Source: Flavihumibacter sp. CACIAM 22H1 (lineage in GTDB: Bacteria > Bacteroidota > Bacteroidia > Chitinophagales > Chitinophagaceae). Taken from it: a DNA stretch of 48,264 nucleotides. How positions within the stretch are numbered: position 1 is the stretch's first letter; every line of letters starts with the position of its first letter. The stretch spans positions 16,470 to 64,733 of the forward strand of contig NZ_LUKG01000012.1 in NCBI RefSeq assembly GCF_001601815.1, read 5' to 3'. Made by a program: the position numbers and the translations under genes. This document shows positions 1 to 48,264 of the stretch, one piece after another. The notes below the pieces were generated by a model. That model did no database searches. It was not told the DNA's origin and saw only the letters and a program-made list of their open reading frames with translations.

Positions 1-420
1 ACCACAAAGATACCCGCCAGCTGCTGCAAAGGGGTATACGAATAACCCGAGTTGCTGTTGCACCCGGCCCCATTTGGTAATTTCCCCTAAATGTTGCTTC
101 AATTCCTGTAATACCGGCCGGGTGGCAGAAACCGTCGATTGAATAGACCTGTATAATTTCCAGGCTGTCCATAATACATACACCGTAAAAGAGATGGTAA
201 TTAACATAGCCAGGCTTATTTGCCAGTATGGAAACAGCCATAAAATAGCCAAATAAAATACCAGGATAACAAGTCCAGAAATTATATTCATCTGCAATCC
301 CTTTTTCAATTTCAAAAGTGGATGCTGTGGTTGAAACTGTTGAATTCGTCCGGGTAACAAAAGCTTATCCAGGTCTTCGTCTTCCGGTTTCCAATCCTGC
401 CATTTTTGTTGTTCATTCAT
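1..420 (-). CDS. Membrane protein co-encoded with ECF sigma factor (partial, runs off left edge)
   Basis: My own reverse-strand translation gives an open frame starting with ATG at 420 (MNEQQKWQDWKPEDEDLDKL...) and staying open to base 1, so the C-terminus is missing. About 45 polar residues are followed by two hydrophobic segments (roughly residues 46-65 and 70-90, the second ending YVLWTAWKLYRS), then a polar stretch. The start overlaps the last 8 bases of the sigma factor gene (413-420), which implies translational coupling. Small membrane proteins placed directly after ECF sigma genes are often anti-sigma factors or sensors, but I see no zinc-binding ZAS motif here, so an anti-sigma role is only inferred from position. 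Confidence 0.75.
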   Translation of the reverse strand, partial: MNEQQKWQDWKPEDEDLDKLLLPGRIQQFQPQHPLLKLKKGLQMNIISGLVILVFYLAILWLFPYWQISLAMLITISFTVYVLWTAWKLYRSIQSTVSATRPVLQELKQHLGEITKWGRVQQQLGLFVYPFAAAGGYLCG

Positions 421-898
421 GATCAGGAACATTTAATAAAGTGGATAATCGCTGACGGATACGGTAGAGTTTAACAGCAAGTCCATTCGCTGAAATCCCC
501 ATCCATTCCGCTATTTCTGAATTGGAATAACCTTCCAGGTGTAATAAAACAATAGCGCGGTCAGCATCCGTCAATTGCCGGATGGCTGTATGCAAGGCTT
601 TAGAATCCTCCTGCTCAAACTGTACGGGATCTACTCCTTCCTGATCCGGCACTTCATCCTGGTAAACAACCAGGGTTTTCTTGCGGATACTGGTTAACAC
701 CGTATTGAGGCTAATCCTGTACAACCAGGTACTGAATTTCGCCTCTCCCCGAAAAGAGGACCAGCCCTTCCAGCATTGCAACAGAATTTCCTGGTAGAGA
801 TCTTTTTTCTCTTCCGGGTCTGCAGCGTAGAGGGATACTATTTTATAAATAATACCCTGGTTGGCTTTTATCTCCGATAAAAACAATTCCTCCTTCAT
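413..898 (-). CDS. ECF-type RNA polymerase sigma factor (sigma-70 family, group 4)
   Basis: A 161-residue protein of standard length for ECF sigma factors. Region 2 occupies about residues 10-80, with the core-binding and -10 recognition signature DLYQEILLQCWKGWSSFRGEAKFSTWLYRI. Region 4 occupies about 100-155, with a helix-turn-helix in the stretch GYSNSEIAEWMGISANGLAVKLYRIRQRL. The linker between them is acidic (VPDQEGVDPVQFEQED). It directs RNA polymerase to a small regulon that cannot be named from sequence. It overlaps the downstream membrane-protein gene by 8 bases. The TonB-dependent receptor gene starts 223 bases away on the other strand, so it could be a target, but that is inference. 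A TAnnTTTG element at 916-923 lies just upstream. Confidence 0.93.
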   Translation of the reverse strand: MKEELFLSEIKANQGIIYKIVSLYAADPEEKKDLYQEILLQCWKGWSSFRGEAKFSTWLYRISLNTVLTSIRKKTLVVYQDEVPDQEGVDPVQFEQEDSKALHTAIRQLTDADRAIVLLHLEGYSNSEIAEWMGISANGLAVKLYRIRQRLSTLLNVPDHE

Positions 899-915
899 AC
901 TTACCTATAGATGCG

Positions 916-923
916 CAAATCTA
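916..923 (-). promoter_or_regulatory. Candidate -7 promoter element of the ECF sigma gene
   Basis: On the minus strand the bases read TAGATTTG, matching the Bacteroidota -7 consensus TAnnTTTG, 18 bases upstream of the sigma factor ATG. I see no good TTTG -33 element at the usual spacing, so the call rests on the -7 box and its position. Confidence 0.4.
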
Positions 924-1120
924 CCGTCAACTATCAGCATATAAGTAACCGTTTACGTTCAATTATTACAGCTGGCTGCCTTTTTATTATAAAATCCCCC
1001 TCCCTTCCTTTTATACCTGATTTTCACCGCTCATGCATTGGCAGGAATTTTCGACCCGTTATCCCATTTCAATTTTTTATGCCACCGGCCCAGGGAAGCT
1101 TTGTAGTTCAATTGGATTGC

Positions 1121-3541
1121 ATGAAACTTTTTTTCATCAGTTGCCTGCTGCTGCTGGCAGGATTTAATGAACTAGGTGCACAGGAAAAGGGCAGCGTTGT
1201 AGGTACGGCATTGGAAGGAGCCACCATTAGCCTCCTAAAACCCGGCGATTCCTCGCTCGTAAAACTTGCTATTGCGGGAAAAGAGGGTCGGTTTGAAATA
1301 AACCAGCTTGCCTATGGTCAATACCTGTTGCGTGTTTCAGCCATAGGGCATATTAGTTTTAATTCAGCTGAATTTAGCCTGGATCAAACAAAGCCCGTAC
1401 AGGATTTTGGCATTTTAACCCTGGTAAAAAACAATTCAGAATTGCAGGCGGTAACCATCAGCGCTACCAAACGAATGATTGAGGTAAGACCCGATAAAAC
1501 GCTTGTAAATGTAGATGCTATCCTTTCCAGTGCAGGCGCTACTGCGCTCGAAGTACTGGAAAAATCGCCTGGTATAACCGTAGACAGGGACGGAAATATC
1601 AGCCTTAAAGGAAGGGCCGGTGTTCTGGTATTGGTTGACGGAAAACCAAGTTACCTGGCAGGGCCAGACCTGGTAAACCTGTTGAATACGATGATGGCAA
1701 ATCAACTGGATCAAATTGAGATCATGACCAACCCTCCGGCTAAATATGATGCTGCGGGCAATTCCGGAATAATTAATATCAAAACCAAAAAAAATAAACA
1801 ACGGGGATGGAATGGCAGCCTCAACCTGTCTATTGGCCAGGGCGTTTATGCCAAAACAAGTAATGGCCTCCAACTTAATTACCGGAACGAAAAAATTAAT
1901 CTCTTCCTGAGCTACAGCCAGCATGCCAATAAAAATTTCAACCAGCTGTTTATCAGGAGAAGTTACCTGGGTGCGGAAAGCCAACCCTATACCGGCTTTT
2001 TCGATCAGCCTAGTTTTATGCGCATAACCGGGCTAAACAATACCCTAAAACTAGGCCTTGATTACTATCTCAGTAAAAAAACCACCCTGGGTATCAGTAG
2101 CTCCGGATTTATTTCTCCCAGGAAATACAAAAGCAGTAGTACCGGTTACCTGATGAACGCTGACAAAGTAGTGGATTCTATTGTCCAAACTACCAGTAAC
2201 AATTCCAATAAATGGCTAAACGGGATGCTTAACCTCAATTTCCGTCGGCTTATTAATACAACCACTGAGCTTACCGCCGATCTTGACTATATGCAGTACG
2301 ATATGACCAATCGTCAACTGTTTCACAATACCATAACCCTGGCCAACCAGGCAGTTGTGAGCGACGGGTACCTGAAGGGTGATCTACCGGCCACCATCCG
2401 CATATACACCGCTAAATCAGACTATACCACTACCCTTTTCACCAACTGGAAGATGGAAGCAGGCCTTAAAACAAGCCTTGTTCAAACTAATAACAAGGCC
2501 AATTATTATAACTCCAATGGTACTAACTGGACGCCTGACTATGGTAAAACCAATCAGTTTCTCTACGAAGAATCGATCTATGCAGCTTACGTAAACAGCA
2601 CAAAAAAAATAGGCGCCTGGTCGGCTCAGGGTGGTGTACGATTTGAACATACACAGTACAAAGGCAAACAATTGGGAAACCCTGAAAAAAACGACTCCAG
2701 CTTCAGCAGAAAATATGCAAATTTATTCCCCACCCTTTATCTCACCCATGAGCTGGACTCAAATCATACCCTTACGCTGCAGGCAGGGAGAAGAATTGAT
2801 CGGCCGGCTTATCAGCAACTCAACCCCTTCCTGTTTTTTATTAACGAATACACTTACCAGGTAGGAAATCCATATATCCAACCGCAGTTCACCTGGAATA
2901 TGCAGTTATCGCATACCTATAAAGGATGGCTGAGCAGTTCACTGGAATATGCTAGTACCAAACAATATTTTTCACAATTGTTTAAAACGGAGGGGCGGGT
3001 TACCATACTAACAGAAGGCAATCTTGCTACAATGAAAAACCTGAATCTTACCCTTACTGCCCAATGGAAACCAACCGGGTGGTGGTCAGCCAGTATCTCC
3101 GGCACCGGCATCTTCCGAAAAGTTACCGGATCGGGCAGTAACCAGGACTTCAATAGCGAAACATTTAGTGGAAATGGAAATATCAATAATCAATTCACTT
3201 TCAAAAAAGGCTGGTCGGCTGAATTGTCGGGTTTTTATGAAGCAAAAAACAGGGATGCTCAATTTCTGATCTATGGATTTGGACAGGTATCGGCCGGCAT
3301 CGGAAAACAGGTACTAAAAGGCAAGGCAAACATTCGACTAAACATACGCGACATCTTCTTTACACAACCTATAAAGGGGGATATCCGTTACCAGCAGGTT
3401 CGCGAACGATTTAATCAAAGCCGCGATTCCAGGGTAGCTACCCTTAGCTTCAACTGGCGATTTGGTAAACAGTTAGGAGAAAGCAGAAAACGTTCCGGCA
3501 GCAGCAGCGAGGAGCAAAACCGGGTACGTGCAGGTGGCTAA
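1121..3541 (+). CDS. TonB-dependent receptor-like outer membrane beta-barrel protein (OMP_b-brl_3 type)
   Basis: I place the start at the ATG at 1121 because the protein from there (806 aa) begins with a clean signal peptide (MKLFFISCLLLLAGFNELGAQ); the open frame extends upstream to 911 but those 70 residues look untranslated. After the signal come a carboxypeptidase-regulatory-like beta-sandwich (about residues 28-105, ...EGRFEINQLAYGQYLLRVSAIGH), a plug domain (about 115-225, with DGNISLKGRAGVLVLVDGKP and YDAAGNSGIINIKTKK) and a long barrel rich in aromatic-ended strands. This family sits in the outer membrane and takes up or senses ligands through TonB. No SusD partner is adjacent, so it is not a SusC/SusD pair. 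Its substrate cannot be predicted. It ends 1 base before the convergent gene at 3543. Confidence 0.9.
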   Translation: MKLFFISCLLLLAGFNELGAQEKGSVVGTALEGATISLLKPGDSSLVKLAIAGKEGRFEINQLAYGQYLLRVSAIGHISFNSAEFSLDQTKPVQDFGILTLVKNNSELQAVTISATKRMIEVRPDKTLVNVDAILSSAGATALEVLEKSPGITVDRDGNISLKGRAGVLVLVDGKPSYLAGPDLVNLLNTMMANQLDQIEIMTNPPAKYDAAGNSGIINIKTKKNKQRGWNGSLNLSIGQGVYAKTSNGLQLNYRNEKINLFLSYSQHANKNFNQLFIRRSYLGAESQPYTGFFDQPSFMRITGLNNTLKLGLDYYLSKKTTLGISSSGFISPRKYKSSSTGYLMNADKVVDSIVQTTSNNSNKWLNGMLNLNFRRLINTTTELTADLDYMQYDMTNRQLFHNTITLANQAVVSDGYLKGDLPATIRIYTAKSDYTTTLFTNWKMEAGLKTSLVQTNNKANYYNSNGTNWTPDYGKTNQFLYEESIYAAYVNSTKKIGAWSAQGGVRFEHTQYKGKQLGNPEKNDSSFSRKYANLFPTLYLTHELDSNHTLTLQAGRRIDRPAYQQLNPFLFFINEYTYQVGNPYIQPQFTWNMQLSHTYKGWLSSSLEYASTKQYFSQLFKTEGRVTILTEGNLATMKNLNLTLTAQWKPTGWWSASISGTGIFRKVTGSGSNQDFNSETFSGNGNINNQFTFKKGWSAELSGFYEAKNRDAQFLIYGFGQVSAGIGKQVLKGKANIRLNIRDIFFTQPIKGDIRYQQVRERFNQSRDSRVATLSFNWRFGKQLGESRKRSGSSSEEQNRVRAGG

Positions 3542-3542
3542 A

Positions 3543-3965
3543 TCAACTGGTATGATCCGAAACAATAACCCATTCTCCGGCTATTTTTTTAAAGATCAGC
3601 GTATAATGCCCGCCAACATCTCCTGCGCTTCGGGTAAGCTGCCATTTTCCAACGATCATCCAGGTATCGGAACAGAGCGGTAAAAAATGCAGAAACTCAA
3701 ATTTTAGCTGACCCATTTTAGCCGGACTATCATAGGTATTCTTATACCGCTGGTAGGTATTGGAATAACCATACGTAACCCCTTTTGAACCAATGAACAA
3801 AAGTGAGTCGGATTGCCAGTACCCTTTCATAAAAGCTTCAATATCGCCCCTGTTCCAGGCAGCCTGCTGATCCGTTAATAATTTGCGGATAGCCAGCTCA
3901 TCTTTTTGCTGTGCAACTACCTGAACTGCAGAAAAAACCAATAAAAGGCTGATCCAGATTTTCAT
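3543..3965 (-). CDS. Secreted NTF2-like protein (SnoaL/DUF4440 type)
   Basis: 140 residues from the ATG at 3965, chosen over the upstream ATG at 4010 because a signal peptide starts here (MKIWISLLLVFSAVQVVAQ). The mature part has the pattern of DUF4440/SnoaL-like NTF2-fold proteins: the helix LAIRKLLTDQQAAWNRGDIEAFMKGYW, then strands with DSLLFIGSKG, a WMIVGKWQL segment and the C-terminal GGHYTLIFKKIAGEWVIVSDHTS. Members are cone-shaped alpha+beta proteins, some ligand-binding or enzymatic; no catalytic residues can be assigned. It converges on the TonB-dependent receptor gene with a 1-base gap and is divergent from the ArsC-like gene. Confidence 0.85.
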   Translation of the reverse strand: MKIWISLLLVFSAVQVVAQQKDELAIRKLLTDQQAAWNRGDIEAFMKGYWQSDSLLFIGSKGVTYGYSNTYQRYKNTYDSPAKMGQLKFEFLHFLPLCSDTWMIVGKWQLTRSAGDVGGHYTLIFKKIAGEWVIVSDHTS

Positions 3966-4048
3966 ATGAAGGAATTTAAGGAAAGGTAGAAAAGCTCCGG
4001 CATTCAACAAAATTGCCGCAGTTACTGTTATTTTGCCAGTTGAAAACT

Positions 4049-4399
4049 ATGAAAAAAATTTACCACCTCGCCAACTGCGATACCTGTCAGAAAATAGTGA
4101 AAGAAGTCGATGCCGCTAAGAAAAAAACGGTGCTGCAGGATATTAAAACGGTTGCTATTACCCCAGAGCAACTGGATGAAATGAAACAACTTGCCGGTAG
4201 TTATGAAGCCTTGTTCAGTAGAAGAGCACTTAAGTTCCGCAGCATGGGATTACATGAAAAAACATTACAGGAAGCTGATTATCGCCGTTTAATACTGGAA
4301 GAATATACTTTTCTAAAGCGACCGGTTGCTATAGTAGGAAAAGAAATTTTTATTGGCAATACAAAAGCTGTTGTTGAAGCCTTGAAAAAGGCGTTATAA
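4049..4399 (+). CDS. ArsC/Spx-family protein (thioredoxin fold, CxxC)
   Basis: 116 residues starting at ATG 4049 (MKKIYHLANCDTCQK). The N-terminal CDTC motif (residues 10-13) follows the first beta strand, as in Spx and ArsC-family proteins. The region LFSRRALKFRSMGL and the late FLKRPVAIVGKEIFIGN match the family's conserved R and KRP signatures. Arsenate reductases of this family use the first cysteine with a downstream arginine; Spx-type regulators use CxxC as a redox switch. The CxxC favours the Spx/YffB-like side, but no arsenic genes or RNA polymerase partner evidence are nearby, so the role is open. The stop overlaps the end of the convergent 719-aa gene by 6 bases. Confidence 0.87.
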   Translation: MKKIYHLANCDTCQKIVKEVDAAKKKTVLQDIKTVAITPEQLDEMKQLAGSYEALFSRRALKFRSMGLHEKTLQEADYRRLILEEYTFLKRPVAIVGKEIFIGNTKAVVEALKKAL

Positions 4400-6553
4400 C
4401 ACCGCGGCGTCTTCATTAAACAGGCGAATTACAAATAGGCTCAGGTTCCGGTAAGGAGGCACATACTCCGAAAACAGGTTTTTAGTAGCTTCTGATTTAT
4501 TGAATTGCTCCGCTAACCTGTTCCAAAGCTCGGGCCAAAAAATATCCTGTTCCTGCAGGAAAAGGGCATTTAACTCCTGGATCATGGGGTCATTAATCAG
4601 TTTAGAACCGATTTGTTTGGTAGCAACAATCTGCGCATTCGGACTTTTCCCTGCAACGGTTAATAAATTTTTATACCCGCCGCAGGAGCCCAAAATGGCC
4701 AATTTCATATAAGACTGCAGGTAACTAAGCGTTGTAGGCAGGTGATAACTATGCCCCCGGTGTATAATTACGCCTGGCCTTATTTGCTGGTTGGAAAGAT
4801 AACTTAGCAGTTGCTGCTGGGCTTTTTCATCTTCCCGAAAGGTATGGTCGAGTGGAAGATTGGCATAAATATGTACGGGCTGAACCGAATTTTTGGAACA
4901 GATCTCTACCCATTTGGGCATTTTGGAAATCATCCAAACAGAACTGTCTTTGAATAAACTTAAAAAATTGGCATAACTGGCTTTGCCGTCTTCATCTCCA
5001 TAAAACAGCACTAGTTGGTGTATAATATTATCTACTCCAACAATTGATTTAACAGGCAGCAACTCATAATTACCAAGCCGGGAAAACAATTCTTGTCTTG
5101 ATTCTGCATGATTTGCTACCTGATAAATCTGTCCGAGTATGCTGTACAACCTGATTCCGTAAAAATTATCTGTAGCCCTGCAACGCTGCAGATTTTTTTC
5201 CAGCAAATCGCCTACTACTTCATTTGCCAGTGAATCAGACGACAAGCTGATAAATGCATCGGCTACATCCATGGCTTCCTCTATGCCGCTTTCCATGCCC
5301 GACTCAATACCAGATACAAAACGGGATAAGAGATTTTTGCGCTCTTCTTCCGGCATATTCGACAAAAAATCAGCCAGCACATTATAGTGGGAACAAATAC
5401 GGATAAATTTCCGGAACTGGTCAAATGCAACGTATTCAAACAAACTATCGGCTCTTCCCGCAGGCAACTGCAGCATTAGTTGTTTGTAAATACCCAGGAA
5501 ACTGGAGGTATACAATTCATCTTCGCCGGTGGTGATCAAATAATACAGATCAATATTGCGAAGCGGTTGAATACTGGCAAACCGGGTTGTATTTCCGCTC
5601 TCGTGTAAATCATTGATCGGCTTAATATAAAATGCCATAGCTTTGTCATGAAGTGCAGTTCGTAGAGCCGGTTGCATGCCCAGGGAGGAACCAGGGTGCC
5701 GGTTCTTCCGGATTTCCTGAATATCGTCCACCAGTTTTTGATAGTACCCATTTACATTGGAGCTACGCAATAACAACAATTCATCCACTGTATATTTTCC
5801 ATTTATAAGACCGGTGGCAAAATGTGCCAGTTCCCCAACATTTCTGTTACCCGCAATAGTTACCAACTCACGCAATAAAGGGTTGCTTGAATTACGTATA
5901 TGGTCAGCCAGTGGTGTTGTCTGCTGATTGATGTATTGAACAATTGCTAATGGAGATCTTTCTGCGATGTATACCAGGGCCGTATCCATATAAGGGAATG
6001 CGGGCCTTTTTTCCAGGAATGAAATCAGGTTCTCCAGGCTTACCGCCACCCGCCTAACGTCTGCCAGTTGCTGCAACCGCTTTCCTACCGGGTAAAGGCG
6101 AAAAGCATCTGCCATCAGCTGCGTTCGCTTGGCGCCAAATCCGGCCATAATCTCCTGCAGTGATTCTCCGTTTACTATATTATGCGCTATTTGGGGAAAT
6201 TTCTCTAATACATACGGAACATCATATACATCGTACTGGTTCTGCACCAGGCTACCCCTTAGCGTTTGAAGAAAATACCGCAAACTAATAATGCTGTTAA
6301 GGCGGTCATGCGGCTTCTCTTCTTTTCTTTCAGAGAAAGCAGCCTGTAAACTATCGGTGGTATAATACGCAAATTCCCGAAGCCTGATCCTTATTCCTTC
6401 TTCTCCCTTGAACTGATTCAGAAAATTACGGTATTGGATCTGCTCTGCATCCAACAAAGCATTCGCCTCCGCCAGGTTCGACTGGGCTATTCCGGCTATG
6501 GGTAGAAATAAAAGAAGGAAAAAATTAAGTAAAAATCTCTCGCTACAGTTCAT
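4394..6553 (-). CDS. Secreted protein of unknown family with caspase/CHAT-like C-terminal motifs
   Basis: 719 residues with a signal peptide (MNCSERFLLNFFLLLFLPIAGIAQ). I do not recognise a named family. Residues about 25-500 look largely helical with no clear repeats. The C-terminal part has a hydrophobic strand ending PGVIIHRGHSYH (His598, His601, His604), then after a helix another strand KLAILGSCGGYKN (Cys624), then AQIVATKQIGSKLINDP. This order, a strand ending in His-Gly-type residues, then a strand ending in a small residue plus Cys-Gly, then a strand and a helix carrying an aspartate, is the arrangement of clan CD cysteine peptidases (caspase, gingipain, CHAT). That is my inference from motif order; activity is unproven. 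It converges on the ArsC-like gene. Confidence 0.85.
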   Translation of the reverse strand: MNCSERFLLNFFLLLFLPIAGIAQSNLAEANALLDAEQIQYRNFLNQFKGEEGIRIRLREFAYYTTDSLQAAFSERKEEKPHDRLNSIISLRYFLQTLRGSLVQNQYDVYDVPYVLEKFPQIAHNIVNGESLQEIMAGFGAKRTQLMADAFRLYPVGKRLQQLADVRRVAVSLENLISFLEKRPAFPYMDTALVYIAERSPLAIVQYINQQTTPLADHIRNSSNPLLRELVTIAGNRNVGELAHFATGLINGKYTVDELLLLRSSNVNGYYQKLVDDIQEIRKNRHPGSSLGMQPALRTALHDKAMAFYIKPINDLHESGNTTRFASIQPLRNIDLYYLITTGEDELYTSSFLGIYKQLMLQLPAGRADSLFEYVAFDQFRKFIRICSHYNVLADFLSNMPEEERKNLLSRFVSGIESGMESGIEEAMDVADAFISLSSDSLANEVVGDLLEKNLQRCRATDNFYGIRLYSILGQIYQVANHAESRQELFSRLGNYELLPVKSIVGVDNIIHQLVLFYGDEDGKASYANFLSLFKDSSVWMISKMPKWVEICSKNSVQPVHIYANLPLDHTFREDEKAQQQLLSYLSNQQIRPGVIIHRGHSYHLPTTLSYLQSYMKLAILGSCGGYKNLLTVAGKSPNAQIVATKQIGSKLINDPMIQELNALFLQEQDIFWPELWNRLAEQFNKSEATKNLFSEYVPPYRNLSLFVIRLFNEDAAVL

Positions 6554-6647
6554 GTTTAGATTTCAGCCTGAAGGTACGCTGAAATACGGAAACATCCATT
6601 TCTTTAGCAAGGGGCAAGAGCCGGGAATTTTAACCAAGCAAGCTGGC

Positions 6648-7091
6648 TCAGAGGCCAATTTTCAGCACCAGCAAATTGCTCAAATCTGCTACTCCCTTTG
6701 AAATTTCTTCCACTTTTATTTCCTGCCGTATCCTGTACATTTTATGGGCAGTGAGGTAAATAACATGTTTTTTACCTGGGTCAAATACCAGTTTTTTATG
6801 AATCAGGATAGGTTCATCGGGCCCCGGGAAACCGGCAATCTGGCGAAGGGGCAGCAATGTATCCCATACCATTTCCGGAAGAATGCCGGAGAAGGAAGAT
6901 TGCATAATAGATAACCGGATACCTGCCTCAGCGGCGGCTGGTCTTGTTGGGCGAAGATCGGGGTCGGCAAAAACACTGAAACGAACCATGCCCGCTACAG
7001 GCTTTGTTTCTGCAGGCGGCATTGGCACTGTTCCGGATTTGCTACAAGCTGCCAGCAACACCAACAACTGCAGGTAAAGAATACATTTCAT
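6648..7091 (-). CDS. Small lipoprotein, unknown function
   Basis: 147 residues. The N-terminus MKCILYLQLLVLLAACSKSG is a type II signal with the lipobox LAAC (Cys16), so the protein is probably lipidated and exported. The rest (e.g. RFSVFADPDLRPTRP, KKHVIYLTAHKMYRIRQEIKVEEI) is likely beta-rich, with no motif I can name. It lies 94 bases upstream of the 719-aa secreted-protein gene on the same strand and could share its transcript; no terminator is seen between them. Confidence 0.75.
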   Translation of the reverse strand: MKCILYLQLLVLLAACSKSGTVPMPPAETKPVAGMVRFSVFADPDLRPTRPAAAEAGIRLSIMQSSFSGILPEMVWDTLLPLRQIAGFPGPDEPILIHKKLVFDPGKKHVIYLTAHKMYRIRQEIKVEEISKGVADLSNLLVLKIGL

Positions 7092-7279
7092 TTGGATAAG
7101 TTAATGGTTAAGGTTAATGAACTGAACCCTGCACCGCCTTTTTCGTTGCATGCAACAAGCGGAAAATTTCAATTTTCACAAATGCGCCCGACTACATCGG
7201 TAATCTGACCGTTTATCCAAAATGGATGCGTTCATAAATCAATATCCTGTCAGCTATACAGTTTCATTAAACCTTAAAT

Positions 7280-8089
7280 ATGAAAAAGTATTCCACCGCC
7301 ACCTTTTTATTACTGATCATTTCACTGATTATAGGCAGCTGCAGGAAAAACGGAGATGACGCAATTAATCCCTTACCTGAACCAGTAGTTTACAAGCGCG
7401 TCAAAAAACTTGCCTCCGGACCAGACGACCATATGATCTATACCTATAACCAGCAAAACCAGGTTAGTTCCTATAAATCAACCTGGATTTATTCACCAGA
7501 CGGGCCTGTTATAAAAACCTATACCCTCAATTATGAATTTGTGAACGGCAAAATCAAAGAAGGCATTAATAATGGAGGCACTAAAGTGGTATTCAGTTAT
7601 GAAGGCTATCGTATTTCAACAGCCGGTTTTTATTACCCCAATGGAAACAGGTTTGCTACCCATACCTATACCTATAACAATAAAAACCAGTTGACGGAAA
7701 TAACCGAAACAATTATGCAGCCCGAACAAATTAGCGAGGTGCGTGCCCTTTACCAATACGATCCCAACGGCAACCTGATCAAAATAGTGAACCAACACAA
7801 GAGAACCGGCACGAACCAATTCGAACTGATTTCCTCTACTATTTTTGAAGCCTATGACACTCACTGGAACCCGATACCGGATCATGTATGGGGACAATTT
7901 CTTCCCGGGCTGATACTTCATAAGAACAACCCCAAAAGAATCAAAGAGTTATTGCCCGATGGTTCTGTAAAACAAGTGCTTCATATAACCTATACATACA
8001 GGCCCGACGGGTTTCCCAGCGAAAAGGTGCAGTACCTTGAAATCAACGGCCAGGACAAGCCAGCGATCCGATATACCTATGACTATTAA
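7280..8089 (+). CDS. Lipoprotein with YD (RHS-type) repeats
   Basis: 269 residues. Signal with lipobox (LLLIISLIIGSCRKNG, Cys21), so a predicted lipoprotein. The body has repeated strand motifs of the YD/RHS type: YTYNQQNQVSSYKST, YTYNNKNQLTEITET, YQYDPNGNLIKIVNQ and YTYRPDGFPSEKVQY. Such repeats build beta-sheet shells in RHS toxins, but this protein is short, has no RHS core or toxin tip and stands alone, as is common for Bacteroidota surface lipoproteins. The 190-base gap to the divergent lipoprotein gene (7091) holds the upstream control region; no clear TAnnTTTG box was found in it. Confidence 0.85.
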   Translation: MKKYSTATFLLLIISLIIGSCRKNGDDAINPLPEPVVYKRVKKLASGPDDHMIYTYNQQNQVSSYKSTWIYSPDGPVIKTYTLNYEFVNGKIKEGINNGGTKVVFSYEGYRISTAGFYYPNGNRFATHTYTYNNKNQLTEITETIMQPEQISEVRALYQYDPNGNLIKIVNQHKRTGTNQFELISSTIFEAYDTHWNPIPDHVWGQFLPGLILHKNNPKRIKELLPDGSVKQVLHITYTYRPDGFPSEKVQYLEINGQDKPAIRYTYDY

Positions 8090-8161
8090 AAAATGCTACC
8101 ATTCATCCGGTAAAAACAACAGTTCATTAACAAAATGCTAGGAGGCAACCAGTCCCCTCGC

Positions 8162-8169
8162 TAACTTTG
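8162..8169 (+). promoter_or_regulatory. Candidate -7 promoter element of the 66-residue peptide gene
   Basis: TAACTTTG matches the Bacteroidota -7 consensus and ends 18 bases before the ATG at 8188, a typical distance for a short leader. No clear TTTG is present about 20 bases upstream, so only the -7 half is supported. Confidence 0.45.
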
Positions 8170-8187
8170 CGCCCATAAACCTATTGT

Positions 8188-8388
8188 ATGAAATTATTCT
8201 ATTTACTCGGTGTATTACTGGTGCTGACGGCCGGCCTGGCTGCCCGCGCTATTTTACAGCCCATTCAACCGGCTGCTACCGGATCCATTACCGTAATTAG
8301 CGGAAAAGATAAGGCCAGTGCTGCCTCCGCCCGGGCATTGGCAAAATGCAGAACCTCAGTAGTTGCGCGGTGCAGTAAATGCATCTGA
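8188..8388 (+). CDS. Small secreted or membrane-anchored peptide, cysteine-containing C-terminus
   Basis: 66 residues. Starts MKLFYLLGVLLVLTAGLAARA, a hydrophobic signal or anchor; the mature part is Ala/Ser/Lys-rich and ends with three cysteines in CRTSVVARCSKCI. A good -7 promoter element precedes it and it ends 3 bases before the convergent helicase gene, both of which argue that it is real. I do not recognise a family. The cysteine-rich tail could bind metal or form disulfides; this is speculation from composition. Confidence 0.55.
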   Translation: MKLFYLLGVLLVLTAGLAARAILQPIQPAATGSITVISGKDKASAASARALAKCRTSVVARCSKCI

Positions 8389-8391
8389 TCC

Positions 8392-10737
8392 TTATTCTAT
8401 AATTCGAAGTTTCGCATAGTTCAGCATGATTTTCTTCTCGCCGTTATTTTCGAACTGAACGGTAGCGATAGGGTTGTGAGCGCTTCCCTCCATTTTTACT
8501 ACTTTTCCGAAGCCGAACTTCTGGTGTTCTACTTGCTGGCCTGCCTGCAAATGGGTAGTATCACTGGGTACAAAATCTGCAGAAGGAACATGTTCCACCA
8601 CTTTAGGGGTAGTTTTCGGTGGTACATAAGCCGGCACAGTATCTTTTCTTTTTGCAGGTGGGGGGCCATAGAGTTTTTCTGCCTGCTCACTGGCGCCATA
8701 TCCTCTCATCCGATCAAATGCACTGCCTTGTGCAAAACCTGCTCCCTGATTACGGATTCCTCCTCCCGCAAAACTGCGATCCAGGTATTGCTGGGGAATT
8801 TCATCAATAAACCGGCTGGGTTCATTCTGTTGTAATTGCCCGAATTTATACCGGGTATTGGCATAGGTGATCCAGAGTTTTTGCTTAGCGCGGGTAATTA
8901 CCACATAAAACAAGCGGCGTTCTTCTTCAAGCTCTTCCCGGGTATTAATGCTCATGGCATTGGGGAAAAGCATTTCTTCCAACCCAGCCGCAAACACAAC
9001 CGGAAATTCAAGCCCCTTGGCGGCATGAATGGTCATTAATTTAACCGTATCGGCATTGGGGTCTTTTTCATCCGCATCGGTTAGCAAAGTGATTTGTTGC
9101 AAGTAGGCCGCCAGTCCTTTATCTCCCACCTCACCTTCTTCATTGCTGGGGGTTTCTGTAAACTCCTTGATAGAGTTCAATAATTCCTGTACGTTTTCAT
9201 ACCGCTGCAGACCTTCCACTGTTTTATCATTGAACAGTTCTTTCACAATATTGGCCTGTTTACCTACATGAAATGCAACATCATAGGCATTTTTTACAGC
9301 AAGCATGGTTTGGCATCCTTTGATCATTGTAACAAATTGTTCAATGGCTTCCAGGGTACCCGCTTTAAAACCCGCTTGCGCGGCATTTTCCAGTACTTCC
9401 CACATGGTAATATTGTTGGTATTGGCAATTACCATTATTTTATCTATAGTGGTTTTGCCAATTCCCCGCACGGGATAATTGATGATACGTTTCAGTGCCT
9501 CTTCATCACGGCTATTTACGATCAGGCGCAGGTAAGCAACAAAATCCTTTATTTCCTTACGCGCATAAAAACTAACACCGCCATACATGGTGTAAGCAAT
9601 CCCCATTCTGCGCAGGCTTTCTTCAAAGGCACGGCTTTGCGCATTGGTGCGGTACAGGATGGCAAAATCACGGTTGCTGAAATGGTTTCGGAGCTTTTGT
9701 TCCTGGATGGTATCGGCCACAAACTTTCCCTCTTCATTGTCGCTCATGGTTCGAACCAGCCGAATTTTTTCTCCATCGCCGTTCTCTGTCCACAGCTCTT
9801 TCGGAATCTGGCCCTTATTGTTGTTGATCACCTCGTTGGCAACATTCAGAATGCTTTTGGTACTGCGGTAATTCTGTTCCAGCTTAATAACTTTTACATC
9901 ATCATAATCTTTCTGGAATTGCAGGATATTTTGAATGGTTGCTCCGCGGAAGGAATAAATAGACTGGGCGTCGTCTCCCACCACGCATACGTTTTCAAAA
10001 GCCGCACCCAGGAGTTTGATAATTTCGTATTGTGCAGGATTGGTATCCTGGTACTCATCGATCAGGATATACTTAAACTTATGCTGGTATTTATAAAGTG
10101 ATTCAGGAAAATTTTTCAATAACTCATACATTTTTATCAGCAGGTCATCGAAATCCATTGCCCCGTTTTTGAAACAGCGTTTTGCATAAGCCGCATAAAT
10201 CTGCGCAATTGCCGGCCTGTTGGAACGGTTATCTTCCTGTTGAATATAATAGTCCTGTGCATATTCACCCGGGCCGACCAATGCATTTTTTGCAGAACTG
10301 ATCCTGTTATAAACAATATTGGGTTTATAGAGTTTATCGTCGAGGTTCAATTCGTTGATGACTGTTTTTACCACGCTTTTGGCATCATCGGTATCATAGA
10401 TAGTAAAGGAATTAGGATACCCGAGGTGATGTGCTTCACTTCGTAAAATCCGGGCAAATACCGAGTGGAATGTACCCACATAAAGATTCCTTGCGTCGGC
10501 ATTGCCCAGGATTTTTTCAATCCGTTCTTTCATTTCCTTGGCCGCCTTATTGGTAAAAGTTAGTGCCAGGATATTAAAGGCATCAATGCGGTGATGCGCC
10601 ATCAGGTGCGCTATCCGGGTAGTCAGCACTTTGGTCTTTCCGCTTCCGGCCCCCGCTACAATCATCAGGGGGCCATCTTTATGTAACACAGCTTCCCGCT
10701 GCTGCTCGTTCAATCCGTTCAGGTATTCTTGCTTCAT
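8392..10737 (-). CDS. pcrA: UvrD/PcrA/Rep-type ATP-dependent 3'-5' DNA helicase (SF1)
   Basis: 781 residues from ATG 10737 (MKQEYLNGLNEQQREAVL). The frame extends to 10917, but that would overlap the neighbouring gene and the added residues look non-family. Superfamily 1A motifs are present in order: Q-motif LNEQQREAV, Walker A GAGSGKT (about 29-35), motif Ia LTFTNKAAKEM, Walker B LIDEYQDTNPAQY, motif III VVGDDAQSIYSFRGA, motif IV LEQNYRS, motif V MTIHAAKGLEFPVVF, motif VI EERRLFYVVITRAK. The C-terminal end (HQKFGFGKVVKMEGSAHNPIATVQFENNGEKKIM) is the Tudor-like RNA-polymerase-binding domain of PcrA/UvrD. Its role is unwinding in nucleotide excision and mismatch repair and removal of stalled complexes. 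It lies 70 bases downstream of the vWA gene on the same strand. Confidence 0.96.
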   Translation of the reverse strand: MKQEYLNGLNEQQREAVLHKDGPLMIVAGAGSGKTKVLTTRIAHLMAHHRIDAFNILALTFTNKAAKEMKERIEKILGNADARNLYVGTFHSVFARILRSEAHHLGYPNSFTIYDTDDAKSVVKTVINELNLDDKLYKPNIVYNRISSAKNALVGPGEYAQDYYIQQEDNRSNRPAIAQIYAAYAKRCFKNGAMDFDDLLIKMYELLKNFPESLYKYQHKFKYILIDEYQDTNPAQYEIIKLLGAAFENVCVVGDDAQSIYSFRGATIQNILQFQKDYDDVKVIKLEQNYRSTKSILNVANEVINNNKGQIPKELWTENGDGEKIRLVRTMSDNEEGKFVADTIQEQKLRNHFSNRDFAILYRTNAQSRAFEESLRRMGIAYTMYGGVSFYARKEIKDFVAYLRLIVNSRDEEALKRIINYPVRGIGKTTIDKIMVIANTNNITMWEVLENAAQAGFKAGTLEAIEQFVTMIKGCQTMLAVKNAYDVAFHVGKQANIVKELFNDKTVEGLQRYENVQELLNSIKEFTETPSNEEGEVGDKGLAAYLQQITLLTDADEKDPNADTVKLMTIHAAKGLEFPVVFAAGLEEMLFPNAMSINTREELEEERRLFYVVITRAKQKLWITYANTRYKFGQLQQNEPSRFIDEIPQQYLDRSFAGGGIRNQGAGFAQGSAFDRMRGYGASEQAEKLYGPPPAKRKDTVPAYVPPKTTPKVVEHVPSADFVPSDTTHLQAGQQVEHQKFGFGKVVKMEGSAHNPIATVQFENNGEKKIMLNYAKLRIIE

Positions 10738-10807
10738 CAAATTCGTACTGCCCTGGTTTAGACGTTCAGGTATTCCAGCGGCAAGCCTGCAAGTTACATA
10801 GAAATGG

Positions 10808-12013
10808 TTATTGGATTTGGATACCGGTTCTGCGTGCCTGGTTGCGGATAATTTTTTCGATTTCTGTAGCCAGCGTCTGATCGGATTGACCGGTTTTTTT
10901 GATTTTTTCAGCCGCAATAAATTTTTCCCGGTCTGCCTGAACTGCCTCCAATTCTTTCCGGATCTGATTGCGTTTGGCAGTTTGTTCCTCTATATAGGTC
11001 TTAAGTTCAGCTCTTGACTTATTTCTGATGGATTCCGGCAGCGTTTCTTTGTTTACTTTATTATAAAACTGCGGATCGGCTTCCTGGGCATCTACCAGGT
11101 CCCACTGTGTATTTTTGTAAAGGGACTTTTTTCCTTTTACAGCAACCCTGTCGGCGGCCACTTCCTTACTCATTGAATAATTCTGCGCATCTGCTTCTTC
11201 CTGTTTAGCCTTGCTTTCCCGGCCGAGTGAGCCGTATCCGACATAGGTAGTATTGAGCTGTTTGTTAAGTTCAAACAACCGGTCGTCATAGGGCGTGGCC
11301 ACCATGTCAATGGCTGCATCCGAATTGATATGGGTAAAGCTTCCATTGCCGCATTCTGCTCCCAGGTTCCAGTGCTCCTGCATTCCCTGCAGGCGGTCGC
11401 CACAATAAATCGTGTTTACGACCACTTTCTTTTGTTTAGCCAATGTACAGGCTTTGGTAAAGGGCAGGTTGCCTTGTAAAAAATCTTCATTTCCGGCAAT
11501 AAAAATTACTTTATAATGATCCGGCCCATCTTCCCATTTCAGTTCATTCAGGGAAGAATACATAACCTGTCCGCAATATTCATCCCCTCCCAGGGTAGAA
11601 AGCCGGAATAACTGGCGAGAAACTTCGTCGAGGTCAGTAGTAAACGGGGTAATCTGTTCTACATATCCTGCCGATGGTTTATTGGAAGAACGTCCGTACT
11701 CGTATAAGGCAATTTCAATTTTTGGGGTATAGCCATCGCAGCTCGATTTTCCTAAAATGCTGACCATATTCCAGAGTTGTGCTTTTGCCTGCGCAATCAA
11801 TCCGTCCATACTATTACTCACATCCAGCAAAATAGCCACCTGTATTTTTCTGGTAGGATGCGGTGGTAACGGATCGCTGGCAAGCGGCAAAACCTGGACC
11901 TGGGGCTTATTATCGCCCCGGGGCTTGTTTTTACTGATAGCGGTATAAATAATTCCGGAGCAGACGAACAGCCCTCCTGCCAGGAGGCTGGTTCTTAATA
12001 AGCGTGTTGGCAT
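10808..12013 (-). CDS. von Willebrand factor A (vWA) domain protein, membrane-anchored
   Basis: 401 residues. The N-terminus has a signal-anchor (LLRTSLLAGGLFVCSGIIYTAI) and a proline-rich stretch (LPLASDPLPPHPTRK). The vWA domain starts at KIQVAILLDVSNSMDG, with the metal-ion MIDAS signature DxSxS; the fold continues through EIALYEYGRSS, STLGGDEYCG and KVIFIAGNEDF. The usual aspartate at that last MIDAS position is asparagine here. After the domain, about 120 residues are charged and probably coiled-coil (TAKRNQIRKELEAVQADREKFIAAEKIKKTG). vWA proteins mediate metal-dependent protein interactions; the partner is unknown. It may share a transcript with the helicase gene. Confidence 0.88.
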   Translation of the reverse strand: MPTRLLRTSLLAGGLFVCSGIIYTAISKNKPRGDNKPQVQVLPLASDPLPPHPTRKIQVAILLDVSNSMDGLIAQAKAQLWNMVSILGKSSCDGYTPKIEIALYEYGRSSNKPSAGYVEQITPFTTDLDEVSRQLFRLSTLGGDEYCGQVMYSSLNELKWEDGPDHYKVIFIAGNEDFLQGNLPFTKACTLAKQKKVVVNTIYCGDRLQGMQEHWNLGAECGNGSFTHINSDAAIDMVATPYDDRLFELNKQLNTTYVGYGSLGRESKAKQEEADAQNYSMSKEVAADRVAVKGKKSLYKNTQWDLVDAQEADPQFYNKVNKETLPESIRNKSRAELKTYIEEQTAKRNQIRKELEAVQADREKFIAAEKIKKTGQSDQTLATEIEKIIRNQARRTGIQIQ

Positions 12014-12129
12014 GATGGTGGTTTTCGGATAAGATGAAGCGCTCCGATTTTTTTCATACCATACTTCAAGCCTTTACCGAAGTTTTAACAATCCGCTGAA
12101 CGCACCCGGTAGCAACCAGCCGGTAAATT

Positions 12130-14085
12130 TTAAAATGCGCCCAGTTCTGCCGCGGAAATATAATTGTCTTCAACGCTCGATTTCCCGATAAAGCGGAAAT
12201 ATCGGCAACTTACCGGAGCGGGAAGGGATATGACCTGTTCAATAGGGTTGGCTTTGATATTCGCAAATTCGCCGGAAGCTACTGATTTCCAGCTTTTTCC
12301 GTCGCTGCTAACCTGCCATTCGTATTGCCCTACTACTCCCCAGGAGCCGCCAACCCTTGGCAGATAAGTAAAGCCTTTAACGGTTTGCAAGCTTCCCATA
12401 TCAATTGTTATTTCCTGGGGAGCGGCCTTCATATCTTTTTCACTGTTCCAGGTATGCCAGATAGTGGAAGGATCATTATCAAATGCATGCAGGGCGGCCC
12501 CTTCCGGTAGTTTACTTTCTGCAGAAACGGCTACCAGCTTCCAGCTTTTTTTACTGAAGGCTCCCGGAACGGCTTTTCTTTCATAGGAAACCGGCGGTAG
12601 CTGATCCGGCTCTTTAAAAACCGCAATTTCGCTCAGTGCCAGCGCAACCGGCGATTCCACTACCCGGATCCTTATGGCTGTTGTACTGATAAATTCGGGA
12701 AGGCGGATAAGGCGATTTGCACCAATGCTGGTAGCGGTGGCTACTTCTTTCCAGTTCCCATCCGCTTTTACATCCAGTGCTATGCGTTCAACCCGTTGCC
12801 CCAGTTTAATATTTTCCCGAATCCGGACAATATTGAAGGTTACCGGTTTTTCCCATTGAAGTTGAACATCCGCCCTGGTAACACTGTCGTCCGTAGCCCA
12901 GTAAGAATAGCGGTCCTCATCAAGCAATTGCTTTGGCCCGAATTGATCCGCTGAGTTTCCACGAATATTGCTGGCCGTTACCTTGGCCTTGCTGGCAAGA
13001 TTTTCGGCAAAACAGGCTTTCAGCAACTGGCCGAATTTTGTTAACGACTCCACATCATTATCATGTAATAATCCCCGGGTATCGGGAGATAACCCCAGGT
13101 CCAGTCCGGCACCTCTTCCCACGCTCTTGAAATACAGGTCAAAAAGCTGCGCAGGGGTTTTAACCCGATGATCCTGTTCAGGGTGATAAAACCAACCCGG
13201 GCGAAGCGGCACATCGCACTCAGCAGGTTTCCAGAATTCGCCATTACGAGTTCCTTCCGGGGAAAGCCAGTATTTGAGCTCCCCGGGTGCCGCAACTGTT
13301 TTACCGTCTAATGGCTGTGGGGTAAAGGTGGCCCAGGAAGTTTCAGCTGCATGTCCCTCTTCATTTCCCACCCAACGAACATCTCCCATATCATTGAAGA
13401 TGACCGCACCAGGCTGGAGGTCTCGTACCATTTGCCAGGTGCTATCCCATCCGTAATAGGAGGTTCGATCGATGTTTCTTTTTTCCCGGGCACCGCCATA
13501 ATAGCCGTCTCCGCCATTGGCCCCGTCGAACCAGGTGATAAACAGGTTACCGTAATTGGTATATAATTCACGAAGTTGTTCCCGATAAGCCTTTACATAG
13601 TCATAGGATCCGTAAGCAGGAAAATTACGGTCCCAGGGTGAGCAATACACACCAAACTGCAGCCCCATTTTACGGGTAGCTGTTTCAAATTCCTTAACCA
13701 TATCACCCTGCCCGTTTTTCCAGGGACTCTTACTGATCGAATAGCTGGTGGTTTTGGTTGGCCACAGGGCAAAACCATCATGGTGCTTGGCAACGAGAAT
13801 AAGTCCCTTGAAGCCGCCGGCCGCCGCAGCTTTTACAATTTGGCTGGCATCAAATGCAGAAGGGTTGAAAATAGACGGATCGGCATCTCCATAACCCCAT
13901 TCCTTATTTTCAAATGTAGTTGGCGTAAAATGGATCAGCACATAGGATTCCAATTCCTGCCAATGCAATTGACGCTCCGTTGGTAATACCCCATAAGGTT
14001 GGGGTGGGGCAACTTTAGAAATTCCGGTGCAACTGGCAACTGCAAGTGAAATTCCAAGCAGGTATAAAAGACGGCCGATATTCAT
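12130..14085 (-). CDS. Alpha-L-fucosidase, GH29, with C-terminal discoidin (F5/8-type) domains
   Basis: 651 residues. A lipoprotein signal (LLGISLAVASCTG, lipobox Cys19) suggests surface or periplasmic anchoring. The GH29 barrel spans about residues 35-360: YVLIHFTPTTFENKEWGYGD, then LILVAKHHDGFALWPTKTT (substrate-binding histidines), GVYCSPWDRN, and NLFITWFDGANGG, whose Asp187 is at the position of the family's catalytic nucleophile. Two discoidin-like sandwiches follow (about 365-490 and 515-651), usually carbohydrate-binding. The reaction is release of alpha-L-fucose from glycans. The acid/base residue is not conserved in sequence across GH29, so I do not assign it. It stands alone, with the WYL-type regulator 99 bases upstream on the same strand. 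Confidence 0.94.
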   Translation of the reverse strand: MNIGRLLYLLGISLAVASCTGISKVAPPQPYGVLPTERQLHWQELESYVLIHFTPTTFENKEWGYGDADPSIFNPSAFDASQIVKAAAAGGFKGLILVAKHHDGFALWPTKTTSYSISKSPWKNGQGDMVKEFETATRKMGLQFGVYCSPWDRNFPAYGSYDYVKAYREQLRELYTNYGNLFITWFDGANGGDGYYGGAREKRNIDRTSYYGWDSTWQMVRDLQPGAVIFNDMGDVRWVGNEEGHAAETSWATFTPQPLDGKTVAAPGELKYWLSPEGTRNGEFWKPAECDVPLRPGWFYHPEQDHRVKTPAQLFDLYFKSVGRGAGLDLGLSPDTRGLLHDNDVESLTKFGQLLKACFAENLASKAKVTASNIRGNSADQFGPKQLLDEDRYSYWATDDSVTRADVQLQWEKPVTFNIVRIRENIKLGQRVERIALDVKADGNWKEVATATSIGANRLIRLPEFISTTAIRIRVVESPVALALSEIAVFKEPDQLPPVSYERKAVPGAFSKKSWKLVAVSAESKLPEGAALHAFDNDPSTIWHTWNSEKDMKAAPQEITIDMGSLQTVKGFTYLPRVGGSWGVVGQYEWQVSSDGKSWKSVASGEFANIKANPIEQVISLPAPVSCRYFRFIGKSSVEDNYISAAELGAF

Positions 14086-14184
14086 ATTCAGGGATTAGCT
14101 AACGAAATTCAACCATTCGGGTTAGGAAATTATCCTGCATTTCATCCGATGCTGCCTCTAAATTCACCGGCAACAGGCGCTATT

Positions 14185-14838
14185 TTATTTTTTACCGGAT
14201 TTTTCGGACGACCGGAATAACCGCAGCGCTTCTTTCAACTGAGGGGGTATTAAATCTGTTCCAGGTGCTTTTTCCTGTAATTCAAGGATTCTGCCCATGG
14301 TAATCTGGCGCCATTTTTCTTTTTTGGGTTGCCAGGCCAACAATATCCACTCCTCTTCCTCTTTTTTTATGGCCACCGGCAAAAGAGTATAGGATTTATT
14401 GTCTTCTCCTTTGTTTTGTTGCACGGTAATTTTCAATAAATGCCCTGTTTCAATGCCCTTTGCCAATACCTGCAACCATTCCGCGCCGGCTGTACCATCT
14501 GCCGGGCTTATAAATACAGCACTGGATTCGTCTGCACGCGTTTTTAAGCGGTCCAGCACAAACCCTGCTTCCAGCATCCACTTACAATAGCGGAAAAAAT
14601 TCCCCAATTGCACCCCCGGCATTTCATCCAGTACGTATTTATTGGAGCCGGCATCATAAGAAATTTGAATACCCAGGTCGGCCCGAAGAGATTCCAGTAA
14701 TCGCTGGAAGCTGCGCAAACTAAGGTCTGCCCCGGCGGCCTGTAAAGCAACCATTAATTCCTCCCGGTTGGCTCCCATGGACTGCTGCAGATGATGTACG
14801 AGGGTATAATAAGGCAGAATATAATCCCTTGGAGACAT
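14185..14838 (-). CDS. WYL-domain transcriptional regulator (DeoR-like HTH)
   Basis: 217 residues, short for the family. The N-terminal part has a winged-helix character (LSLRSFQRLLESLRADLGIQISYDAGSNKYVLDE, the typical recognition helix plus wing of WYL regulators). The C-terminal part (HLLKITVQQNKGEDNKSYTLLPVAIKKEEEEWILLAWQPKKEKWRQITMGRILEL) matches the WYL fold, with the WYL triad replaced by WIL. The C-terminal extension domain seen in longer WYL proteins is missing. It is divergent from the TspO-like gene; palindromes in the 101-base gap are candidate operators. Confidence 0.8.
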   Translation of the reverse strand: MSPRDYILPYYTLVHHLQQSMGANREELMVALQAAGADLSLRSFQRLLESLRADLGIQISYDAGSNKYVLDEMPGVQLGNFFRYCKWMLEAGFVLDRLKTRADESSAVFISPADGTAGAEWLQVLAKGIETGHLLKITVQQNKGEDNKSYTLLPVAIKKEEEEWILLAWQPKKEKWRQITMGRILELQEKAPGTDLIPPQLKEALRLFRSSEKSGKK

Positions 14839-14863
14839 GGTTTGGGTTTATCCTGAAATCTAA

Positions 14864-14908
14864 CCAAAATTTTGGAAACTAAAAATCAACCAGATGCCGG
14901 TCTGGTTG
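14864..14908. promoter_or_regulatory. Palindromes between WYL regulator and TspO-like genes (candidate operators)
   Basis: Two inverted repeats lie in the divergent gap: a perfect 12-bp palindrome CCAAAATTTTGG at 14864-14875, and CAACCAGA / TCTGGTTG (14887-14894 and 14901-14908) separated by 6 bases. Dyads of this size between a regulator and a divergent gene are typical operator positions. The second could also form an RNA hairpin in a tspO leader. No binding evidence exists. Confidence 0.35.
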
Positions 14909-14939
14909 TTGCAATAGCGAACCAATTAATTCTAACAGC

Positions 14940-15728
14940 ATGTCTGCTCCACTTAAAACCCGATCCATTGCCGCACTTCTTGCTATGGTAGCCGTATTGG
15001 TCGTTAATACAATGGCCGTATTATTACCCATTAATCAAATGAGTACCGGGGCCATCTCCGATCTGTATCCAAATTATTTTGTGCCAGCAGGCTTTACGTT
15101 TAGCATCTGGTCGGTTATTTATTTATTGCTGCTTTGCTTTTGCGGTTATGCGCTTTGGTTTTCATTTTCAAACCAACAGCAGTCAACGGTAAAGGAACTG
15201 CTACCTGGCCTGCTGATCCTTTTTTTATTAACCTGCCTTATCAATTGCAGCTGGATATTTTTATGGCATTACCTGCAAATAGAACTATCCCTGTTGGTAA
15301 TGCTTCTTTTTTTGCTGACGCTTATTGGCATCTATCGAAAGCTTGGTGAAAAAAATAATTCGCTGTCCCGCACTGCTTATTTTTTGCTGCAGGTTCCGTT
15401 TAGTGTTTACCTGGGCTGGATCAGTGTGGCAACCATTGCCAATACAACTGCTCTACTGGTTTCAATGGGGTGGGAAGGCGGATTTTTATCTCCGGTTAGC
15501 TGGGCAGCAATTATGATGGTGGTGGCTGTATTACTTGGCCTGTTCCTGCTTTTCAGCCGTAAGGACCTGGCTTACCCCCTGGTAATTACCTGGGCTTTGT
15601 ACGGAATTTATTTTAAACAGGGTGATCAGCCTTTGCTGGCCGGTGTTTCTGCAACCGGAATTGGCATACTGTTACTGGCACTGCTTTACCAGTTCTGGAA
15701 GGGCAGAAAAAAAAGTCCCGGGTTATAA
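14940..15728 (+). CDS. TspO/MBR-like tryptophan-rich sensory membrane protein
   Basis: 262 residues, very hydrophobic, with about seven to eight membrane segments. The N-terminal signature DLYPNYFVPAGFTFSIWSVIYLLL is the conserved opening of the tryptophan-rich sensory protein family related to TspO, found in long form (about 260 aa, against about 160 for classical TspO). TspO proteins bind porphyrins and cholesterol-like ligands; whether this longer branch does is not known to me. Its stop codon overlaps the convergent lipoprotein gene by 6 bases inside a terminator hairpin. Confidence 0.82.
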   Translation: MSAPLKTRSIAALLAMVAVLVVNTMAVLLPINQMSTGAISDLYPNYFVPAGFTFSIWSVIYLLLLCFCGYALWFSFSNQQQSTVKELLPGLLILFLLTCLINCSWIFLWHYLQIELSLLVMLLFLLTLIGIYRKLGEKNNSLSRTAYFLLQVPFSVYLGWISVATIANTTALLVSMGWEGGFLSPVSWAAIMMVVAVLLGLFLLFSRKDLAYPLVITWALYGIYFKQGDQPLLAGVSATGIGILLLALLYQFWKGRKKSPGL

Positions 15729-15740
15729 ACCCAGGACTTT
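15712..15740. terminator. Hairpin spanning two overlapping convergent stop codons
   Basis: Arms AAAGTCC-C-GGGTT (15712-15724) and AACCC-A-GGACTTT (15728-15740) surround a 3-base loop. The stop codons of the TspO-like gene (15726-15728) and the minus-strand lipoprotein gene (15723-15725) both lie in or next to the loop. On the minus strand the hairpin is followed by a run of eight T, so it should work best as the terminator of the lipoprotein gene; in the plus direction the following bases are only moderately T-rich. Confidence 0.7.
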
Positions 15741-16256
15741 CGCATCTACTGCATATTTTGTGGTGATACTGACGTTCAGATCTTCCGTAATAATTTTATC
15801 AGTAGTTAACCTGGTTTTAATGATATAGGTGCCTTTTTTGAGATAATCTGCCAGTTGTACATTATCTGATTTTAGCAATAATACCCCGTTGATATGGTCG
15901 GTAATATCTTTTTCGAAAGCAATTCTTTTTTCAGGTAACTGGTCGGCATCTATAAATACTTCAATATCTTTTAAAAAATCCCAGCTACGCCCTACCGGTA
16001 CGCTGATGACCATCCTGAATTCCTGTAAGGTTACTGATTCCAGCATGTCGGCCTTGGAATTGTTCATGGTTAGTTCGCGGCTTGCTTCAGAATAAATAGG
16101 TGGTGTATAAACATCATAGGGAAGCAGGGTGGCAGCACCGGCCTCAATTTTTAATTCTGTTCTATCAGTTACTGTAAACTGGGTTAGTTTATCAATTTTT
16201 TCGCAGGAGCCAAAACCAATACTGGCAAGGGCCAGAACCGCCATTATACGTTTCAT
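15723..16256 (-). CDS. Lipoprotein, unknown function
   Basis: 177 residues with a lipobox signal (MKRIMAVLALASIGFGSCEK, Cys18). The mature part looks beta-rich (TQFTVTDRTELKIEAGA, FRMVISVPVGRSWDFLKDIEVFIDADQLPEKRIAFEKD, GTYIIKTRLTTDKIITEDLNVSITTKYAVDAK), suggesting one or two immunoglobulin-like sandwiches. No catalytic motif is seen. It lies downstream of the metalloprotease gene's terminator, so it is probably its own unit, ended by the hairpin at 15712-15740. Confidence 0.75.
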   Translation of the reverse strand: MKRIMAVLALASIGFGSCEKIDKLTQFTVTDRTELKIEAGAATLLPYDVYTPPIYSEASRELTMNNSKADMLESVTLQEFRMVISVPVGRSWDFLKDIEVFIDADQLPEKRIAFEKDITDHINGVLLLKSDNVQLADYLKKGTYIIKTRLTTDKIITEDLNVSITTKYAVDAKVLGL

Positions 16257-16394
16257 GGGTAGGGATTTTCTATGCTCCTAACGGCCGCCTACCTGCTTTA
16301 GTGTTTGAAAACCCTTGTTCCTGCTGGTTTTTTCGACGAATGGACGTTGACACGAGGTTCCAAGCGCCACATCTAAGTGTTTACTATTAATAAA

Positions 16395-16423
16395 AATGCG
16401 GCCCGGGTTCACCGGGCCGCATT
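16395..16423 (-). terminator. Rho-independent terminator of the zinc metalloprotease gene
   Basis: A perfect 12-bp stem (AATGCGGCCCGG at 16395-16406, CCGGGCCGCATT at 16412-16423) with a 5-base loop. Read on the minus strand it lies 18 bases after the protease stop codon and is followed by a T-rich tract (TTTTATTAATAG). Confidence 0.88.
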
Positions 16424-16441
16424 GCAGTTCTTCCATAAAAA

Positions 16442-19078
16442 TCACTTAACAGAAATCGCTTTATCGATCAGGAATACCAGGTTTGCACGGTGGGCCCTGG
16501 TTTGCTCATCGGGGCTGGTAGCTCCGGCAAGCAATGCTTTCACTTTTTTAAGTGTATGTAAAGCGGCGGCTTTTGACGCATTGTCGTACCCGGCTTTTGC
16601 CTCAACAATGGCAGCAGCGCCTTTTACAAACTCGGTTTGCAGGTTCTGGCGGTAAAGATTTACTGAACCGTTCAGATCGGCCTGGAAAATAGACTTGGAT
16701 AAATCACTCATTACCTCTGCCACGCTGTAAGTATTACCATACAGTCCACTGTTATTGATACGGGAAAGTGTAACAGGGTGCAGTATATGCGCCAGTGTAT
16801 TCAGCTGAAGACCAGCAAAGGTATTTTGTGGCTTAATGTCTTCTGTTCCATTAAAGAAACCAAAACCGCGGCGTTGCATCTGCAGGTAAGGAAACAACGG
16901 TGCATCCGCTGCAAAGGCATTGGGAGCAAACAGATAGGTATTTAACAGGGCCATTGCTTTCTTTTGATAAGCAACGGGCACCGGTGTAAATGGTTTCGTA
17001 TTGGTTTTTTGTCCGGGGAAACTGCGGTCCACGTATACACCACCAATATAACGGCTTACGGAATTCAGCATTTGTGCCCGTTGTCCCATCAACTGATAAT
17101 AACGGGTACGAAGTTCTGCATAGCTCTGATCGGGCTTTACAAAACGGGCCTGCAGTTTCGGCAACATTGTGTTCACCAGTTTCAGCCGATCTTCCGCATA
17201 TGCCACCATATCATTACTCATATCATTTACCATTACACGGGGATCAATGGCTTTACCTGGCGCTCTCATATCGTCGGCATCATTCCCAAACGTCAGTTGG
17301 GGATCTGTACTACGAGACAGGATTTTTCTCAGTTCAGTTTCTTCTTCCGCCGCAGTAAAGGGTGTATATCCATATTGGATAGCCCAGATATCGTAGGGTC
17401 CTACCTTGGTGGTATAATAATCTCCCTGTTTAGCGCGGTTGCTGTTTACATTCAAGGAAGGGTAATCCATAACAGAACCCTGCAAACCAATTTTACGGGT
17501 GATAGACAGATCATGCACTTCCGTAGGGCTCAGCATCTGGCTGGCCTTCATATTATGGTTCAAACCAAGGGTATGCCCCATTTCATGCAGAATCAGGTAA
17601 TACAGGAATTGTTTGTGTAATTCACGAACCTCTGCAGTTTGACGCTCTTCATCATCTAACGTGGCAATGGTTGCTATACCTGCCTGGAACTGCATGCCGA
17701 GTTCCTGGGCAATTGAACAATTCAGGTGCTGTTTCATACCATGCACTGCAAATGGTTTATTGGTAGCTGCTTCGATGGCTGCTTCAGGATTTTCCCAAGG
17801 CAAACTAACTGCTGTGCCTACACCTGCATTAAACAGGTCGTCCTGTACTACGGCACCAGCTCCGGATCTCCATTCCACGGTAATATCTGCACCCAGAATC
17901 TGTCCGGTACGCGGATTGGTAAAGCTTGGTCCGATAGCACCATAAGGCGGGTTGGCCGAGCTTACCCAGCGAATTACGTTGTACCGGATATCGGCCGGAT
18001 CCCAGTCCGCATCATCCGGCATAATTTTCATTATTACGGCATTTTTGAAACCAGCCGCTTCAAACGCCTCGTTCCATTTTTCACCGGCTTCTTTAATGAT
18101 CGGACGCAGTTCAACCGGTGTGGTATTTTCAATCCACCAAACAATTGGTTCAACAGGCTCGCTGATAGCGGCATTTGGATCCTTTTTTACCAGGTTCCAC
18201 CGGCTGATGATGTCTTTATAAGGCGTGGGAGATAAAGAGGTAAGATCATCTATTTCACTTCCGAAATAACCCACCCTTGGATCATCGCGGCGAGCGCGGA
18301 AATCATTCTGCGGCAATTCGAGGAAGGAGTGCTGCAGTTTCACCCGCACATAACGGGCATCGGTAATATCTTTTCCACCACCATTAAAGGGCATGGGATT
18401 ATCGTACGCCAGTTCAACCAGTACGTCGGTATTATTGGGGAAAGAACGAACAATTCCATATTTTGACTTACCAGGATTCAGTCCACCCAGGTTAAAAACG
18501 AGGCCAGGAGGCAACCCGGGAGGCAGCATAGGTTTAACCGGGTCGAGCTTATCGCCCAGTAATAAACCGTCACCGGCAATCAGGTAACCCAGGCTATCTT
18601 CCACTACCACTTTTTCAGCAATAATAACCGCATCACTCACGTCCACATTTGCCGCTTTGCTAACAGCGTTGTTTTTATCGTAATAGAAATTGGTGTTCAT
18701 TTGTTTGAACTCCAGCTTATCAAATGACTTTTCCACTTTGAAAGGGAATGTAGCCCGGATCATATTCTGGTGAAGAAAAAGTTCGGTAGGCCCGCCCATG
18801 GAAAAACTCTGGTAGAGGTATTCCTTCCCCAACTGATCTTTGCGGATATAGAGCTGAACAGACCCTGTAGCAGTATCCTGGTACAGGGTAAACAACCCTT
18901 CGTGTTTTTTACTTGATTTGGTCTTGTCCTTTACGGAAGGTTTTGCCGGAGGTGTGGGAGCTGCTTTTTTGGTAGTATCAGCAACTGCCGGCTCGGGATT
19001 TTTTTTCCCTTTTTTTTGTGCAAATGACCCTGCTGCCAACAGCATAGCAGCCGGAATCAGGAAAGCGATTTTTCTCAT
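16442..19078 (-). CDS. Secreted zinc-dependent metalloprotease (metzincin, DUF5117/DUF4953 type)
   Basis: 878 residues. The signal peptide (MRKIAFLIPAAMLLAAGSFAQ) is followed by a Lys/Pro/Ala-rich linker (about 22-60). Residues about 60-300 match the DUF5117-like beta domain (SFSMGGPTELFLHQNMIRATFPF...). The catalytic domain contains HEMGHTLGLNH (498-508): His498, His502 and His508 bind zinc and Glu499 is the general base, with a later Met in SVMDYPS at the Met-turn position. The rest is a long C-terminal region of the DUF4953 type. It probably degrades peptides outside the cytoplasm; the substrate is unknown. It has its own strong terminator downstream. Confidence 0.92.
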   Translation of the reverse strand: MRKIAFLIPAAMLLAAGSFAQKKGKKNPEPAVADTTKKAAPTPPAKPSVKDKTKSSKKHEGLFTLYQDTATGSVQLYIRKDQLGKEYLYQSFSMGGPTELFLHQNMIRATFPFKVEKSFDKLEFKQMNTNFYYDKNNAVSKAANVDVSDAVIIAEKVVVEDSLGYLIAGDGLLLGDKLDPVKPMLPPGLPPGLVFNLGGLNPGKSKYGIVRSFPNNTDVLVELAYDNPMPFNGGGKDITDARYVRVKLQHSFLELPQNDFRARRDDPRVGYFGSEIDDLTSLSPTPYKDIISRWNLVKKDPNAAISEPVEPIVWWIENTTPVELRPIIKEAGEKWNEAFEAAGFKNAVIMKIMPDDADWDPADIRYNVIRWVSSANPPYGAIGPSFTNPRTGQILGADITVEWRSGAGAVVQDDLFNAGVGTAVSLPWENPEAAIEAATNKPFAVHGMKQHLNCSIAQELGMQFQAGIATIATLDDEERQTAEVRELHKQFLYYLILHEMGHTLGLNHNMKASQMLSPTEVHDLSITRKIGLQGSVMDYPSLNVNSNRAKQGDYYTTKVGPYDIWAIQYGYTPFTAAEEETELRKILSRSTDPQLTFGNDADDMRAPGKAIDPRVMVNDMSNDMVAYAEDRLKLVNTMLPKLQARFVKPDQSYAELRTRYYQLMGQRAQMLNSVSRYIGGVYVDRSFPGQKTNTKPFTPVPVAYQKKAMALLNTYLFAPNAFAADAPLFPYLQMQRRGFGFFNGTEDIKPQNTFAGLQLNTLAHILHPVTLSRINNSGLYGNTYSVAEVMSDLSKSIFQADLNGSVNLYRQNLQTEFVKGAAAIVEAKAGYDNASKAAALHTLKKVKALLAGATSPDEQTRAHRANLVFLIDKAISVK

Positions 19079-19251
19079 GAAAACTATTTAGAGCTACAAT
19101 ATGCCTAAAAATTCGATGTCGGGGAGAAAAATTATATAAGGTTGTAGTGGGCGGGATAAATGGCGGGAAGCGGGGATAGATTAACCGAATGTTAAAAAAT
19201 TTTAACCAAATCCTTTGTAATATGAAACAGTACCCCTATTTTCACACCGCA

Positions 19252-19288
19252 ATAAAAAAAAGAAGGTCCACTGTAGACACAGTCGACC
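19252..19288 (-). terminator. Terminator-like hairpin in the repeat-bearing non-coding stretch
   Basis: Arms AGGTCCACTG (19263-19272) and CAGTCGACCT (19279-19288) pair with one mismatch around a 6-base loop. On the minus strand they are followed by TTCTTTTTTTATT (19262-19250). This has the form of a rho-independent terminator, yet no protein-coding gene reads into it from the right, which suggests a short RNA unit. Confidence 0.55.
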
Positions 19289-19422
19289 TCTAACGATTGC
19301 TTGCCATATAAAAAAATCTTCGAATCTTCTTTTGTTCCTTTGCAGGATTCGGGATAAACGACCTCTACGATGCTTTGCTTCTAACGATTGCTTGCCATTT
19401 TCCTCTAACGATTGCTTCTCAT
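19287..19422 (-). repeat. Four copies of a short motif (AAGCAATCGTTAGA on the minus strand)
   Basis: Minus-strand motif ATGGCAAGCAATCGTTAGA occurs exactly at 19289-19307 and 19380-19398, with a variant ATGAGAAGCAATCGTTAGA at 19404-19422 and a degenerate copy (AGCAAAGCATCGTAGAGG) at about 19362-19379. The first and the degenerate copies continue with the same AGAGGTCG. Spacing is irregular, so this is not a CRISPR. All copies lie just upstream of the terminator-like hairpin. Confidence 0.7.
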
Positions 19423-19545
19423 TTATTTTGCTTTCCGATGTGAAGCCGGGTCGTTTTCTTTTGTCCCGTTTGATGATGTAAAAGTAGCGCGGGAATTTTC
19501 TTCCCAAAAATCATAATTTGAACCGGTTTATTACTCCAAAAAGGA

Positions 19546-19553
19546 TATTTTTG
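19546..19553 (+). promoter_or_regulatory. Candidate -7 promoter element of the 519-aa protein gene
   Basis: TATTTTTG matches TAnnTTTG. A TTTG at 19517-19520 could be the -33 element, but the spacer is 25 bases, longer than the usual 19-21. The ATG follows 43 bases downstream. Confidence 0.4.
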
Positions 19554-19596
19554 CAGGTAAACCCTTATCCATCAAGGATTTGCAGAAAAATAGTTA

Positions 19597-21156
19597 ATGA
19601 TGTCCAACCGATCTACCGACTCTCTTTTTCAATTAATAAAATCTCTTCACAAGGCAGAAAAAAGGCATTTTAAACTATATATCAAGCGCAGTTCGGCAAA
19701 AGAAGACCTGAAAATCGTGGAATTATTCGATGCACTGGATAAACTTACCGAATACGACGAGCGGTTATTGCTGAAAAAACTGCCTTCTATCCAGAAACCG
19801 CAGCTGAATAATACCAAAACCCATCTTTATAAACAATTACTGGCCAGTTTAAGAGATCTGAAAAGTACGGATACGCTGGAGCTTCAACTTTCCGAGCAGC
19901 TCGACAACGCCCGTATCTTATACAATAAGGGATTAAAACACCAGGCGCTTAAAATCCTGGAAAGAGCGCGGGAAATAGCCAAAGCCAATGGAAAATTTAA
20001 CTACCTGGCACAGGTAATTTCACTGGAGAAAAAAATCGAAACCCTCCATATTACCCGTAGCATTCAGGAAAAAACAGAAAAGCTAACCCAGGAAGCACTG
20101 GAAATCAGCAGTCATATAGACCGGGTAACCCGTTTATCGAACCTGGCGCTACGGCTGTATGGCTGGTATACCAAACACGGGCATGCAAGAAATGAAAAAG
20201 ACGAAACCGGCATTCGCGAGTTCTTTAAAGAGCAATTGCCGGCCGATGCGTTTCAGCTAACCGATTTTTATGAGCGTCTTTATTTATACCAGAGCTATAC
20301 CTGGTATGCCTTTATACGCCAGGATTTTCTGATGTATTACCGGTATGCGCAAAAATGGCTGGATCTCTTCGATGAAAACGAAGTGATGAAAAAAGTTGAG
20401 ATAGGGCATTATATTAAGGGCATGCACAACCTGCTGAATGCACATTTCGACCTTAGGAATTTTCAGCTTTTTGAAAAAGTACTCAAAGAATTTGAGGCAT
20501 TTTCGCATACCGCCATTGCAGAACAACACGATAATTTCCGAATCCATACCAGTATCTATATCAACAGTGCTAAACTGAACTGGCACCTCATGACCGGCAC
20601 CTTCCGGGAAGGTTTAAAACTGGTAGACACAGTTATTGCCAACCTGGACGAATATGCGCTGTATGTTGATCCGCACCGGATCGTCGTCTTCAATTATAAA
20701 CTGGCCACTCTTTACTTTGGCAGCGGTGATTATAATACCTGTATCGATTTTTTACAGAAAATCATCAACGACACTTCAGCCGATTTACGCATCGACCTGC
20801 AAAGTTATGCACGGCTCATGCATATGCTGGCCCACTATGAACTGGGAAATGATGAAATCATTGAATCGCTGATAAAATCGGTGTATCGCTTTATGGCGAA
20901 AATGAAAAACCTGACGGTGGTGGAAGAAGAAATGTTCCGTTTCATTCGTCATTCCTTTGGAGTTTCGCCGCGCAAAATGAAACCGGAACTGGAAAAATTC
21001 CTGCATAAAATCAAACATCTCGAAAAAAGCCGTTTTGAAACCCGGGCTTTTGCCTACCTGGATATAATTTCCTGGGTGGAAAGTAAGGTCTACGAAAAAC
21101 CGATGGCTGAAATTATTAATGCCAAGTACCACGCCCAGCGCAAAAGAAGGTATTAG
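19597..21156 (+). CDS. All-helical cytoplasmic protein, TPR-like, unknown function
   Basis: 519 residues; starts MMSNRSTDSLFQLIKSLHKAEKRHFKLYIKRSS, so translation may begin at either of two adjacent ATGs (19597 or 19600). There is no signal peptide or membrane segment. The sequence is charged and helical throughout, with paired-helix stretches resembling TPR units (e.g. ARILYNKGLKHQALKILERAREIAKANGKFNYLAQ). I know this as a type of conserved hypothetical in Bacteroidota but not its function. A regulatory or scaffold role would fit such folds; this is inference. It overlaps the small convergent membrane-protein gene by 4 bases. Confidence 0.8.
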   Translation: MMSNRSTDSLFQLIKSLHKAEKRHFKLYIKRSSAKEDLKIVELFDALDKLTEYDERLLLKKLPSIQKPQLNNTKTHLYKQLLASLRDLKSTDTLELQLSEQLDNARILYNKGLKHQALKILERAREIAKANGKFNYLAQVISLEKKIETLHITRSIQEKTEKLTQEALEISSHIDRVTRLSNLALRLYGWYTKHGHARNEKDETGIREFFKEQLPADAFQLTDFYERLYLYQSYTWYAFIRQDFLMYYRYAQKWLDLFDENEVMKKVEIGHYIKGMHNLLNAHFDLRNFQLFEKVLKEFEAFSHTAIAEQHDNFRIHTSIYINSAKLNWHLMTGTFREGLKLVDTVIANLDEYALYVDPHRIVVFNYKLATLYFGSGDYNTCIDFLQKIINDTSADLRIDLQSYARLMHMLAHYELGNDEIIESLIKSVYRFMAKMKNLTVVEEEMFRFIRHSFGVSPRKMKPELEKFLHKIKHLEKSRFETRAFAYLDIISWVESKVYEKPMAEIINAKYHAQRKRRY

Positions 21157-21380
21157 GCTTTTTTTGTCCAGAGTTTGTAGAAATAACGCAGCATCCATCC
21201 AAGGCTTCCCAGGAAAAATGCATAACAGATATAATTACCCAATTTAGGGCTGTGTTCGAAGAAAAACCAGCCTGCATACAAGCCGATAGCCATATTAACC
21301 AACATCCATAGGGCGCCTACAGACAAGGTCATCAGTGTTTTAAACAAAAGGTCGCGGGCATCCTGTTCCATTTCACTCAT
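21153..21380 (-). CDS. Small membrane protein with two membrane segments
   Basis: 75 residues. After an acidic start (MSEMEQDARDLLFKT) come two hydrophobic segments (LMTLSVGALWMLVNMAIGLYAGWFFF and YICYAFFLGSLGWMLRYFY) and a Lys-rich tail (KLWTKKA). It lies 22 bases downstream of the GH25 gene on the same strand and so probably shares its transcript. The family is not recognised with certainty. Confidence 0.75.
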   Translation of the reverse strand: MSEMEQDARDLLFKTLMTLSVGALWMLVNMAIGLYAGWFFFEHSPKLGNYICYAFFLGSLGWMLRYFYKLWTKKA

Positions 21381-21402
21381 AGTACCAGTTTTATCAAAAC
21401 TA

Positions 21403-22197
21403 CTATTCTATCAATAGGTCGCGAAAATCTGTTGAATCGCCATTAAATACATTAAAATCCACTTTACCCCTGATACCGGTTACCCGGCCCGTTTCACTGT
21501 ACTGCCAGAAAGCCCAGTTACGTGCTATACGCGGCCTGTCTTTTTGCAGGTAATGTGCTACCCAAAGAGGATATTCATCAAACTCATCTTTTAAATGCCG
21601 GTTGTAAAAATCAACGTTGGTATATATTATGGGTTTAACGCCATAGTGGGCTTCCAGGCGATCCAGGAAAGCTTTTACCCCTACTCTCAATTTTGGCCCT
21701 GAGACACCGTAGGTCTGTTCCACATCCAGTACCGGCGGAAGATCTCCTTTTTGCAGCTCAACCCGGCGAATAAAATTTTCCGCCTGTTCTGCCCCGCTTT
21801 TGGGCGCCAGGAAAAAATGATAGGCCCCTCTTGGCATGCCTACTTCACCGGCATTTTCCCAATTTCTGCGAAACTGCTGATCCATATTTCCCAGCCCTTC
21901 TGTGGCTTTAATAAAAACAAAGCCAATTTTTACTTCTTTTGCCTGCATTGCTTTTACGGCTTCCCAGTTTATCCGTTGTTGGTATTTCGATACATCTATT
22001 CCATGAATCTGGAAATTGGTAGGAATTTCAATGCCAAAATCGTCATAATGTTCAAAATCCGGTGCTGAGCCGGCAAACCACCACCAGCCCAGGAATCCGA
22101 TGATACCAATCGCCAGAATTGCCAATAAATACTTCGGTCCGGGTGGCCGGGTCGATTTTTCTTTGCCATCGCGCGCAAAAATAGGTATTTCCTTCAC
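21403..22197 (-). CDS. Membrane-anchored GH25 family lysozyme (muramidase-like)
   Basis: 264 residues; the start codon is GTG (22197). A polar N-terminus (MKEIPIFARDGKEKSTRPPG) is followed by one membrane segment (YLLAILAIGIIGFLGWWWFAG), so the catalytic domain is held on the outer face of the inner membrane. The GH25 barrel starts IHGIDVSKYQ and includes FVFIKATEG, GAYHFF and LDVEQ; the DxE carries the catalytic pair of the family. The end WAFWQYSETGRVTGI...VDFNVFNG is the standard GH25 finish. It cleaves N-acetylmuramic acid linkages in peptidoglycan. It is divergent from the radical SAM gene. Confidence 0.93.
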   Translation of the reverse strand: MKEIPIFARDGKEKSTRPPGPKYLLAILAIGIIGFLGWWWFAGSAPDFEHYDDFGIEIPTNFQIHGIDVSKYQQRINWEAVKAMQAKEVKIGFVFIKATEGLGNMDQQFRRNWENAGEVGMPRGAYHFFLAPKSGAEQAENFIRRVELQKGDLPPVLDVEQTYGVSGPKLRVGVKAFLDRLEAHYGVKPIIYTNVDFYNRHLKDEFDEYPLWVAHYLQKDRPRIARNWAFWQYSETGRVTGIRGKVDFNVFNGDSTDFRDLLIE

Positions 22198-22241
22198 CCA
22201 ACCGGTGGCACAGGTCGGGTGAAGGGCTGTATCTTTGACGG

Positions 22242-23267
22242 ATGCCGTTTAATTTTCGAGATTCGTTGAACCTTGCCAGAAAGCTTACCCTTCGCCGGGC
22301 GTGGAATGCTGTTAAGGTATTGAGTAGTTATTACCTAAGCAAGTACAGTGGGAAAGCTATTCAATGGGGCGTGCCGATTTCGATAAGCGTTGAACCCACA
22401 ACATCCTGCAATCTCCGGTGCCCGGAATGCCCCAGCGGCCTCCGCGCATTTACGCGCCCTACCGGTATGCTGCAAAGCAATTTTTTTCGCAATACCATTG
22501 ACCAGCTTTATAAAGAACTTTTTTACCTCGTATTTTATTTCCAGGGAGAGCCCTACCTTAACCCTGCATTCCTGGAAATGGTTAAATATGCTTCCGATAA
22601 AGGTATTTACACAGCTACCTCTACCAATGCTCATTACCTGACGGAAGCCAATGCCCGAAAAACTGTAGAAAGCGGGCTCGATCGGCTGATCATATCCATT
22701 GACGGCACTACCCAGGAAGTGTACCAGCAGTACCGGGTGGGCGGCAAACTTGATAAAGTACTGGAAGGAGCGCGCAATATAGTGCAAGCAAAAAAAACAC
22801 TCGGCAGTAGCAAACCCTTTGTAGTATTCCAGTTTTTGGTAGTAAAACCCAACGAACACCAGCTTGAAGAAGCAGGGCAATTAGCCAAACAAATAGGCGT
22901 GGATGCACTCTGGCTCAAAACTGCCCAGGTGTATGATTACGCCAATGATCCCAACCAACTTATTCCTGCCAATGAAAAATACAGCCGCTACAAAAAAGAC
23001 AAGGACGGGAATTATGCCTTTAAAAATCAGCTGCTCAATCATTGCTGGAGGGCCTGGCATGCAACCGTGATCACCTGGGACGGGCTGGTGGTACCCTGTT
23101 GCTTTGATAAAGATGCGCAACACCGGCTGGGCGATTTAAAAAAAGCCTCCTTCCATGAAATCTGGCAGGACCCAACTTACCAGAAATTCCGATCCGGATT
23201 GTTGAAAAGCCGGGCTAATATCGATATTTGCGCCAATTGTTCGGAAGGCACCAGGGTCTGGGGATAG
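22242..23267 (+). CDS. Radical SAM protein with SPASM-type C-terminus
   Basis: 341 residues. The radical SAM cluster motif CNLRCPEC (Cys56, Cys60, Cys63; CX3CX2C) follows SVEPTTS. Middle segments LYLVFYFQGEP-like and SIDGTTQEVYQQYRVGG are usual for the barrel. The C-terminal part has CWRAWHATVITWDGLVVPCCFD, then FHEIWQ and ICANCSEG (Cys330, Cys333), matching a SPASM auxiliary iron-sulfur domain. SPASM proteins often modify peptides or carry out sugar chemistry. No precursor-peptide gene was found close by, so the substrate is unknown. A TAnnTTTG-like sequence (22230-22237) lies only 4 bases before the ATG; see rejected items. Confidence 0.9.
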   Translation: MPFNFRDSLNLARKLTLRRAWNAVKVLSSYYLSKYSGKAIQWGVPISISVEPTTSCNLRCPECPSGLRAFTRPTGMLQSNFFRNTIDQLYKELFYLVFYFQGEPYLNPAFLEMVKYASDKGIYTATSTNAHYLTEANARKTVESGLDRLIISIDGTTQEVYQQYRVGGKLDKVLEGARNIVQAKKTLGSSKPFVVFQFLVVKPNEHQLEEAGQLAKQIGVDALWLKTAQVYDYANDPNQLIPANEKYSRYKKDKDGNYAFKNQLLNHCWRAWHATVITWDGLVVPCCFDKDAQHRLGDLKKASFHEIWQDPTYQKFRSGLLKSRANIDICANCSEGTRVWG

Positions 23268-23323
23268 GATTAGAAAACCGCTTAGTGCACTTTTATGTAA
23301 TTTTAAACCTGAACATACCTGTT

Positions 23324-23779
23324 ATGAGTATCAACAAAGACATTAATCAACGAAAATTCAGGAACGAGCACCAGAAAGCTATGATCAACCTGATTTATAC
23401 TTATAACTGGCTGATGGAAAATACCCGCAAGCACCTCGATCAATACGATCTTACCACCCAGCAATTTAATATACTGCGGATTCTGCGCGGAGCAGGGGAA
23501 CCACTCAGCACCTTGCAAATAAGACAACGGATGCTCGATAAAATGAGCGATACTTCCCGTATAGTTGACCGATTGGTTAAAAAGGAACTGGTATCCAAAG
23601 TAATTTGCAGTTCCGACCGCAGGCTTGTGGATGTTACCATTACAGATAAAGGACAGGCCTTACTGGCCGAAATGGACAGGCACGAAAGTGACTGGGACAG
23701 CATTCTGAAAAGCCTCAGCGAATCGGATGCCCTTGAACTAAATAAATTACTTGACAAGCTTCGCAACAGTCAGGATTAA
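23324..23779 (+). CDS. MarR-family transcriptional regulator
   Basis: 151 residues from ATG 23324 (MSINKDINQRKFRNEHQKAM); the open frame extends upstream into the radical SAM gene, but the family start fits here. The winged helix is clear: LTTQQFNILRILRGAGEPLSTLQIRQRMLDKMSDTSRIVDRLVKKELVSK, with the wing SSDRRLVDVTITDKGQALL. MarR proteins are dimeric repressors relieved by small ligands. Its gene lies 56 bases after the radical SAM gene and 14 bases before the GHL10 gene, so these could be one operon. Confidence 0.92.
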   Translation: MSINKDINQRKFRNEHQKAMINLIYTYNWLMENTRKHLDQYDLTTQQFNILRILRGAGEPLSTLQIRQRMLDKMSDTSRIVDRLVKKELVSKVICSSDRRLVDVTITDKGQALLAEMDRHESDWDSILKSLSESDALELNKLLDKLRNSQD

Positions 23780-23793
23780 CCGAAAATAAGATC

Positions 23794-25065
23794 ATGCAGT
23801 TAAAAAATTCCTTGCTATCAGCAATAGCAATCCTATTGAATTCCACCCTTTTAACCGCTCAGCAACCGGCGGCCCCCATTCCTGCTCCTGTTGAAACCAA
23901 TGCAGGCGGAACAACTGAGTTCAGGGCAGCCTGGATAGCTACTGTAGCCAATATCGACTGGCCCACCAAAGGCACTACCAACCCGGTTAAACAACGCGAA
24001 GAATACCTACAACTCCTCGATCTGCACAAAAAAAACGGGCTAAATGCTGTAATTGTGCAGGTTCGCCCTGCTGCCGATGCAATGTTTCCCTCTGCCTATG
24101 AACCCTGGAGCGAATGGCTGACCGGCAAACAGGGACAGGCACCGGTTCCTTATTATGATCCGCTTCAGTTTATGATAGCCGAAGCCCATAGCCGGGGAAT
24201 GGAGTTTCATGCCTGGTTAAATCCTTACCGCGCGGTATTTAATACCAAAACATCCATTACGGCACAGGATCACATAACCCGCCGCTTCCCCGACTGGTTC
24301 CTCAATTATGGAGACACGAAATACTTTGACCCCGGTAATAAAAACGCGCAGCAATTTGTAGTAAATATTGTGCGAGACCTGGTAAAGCGCTACCCGGTTG
24401 ACGGGGTTCATTTTGACGATTATTTTTACCCCTACCGTATTGCGGGGAAAGAGTTTCCGGATGCTAAAACCTTTAAGGTATTCGGCGAAGGTATGTCGCG
24501 CGATGAGTGGAGAAGAAGCAATGTGGATTCCATTATCCGCCACCTGGCCATCGCTATCAAAACAGAAAAACCCTGGGTAAAATTCGGCATCTCCCCTTTT
24601 GGCGTATGGAGAAACGCGGATAAGGATCCGCGTGGAAGCGCAACCAAAGCCGGGCAAACCAATTATGACGACCTCTATGCCGACATCCTGTTATGGCTTG
24701 AAAAAGACTGGATAGATTATGTAGCCCCCCAACTTTATTGGGAATTTGGACATAAGGCTGCTCCTTTTGAAGTACTACTGGACTGGTGGAGTAAAAACAC
24801 TTATGGAAAACATTGTTATATAGGGTTGGGGATATACCGGGCAGGGTCCAACGCCGCCTGGAAAGATCCAAATCAGTTACCAAGAATGATTCAGGCAGTG
24901 CGTAATACACCCAATATGCAGGGGGTTATTTACTTCAGCAGTAAAAGTTTTGAAAAAAACCCGAATGGCTGGAATGATAGTTTACGCAACAATTACTACC
25001 GGCAACCGGCTGTAATCCCGGCAATGGACTGGATAGCCCCCAACCCCGGGCAACTTCCGTATTAA
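23794..25065 (+). CDS. Secreted GHL10-family glycoside hydrolase (DigH-like)
   Basis: 423 residues with a signal peptide (LLSAIAILLNSTLLTAQQ). The domain begins TEFRAAWIATVANIDWPTKG and continues with LNAVIVQVRPAADAMFPSAYEPWSEWLTG, GMEFHAWLNPYRA, VDGVHFDDYFYPY, KFGISPFGVWRN and IDYVAPQLYWEFG: the family 10-like fold (DUF187/GHL10), to which E. coli DigH (YddW) belongs. DigH cleaves denuded peptidoglycan strands; by homology this protein may act on cell-wall glycans. It converges on the gene at 25067 with a 1-base gap. Confidence 0.93.
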   Translation: MQLKNSLLSAIAILLNSTLLTAQQPAAPIPAPVETNAGGTTEFRAAWIATVANIDWPTKGTTNPVKQREEYLQLLDLHKKNGLNAVIVQVRPAADAMFPSAYEPWSEWLTGKQGQAPVPYYDPLQFMIAEAHSRGMEFHAWLNPYRAVFNTKTSITAQDHITRRFPDWFLNYGDTKYFDPGNKNAQQFVVNIVRDLVKRYPVDGVHFDDYFYPYRIAGKEFPDAKTFKVFGEGMSRDEWRRSNVDSIIRHLAIAIKTEKPWVKFGISPFGVWRNADKDPRGSATKAGQTNYDDLYADILLWLEKDWIDYVAPQLYWEFGHKAAPFEVLLDWWSKNTYGKHCYIGLGIYRAGSNAAWKDPNQLPRMIQAVRNTPNMQGVIYFSSKSFEKNPNGWNDSLRNNYYRQPAVIPAMDWIAPNPGQLPY

Positions 25066-25066
25066 C

Positions 25067-25459
25067 TCATTTGCCTTCCAGCTGGTTTACATAATCCAGC
25101 GAACCTATTCTAAACCGGAGCGGAAGCCCGGTTTTTTGTTGCAATCTGTACTCGCCTATACAAAAAACGCCCCAGTGTTTCAGTATAAAATCGGGGGCAA
25201 TACCGCCTACCGGGTAGGTATTGGCCGGCGAAAAAAGCCCATTCCTGCTGACCAGCAAGGCATTTCCGTATTGGACCGGCTGCCGGGTCAACTCCCTAAA
25301 AACAGGAGTTTTTACTGATTTTACCGCCTTTTGTACCGAGGGTTGAGCAATCTCTGAAAGATTTATCGAAACAGGCAAAAGCCTTGCCTGTTGGGCCTTT
25401 GCAGGCAAAACCAGCAGGCTGGATAGCAGCATTATAAATATTTTAAGGATTCCTTTCAC
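25067..25459 (-). CDS. Small secreted protein, unknown function
   Basis: 130 residues, start codon GTG at 25459. Signal peptide (MKGILKIFIMLLSSLLVLPAKAQQ). The mature part ends FILKHWGVFCIGEYRLQQKTGLPLRFRIGSLDYVNQLEGK. No family is recognised. It is divergent from rpoN, whose candidate -7 element (25472-25479) lies just upstream on the other strand. Confidence 0.65.
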   Translation of the reverse strand: MKGILKIFIMLLSSLLVLPAKAQQARLLPVSINLSEIAQPSVQKAVKSVKTPVFRELTRQPVQYGNALLVSRNGLFSPANTYPVGGIAPDFILKHWGVFCIGEYRLQQKTGLPLRFRIGSLDYVNQLEGK

Positions 25460-25471
25460 AGGTGCTCCAAC

Positions 25472-25479
25472 TAATTTTG
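25472..25479 (+). promoter_or_regulatory. Candidate -7 promoter element of rpoN
   Basis: TAATTTTG matches TAnnTTTG, about 72 bases before the rpoN ATG. It lies between the divergent starts of the small secreted-protein gene and rpoN. There is no clear TTTG at the -33 position. Confidence 0.4.
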
Positions 25480-25550
25480 TAATTTACGGCCTGATTTTTG
25501 TGGATAGCGCGGATTTTCAAAAAAAACCGCATAAACCCTGAACATAACGA

Positions 25551-27035
25551 ATGGCATTAGGACAAAGTTTACAACAGAAACTGCTTCAGAAGCTTTCGCC
25601 TCAGCAAATTCAGCTGATGAAACTGCTGCAGGTACCTACCGCCAACCTGGAGGAGCGAATAAAGGAGGAACTGGAAGAAAATCCGGCTTTGGAGCAGGGC
25701 GATGAAATGAACGAAGAAAATTTTGAAGAGCCCCGCGATGAATTTGAAACAGCGGAAGAAGAGTTTGAATCGGAAGGATCTGAGGAAGAATACGATAATA
25801 TCGATATCAGCGAATATGTTTCGGAAGGAGACGATGAAGTGGGCGATTACCGCCTGAGAGACGATAATTACCCGGAGCTGGATGATAAGCAAACCACACC
25901 TTTTAAAATAGAATCTTCGCTGCATGATATGTTGGCCGATCAGCTAGGTATGCTAACCCTGGACGACAGGAAGCGAAAAATTGCAGAGCAGATCGTGGGC
26001 AGCATTGATGACGATGGTTACCTGAGAAGGGAAACCGCTTCTATCCAGGACGACCTGGCATTTCGCCAGAATGTAGATGCTTCGGAAGAGGAAATTGAAG
26101 AACTGATTCAACTTATCCAGCAATTTGACCCGGCTGGCGTGGCTGCCCGCAACCTGCAGGAATGCCTGCTATTACAATTGGTACGCAAAAAAAATGAAGG
26201 CAGGGCTGTGCAGGGTGCCATAGAAATCCTTTCGCACTATTTCGATGAGTTTACCAAAAAACATTACGATAAAATCCAGCGGGGACTTAATATCGATGAC
26301 GAGGAACTCAAGCAGATTATTCAGCAAATTATTCGCCTGAGCCCTAAACCAGGGGGAAATGTAGGGGAAGTGAACAAAGCTGAAAGTTATGTAGTACCGG
26401 ACTTCTTTATTTATAATACGGGTGGCAAACTCGAAATAACCCTGAACAGTAAAAACGCGCCGGATCTCCGCATCAGCGAAGGCTATCGCGATATGCTGAA
26501 AGAATATGACCGGGGTTCAAAAAAAGATAAACGGCAAAAAGAAGCCGTAATGTTTATCAAGCAAAAAATTGATGCGGCCAAATGGTTTATTGATGCTATC
26601 AAGCAGCGGCAACAGACCCTGATGATGACCATGCAAACCATCCTGGAGTATCAATATGAATTTTTTCTGACCGGCGATGAAACCACCATGCGCCCGATGA
26701 TCCTGAAAGATATTGCCGAGCGGACAGGCCTGGATATATCTACCGTTAGCCGGGTTGCCAACAGTAAATTTGTTCAAACCGAATTCGGCACCTACCGGCT
26801 GAAGTTCTTCTTCAGTGAAAGCCTTAGTACCGATAGCGGGGAAGAGGTAAGTACGCGGGAGGTTAAAAAAATCCTGAGTAACCTCGTCGAGGGCGAGCAT
26901 AAACGCAAACCCCTCAGCGATGAACGATTAACCGAATTATTACAGGAAAAAGGTTATAACATTGCACGCAGAACAGTGGCGAAATACCGGGAGCAATTAA
27001 ATATTCCGGTAGCGCGGCTCAGAAAGGAGTTATAA
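25551..27035 (+). CDS. rpoN: RNA polymerase sigma-54 factor
   Basis: 494 residues, normal length. Region I at the N-terminus is Gln/Leu-rich (LGQSLQQKLLQKLSPQQIQLMKLLQV), which contacts activators. Region II (about 50-125) is strongly acidic. The core-binding domain (e.g. QIVGSIDDDGYL, LLIQQFDPAGVAARNLQECLLLQ) and the helix-turn-helix (LKDIAERTGLDISTVSRVANSKFVQTEFG) follow, and the RpoN box ARRTVAKYRE near the C-terminus reads the -24 promoter element. It directs transcription that depends on ATP-driven activators; none is encoded in this window. Its stop overlaps the ATG of the next gene by one base (TAATG). Confidence 0.97.
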   Translation: MALGQSLQQKLLQKLSPQQIQLMKLLQVPTANLEERIKEELEENPALEQGDEMNEENFEEPRDEFETAEEEFESEGSEEEYDNIDISEYVSEGDDEVGDYRLRDDNYPELDDKQTTPFKIESSLHDMLADQLGMLTLDDRKRKIAEQIVGSIDDDGYLRRETASIQDDLAFRQNVDASEEEIEELIQLIQQFDPAGVAARNLQECLLLQLVRKKNEGRAVQGAIEILSHYFDEFTKKHYDKIQRGLNIDDEELKQIIQQIIRLSPKPGGNVGEVNKAESYVVPDFFIYNTGGKLEITLNSKNAPDLRISEGYRDMLKEYDRGSKKDKRQKEAVMFIKQKIDAAKWFIDAIKQRQQTLMMTMQTILEYQYEFFLTGDETTMRPMILKDIAERTGLDISTVSRVANSKFVQTEFGTYRLKFFFSESLSTDSGEEVSTREVKKILSNLVEGEHKRKPLSDERLTELLQEKGYNIARRTVAKYREQLNIPVARLRKEL

Positions 27036-27700
27036 TGAATCAATTTACTATTGAAGCAGAACAAGGCACGGGAGGCAATAAATTATTGCGCCTGCTGGCC
27101 CACCTTATTTCTATACTTTTTCATCCGATATTTATACCTTCTTATATAACCGCGTTTCTGCTTTACCTGCATCCTTTTGCCTTTATGGGCGATAGCGAAT
27201 TCTACAAAAAAATAAAACTGGTGTCTGTTTTTGTCAGCACAGCATTTTTCCCTGCTTTTACGGTATTCCTTTTACAAAGACTGGGTTTTGCCAGCAGTAT
27301 ACGGTTAAGAACACAGAAAGAACGGATCATCCCCATCATAGCATCGATGGTTTTTTATTTCTGGATTTTTTATGTGGCTAAAAACCAGGGCGACAATCCA
27401 CCCGAACTTGTTCAGGTATTGTGTGCCAGCTTTGTTTCCAGTATCATCGCCCTTACTGCCAATAATTTTATAAAGATCAGTTTACATGGTATAGCCATGG
27501 GAGTATTGGCCGGATTTTTTACCTATATGGCCTGGAACAGTTTTATCCCCATGACTCTGCCCTTAATGATTGCGATACTGATAACTGGTCTTACCTGTAC
27601 TGCCCGCCTTTTGCTGGGCGAACACAGCTCTAAGGATTTACTGGCAGGTTTTCTTACCGGGCTGGTATCTGTTGCCATAGCAGTTCTGGTCATCCAGTAA
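27035..27700 (+). CDS. Polytopic membrane protein, degenerate PAP2-like
   Basis: 221 residues with about six membrane segments. The late segment ARLLLGEHSSKDLLAGFLTG resembles the PAP2 phosphatase motif around the catalytic His and Asp (SR...H...D..AG), with Arg, His and Asp retained; the first PAP2 motif (KxxxxxxRP) is at best weakly present (RTQKERIIP). It may be a divergent lipid phosphatase or a non-catalytic relative. The ATG overlaps the rpoN stop (27033-27037, TAATG) with AAGGAGT upstream, so the two genes are probably co-translated. Confidence 0.8.
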   Translation: MNQFTIEAEQGTGGNKLLRLLAHLISILFHPIFIPSYITAFLLYLHPFAFMGDSEFYKKIKLVSVFVSTAFFPAFTVFLLQRLGFASSIRLRTQKERIIPIIASMVFYFWIFYVAKNQGDNPPELVQVLCASFVSSIIALTANNFIKISLHGIAMGVLAGFFTYMAWNSFIPMTLPLMIAILITGLTCTARLLLGEHSSKDLLAGFLTGLVSVAIAVLVIQ

Positions 27701-27709
27701 AAAAAGAAA

Positions 27710-27731
27710 AGCCCAATCTACGGATTGAGCT
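27710..27731 (-). terminator. Rho-independent terminator of the L,D-transpeptidase gene
   Basis: Minus-strand hairpin AGCTCAATC / GATTGGGCT (9 pairs, one G-U) with a 4-base loop, followed by TTTTCTTTTTTT. It is 42 bases after the transpeptidase stop. The plus strand has a C-A mismatch at the same place, so it favours the minus direction. Confidence 0.75.
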
Positions 27732-27773
27732 CTTGCTTAGGGGTGTCCAAGCCAGCCTTTGTCTATGTCCAAG

Positions 27774-28607
27774 CTAAACGTTCAATATTTTTGAATTGGC
27801 CAGGTATTTCTTAGAAGGGTGATAGATGAATAAACAGCTTCCCTGTTTAATGGTATTAATAATCCTGGTTGCCTGTTCTCTTGGCACGGCCGGGCAACCA
27901 TAACTTCTTCCATTCATTTTATTCGAGCGTAAAAAATCTGACCCTACATAATCTGAACCATGCACTACGATATTGCGGGCAAAAGCTTTGTCGTTGATGC
28001 CTCTTTCCAGTCCGTCAATTTTAAGCGCCAGACCATGCTCACCAAAATAGGTGGAGCGGGTTACATAAAAACCCAGGCTGCTCTGGTGCGATTCGGGCAG
28101 GTTCGAAAAATTCCGCGCATATTCAGCGCCCGAATTTCTTCCATGGGCCACAAATGTCTGCATCAATAATTTCTTTTCCTCCAGGTCAATTACATACAGT
28201 CGTTTTCTTTTGGAAGACTGGCTGAAATCACAGATCGATAATATATCAGAACGGCGAACACGACCTTTATCAAGCAGCTTATTATACCCTTTCCAGGCAT
28301 ATCGGAAAGCGGGGCGCGACAAACCCTTCCTGGCCAGGCCAAGTGCCGAGTAGAGGGAGTCAGCGATGGAATAGACGGGGTCTGCAACAGCCTTCTGAGT
28401 TCTTGGAGGTTTTGTAGCAATGAATTGTTTATCAGATGATTGTGAATCTGCAGGAACCAGGCAGGCTGTAATTTCAGCCACCGATCCGGTTAGCTTAAAG
28501 CCGGCTGCCATGCTGGTGGTAACATTTAGTGGAACCATCAGATGCAGGGCACAAACCCCTGTGAAAACAACTGTTTTCAGGATACGATTGGAACGTAGTT
28601 TATTCAT
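27774..28607 (-). CDS. Secreted L,D-transpeptidase (YkuD_2 type murein catalytic domain)
   Basis: 277 residues. The N-terminus has a hydrophobic segment (TVVFTGVCALHLMVPLNV) that should act as signal or anchor. The catalytic domain has YVIDLEEKKLLMQTFVAHGRNSG, VVHGSDYVG (His216) and SYGCPAV (Cys238), the His and Cys of YkuD-type enzymes; the GCPAV form with the long spacing is characteristic of the PF13645 branch. L,D-transpeptidases form 3-3 cross-links or attach proteins in peptidoglycan. It lies downstream of the AI-2E transporter gene with an 87-base gap and ends at a clear terminator. Confidence 0.93.
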   Translation of the reverse strand: MNKLRSNRILKTVVFTGVCALHLMVPLNVTTSMAAGFKLTGSVAEITACLVPADSQSSDKQFIATKPPRTQKAVADPVYSIADSLYSALGLARKGLSRPAFRYAWKGYNKLLDKGRVRRSDILSICDFSQSSKRKRLYVIDLEEKKLLMQTFVAHGRNSGAEYARNFSNLPESHQSSLGFYVTRSTYFGEHGLALKIDGLERGINDKAFARNIVVHGSDYVGSDFLRSNKMNGRSYGCPAVPREQATRIINTIKQGSCLFIYHPSKKYLANSKILNV

Positions 28608-28694
28608 TGGACTATTGGATTATACTAACGGAGAGTACTTCGCAAATAGTGTGCGTATTTTTACCTGAAATCCAAAATAAGCAGTCAACAACCT

Positions 28695-29744
28695 TTAGCG
28701 GGCTTCCTCCTCTGTAAAGGAAATGCGGTTGTCAGCAACCGGCGCAGTAAATTCCAATTGATAAATCCGGATCAGTAAAATAAATACGGAAATCAGGAGT
28801 GGGCCAAATACCAGCCCTATAAAACCAAAGAGATCAATGCCCAGGATTACCCCAAAAACCGTAATGAGCGGGTGTACATCGCCGATTTTTTTCTGCAGCC
28901 AGAATCGGAAAATATTATCGGAAGTACCGATAACCCCAAACCCAAAAATCAGCATGGCCACTCCCCGCCAGGTATCTCCGGCAGCAAAAAAAATGATGGC
29001 CAGCGGAATATAAGCGATTGCTGCTCCGATAATCGGGATCATGGAGCCGATGCAGGTAATCGCAAACCAAAGAAAGGGCTCTTTTACCCCCAGCAGCAGG
29101 TAGCCACCCAACCCTATAATACCCTGTATAAGAGCAATCAGGGGAATACCGATCGCATTGGAAAAAACCAGGGAATTAATCTGTTGCTGCAACTGGTGCT
29201 GGTTTTTTTTGGACATCGGCAGCCATTGAAAAATATTGTATTCGGATGACCGGCCACCCATCAACATAAAATACAGGATAAAATACATGACAATAAGCGT
29301 GGTGAGGGTATTAAAGGTAGCGCCCAGTATCAGTGGTAATTCCTTGGCTGCAATTTCGCCCAATTTAGCCAGCGACTGGTCGCTGACCAGTTGAAAACCC
29401 ACTTGCTGCTCCAGGTTTTGAATAAATTTCTCCAGTGCACCGATGGCTTGTTGCAAATGAAGGCCTGATTTTTTCAGCCGGTTCACCAACATACTTATTA
29501 CACCGGCAATAGGCAATACAATAATCATAAAAGACAGCAGCATCAGTACCGACGCCGCCAATGCAGGCTTCCATCCTTTTACGATTAGCATGCGCATCCA
29601 ACGGTTCATTAAAATGAACAAGGTAAAAGCACCCAATGCGGCCGGAATAAAGGCCCTTAGTTCAAAAAAAAGGATGCCGCCCAATAAGAGCAGCATCAAT
29701 AGAAATATTACCTGTCGGAGTTTATCTGAATTTAAATAACTCAT
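28695..29744 (-). CDS. AI-2E family transporter (YhhT/TqsA-like membrane protein)
   Basis: 349 residues with about seven to eight membrane segments (e.g. QVIFLLMLLLLGGILFFEL, SVLMLLSFMIIVLPIAGVI, FNTLTTLIVMYFILYFMLM) and the conserved late stretch ITVFGVILGIDLFGFIGLVFGPLL, diagnostic of this family (PF01594). Members have been linked to autoinducer-2 or ion export, but the substrate is seldom known. It is 14 bases downstream of the MATE gene and so probably in the same operon. Confidence 0.93.
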   Translation of the reverse strand: MSYLNSDKLRQVIFLLMLLLLGGILFFELRAFIPAALGAFTLFILMNRWMRMLIVKGWKPALAASVLMLLSFMIIVLPIAGVISMLVNRLKKSGLHLQQAIGALEKFIQNLEQQVGFQLVSDQSLAKLGEIAAKELPLILGATFNTLTTLIVMYFILYFMLMGGRSSEYNIFQWLPMSKKNQHQLQQQINSLVFSNAIGIPLIALIQGIIGLGGYLLLGVKEPFLWFAITCIGSMIPIIGAAIAYIPLAIIFFAAGDTWRGVAMLIFGFGVIGTSDNIFRFWLQKKIGDVHPLITVFGVILGIDLFGFIGLVFGPLLISVFILLIRIYQLEFTAPVADNRISFTEEEAR

Positions 29745-29758
29745 CCCCTAATTTACCA

Positions 29759-31183
29759 TTATATCACTACATGTTTCCAGCGCCCCTTCAAAAAAAGCAA
29801 CCAGGCAGCAATGGTAATGCTTGTTTCAGCTACAGGTATTGCAATGAATACACCCTGTGGGCCGAGTCCGGCAGTTTTAGACAGTAAATAAGCCAGCGGA
29901 ATCTGGAAAAACCAGAACCCGACCAGGTTGATACGGGTAGGGGTTTTGGTATCGCCGGCGCCATTAAAAGCGTTGGCCATCACCATTCCGATACCATAAA
30001 ATACAAAGCCCGCACTCATGATCCGCAGCGCCTGTGTACCAATGCGGTTTACTTCCGGATCCTGGGTAAAAAAGCCTACGACCCATTCTGAGGCAAACAG
30101 AAATACCAACATTACCAATCCCATAAAAATAGCATTATAGCGGGCCGTTGCATGTACAGATTCCACGGCCCGTTCGGGCTTTTGTGCCCCCAGGTTTTGC
30201 CCTACCAACGTGGCTGCTGCATTAGACATACCCCAGGCCGGCAGAATAAAAAATACCATAATGCGGATTGCGGTCTGATAACCGGCTGACGCAGCTGAAT
30301 GCCCGGTTTCCGCCACCAGCCTGGCTAGGAAAATCCAGGAGCAGGAGCCAATTATAAACTGCGCAGTGCCGGGGGCAGCAATTTTAAAAAGCGATTGGAT
30401 GGTGGTCCAGTCCGGCATCCACTGTGCTAACTGAAGACTAATCTGTGATCTCCTGCCAAAAAGATGGTACAACTGATACGCCACACCTATTCCTCTTCCA
30501 ATTGTGGTAGCCAGGGCAGCTCCTATCAATCCCATTGCAGGAATAGGTCCCCAGCCCAGGATCAATAGCGGGCAAAGTAAAATATTGGCAATATTGGCAA
30601 TCATCAGGCTTTTCATGGCCATAGAGGCATTTCCCGCCCCTCGAAAAATTCCATTAATCAGGAACAAGAGCGTAATTACCAGGCTGGTGCCCATCATTAA
30701 ACGGGTGTACGGTGTTCCTATCTGAACGGTTTCCGGTTCAGCTCCCATCCATCGTAAAATATCTGGAGCCAGTAGTAAACCGGTACCGCTAACCAACACC
30801 GCCATAGCAACTCCTACCAGCAGGGATTGCATAGCTGCATGAGCAGCTCCCTTCAGGTCTTTTTCCCCTACTCTACGGGCTACCATGGCGGTAGCTGCCA
30901 TACTAATACCAATTGCCATGGCATATACCAGAGACAATACCGATTCTGTTAACCCCACTGTTTGGATAGCATGCTGGCTATCGGCCAGCTTTCCAACAAA
31001 ATACAGATCTACTATGGCAAATACACTTTCCATACCCATTTCTATAACCATGGGAATAGCCAGTAAAAAAACTGCGCGGCGAATACTGCCGCTGGTATAA
31101 TCCTGCTCTTCGCCTTGGAGAGCAGCTTTCAAAAAGGTCCAGATCGAACCCAGCCGACGGACCGAAAACGTATTGTTTCGCAT
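29759..31183 (-). CDS. MATE family efflux transporter
   Basis: 474 residues with about 12 membrane segments. Family features include RRAVFLLAIPMVIEMGMESVFAIVDLYFVGKL at the N-terminus, IGISMAATAMVARRVGEKD, the second-half counterpart PAWGMSNAAATLVGQNLGAQKPERA, and GAGDTKTPTRIN near the end. MATE proteins export drugs and cationic metabolites using H+ or Na+ gradients. The gene begins a two-gene unit with the AI-2E transporter. Confidence 0.96.
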   Translation of the reverse strand: MRNNTFSVRRLGSIWTFLKAALQGEEQDYTSGSIRRAVFLLAIPMVIEMGMESVFAIVDLYFVGKLADSQHAIQTVGLTESVLSLVYAMAIGISMAATAMVARRVGEKDLKGAAHAAMQSLLVGVAMAVLVSGTGLLLAPDILRWMGAEPETVQIGTPYTRLMMGTSLVITLLFLINGIFRGAGNASMAMKSLMIANIANILLCPLLILGWGPIPAMGLIGAALATTIGRGIGVAYQLYHLFGRRSQISLQLAQWMPDWTTIQSLFKIAAPGTAQFIIGSCSWIFLARLVAETGHSAASAGYQTAIRIMVFFILPAWGMSNAAATLVGQNLGAQKPERAVESVHATARYNAIFMGLVMLVFLFASEWVVGFFTQDPEVNRIGTQALRIMSAGFVFYGIGMVMANAFNGAGDTKTPTRINLVGFWFFQIPLAYLLSKTAGLGPQGVFIAIPVAETSITIAAWLLFLKGRWKHVVI

Positions 31184-31335
31184 TATCAGGAAATAAAAAT
31201 GAAGAATAGCCTAAGCAGGCTAAAAAAATTCCGGTTGTAAGCACCGGCAAAAAAACTGACCCTTCGGAGTCGATACCGGCCATGCCGGTAATATTAGCAG
31301 ATCATAATTCGACGTATAAGAACACGAATCTAGTA

Positions 31336-32016
31336 TTATTTTTTTATGCAATACGCCAGTTCCTCCAAATATTGAAGAATAAAATCCGCCTTATCAGCGC
31401 GGCGGTATTGCAGTATAAAACGGGGATGGGGCACAGCTTTAAGCTCTTCAAAAAACCGGTATTGCTGGTTGATGCCCTGCAGGAAGCGAAGGTTTTTATC
31501 GCCCCCGATGCAAATAGCAATAGATCGGTTTATTCCAAACTCCAGTTGTTTTTTTAGTTGCTGAACAGCATAGGGGCGGATGCGTTCCAACAAAATCGGA
31601 TCATCGTAATAATTCAGATTTTTCCCGTTTTTTATAAATCCAACGGGGCTTACCGAACCCAGGTAAAACTGTTTATAAAACGCTGAAGGTCCGCCGAAAG
31701 CTTCTATTACAGCATATATAAATTCTGCAGAAAGTTCCGATGAATCACCGAGGTTATGCGGTATTCCAAGAACCGTATCCAGTTGCTTGGGGGCTGTAAA
31801 ATTAATACCGGTAATTCCGGCGCCAAAGCGGCCTGGGTTTATTCCGATTAATATAAACCGCTTTTGTTCATCCGCATAATACCGGTTAAAAAACTGGCGG
31901 ATCAGCTCCTGAATACCGGCATTTTTATGTGGGTAAAGCGGCTTAACTCCGGGAGCTAATCTACCCGGAGGTTTCAGATCGTTGAAAAACGCAATCGCTT
32001 TATCGGCAAAACTCAA
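31336..32016 (-). CDS. SMUG2-like uracil-DNA glycosylase (DUF4918 family)
   Basis: 226 residues. Motif 1, LIGINPGRFGAGITGINFT, is the water-activating and base-pocket loop of SMUG-type uracil-DNA glycosylases; motif 2, VPHPRFI, is the DNA-intercalating loop. These enzymes excise uracil or deaminated bases in base excision repair. The start codon appears to be TTG at 32016, in a TTGA overlap with the response-regulator stop; no ATG start lies nearby in frame. The 4-base overlap means it is translated from the sensor kinase/regulator mRNA, which is unusual for a repair gene. Confidence 0.87.
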   Translation of the reverse strand: MSFADKAIAFFNDLKPPGRLAPGVKPLYPHKNAGIQELIRQFFNRYYADEQKRFILIGINPGRFGAGITGINFTAPKQLDTVLGIPHNLGDSSELSAEFIYAVIEAFGGPSAFYKQFYLGSVSPVGFIKNGKNLNYYDDPILLERIRPYAVQQLKKQLEFGINRSIAICIGGDKNLRFLQGINQQYRFFEELKAVPHPRFILQYRRADKADFILQYLEELAYCIKK

Positions 32017-32654
32017 TATAAACTAGGGTTGCTATTGATAAAATTTACCAGTGCTGCCGTGTTTTTAAGTTTGAGTTTTTTAAGAATATTATGCCGGTGA
32101 ACTTCTACCGTTTTTAAAGAAATATCCAGTTCAGCGGCTATTTCGCGCGAGGAATGCCCTTTCTTGATAAAACTGATTATCTGGATTTCCCGTTCTGTAA
32201 GGCTTTGAATATCCGGGCCCTGCGGCTCTGTTTCAGTAAGCTGTTCAGAAATAATATTGCGGATTTCATCACAGATATATTTGTTGCCTTTATCCACTTC
32301 CAGAATGGCTTTCACCATTTCTTCACGGCTGCTGTTCTTGGTTACATATCCATGTGCACCAACCTGAAGCATCTTTCGTGCATAGGCGGGCTGTGAGTGC
32401 ATAGACACCCCGATAATGCGGGTTTCCGGGCTTACTTTCTTAATTTGTTCGGTTGCATCGAAACCGCTCATAGGAATCATATTGATGTCCATAAGCACCA
32501 CATTCGGCTTTCTTTCAGCAGCCACTTTAATAGCTTCATCCGGATCTCCACAATCTGCAATAACTTCAAAACGCTCATCGCTGCCGAGGATGAAACTCCA
32601 GGTTTCACGGATAAGTTTGTGGTCGTCAACGATAAGGATTGACACTTTTTTCAT
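32013..32654 (-). CDS. NarL/FixJ-type response regulator
   Basis: 213 residues. Receiver domain: acidic pair in ILIVDDHKLI, phospho-acceptor Asp56 in VVLMDINMIPM, and a conserved Lys in GAHGYVTKNSS. LuxR-type HTH output: LTEREIQIISFIKKGHSSREIAAELDISLKTVEVHRHNILKKLKLKNTAALV. It should be phosphorylated by the kinase encoded immediately upstream, whose stop overlaps its ATG (ATGA, 32651-32654), and then act on transcription. The downstream SMUG2-like gene overlaps it by 4 bases. Confidence 0.96.
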   Translation of the reverse strand: MKKVSILIVDDHKLIRETWSFILGSDERFEVIADCGDPDEAIKVAAERKPNVVLMDINMIPMSGFDATEQIKKVSPETRIIGVSMHSQPAYARKMLQVGAHGYVTKNSSREEMVKAILEVDKGNKYICDEIRNIISEQLTETEPQGPDIQSLTEREIQIISFIKKGHSSREIAAELDISLKTVEVHRHNILKKLKLKNTAALVNFINSNPSLY

Positions 32655-33589
32655 TCTGGTATTGTTTTTTTAGAGGAATAAGGCAAATCTATAACTAAAT
32701 GGCATCCTTTTCCGGGTGCCGTTATAATTTCTACTTTCGCGTTAAAGATAGCAGCACGGCTCATTATATTCAACATTCCGATCCCTTCTTTTTTCCGGGC
32801 CTGGTCCTGGTCAAAGCCTTTACCGTTATCTTTTATCTCTAACCGGGTCGTTTTTCGGTGATTGGAAATACTGATCAGCAGGTGACTGGCTTCGGCATGT
32901 TTCAACGAATTGTTTACCTGCTCCTGGATGATCCGGAAAAACATCAGCTTTTCTTTTGCCTTCAAACGCTTTTCTATATTCCTGTCGTATTTGAACTCTG
33001 CTAATAACTGGCGAGATAAATTGATATTGTCGACCAAATCATTAATAGAGGAAATCAGGCCCAGGTCACTGATACTGGCCGGCATCAGGGATCGGCTGAT
33101 TTTGCGGATTTCATTAATAGCGTTCATGATGGTATCGGAGCTTTTCTTCAGCATGCTTTCCTGCATAGAAGCATCGTTCCGGGCCAGTTCAAGAAACAGT
33201 TTGGCCGTTGTAAGTAGCTGGTTTACATTATCATGCAGTTCTTTACCTATTTCTGCCCGTTCATTTTCCTGTACGTCCACCACGGCCTGCGCAATCTGTT
33301 GCTGCTTATGTATTTCCTGTTGCAATAATTTTTCTTCCAGTAGTTTTCGCTCGGTCATATCTTCCGTTGAACCGATCATGCGAATTACTTTCCCTTCTTC
33401 ATTATATAAGCAATAACCCTTATCTACCACATTGGCATAGGTTCCATCCGCCTTGCGGAACCGATACTCGGCCTTATACAAGCCCTTCTTTTCGCCCGAT
33501 GTATATTTATTGATCAGCTTTAGTACTCTGTCCTGGTCGTCGGGATGAATCTTATTCTCCCAGTTTAACGAGGAACCTGTATAAAACAT
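32651..33589 (-). CDS. Sensor histidine kinase, C-terminal part (PAS end, HisKA_3, HATPase)
   Basis: 312 residues from ATG 33589, but the reading frame is open further upstream and encodes the rest of a PAS domain (SNERYLLATKASNEAIWDWD), so this is the 3' part of the gene at 33643-36417, separated from it by a one-base frameshift. Visible parts: the PAS C-terminal half (YRFRKADGTYANVVDKGYC, MIGSTEDMTERK), a coiled segment, the HisKA_3 phospho-acceptor His119 in ERAEIGKELHDNVNQLL, the N box around EQVNNSLKHAEA, the G1 box DNGKGFD (254-260) and the G2 box KEGIGMLNIMSRA. The kinase half is intact. Its stop overlaps the regulator start. Confidence 0.9.
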   Translation of the reverse strand: MFYTGSSLNWENKIHPDDQDRVLKLINKYTSGEKKGLYKAEYRFRKADGTYANVVDKGYCLYNEEGKVIRMIGSTEDMTERKLLEEKLLQQEIHKQQQIAQAVVDVQENERAEIGKELHDNVNQLLTTAKLFLELARNDASMQESMLKKSSDTIMNAINEIRKISRSLMPASISDLGLISSINDLVDNINLSRQLLAEFKYDRNIEKRLKAKEKLMFFRIIQEQVNNSLKHAEASHLLISISNHRKTTRLEIKDNGKGFDQDQARKKEGIGMLNIMSRAAIFNAKVEIITAPGKGCHLVIDLPYSSKKTIPE

Positions 33590-33642
33590 AGAGGGATAAC
33601 CGAATAGGGTATTGAATCCTTCTCCCCAGAAAGAGACCTGCT

Positions 33643-36417
33643 CTACCGCATCCCAATCCCAGATAGCTTCATTGCTGGCTTTGGTGGCAAGCAGGTAGCG
33701 TTCATTACTGATCCATAATTTTCAGCCGCCTGTTTGTTTTCAATAATCATCGTTAACAGATGGGTAAGACGGCTTAAAACGGCCATTTCTTCTTCAGTAG
33801 GTTGCCGGGCATCGAGGAAATAAATGGAAAAGGTTCCCAGTACTTCATTGCCCGAACTGATCATGGGAATGGACAGGGTTGCTTTGATTCCCAGTACTTC
33901 GGCTCCTTGTTTGGTAGAGGTTGCCAGGTCAGAGTTGACCACATCGTTGATAGCCACGGGCTGGCGACTAACAATGGCTCTTCCGCAGGTAGTGAGTTCC
34001 GGATCAAGCGGCGTGCTTTGCGTAAAGTCCCAGAATAACTGAGGCAAACTTGGCGCGGCCAGCAAAACCGCATCGCGCAGGTTATTTTTTGCCAGGCAAA
34101 CTGCGCAATAAAACCGATCGCTGATAAGCTCTACTCCTTTCAATAAATGGGCCGCCAGTTCTTGCAAACTGGCCGTAGAACCGGCATGCATTTCAAGCAC
34201 CTGCTTTTCCAGTTGCAGCAGGTGTTCCTGTTTTTTCCGGTTGGTAACATCTTTAAAATAAATAAAAAGTCCTTCATCATAGGGAAAGGCACTTACATCA
34301 AACCAACTGCGCAGCACATCTATGCGTTGTTCATACCGAATGGTTGAATGTTGCCGCATTGCTTCTTGCAGGGAGTGGTAACTAACCGATTCCAGGGTAT
34401 TTGGAAATAGTCCCCACAAATTGGAACCTACTACCAGGTTATTGTTATGCAGCAGGGCTTCCTGGGCCACTGCATTAAACATGGTAATTTTGAAACTGCG
34501 GTCCACGGCAATAAACCCATCAGTAATACTATGCAACATGCCGGTGATCTGGTCGGAATAATGCTGTAAGGTTTTTTCAATCTCAATGTATTCGGTAATA
34601 TTCCGAAGACTCAGAATTATACCCGGGATACTGGACGTAGTAAACCCTGATGCGGCTTTTAGCTCCATCCACAGCCAGGTAGCTTCCATATTCCGGAGCC
34701 GGATCCTGAGTATCAGATCCGGGTCTTCAGCCAGCAGCACTTTTTTAATGGCATTGTCAAAATGAATAATATGGTCGGGATGTACCAGCTCCCGGATGGG
34801 TTTACCCAGCCAGTTTTCAATTGTAAAACCCAGTTGCTTTTCGAAGCTGGGAGATGCGTTCAAAAGCAACCCTTCCTTTGAAACCACCCATACTATATCC
34901 AGCGAATTCTGAAAAAGTGCCTTAAACCATTCTTCGCTTTGCCGTAGTTTTTCTTCAGAAATTTTACGGTCGGTAATATCCCGGCTATTGGTTTGAATAT
35001 AGATCAATTCTCCATCTTCCATAATTGGTTTGGAAACCGATTCCAGCCAAACATATTGCCCATCTTTCCTGCGATACCGGTATTGAATAGATGGGGCGTC
35101 AATTCCTTTGCTATTATTCTCATGCGCCTTACGTACCACGTTTTCGGCATCGTCTGGATGAAAAAATGAATAGGGCGATTTTCCTATTAATTCATCGCGA
35201 TCGTAACCCAGGATAGATTGCACCGAGGGCGATATATAAATATATTCACCATCGGGGCGGTGCAGGCAAATCAGGTCTCTCGAATACTCTGCCAGGAAAC
35301 GAAATTTTGCTTCGCTTTTTGCCAATTTAAGCGCCGCATTTTTTTGACTACGTATATCCTTTGCCGTTACATGTATTCCATCCGGTTCACCGTTTCTGAA
35401 AATTAGCCGGGAGCTGATTTCTACCGGGATGCGTTCACCTGATTTAGATATTAATTCTGATTCGTAAAATGTAACAATCTTATATCCTTCTCTTTTGATA
35501 TTGCCCTGCTCAATAGCCTGTTCCAGTTTTTCTGGTGCGAAAAAAATATGAGGCGACTGGCCAATTATTTCTTCCTGTTCGTATTCCAGTAATTCGGCGG
35601 CTTTCCGGTTAAAGGAGCGGATACGGATATCGGGGTCCAGGGTATAAATAATATCGTTGGCGTTCTCGAATAAGTCGCGGTAGCGGAGTTCGCTTTCGCG
35701 CAGGTTATTTTCCAGTTGCTTTTGTTGTGTACTATCGGTTATCACTACAATCATTCCGGCAAATGATTTGTCGGCAAAGCGTACCGGCATAAAGCGGCAT
35801 ACAAACCAATTGGCCTGGTCGGGGGAGGCATATTCAACTGAAAATTTCAGCTGACTGTTTCTGGCCTGCCGGTAGGCATCCAGCAGTTTATCCCCAACTG
35901 GGGCCGGAAAGCCAGCCAGTACTTCTTCCAACTCCTTTCCTAAAAATGCAGCAGGTGGCAGGAAGAGTTTATTCACATCGTCCACCCAAAAATTAGTGAA
36001 CCGGCCTTTATCATCCAGTTCAAAAACTATATCGTGGAGGGAGGATAAAGTGCGTTCAATTTCGTTCAACCGGTTTTCTGACTCATTTTTTTCAGAAACC
36101 GGGAAACCATACCATTGATAGCCATCGGCTTGCGGAATAATGGTCCAGTACAGGGGAAATAAAATTCCGGCATCCATCCGAAGCGATGCCCTGAAATGAA
36201 CGGGTTGCCTGGTTTGGGTGGCAAAGCGGAGTAAGGCGCTTGCTTTTGAATCGAGGTGCAGTAAATCATCCAATCGGTTTCTTCCTGCCTGCAGGGCATT
36301 GGAGAGTTGGCTTATTAAACCCGGACAAATACTTATTACCCTCGATTGCTCATCGGAAAAAAGCTGGTAGCTGGTTTGTTCCTGTTGTAAGGGAGGCATG
36401 GCAGCGAGGGTGTGCAT
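33643..36417 (-). CDS. Sensor histidine kinase, N-terminal part (multi-PAS and GAF), split by frameshift
   Basis: I choose ATG 36417. The upstream ATG at 36459 lies inside the terminator hairpin of the preceding gene, so its first residues are not real. From 36417 there are 924 residues, including the last 24 or so after the frameshift, which are out of frame. The order is: an N-terminal region, five PAS domains (about residues 118-234, 243-358, 370-486, 495-613, 622-728; markers include NDIIYTLDPDIRIRSFNRKA, GEYIYISPSVQSILGYDRDEL and TDGFIAVDRSFKITMFNAVA), then a GAF domain (about 751-898). There is no membrane segment, so it senses an intracellular signal. The frame is lost at the A-run 33719-33722, just before a sixth PAS. 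Confidence 0.88.
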   Translation of the reverse strand: MHTLAAMPPLQQEQTSYQLFSDEQSRVISICPGLISQLSNALQAGRNRLDDLLHLDSKASALLRFATQTRQPVHFRASLRMDAGILFPLYWTIIPQADGYQWYGFPVSEKNESENRLNEIERTLSSLHDIVFELDDKGRFTNFWVDDVNKLFLPPAAFLGKELEEVLAGFPAPVGDKLLDAYRQARNSQLKFSVEYASPDQANWFVCRFMPVRFADKSFAGMIVVITDSTQQKQLENNLRESELRYRDLFENANDIIYTLDPDIRIRSFNRKAAELLEYEQEEIIGQSPHIFFAPEKLEQAIEQGNIKREGYKIVTFYESELISKSGERIPVEISSRLIFRNGEPDGIHVTAKDIRSQKNAALKLAKSEAKFRFLAEYSRDLICLHRPDGEYIYISPSVQSILGYDRDELIGKSPYSFFHPDDAENVVRKAHENNSKGIDAPSIQYRYRRKDGQYVWLESVSKPIMEDGELIYIQTNSRDITDRKISEEKLRQSEEWFKALFQNSLDIVWVVSKEGLLLNASPSFEKQLGFTIENWLGKPIRELVHPDHIIHFDNAIKKVLLAEDPDLILRIRLRNMEATWLWMELKAASGFTTSSIPGIILSLRNITEYIEIEKTLQHYSDQITGMLHSITDGFIAVDRSFKITMFNAVAQEALLHNNNLVVGSNLWGLFPNTLESVSYHSLQEAMRQHSTIRYEQRIDVLRSWFDVSAFPYDEGLFIYFKDVTNRKKQEHLLQLEKQVLEMHAGSTASLQELAAHLLKGVELISDRFYCAVCLAKNNLRDAVLLAAPSLPQLFWDFTQSTPLDPELTTCGRAIVSRQPVAINDVVNSDLATSTKQGAEVLGIKATLSIPMISSGNEVLGTFSIYFLDARQPTEEEMAVLSRLTHLLTMIIENKQAAENYGSVMNATCLPPKPAMKLSGIGMR
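33719..33722 (-). other. Frameshift site in the sensor kinase gene (homopolymer)
   Basis: On the minus strand the sequence reads GCTGAAAATTATGG. In the upstream frame it continues to a TAG after about 24 unrelated residues. Adding one A to the run gives an uninterrupted PAS domain (QAAEKLWISNERYLL...) that joins exactly to the C-terminal open frame. A single missing base in a homopolymer is therefore the simplest explanation; it may be a real mutation or a sequencing error. Confidence 0.85.
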
Positions 36418-36437
36418 TCTTAAAATTACACAAAAAA

Positions 36438-36457
36438 GGTCTGCCCGAAGACAGACC
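36438..36457 (-). terminator. Rho-independent terminator of the SurA-like gene
   Basis: Minus-strand stem GGTCTG / CAGACC with an 8-base loop, followed by TTTTTT. It lies 28 bases past the SurA-like stop codon and just upstream of the kinase start. Confidence 0.75.
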
Positions 36458-36484
36458 ATCTGCTGATTTCATTAGAATATTGTA

Positions 36485-37843
36485 TTACTGGTTCTTCGTG
36501 ATGCTGTTCATCCAAATACCCAGTTGGGTACAGGCAGTAAATTGGGGATCGATAACCAGGTGAAAGGTGGGGATCTTGCTTTTAAACCATTTATCAACGG
36601 CTTCCATCTTTTTAATTTCCAGCGCACGATCCGCTACCTTGTTATAATCATCTTTCAGGTTTTCGCGGTGGGGTTCGGTACGGGTTTTCAGGTAAATTAA
36701 CCGTACCCCTTTTTTACCTCTTTCATCGGTATAGACCAATGGTTCACTGAAGCTGCCGGGATTTAATCCTTTTAAAGCCACCACCATATCTTTGTCGAGT
36801 TGGTCGATGGTGCAATAAGAACCCTGGCCGCATTGTTTCATACCGCCGGTAAATTTGGATTCGTCGGATTCGCTGTATTTCGAAACAGCGGCCCCAAAAT
36901 CGTATTTATTGGCCAGCAGGTCATTACGCACAGAATCCAGTTTGGTTACAGATTCAGCCACTTCGGTATCTGTAATGGCAGGGATACGGAGAATATGGCG
37001 TACCGTAGCATCGTCGCCGGCCCGGTTTACCATCTGGATGATGTGATAGCCAAATTTGGATTTAAAAACAGGCGAAACCTGGCCTTCTCTTAAGCGAAAC
37101 GCATTGGAAATGAAGGTAGGATCCATTTGTTTTTCCGTGCGGTTGATCTGGTACATACCCCCGGTATTTTTGCTCCCCGGATCATCGGTATATAAACTTG
37201 CCAGTGTTTCAAATTTGGCCTTACCTGACTCAACCTGCTGTTTGTAATCGTTCAGTTCTTCAATAGCATACAATTCCAGATCACGGCTGGCTTTCGGGTA
37301 CACAACTATTTCCCCGATCTCCAGCTCGCTTTCATAGAACATTAAGCTGTCGGTAGGAATTTTATCAAAATACTCTTTTACTTCTGTGGGGGTAATTTTG
37401 ATACTGGCAACAATTTTATTCCGCATTTGCTCGGCCAGGCGGCGTTCCCTGAAATTCTGGCGAAAATCTTCTTTGATCTGGTAAACTGTTCTGCCGGCAA
37501 TCTGCTCCAGGGCTTCTTTGGAACCGTACATTCCAATAAACTGGCGGATCTGGTTATCGAGCATTCCATCAATTTCTTCCTCACTAACTACCAGGGAATC
37601 TTTTTCGGCCTGCAGTACCATTGCTTTTTGAGCCAGGGCTTGCTCCATAATAAAACATTCTGCATTTTCAGGTACCTGCTGCCCCTGGCGCTGTGCATCC
37701 AGTATAGCATTTCTTATATCTGATTGAAGAATGATTTTATCACCTACCACACCCACAATTTTATCCGCCACCACTTTACGGGTTTGTGCCTGACTACCTG
37801 TTGCTAACAGCCCCAGGAGTATTGTAAAAAGGAATTTCTGCAT
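36485..37843 (-). CDS. SurA-like periplasmic peptidyl-prolyl isomerase (parvulin/PpiC)
   Basis: 452 residues with a signal peptide (MQKFLFTILLGLLATGSQAQ). The SurA N-terminal helical domain is visible (KIVGVVGDKIILQSDIRNAILDAQRQGQ...MEQALAQKAMV, EEEIDGMLDNQIRQF). Two parvulin domains follow: about 175-275 (ELEIGEIVVYPKASRDLELYA, PGSKNTGGMYQINRTEKQMDPTFISNAF, SPVFKSKFGYHIIQMVNR) and about 280-380 (DATVRHILRIPA, KFTGGMKQCGQG). SurA proteins escort outer-membrane barrel proteins across the periplasm. It lies directly downstream of infB, but a 13-bp inverted repeat separates them, so it may have its own control. Confidence 0.93.
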   Translation of the reverse strand: MQKFLFTILLGLLATGSQAQTRKVVADKIVGVVGDKIILQSDIRNAILDAQRQGQQVPENAECFIMEQALAQKAMVLQAEKDSLVVSEEEIDGMLDNQIRQFIGMYGSKEALEQIAGRTVYQIKEDFRQNFRERRLAEQMRNKIVASIKITPTEVKEYFDKIPTDSLMFYESELEIGEIVVYPKASRDLELYAIEELNDYKQQVESGKAKFETLASLYTDDPGSKNTGGMYQINRTEKQMDPTFISNAFRLREGQVSPVFKSKFGYHIIQMVNRAGDDATVRHILRIPAITDTEVAESVTKLDSVRNDLLANKYDFGAAVSKYSESDESKFTGGMKQCGQGSYCTIDQLDKDMVVALKGLNPGSFSEPLVYTDERGKKGVRLIYLKTRTEPHRENLKDDYNKVADRALEIKKMEAVDKWFKSKIPTFHLVIDPQFTACTQLGIWMNSITKNQ

Positions 37844-37864
37844 AATCTCGGTAATCCTATTAAA

Positions 37865-37895
37865 GTTAACACAGGAGACCAGCTCCTGTGTTAAC
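37865..37895 (-). terminator. Inverted repeat between infB and the SurA-like gene (terminator or attenuator)
   Basis: A perfect 13-bp stem (GTTAACACAGGAG at 37865-37877, CTCCTGTGTTAAC at 37883-37895) with a 5-base loop, 47 bases after the infB stop and 21 bases before the SurA-like ATG. On the minus strand it is followed only by TTTAAT, a weak T tract, so it may be a partial terminator or a site that sets mRNA ends between the two genes. Confidence 0.55.
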
Positions 37896-37942
37896 GGTTC
37901 TATTATTTAACAAAGCGATAAGAGTCTGAGCAGCGTCTGCTC

Positions 37943-40900
37943 TTACAAGGTTCTTTTCACTTCTTCTTCTTCGATTGCCACAATGGTATCACCCACCTGG
38001 ATATCGCTGAAATTTTTAAGTGTAAGACCACACTCGTAATTATTGTTCACTTCTTTTACATCGTCTTTAAATCGTTTCAGGCTGCCGAGTTCCGCAAAGG
38101 CGCCTTCTGTTCTGGGATAAATAAGTACCCCATCGCGGAAGAGGCGGACTTTGCTGTCGCGTTTGAGTTTTCCTTCTGTAACAAAACAGCCTGCAACGGT
38201 TGCTTTGTCGAATTTGTACACTTCGCGTACTTCCACGGTGGCCACTTCTTTTTCCTGCACCTTGGGTTCCAGCATGCCTTCCATAGCGCTCTTGATTTCC
38301 TCAATGGCGTTATAGATGATGGAATAGGTTTTGATCTGAACACCTTCGTTATCAGCCAAGCGGGCTGCCTGCGTAGAGGCCCGCACGTTAAAGCCGATGA
38401 GGATAGCATCGGAAGCGGTTGCCAGCAATACATCGCTTTCGGTAATAGCGCCTACGGCTTTGTGTACCACGTTTACGGCAATTTCTTCCGTGCTGAGTTT
38501 GATCAGGGAATCGGAAAGGGCTTCCACCGATCCATCCACGTCACCTTTGATAATGAGGTTAAGCTGTTTAAAGTTACCCAGTGCCAGTCGTCGTCCGATT
38601 TCATCCAGGGTAATATGTTTCTTCGTGCGTATTCCCTGTTCGCGCAGAATCTGTGCTCTTCTGCTGGCTACTTCTTTTGCTTCGGACTCATCTTCAAATA
38701 CGCGGAAGGTTTCACCTGCCTGCGGCGCACCATTCAGCCCGAGGATCAATACCGGGGTAGAAGGGAGAGCTGCGTCCAGTTTTTTGTTCCGCTCATTGAA
38801 CATGGCTTTAACCCGTCCAAAATACTGGCCCGATACTACCAGGTCGCCCTGTTTTAGGGTACCATTCTGAACCAGTACAGTAGCCACGTATCCGCGTCCT
38901 TTATCCAGTGATGCTTCGATAATGGTACCGTTGGCTTCCCGGTCGGGGTTGGCTTTTAGTTCCAGCAATTCGGCTTCGAGCAGAATTTTTTCCAGCAGCA
39001 GGTCTACATTCAACCCGCTTTTGGCACTCAATTGCTGGCTCTGGAATTTACCACCCCATTCTTCTACCAGGATGTTCATACCAGCTAATTGCTCGTATAT
39101 TTTCTGCGGATTAGCGCCGTCTTTATCGATTTTGTTGATGGCAAAAATCATTGGTACACCCGCTGCCTGGGCGTGGGAAATAGCTTCCCTTGTTTGCGGC
39201 ATCACCGCATCGTCGGCTGCCACCACAATTACCGCAATATCAGTAACCTTGGCACCACGTGCACGCATGGCCGTAAAGGCTTCGTGCCCGGGTGTATCCA
39301 GGAAGGCGATTTTTTTGTTATTCGGAAGGTCTACGGTATAGGCACCGATGTGCTGTGTAATACCGCCGGCTTCACCACCTACCACATTGGCGTTCCGGAT
39401 ATAATCGAGCAGGGATGTTTTACCATGGTCAACGTGGCCCATGATGGTAACAATCGGCCAGCGCGGTTTCTGATCTTCCGGATCGTCCACAATTTCCTCT
39501 TCATCCATGGCATCGGCATCATCCACCCCGATAAACTCCACGTTGAAGCCGAATTCGCTGGCTACCAGTTCAATTACTTCTGCATCAAGGCGCTGATTGA
39601 TGGATACCATCATACCCAGTCCCATACATTTTCCGATCACCTCGGCATAACTTACGTCCATCAGGGCAGCCAATTCGCTTACACTGATAAACTCGGTTAC
39701 CTGTAGTGACATATCCTGTGCTTCCGCGCCTTCCATTTCGGCCATACCGGCACGTTTTTCGCGCAGTCGACGGGTTTTCATACCCCGTCCGCCTTTCTGG
39801 TTTCCGCTACCACCGGCCATTTTAGCCTGTGTCTGGCGTATTTTTTCCTGGATTTCTTTCTGATCAATTTCTTTTACCTCGCGTGGCTGGTTCCGTTGGT
39901 GTGCACCACCGCGGTTGCCACCGCCTTGCTGACCACCGCGTCCGCCCTGATGGCCACCCTGGCCGGGGCGCTGGAAGCGGTTACCACCTTGTCCCTGGCC
40001 ACCTTGCCCCTGACCACCACGGAATCCACCTCCCTGTTGCTGGCCACTGGCCTGCTGGCGGGTAATATTTTCACCTTTTTTATCAATCGGAATACGTTTC
40101 CGCTTGCGTTTTTCATCCTGGCTGGCATTTCCACCCGGACCGGCAGCTGCCGGCTTCGGCCGCGTATCACTATCTACCGGTAATTGGATTTTACCCATGA
40201 TTTTCGGCCCGGTTAGTCGTTCTGCCTGTATATTTTCAATTGCCGGCGGCTGTTGCACCGCTTCTTCAGGACCGGTAACCGGTGTTTCGGGTTGTTTTAC
40301 CGGGGCGTTTTCTTCTTTTTTAGCAATAACCGGCTGCTCCGTTTCTTTAGGCGCCTCTTTTTCTGGTGCCTTAGGTGCTTCTTTGGGCTCCTGCTTTTTT
40401 ACCAGTTTCTTAGGACGGGTAGACGAGTCAATGGCAGACAGGTCAATTTTGTCTATGATCTTCGGCCCTTCAATAGCCGGGCTGCTGGGTTTAACGGGCT
40501 CTTCTGCGGGTGCCGGCTCCTCCTGTTTAGGTTCAGGCTTTTCTTTCGGAGCAATTGGTTCCGGCTGTGCAGGAACTTCCGCCACCACCGGTGTAACGGG
40601 CAGGGTCAGCTCTTCCTTCACCGTTTCTTTCGGCTGTTCCTTTACAGGCTGTTCAGCTTCAACTGCAGGTGCAGCTTCTTCCACCGCCGGTTTTTCGGCA
40701 GGGGCTTCTGTTTTCTTAGTTTCCTTACGGAAGAGCAATTCTTCTTCTTCTTTCTTCTTCTTTTCCTGCACACTGCCTTTGGGCAGGTCGATCTGATCGC
40801 TCTTGATCTTAGCCACTTTATCTCCCTGGAACTCTCGCTGCAAGGCATTGTACATGTCCTCAGTGAGTTTGGAAGTGGGTTTCAGTTCATCGCGATCAAA

Positions 40901-40993
40901 ACCTTTGCTCACCAGAAATTCTACGAGGGTGTCCTTCCCAACGTTAAATTCCTTGGCGGCGGCCATCAATCTAGGTGTTGTTGTTTCTGCCAT
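37943..40993 (-). CDS. infB: Translation initiation factor IF-2
   Basis: 1016 residues, at the long end. The N-terminal helical domain ([28 protein letters not shown]) is followed by a Lys/Glu/Pro-rich linker (about 75-300), a Gly/Gln/Arg-rich stretch (about 314-370) and a second IF2_N domain (about 425-490). The GTPase domain has G1 GHVDHGKTS (519-527), G3 DTPGHEAF, G4 NKID and G5 SAKSG; then domains II-IV, ending at the fMet-tRNA-binding region. It places initiator tRNA on the ribosome. It is downstream of nusA with a 56-base gap holding a small hairpin (GTCTGC/GCAGAC, 41007-41023). Confidence 0.97.
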
Positions 40994-41049
40994 TCGTACT
41001 TATTGCGTCTGCCCCATGCAGACCTTATTTTGTTTTCTTTGTTCGAAAC

Positions 41050-42297
41050 TTATTCTTTTTCGAATTCAGCCTGAAGCACTTTCTTCACATCTTCAATTGT
41101 TTCACGCTCCAGGTCAGTTCTTCTCTCTAGTTCGTCCACTGTAAGATCCAAAACGCTGCGTGCGGTATCGCAACCAATGCGTTTTAATTCATCAATGATC
41201 CATGTTTCGATTTCGTCGCTGAATTCATCCAGGTCGATATCGTATTCTTCGGGTTCTCCCTCATTATCGCGGAATACGTCAATAGTCAGGCTGGTCAATT
41301 CCTGTGCCAGCTTGATATTCACGCCCTTACGACCAATGGCCAGGGATACCTGGTCAGGTTTAAGGAAGACATTCACATGGTGCTTTTCGTTGTCCAGTTC
41401 CATACTGGTAATCTTGGCCGGTGTCAGGGCTCTTTGGATGAGGAGCTGCTGATTATTGGTGTAGTTGATCACATCTATGTTTTCGTTCTTTAATTCCCGA
41501 ACGATACCATGGATGCGGCTTCCTTTCATACCCACACAGGCCCCTACCGGGTCAATGCGGTCGTCGTAGGATTCTACCGCTACTTTGGCTCTTTCGCCTG
41601 GTTCGCGGACAATTTTCTTGATAACTATCAATCCATCAAAGATCTCCGGTACCTCAATTTCAAGCAATTTAGCTAAGAAAGACGGACTGGTGCGCGATAA
41701 AATGATTACGGGTGAATTATTTTTTAATTCCACCTTTTTTACAACGGCCCGGATGGTCTCCCCTTTTTTGAAATAATCCTGCGGAATCTGCTCGCTTTTG
41801 GGCAGAATCAGCTCATTTCCTTCCTCATCCAGCAGCAGAATTTCCTTTTTCCAAACCTGGTAAACCTCTGCATTAATGATTTCTCCGACCCGATCGCCAT
41901 ATTTTTTTACCAGTACATTCTTTTTCAGGTCACTGATCCGGCTGGCAAGGGTTTGTTTGGCAGCCAGGATAGCCCTGCGGCCAAAATCCAGGATCTCCAC
42001 TTCTTCGTACAATTCTTCCCCAACTTCGTAATCGGGTTCAATTTTCCGGGCTTCCGAGTAGGCGATCTCGGCCAGTGGGTCTTCCACGGCGCCATCGTCT
42101 ACAATCATCCGGCGGCGAATGATCTCAAGGTCCCCTTTTTCAGCGTTCACGATTACGTCAAAATTCTCATCACTTCCATATTTCTTCCGGAGAAGGGTTT
42201 TGAATACGTCTTCAACTACTTTCATCATAGTCGGACGATCAATGTTCTCCGCCTCTTTAAAATCCTGGAATGCTTCAATCAAATTGATACTTGCCAT
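41050..42297 (-). CDS. nusA: Transcription termination/antitermination factor NusA
   Basis: 415 residues. The N-terminal RNA-polymerase-binding domain (MASINLIEAFQDFKEAENIDRPTMMKVVEDVFKTLLRKKYG) is followed by the S1 domain (about 130-200; GEIINAEVYQVWKKEILLL, KVELKNNSPVIILSRTSPSFLAKLLEIEVPEIFDG) and the two KH domains (RAKVAVESYDDRIDPVGACVGMKGSRIHGIVRELKNENIDVI; VSLAIGRKGVNIKLAQELTSLTIDV). There is a short acidic C-terminal region with no long repeats. It controls pausing, termination and antitermination. The gene is 11 bases after rimP, in the conserved rimP-nusA-infB order. Confidence 0.97.
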   Translation of the reverse strand: MASINLIEAFQDFKEAENIDRPTMMKVVEDVFKTLLRKKYGSDENFDVIVNAEKGDLEIIRRRMIVDDGAVEDPLAEIAYSEARKIEPDYEVGEELYEEVEILDFGRRAILAAKQTLASRISDLKKNVLVKKYGDRVGEIINAEVYQVWKKEILLLDEEGNELILPKSEQIPQDYFKKGETIRAVVKKVELKNNSPVIILSRTSPSFLAKLLEIEVPEIFDGLIVIKKIVREPGERAKVAVESYDDRIDPVGACVGMKGSRIHGIVRELKNENIDVINYTNNQQLLIQRALTPAKITSMELDNEKHHVNVFLKPDQVSLAIGRKGVNIKLAQELTSLTIDVFRDNEGEPEEYDIDLDEFSDEIETWIIDELKRIGCDTARSVLDLTVDELERRTDLERETIEDVKKVLQAEFEKE

Positions 42298-42308
42298 AGT
42301 AGTGTTAT

Positions 42309-42779
42309 TTAGAATACTACCTGAATTTTTGTTTGTTTTATATGCTCAAATAAGAGGGAGTGGGTAATCACTTCCTTTTTTTTGTTTTTCCCTTTTGTTT
42401 CTTCCACTACACAACCATCTTCGGTTACTTCCAGCAATTTCCCGGTGAGATGGCTGCCATCCAGGAGGGTGATGTCTACCATCCTGCCGATGTTTTTCTT
42501 GTACTGCCTCCAAAGTTTCAGCGGCTCATCCAGGCCCGGCGAGGATACTTCCAGCGAAAAATCACCTTCCGGAAACCAGCCCGCTTCTTCAATTTTCTTG
42601 TACAGCGCCCGGTTAAAATTGATACACCTGGCAATGGAAATGCCCGAATCAGCATCCAGGAATACTTTGAAATTATTGGTGGGTTTGATTTTCACTTCCA
42701 CCAAAAAGCAATCCTCGTCTCCTTCCAGCAGTTCCTTCATGAACTGCGCTACTGCCTGGATATACGTTTCATTTACCAC
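42309..42779 (-). CDS. rimP: Ribosome maturation factor RimP
   Basis: 156 residues if started at the GTG at 42779 (VVNETYIQAVAQFMKELLEG...), which matches the family's usual length (about 150-160). The ATG at 42935 would add about 52 unrelated residues and lies upstream of the promoter, so I reject it. N-terminal domain: CFLVEVKIKPTNNFKVFLDADSGISIARCINFNRALYKKIEE; then LEVSSPGLDEPLKLWRQYKKNIGR, the RimP signature; then an Sm-like C-terminal domain (VDITLLDGSHLTGKLLEVTEDGCVV). It is needed for 30S subunit maturation. It is the first gene of the rimP-nusA-infB operon. Confidence 0.9.
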   Translation of the reverse strand: MVNETYIQAVAQFMKELLEGDEDCFLVEVKIKPTNNFKVFLDADSGISIARCINFNRALYKKIEEAGWFPEGDFSLEVSSPGLDEPLKLWRQYKKNIGRMVDITLLDGSHLTGKLLEVTEDGCVVEETKGKNKKKEVITHSLLFEHIKQTKIQVVF

Positions 42780-42810
42780 ACTGCCTGATTTGTCAATTTC
42801 GAAAATAGAA

Positions 42811-42834
42811 GAAGGGAACGCTTCCGTTCCCTTC
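42811..42834 (-). promoter_or_regulatory. Hairpin in the rimP operon leader
   Basis: A perfect 10-bp inverted repeat (GAAGGGAACG at 42811-42820, CGTTCCCTTC at 42825-42834) with a 4-base loop. It sits between the predicted transcription start (about 42849) and the GTG start of rimP (42779). On the minus strand only a modest T tract follows (TTCTATTTTCG), so an attenuator, an RNA-stability element or a protein-binding leader are all possible. Confidence 0.6.
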
Positions 42835-42854
42835 TCTTGCTTCTTTTTCCGATG

Positions 42855-42887
42855 CAAATGTAAGGTAAAACATGCATACGATCCAAA
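42855..42887 (-). promoter_or_regulatory. Promoter of the rimP-nusA-infB operon
   Basis: On the minus strand TTTG (-33, 42887-42884) and TACATTTG (-7, 42862-42855) are separated by 21 bases, the spacing expected for Bacteroidota housekeeping promoters. The predicted start of transcription, near 42849, is downstream of the ATG at 42935, supporting the GTG start for rimP. Confidence 0.65.
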
Positions 42888-42971
42888 TGTGCTGCTCCCC
42901 GGTGCTGCGCCTGATCGGAAGGGCAAGATTAACAAAAATGATCTGGCCAGAGGTTGTACCTTTACACGGCT

Positions 42972-43232
42972 ATGTTAAAAACTGTATTATTACTGTTATT
43001 GGCCTACATCGCTTATAAATTCATTGTTGGATTTGTTATTCCGGTTACCCGTGCTACCAGGTCCGTTCGTCGCCAATTCAAAGCCGCCCAGGAAGAAATG
43101 GAAGCCCGCATGCAACAACAGGGGCAATACCAGCCAAACAATTCTACCGGTTCACCCAATGCCTCGCACAGCCAGCGCCCTGCCCCGTCGAAAGGGGATT
43201 ATATTGAATTCGAGGAGGTGAGAGGGGAATAA
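42972..43232 (+). CDS. DUF4834-like small membrane protein
   Basis: 86 residues from ATG 42972 (MLKTVLLLLLAYIAYKFIVGFVIPVTRATRSVRRQFKAAQEEMEAR). One membrane segment is followed by a basic/helical stretch and a polar Gln/Asn/Ser/Pro-rich region, ending in the acidic KGDYIEFEEVRGE. The hydrophobic start, the RATRSVR helix and the terminal DYIEFEEV match small Bacteroidota proteins of the DUF4834 type, which have no known function. It is divergent from rimP. The 177 bases to the next gene on its 3' side are AT-rich, with an ATATTATT/AATAATAT inverted repeat (43240-43256). Confidence 0.75.
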   Translation: MLKTVLLLLLAYIAYKFIVGFVIPVTRATRSVRRQFKAAQEEMEARMQQQGQYQPNNSTGSPNASHSQRPAPSKGDYIEFEEVRGE

Positions 43233-43409
43233 GGGCAGGATATTATTAAATAATATTTTAATATTTTATTGGGTCATATTAGGCAGTAAGACGGGATATG
43301 CTGCTAAAATTTGTTGTGCCAACCCTCAAAACCATCTACAATAATTAAATAAAAAACAGGCCTATTGCAGGTCTGTACCTGTCTGAACCAACCAGCATCT
43401 CCTTTCCAC

Positions 43410-44027
43410 CTACCCCAACCCCAACTCCAACACAGTTTGCCCATTGGTTAAAAAAATCCCCTTCATACCCGCTTTTTCAGCTGCCTCTACATTGGTTTTG
43501 GTATCATCTATGAAAACGGTGGTCGCTGGGTTAATACCCGCATCGCTGATCAATGCCTGGAAAGCATCGATATAGGGCTTGCGCTTTCCAAGTATATGTG
43601 AGTAATAGGCTTTTTCGAAATGAAGGTCAAAGGGTTTACCAGGGAACTCGGCACTGAATTTCAACTGGAATGCTTCGTGGTGAATGCTATTGGTATTACT
43701 GAATAGAAACACCCGGTAACGATCTTCCAGTCCCCGTAACCATTCAATCCTCTCCGGCGGAAAATCCAGCAACATAGCATTCCATGCTTTCGTAATGGCT
43801 TCATCGTCTACCTGCAACTTGGTTTCCTTACGGAAATAGGAATAGAATTCCTGCTCCGAAACAACACCGGTTTCCAGCTGCTCAAACAGGGGGGAAGCTT
43901 TGTATTGCGAAAAATATTGGTGGAAATTGGTAAGTCCGATCGACTCAAAGGCTTTTTCGGTGGCTTCAAAGCTGATATTTAGCAAAACGCCGCCCAGATC
44001 CAGGATGATGGTTTCTATTTTTTCCAT
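43410..44027 (-). CDS. HAD-superfamily hydrolase (HAD-IA, YihX-like)
   Basis: 205 residues from ATG 44027 (MEKIETIILDLGGVLLNI), preferred over ATG 44045. Motif I is LDLGGV (Asp10), motif II LFSNTNSIH, motif III the Lys in LGKRKPYIDAFQ, motif IV VFIDDTKTNVEAA. A helical cap lies between motifs I and II. Enzymes of this branch dephosphorylate small phosphosugars, but the substrate cannot be fixed. It is 24 bases after the DUF1080 gene, as the last member of the sugar-related run; a sugar-phosphate substrate would fit but is inference. Confidence 0.9.
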   Translation of the reverse strand: MEKIETIILDLGGVLLNISFEATEKAFESIGLTNFHQYFSQYKASPLFEQLETGVVSEQEFYSYFRKETKLQVDDEAITKAWNAMLLDFPPERIEWLRGLEDRYRVFLFSNTNSIHHEAFQLKFSAEFPGKPFDLHFEKAYYSHILGKRKPYIDAFQALISDAGINPATTVFIDDTKTNVEAAEKAGMKGIFLTNGQTVLELGLG

Positions 44028-44051
44028 ATTACTAAGGTACGGCATCCTGGT

Positions 44052-44846
44052 TTAGCGCTTTAAGATCCGGATCGCCACCCTTCGAAAATCTATTTCCTGT
44101 CCCTCGGATTGTAATGCGATATACCCTTTTTTCAACGGCGTTCCATCCACTTTATACTTGGGATCAAAATTGGTTACAACGCCGCCGCCCACCTGGGGTT
44201 TGGAATACTGCAGCACCGTATCGCCATTGATAATATGTTTGATCAGACTATCGCCCAACACTATGGCTTCTGCGGTTACCCATTGGTCGCCATCATAGGT
44301 ATGGGAGCGGGAATCTATGCAGTGCCGGGGATCAATTTTGCCTTCATAAACTACATCTGTTCCGGGTGTACAAAGATTTCCAGTGGGGCGAGGTTTACCG
44401 TCTCCAAGGCCACCCAGAAACTGCATTTCTATGGAAATCGGCCAATCCTGGTCCTTCAGCATGGTCCGGGGATCCTGGGAATGCATCATCACACCACTGT
44501 TACGATAGGTGTAACCCGGTGCATCTTCTTTGAATTTACCGGTAAACCGATATTCCACCAGCAAGTGGTAATGTGAAAATGGACGCTTAAAGTAAAGATG
44601 TGAGAACTGGTTATTAAATGCCCCGTATTGATCATACCGCACTTTGATCAACCCGTCTTCTACCCGAAAGGTATTTCCGAAATTCACCCCCACTTCATGG
44701 TGGTTGACTTTCACGATCCAGTTTCGGATATGCTTGCCATTAAAGAGTTCAATCCATTTTTTTTCATCGCTTCCATGCTGTGAAAAAGAACAGACGAATA
44801 CCAACAAGGCAATCGGAACAATTGAAAAAAGCCGGTAACGGTTCAT
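44052..44846 (-). CDS. Secreted DUF1080 protein (3-keto-disaccharide hydrolase-like)
   Basis: 264 residues from ATG 44846 (MNRYRLFSIVPIALLVFVCSFSQ); an ATG 15 bases upstream is also possible. The mature domain has the DUF1080 pattern: WIELFNGKHIRNWIVK, FRVEDGLIKVRYDQYG, HLLVEYRFTG, RNSGVMMHSQDP, SIEMQFLGG, QWVTAEAIV, and the final GYIALQSEGQEIDFRRVAIRIL. The fold is a concanavalin-like sandwich; some members hydrolyse 3-keto-glycosides. It is 30 bases downstream of the GH3 gene in the same direction. Confidence 0.92.
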   Translation of the reverse strand: MNRYRLFSIVPIALLVFVCSFSQHGSDEKKWIELFNGKHIRNWIVKVNHHEVGVNFGNTFRVEDGLIKVRYDQYGAFNNQFSHLYFKRPFSHYHLLVEYRFTGKFKEDAPGYTYRNSGVMMHSQDPRTMLKDQDWPISIEMQFLGGLGDGKPRPTGNLCTPGTDVVYEGKIDPRHCIDSRSHTYDGDQWVTAEAIVLGDSLIKHIINGDTVLQYSKPQVGGGVVTNFDPKYKVDGTPLKKGYIALQSEGQEIDFRRVAIRILKR

Positions 44847-44876
44847 ACGGCGAAGGTACATTATTTCTGCACCGGG

Positions 44877-47165
44877 TTAGCGTAACCAGGTGAAGTTGGC
44901 CGCCGCCGCATCACGCGAATTAGTTCCTATAAATACAGTGAATTCACCTGGTTCCCAATCGTAGCGGAGTTTATTATCGTAAAATTTTAGCAGTTCGGTG
45001 GTAATTTCGAAACGTACCTCCTTTGTTTCGCCCGGCTGCAAAAGCAGTTTCTGAAACCCTTTTAATTCTTTCAGTGGCCGGGTGTTGGTAGCTACCAGAT
45101 CACGCAGGTAAAGTTGTACCACTTCTTCACCGGCATATTTCCCGCTATTGGTAACCCGAACGGATGCTACCAGTTTTTCAGCACCTTTTAACCGGGTTTT
45201 ACTCAGTTTAACCGGGCTGTAATCAAACCTGGTATAACTTAGTCCATAGCCAAACGGATAAAGCGGCGTATTGGAAACATCGAGGTAATTGGAGCGAAAT
45301 TTCTGAAATTCATCTCCTACAAGCGGACGGCCTGTGCTTTTATAGCTATGATAGATAGGAATCTGTCCTACATTCCGCGGGAAAGTGGCCGGCAGCTTAC
45401 CAGATGGGTTTACATCTCCAAACAATACGTCACTAATTGCATACCCGGCTTCCGAACCACCGAACCACACGTTTAATATGGCGGGAAGCTTTTTATCTTC
45501 TTCCACAATGGTAAGCGGCCGGCCGGTAAACAATACCATCACTACCGGTTTGCCGGTGGCCAACAGGGCATCTATCAGTTTTTTCTGGCTGTTCGGCAGG
45601 TTGAGATCCGTTCTGCTGGACGATTCGCCCGTAAATTCAGCCAGTTCTCCCAAGGCAGCTACTATCACATCCGCAGACTGGGCCAGTTTTACGGCTTCTG
45701 CAAGCAGGGTGTCGGGATGGCGGGCATCGCGCTGCCAGGGTTTGCCAAATACACTGGTACGGGCTTCCAACGCCGAATCTTCCGTTACATTAGCCCCCTT
45801 CGCGTAACCGATTTCTACCCCTGTACCAGCCACTTCCTTTAAACCGGCCAGCAGAGAGGTAGCTTTGGATACATCGGCCGATACAGACCAGGTACCTACC
45901 ATATTTTCTTTAGCGTCTGCCAGTGGACCTACCAATGCAATTTTTCCTTTCCGGGCCAGGGGTAATACTCCCTGGTTTTTCAGGAGTACAAATGAGCGTG
46001 CCGCAGTTGCGCGGGCAATGCCCCGGTGTTTGGCAGAAAAAATTTCCTGTTGTGCCCGCGCCTCGTTACAATACCGGAAAGGATCTTCAAATAGCCCGAG
46101 TTTATATTTTGCCTCCAGCACCAATCGGCAGGCACGATCAATTTCAGCCAGCGTAATTTTTCCTTCTTTCAGGGAGGCTTCCAGGGTGGTCAGAAATCCC
46201 TCCCCTACCATATCCATGTCAAGGCCGGCTTTCAGGGAAAGTGCCGATACGGCTTTCAGATCACCCAGGCCATGATCGATCATTTCATTTACTGAGGTAT
46301 AATCCGATACCACCATGCCTTTGAAGCCCCATTGTTTGCGCAGCACATCAGTAAGCAGCCATTTGTTACCACTGGCAGGAATGCCTTCCACATCATTAAA
46401 TGAGCTCATTACCGTACCTACGCCTGCATCAATAGCCGCTTTATAGGGAGGAAAATATTCATTGAACATTCTGATACGGCTCATATCAACCGAATGATAA
46501 TCCCGACCAGCTTCTGCGGCACCATATAACGCAAAATGTTTTACGCAGGCCAGCAGGGTATTATCGGCCGAAAGGTCTTTACCCTGGTAACCTCGTACCA
46601 TGGCCGCAGCAATTGCTGAACCCAAAAAGGGATCTTCTCCGGAACCTTCTGAAATTCTTCCCCAGCGGGGATCGCGAGAAATATCCACCATTGGTGAAAA
46701 GGTCCAGTTCAACCCATCTGCTGTGGCTTCCTGGGCTGCTATGCGGGCCGATTCTTCAATCCGTTGCATATCCCAGGACGCAGCCAATCCTAATGGAATG
46801 GGGAATATGGTACGATAGCCATGGATCACATCCATCCCAAAAATGATTGGAATTTTGAGCCGGCTTTGCTGAACCGCCAGTTCCTGGATACGACGGATCC
46901 GCTGCGGACTGGACACACTAAAAATTCCGCCCACTTTTCCCTGTTTAATCTTTTCCTCCACACCTGTACTAACCACCGAACCCGTAGTAGCTTCACCACC
47001 AACTACCAGGTTCAACTGGCCAATCTTTTCCTGAACCGTCATTTTTGCCATCAACCCAGTTATAAACTGGTTCATTTTCTGTTGAGCAAAAACAGGATGC
47101 TGTAGTAACAGCAATACCATTGCGGGGAATAAAACCGGGCGTAAAGCAGTAATAGCGGGTCGCAT
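44877..47165 (-). CDS. bglX: Beta-glucosidase, GH3 (BglX-like), secreted
   Basis: 762 residues with a signal peptide (ALRPVLFPAMVLLLLQHPVFAQQ). The N-terminal barrel contains IPIIFGMDVIHGYRTIFPIPLGLA, WTFSPMVDISRDPRWGRISEGSGEDPFL, CVKHFALYGAAEAGRDY and GMVVSDYTS, where Asp288 is the GH3 nucleophile. The second domain carries VALFTGRP-like and ELAEFTGESSSR segments near the expected acid/base. A C-terminal fibronectin-like domain (about 680-755) ends it. It releases terminal beta-linked glucose (or related sugars) from oligosaccharides. It lies 12 bases downstream of the SGNH gene and 30 bases upstream of DUF1080. Confidence 0.94.
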   Translation of the reverse strand: MRPAITALRPVLFPAMVLLLLQHPVFAQQKMNQFITGLMAKMTVQEKIGQLNLVVGGEATTGSVVSTGVEEKIKQGKVGGIFSVSSPQRIRRIQELAVQQSRLKIPIIFGMDVIHGYRTIFPIPLGLAASWDMQRIEESARIAAQEATADGLNWTFSPMVDISRDPRWGRISEGSGEDPFLGSAIAAAMVRGYQGKDLSADNTLLACVKHFALYGAAEAGRDYHSVDMSRIRMFNEYFPPYKAAIDAGVGTVMSSFNDVEGIPASGNKWLLTDVLRKQWGFKGMVVSDYTSVNEMIDHGLGDLKAVSALSLKAGLDMDMVGEGFLTTLEASLKEGKITLAEIDRACRLVLEAKYKLGLFEDPFRYCNEARAQQEIFSAKHRGIARATAARSFVLLKNQGVLPLARKGKIALVGPLADAKENMVGTWSVSADVSKATSLLAGLKEVAGTGVEIGYAKGANVTEDSALEARTSVFGKPWQRDARHPDTLLAEAVKLAQSADVIVAALGELAEFTGESSSRTDLNLPNSQKKLIDALLATGKPVVMVLFTGRPLTIVEEDKKLPAILNVWFGGSEAGYAISDVLFGDVNPSGKLPATFPRNVGQIPIYHSYKSTGRPLVGDEFQKFRSNYLDVSNTPLYPFGYGLSYTRFDYSPVKLSKTRLKGAEKLVASVRVTNSGKYAGEEVVQLYLRDLVATNTRPLKELKGFQKLLLQPGETKEVRFEITTELLKFYDNKLRYDWEPGEFTVFIGTNSRDAAAANFTWLR

Positions 47166-47177
47166 AGTGTTAGTTTT

Positions 47178-47915
47178 TTAGTTGCCTTTTTTTAAATACG
47201 GTCTGATTATCTTCTGCCAGATGGCATACCCTTCGGCATTCATATGCAAACTGTCTGCAGTAAATAGTTTGCCAATCGGACGACCATCCGGCCCCAGCAT
47301 AGCAGGAAACACGTCAATAAAGGAGGTCAGTTTCTGGGTGGCCAGGAAGGTCCTGATCTGTCGGTTACCTTCTATGTATTTGGGTAATAACCGGTACCGG
47401 CTAGGGCTGGGTTTCATAGCCACATAACTGATCGGCACCTTGGGTAAGCGTACCCGAATATCCCAAAACAATTGTTTGAACCGGTTTACTACCGTGGTTA
47501 CATCTACTGAATCGGACGAGGCAAAATCATTTTCGCCACAGTAAATAAGCACTTGTTTTGGTTTATACGGATAGATGATAAAATCCTGGTAACGGATCAG
47601 ATCGGGCAGGGTTGACCCCCCAAAACCACGGTTAAGAATGGTATAACCGGGGAAATAAGCCGACACATCACGCCAATAGGTAAACGAAGAACTTCCGATT
47701 AAAAGAATTGCATTGGCTGGTGGCATTTTTACACTATCTGCCGCCTTGAAATCCTGTATATCCTTATAAAAAGCTTTGCCGGAATGGAAGGACAATACAG
47801 GTGCTTTCCCTTCTTCCACCAGGGGCGGCAGCTCCTGTGCACCTACTGCCTTATTTATAAAAAGCAGTAATACAAAGGCTGCCCAACGCGTTAAATAACT
47901 GTTTACTGGTTGCAT
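47178..47915 (-). CDS. Secreted SGNH/GDSL hydrolase (probable carbohydrate esterase)
   Basis: 245 residues with a signal peptide (YLTRWAAFVLLLFINKAVGAQ). The four SGNH blocks are present: GSSSF (Ser76 of block I), NRGFGGS (block II Gly), GEND (127-130, block III Asn) and DSLHMNAEGY (Asp221, His224). The family removes acetyl or other acyl groups; the polysaccharide context suggests deacetylation of xylan or a similar glycan. It lies 13 bases after the FnIII-ending gene and 12 bases before the GH3 gene. Confidence 0.92.
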   Translation of the reverse strand: MQPVNSYLTRWAAFVLLLFINKAVGAQELPPLVEEGKAPVLSFHSGKAFYKDIQDFKAADSVKMPPANAILLIGSSSFTYWRDVSAYFPGYTILNRGFGGSTLPDLIRYQDFIIYPYKPKQVLIYCGENDFASSDSVDVTTVVNRFKQLFWDIRVRLPKVPISYVAMKPSPSRYRLLPKYIEGNRQIRTFLATQKLTSFIDVFPAMLGPDGRPIGKLFTADSLHMNAEGYAIWQKIIRPYLKKGN

Positions 47916-47928
47916 AACAGAATAAAAT

Positions 47929-48264
47929 TTAATTTACTTTTTGTACCGAAGTTTTTTCCGAAACACCATTTTCATTAACTGCTTCGATACTATAATAGTA
48001 AATTTTCTCTTTATCCATTCCTTTAAAATAGTATTCGTTTCCTTCGTGCACCATTATACAGTTGTATAATTTATCCGGATCGTCCCATAATAAATATTAT
48101 ACGCATACGCATTATCTACAGGCGACCATTTTATATAAGCACTGCGTTTGTCTTTCTCTGTCCGTAACACCAAAAATGTTTTCACCTTTTCGGGCACTGC
48201 TCCTTTTCCTTTACCAAAAACACGAAAACCTGAAAGAGCAAATTTGCCGGTTGGCATATGGATG
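47929..48264 (-). pseudogene. C-terminal end of a secreted glycosidase-like protein, FnIII domain, with apparent frameshift (partial)
   Basis: The N-terminus lies beyond the right edge. The minus-strand translation from 48263 (IHMPTGKFALSGFRVFGKGKG...) reads into AYIKWSPVDNAYAYNIYYG, then shifts frame at 48084-48086. Restoring one G gives GDDPDKLYNCIMVHEGN...YYYSIEAVNENGVSEKTSV, stop at 47929-47931. The complete sequence looks like the fibronectin-like C-terminal domain that ends many GH43-type xylosidases/arabinosidases of Bacteroidota, but the catalytic part is out of the window, so GH43 is inference. The GGG run (expected GGGG) suggests sequencing error or a recent mutation. The gene leads the glycan operon. 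Confidence 0.65.

Follow-up and report, generated by a model that had tools for sequence, protein, structure and literature searches.

A protein family, near-universal in the bacterial family of Flavihumibacter, with a signal-like N terminus, a helical region and a putative clan CD-like cysteine peptidase domain

One gene in the window analysed here (the whole stretch of 48,264 nucleotides from Flavihumibacter sp. CACIAM 22H1) probably encodes an exported cysteine peptidase of a new family, in which a clan CD-like catalytic domain lies C-terminal to a helical scaffold. This reading draws on a pair of conserved His and Cys motifs, on a predicted fold that places them in the order seen in clan CD, on a signal-like N terminus and on a distribution that is near-universal in the bacterial family to which the window belongs. 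If it is true, there is one more clan CD family, with an exported helical-scaffold-plus-caspase-domain design.

The coding sequence, on the minus strand, has an ATG start and runs without internal stop over 719 codons (Table 1). Thirteen Flavihumibacter homologues, the window copy counted among them, are 718-752 aa long; a fourteenth (L014) is cut by a contig end.

Table 1. Layout of the gene and its product, with positions in the window
Feature	Position	Strand	Basis
Whole coding sequence, 719 aa plus stop	4394..6553	-	Open reading frame; 13 homologues in the genus
Putative Sec-type signal peptide, residues 1-24	6482..6553	-	Sequence; hydrophobic N-terminal segment in 133/150 homologues with an upstream stop
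All-helical region (predicted), residues 25-495	5069..6481	-	AlphaFold model m8467e7567aab
Conserved E-L-Y-T-S motif of the helical region, residues 346-350	5504..5518	-	Alignments; QLYTSS in Azospirillum homologues
Alpha/beta/alpha C-terminal domain (predicted), residues 496-719	4397..5068	-	Model m394daa1df2f9, pLDDT 94.6, pTM 0.91
D-E-D-G, residues 520-523, between the first strand and first helix of the domain	4985..4996	-	Conservation
H-R-G-H-S, residues 598-602, putative catalytic His block	4748..4762	-	Conservation
G-S-C-G-G, residues 622-626, with putative nucleophile Cys624	4676..4690	-	Conservation; same in 4/4 Azospirillum domains
Residues 673-677, invariant Trp673 and Trp677	4523..4537	-	181/181 rows with a letter
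Residues 697-700, invariant Tyr697 and Pro700	4454..4465	-	181/181 rows with a letter

Conservation was counted on the C-terminal domains of 211 open reading frames, cut at the best hit, which gave 182 distinct domains (distinct meaning non-identical after a 100% identity filter only, with close relatives counted separately). This recount on trimmed domains was made because a 187-row set carried N-terminal stretches in some of its rows, the domain start having been set there by the first hit in place of the best one; an earlier and looser cut gave 183 rows and the same picture, with numbers shifted by one and no conclusion altered. All 182 domains keep Asp520, His598, Arg599, Gly600, Ser602, Gly622, Cys624 and Gly625, and Asp522 and Gly523 (181/182 each), His601 (179/182) and Ser623 (176 of the 182) are nearly as constant, with His604 present in 140/182. 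The first-pass annotation had pointed to a His/Cys motif pair and proposed an alignment of homologues as a check on the invariance of its residues, and both points are borne out: HRGHSYH occupies residues 598-604 (His598, His601 and His604), GSCGG 622-626 and the following AQIVATKQIGSKLINDP 640-656 and, since His598 and Cys624 are strictly invariant and His601 and His604 are kept at these frequencies, the pair of motifs is genuine and goes far past what chance would give. The three domains that lack His601 occur in members of the ~1000-aa subgroup, 935-1025 aa in length and spread over two other families (G068 in f10; G090 and G484 in f19); these three still have Cys624, and the sole Asp522 exception is one open reading frame at a place with an in-frame stop (G588). 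Within the helical region, conserved positions cluster from about residue 314 onward.

The third residue singled out at first, a conserved-looking Asp, fared differently. This is Asp655, where D is found in only 46 of 181 rows (E in 86 and N in 27); it was rejected as a third catalytic residue, and it is its neighbour Asn654 that is kept (178/181). Asp520 and Asp522 had been overlooked by that annotation.

The full AlphaFold model (pLDDT 92.1, pTM 0.84) has helices from residue 3 to 493, 27 of them at least four residues long beyond the signal helix, followed by a domain of strands and helices whose secondary elements are the same when residues 496-719 are modelled in isolation. This domain has seven strands of at least three residues interspersed with helices (511-517, 540-544, 548-553, 560-565, 595-599, 618-621 and 641-645), counted regardless of strand direction; the clan CD sheet has six strands, five of them parallel and one antiparallel, and five conserved helices go with it. 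His598 lies inside strand 595-599 and His601 two residues past its end, while Cys624 lies three residues past strand 618-621, so that His and then Cys stand at or just after the ends of two consecutive strands, which is the clan CD order, here in a model and not in a solved structure. According to PMC4357240, the dyad of the clan has its His and Cys where strands 3 and 4 end, with a Gly adjoining the His, and the same alpha/beta/alpha plan and His-then-Cys order are shared by C14 (caspases and metacaspases) and C25 (gingipains). This Gly rule fits His601 and not His598, because Gly600 directly precedes the former and no Gly stands directly beside the latter.

Searches with these models are compatible with clan CD membership without proving it. 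Foldseek, in which GTPases rank first in both the PDB and the viral set, returned no PDB match to the full model at E ≤ 0.001, and for the isolated domain it gave six PDB matches at that threshold and, separately, three viral ones. In VIA, which itself cautions that a Z near 8 may reflect a common arrangement, the domain retrieved the C11 peptidase iotapain first (6nag, Z 8.6, rmsd 4.7, 184 of 224 residues aligned), in a tie with GTPases (Z 8.5 over 138 and 155 residues), and two further C11 entries followed (6n9j, Z 7.8, rmsd 4.7, 188 aligned; 6mzo, Z 7.0, rmsd 5.4, 180 aligned). More residues align for each of the three C11 entries than for any other of the 50 VIA rows, and their alignments run to the last of the 224 residues; GTPase rows cover 124-155 residues, most ending by model residue 180 and one (4arz) by 194, and of the two dynactin-complex rows one reaches the domain end (169 aligned, rmsd 7.7) and the other residue 214 (161 aligned). 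Legumain, caspases and gingipains do not figure among the best 50 rows, which is no evidence against them. With the full model, Rag-type GTPases (Z 8.9 and 8.7) stand above the TPR-CHAT protease Csx29 (8eex, Z 8.4, rmsd 3.4, 143 aligned), small GTPases score 7.1-8.3, and C11 peptidases score 7.3 and 7.2 over 189 and 183 aligned residues. The top of that list is DdvA (Z 9.2), a match from which no inference was drawn. As proof of clan CD the fold evidence was rejected, because GTPases lead in Foldseek and tie in VIA.

Sequence profiles were compared locally with hhalign, in three alignments of the family (A4, A3 and the 187-row set), against 37 families comprising CHAT, C14, C11, C25, a GTPase control and 32 control clusters of neighbouring genes (loci used per profile: CHAT 29/30, C14 26/30, C11 5/13, C25 30/30, GTPase 16/30). 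No significant link to any of the four peptidase families came out. By score, CHAT ranked 1, 1 and 2 of 37 in the respective alignments, with non-significant E-values of 0.017 to 0.06, and C14 ranked 4, 3 and 5, with equally non-significant E-values of 0.023 to 0.1; the unrelated control cluster 27 scored about as high. These non-significant alignments place Cys624 on a conserved Cys column in 3/3 comparisons for both CHAT and C14 (1/3 for C11; the weak C25 alignments do not reach it), a column that we take to be that of the catalytic Cys, and we read this register as a hint only. The caspase-type fold proposed at first is partly supported, by the alpha/beta/alpha sheet and the His-then-Cys placement on consecutive strands of the model; with a C11 score level with that of GTPases and profile comparisons short of significance, the assignment of the fold is tentative. 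Of the outcomes named beforehand as counting against that proposal (a fold devoid of the sheet; loss of Cys624 and of all three His), neither arose, a sheet fold being predicted and Cys624 and His598 being conserved.

Could the domain instead be a Rossmann-like one outside clan CD, for instance with a sheet resembling that of a GTPase or a response regulator, its Cys624 and His598/His601 being structural or else ligands of a metal or cofactor? The standing of GTPases in both structural searches favours this, and we nevertheless hold it to be quite unlikely. A GTPase-like protein would carry a nucleotide-binding loop, and the small-GTPase P-loop GxxxxGK(S/T) after the first strand is not present in our alignments, where that loop reads (G/D/N)DxDG with a variable residue next to the DG. 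Moreover, the invariant Tyr697 and Pro700 (model residues 202 and 205) lie beyond the point where most GTPase alignments stop, and an exported GTPase would be unusual.

Two other alternatives accept the fold and part ways over chemistry. The domain might have this kind of fold and use thiol chemistry without being a hydrolytic protease (as a transpeptidase, ligase or acyltransferase, say, with envelope proteins as its substrates), which is unlikely in our estimation; any Cys/His thiol chemistry would fit all the conservation data, and some clan CD enzymes also ligate. Nothing, however, points to a second substrate, and the clan CD families described in PMC12445089 (section 5) and PMC4357240 (sections 3 and 15) are peptidases. 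It might also be catalytically dead, a caspase-like domain kept for binding only, as the loss of His601 in three members could suggest. This we find very unlikely, given that Cys624 and His598 are found in every one of the 182 domains, across several bacterial families, and again in all four Azospirillum domains; pseudoenzymes often lose their nucleophile.

If the domain is indeed a peptidase, Cys624 would attack the peptide bond and the general base would be one of the His residues of the HRGH block on the neighbouring strand, with His598 favoured because it is strictly invariant and His601 favoured because it is placed after the strand and adjacent to a Gly, as in clan CD. Asp520 and Asp522, in the loop between the first strand and the first helix, may line the S1 pocket as in clan CD, where this pocket is formed, according to PMC4357240, by the region after strand 1 and two further loops. 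A preference for basic P1 residues would be our guess, and it is a weak prediction because the acid that PmC11 has two residues before its Cys is replaced by Gly here. The helical part may hold the substrate or gate the site, in a scaffold-plus-domain design that would be separase/TPR-CHAT-like and yet sent across the inner membrane.

Among known systems, the C11 peptidases (clostripain, PmC11 and iotapain) of clan CD resemble the family in being bacterial and in their order of His strand, helix, Cys strand, helix and strand, and some C11 Cys peptidases are secreted, which compares with the signal-like N terminus here. They differ in several respects: (i) the C11 motif is His-Gly...Ala-Cys (PMC12445089), whereas the family has HRGH...GSC; (ii) PmC11 has its S1 Asp177 two residues before Cys179 (PMC4850288), a position held here by Gly622 in 182/182 domains; (iii) the extra domain of PmC11 is at the C terminus (PMC4850288), whereas the helical region is N-terminal here; and (iv) His and Cys are 46 residues apart in PmC11 (His133 and Cys179), as against 26 or 23 here. 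PMC4850288 explains the Arg/Lys specificity of PmC11 by residues of polar and acidic character in the equivalent regions.

The layout itself, with a helical scaffold first and a caspase-like domain after, resembles that of TPR-CHAT/Csx29 and separase-type proteins. In PMC10028731, Csx29 has a helical repeat scaffold followed by a caspase-like domain, and the repeat region can gate the protease domain. The family here differs in having a single domain in place of CHAT1 plus CHAT2 and in bearing a putative export signal, and no CRISPR partner was seen beside the gene in the window. YabG is another bacterial His-Cys peptidase proposed for clan CD, a spore protein with P1 Arg (PMC12445089, PMC10681294 and PMC3482391). 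Its motif list includes, in PMC3482391, a GHD that is comparable to RGHS here, and it is said to be without sequence homology to other clan CD members (PMC12445089). YabG needs an Asp after its His (PMC12445089 and PMC10681294), and in the family Ser602 follows His601 and Arg599 follows His598, both in 182/182 domains, with no Asp at either place.

That the family is unlisted, as had been surmised, is supported by the searches. The 719-aa protein has no Pfam and no NCBIfam match at E ≤ 10, its best E in a PDB sequence search is only 1.4 and, among 36 diverse homologues scanned singly, only scattered weak matches appeared: the 25 of 27 Pfam families listed at E ≤ 1 include none of clan CD, and the two PADLOC and five NCBIfam single-member matches at E ≤ 0.1 all bear names other than that of a clan CD peptidase. 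The weak single-member matches (best E 0.0028 for Pfam, 0.0072 for PADLOC and 0.0035 for NCBIfam) were set aside. A PDB profile search gave Borrelia CRASP-2 (E 0.0022), which was read as a chance helical match because only profile positions 351-445 were covered and other helical designs ranked next. As for the individual peptidase profiles, neither CHAT (PF12770) nor C14 (PF00656) matched the protein at E ≤ 10, and searches of 29 genomes with each of them at E ≤ 0.001 hit no place where the family occurs; C11 (PF03415) had no match to the protein, nor in any genome of the window's own family among the 80 searched; C25 (gingipain, PF01364) matched neither the protein nor any of the family's places in 39 genomes; and of the 18 places that YabG (Peptidase_U57, PF05582) hit at E ≤ 10 in 59 genomes, none belongs to the family. 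The family is therefore not assignable to C11, C14, C25, CHAT or U57, and would at most be a new one within clan CD. Judged by title and abstract, no open PMC paper among the matches listed describes it.

Export, also proposed at the outset, is supported by the N terminus, which looks like a Sec signal with no lipoprotein Cys after it and which may be cleaved near Ala-Gln. A hydrophobic N-terminal segment, scored with a home-made heuristic and not SignalP, is present in 133 of the 150 homologues that have an upstream stop in the fetched DNA, as against 2/144 for an internal control segment. Of the 17 homologues that fail, six lack an ATG within the first 70 codons of their open frame, and a few starts may therefore be wrongly placed. 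The protein would hence be periplasmic or extracellular.

The family's distribution extends well beyond the genus. A homologue is found in 69 of 99 related genomes, 58 of 60 within the window's own family (our count), and the nearest named relatives are Flavihumibacter species, with up to 80% identity (F. fluminis) among the best 80 of 548 relatives; a further genome of the same genus reaches 87% identity. When genome samples were searched with the domain profile, matches were found in 14 of 395 genomes of the phylum sample (all in the window's family), in 22 of 395 of the class sample (nine in that family and 13 in two others) and in 176 of 396 of the order sample (131 in that family by hand count, 45 in other families). 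The last sample amounts to 131 of 133 genomes of the window's own family, a hand count in which the two non-matching genomes are listed and which assumes, from row order, that 200 unlisted non-matching genomes belong to other families. A family without a Pfam or NCBIfam match is thus present in nearly all sampled genomes of a bacterial family, where it is probably concerned with envelope proteolysis.

The window protein is not the copy that is so widespread. In a tree of 59 proteins (built by a quick method, with several long branches) it falls in a clade of 14 made up of Flavihumibacter only, with support 100, and the same genome also encodes the widespread copy, which is separate in that tree. 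The window-type copy, found in 14 of 15 genomes of the genus, is by this sequence comparison a genus-specific side paralogue. Several other families have two such genes in tandem, which encode proteins of ~1000 and ~700 aa.

Confinement to Bacteroidota, as first assumed, proved too narrow. A tblastn search of plasmid records gave four matches, all on Azospirillum plasmids (23-29% identity within residues 513-718, best E 6e-18), and two additional queries retrieved the same four. Their proteins, of 591-738 aa and annotated as hypothetical, keep the D-x-DG, HRGHSYH, GSCGG, Asn, W...W and Y..P positions, and a profile comparison with the family aligns residues 314 to 715 with a probability of 99.9 and an E-value of 2.9e-33, the YTSS motif included. 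Phage records gave no match to the family, and in viral contigs five stretches fit a pattern, none encoding a relative.

The surroundings of the gene name no partner. An ArsC-like gene on the opposite strand overlaps the end of the window copy by 6 bases, and the other neighbours are a DUF4440/SnoaL_3 gene and a small lipoprotein-like gene without Pfam match; the widespread clade often sits between two-component genes and genes for an ABC transporter and ATP synthase (the ArsC-like and these latter names by sequence reading), which looks like neighbourhood and not function. No operon partner or substrate was found in the gene surroundings, and no partner is common to the window copy and the widespread clade. 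Its near-universal presence in one bacterial family suggests that the protein family probably has a housekeeping role in processing. A bolder picture is possible but doubtful: a new clan CD family that would do in the envelope what separase/TPR-CHAT does elsewhere, with a caspase-type domain gated by an exported scaffold of helices and performing one essential or near-essential processing step family-wide, with the tandem ~1000-aa and ~700-aa proteins forming a heterodimer and with a transferred copy in Azospirillum. The window copy itself is under purifying selection, with pN 0.076 and pS 0.717 relative to its nearest relative, synonymous sites being near saturation.

On its downstream side, the peptidase gene, which lies on the minus strand, ends in a short tail-to-tail overlap with a plus-strand ArsC-like gene, a pairing of genes that is also found in other Flavihumibacter. 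Immediately 5' of the peptidase gene, three close relatives (loci L051, L052 and L054) encode a PhnD-like substrate-binding protein, named from our reading of the L051 sequence, where the window has only a gap.

Features flanking the peptidase gene in the window and in its close relatives
Feature	Position	Size
Tail-to-tail overlap, peptidase gene (-) and ArsC-like gene (+)	window 4394-4399	6 bases
Gap at the place of the PhnD-like gene	window 6554-6647	94 bases
PhnD-like gene	L051:7049-7951, L052:7049-7951, L054:6995-7930	301-312 aa

On three Azospirillum plasmids (L339-L341), a DUF1194 gene is divergent from the homologue, which is followed by LysE and GGDEF genes; on a fourth (L338) the homologue is adjoined by an ISAs1 transposase.

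Family members of ~1000 and ~700 aa occur in tandem at L034, L035, L036, L037, L038, L039 and L040, and two of the seven larger partners (L036 and L040) lack His601, both having His598 and Cys624. A second copy of the family, on contig 4 (L337) of G588, the genome holding the sole Asp522 exception, is possibly undergoing decay; it has an in-frame TGA and a changed D-x-DG motif.
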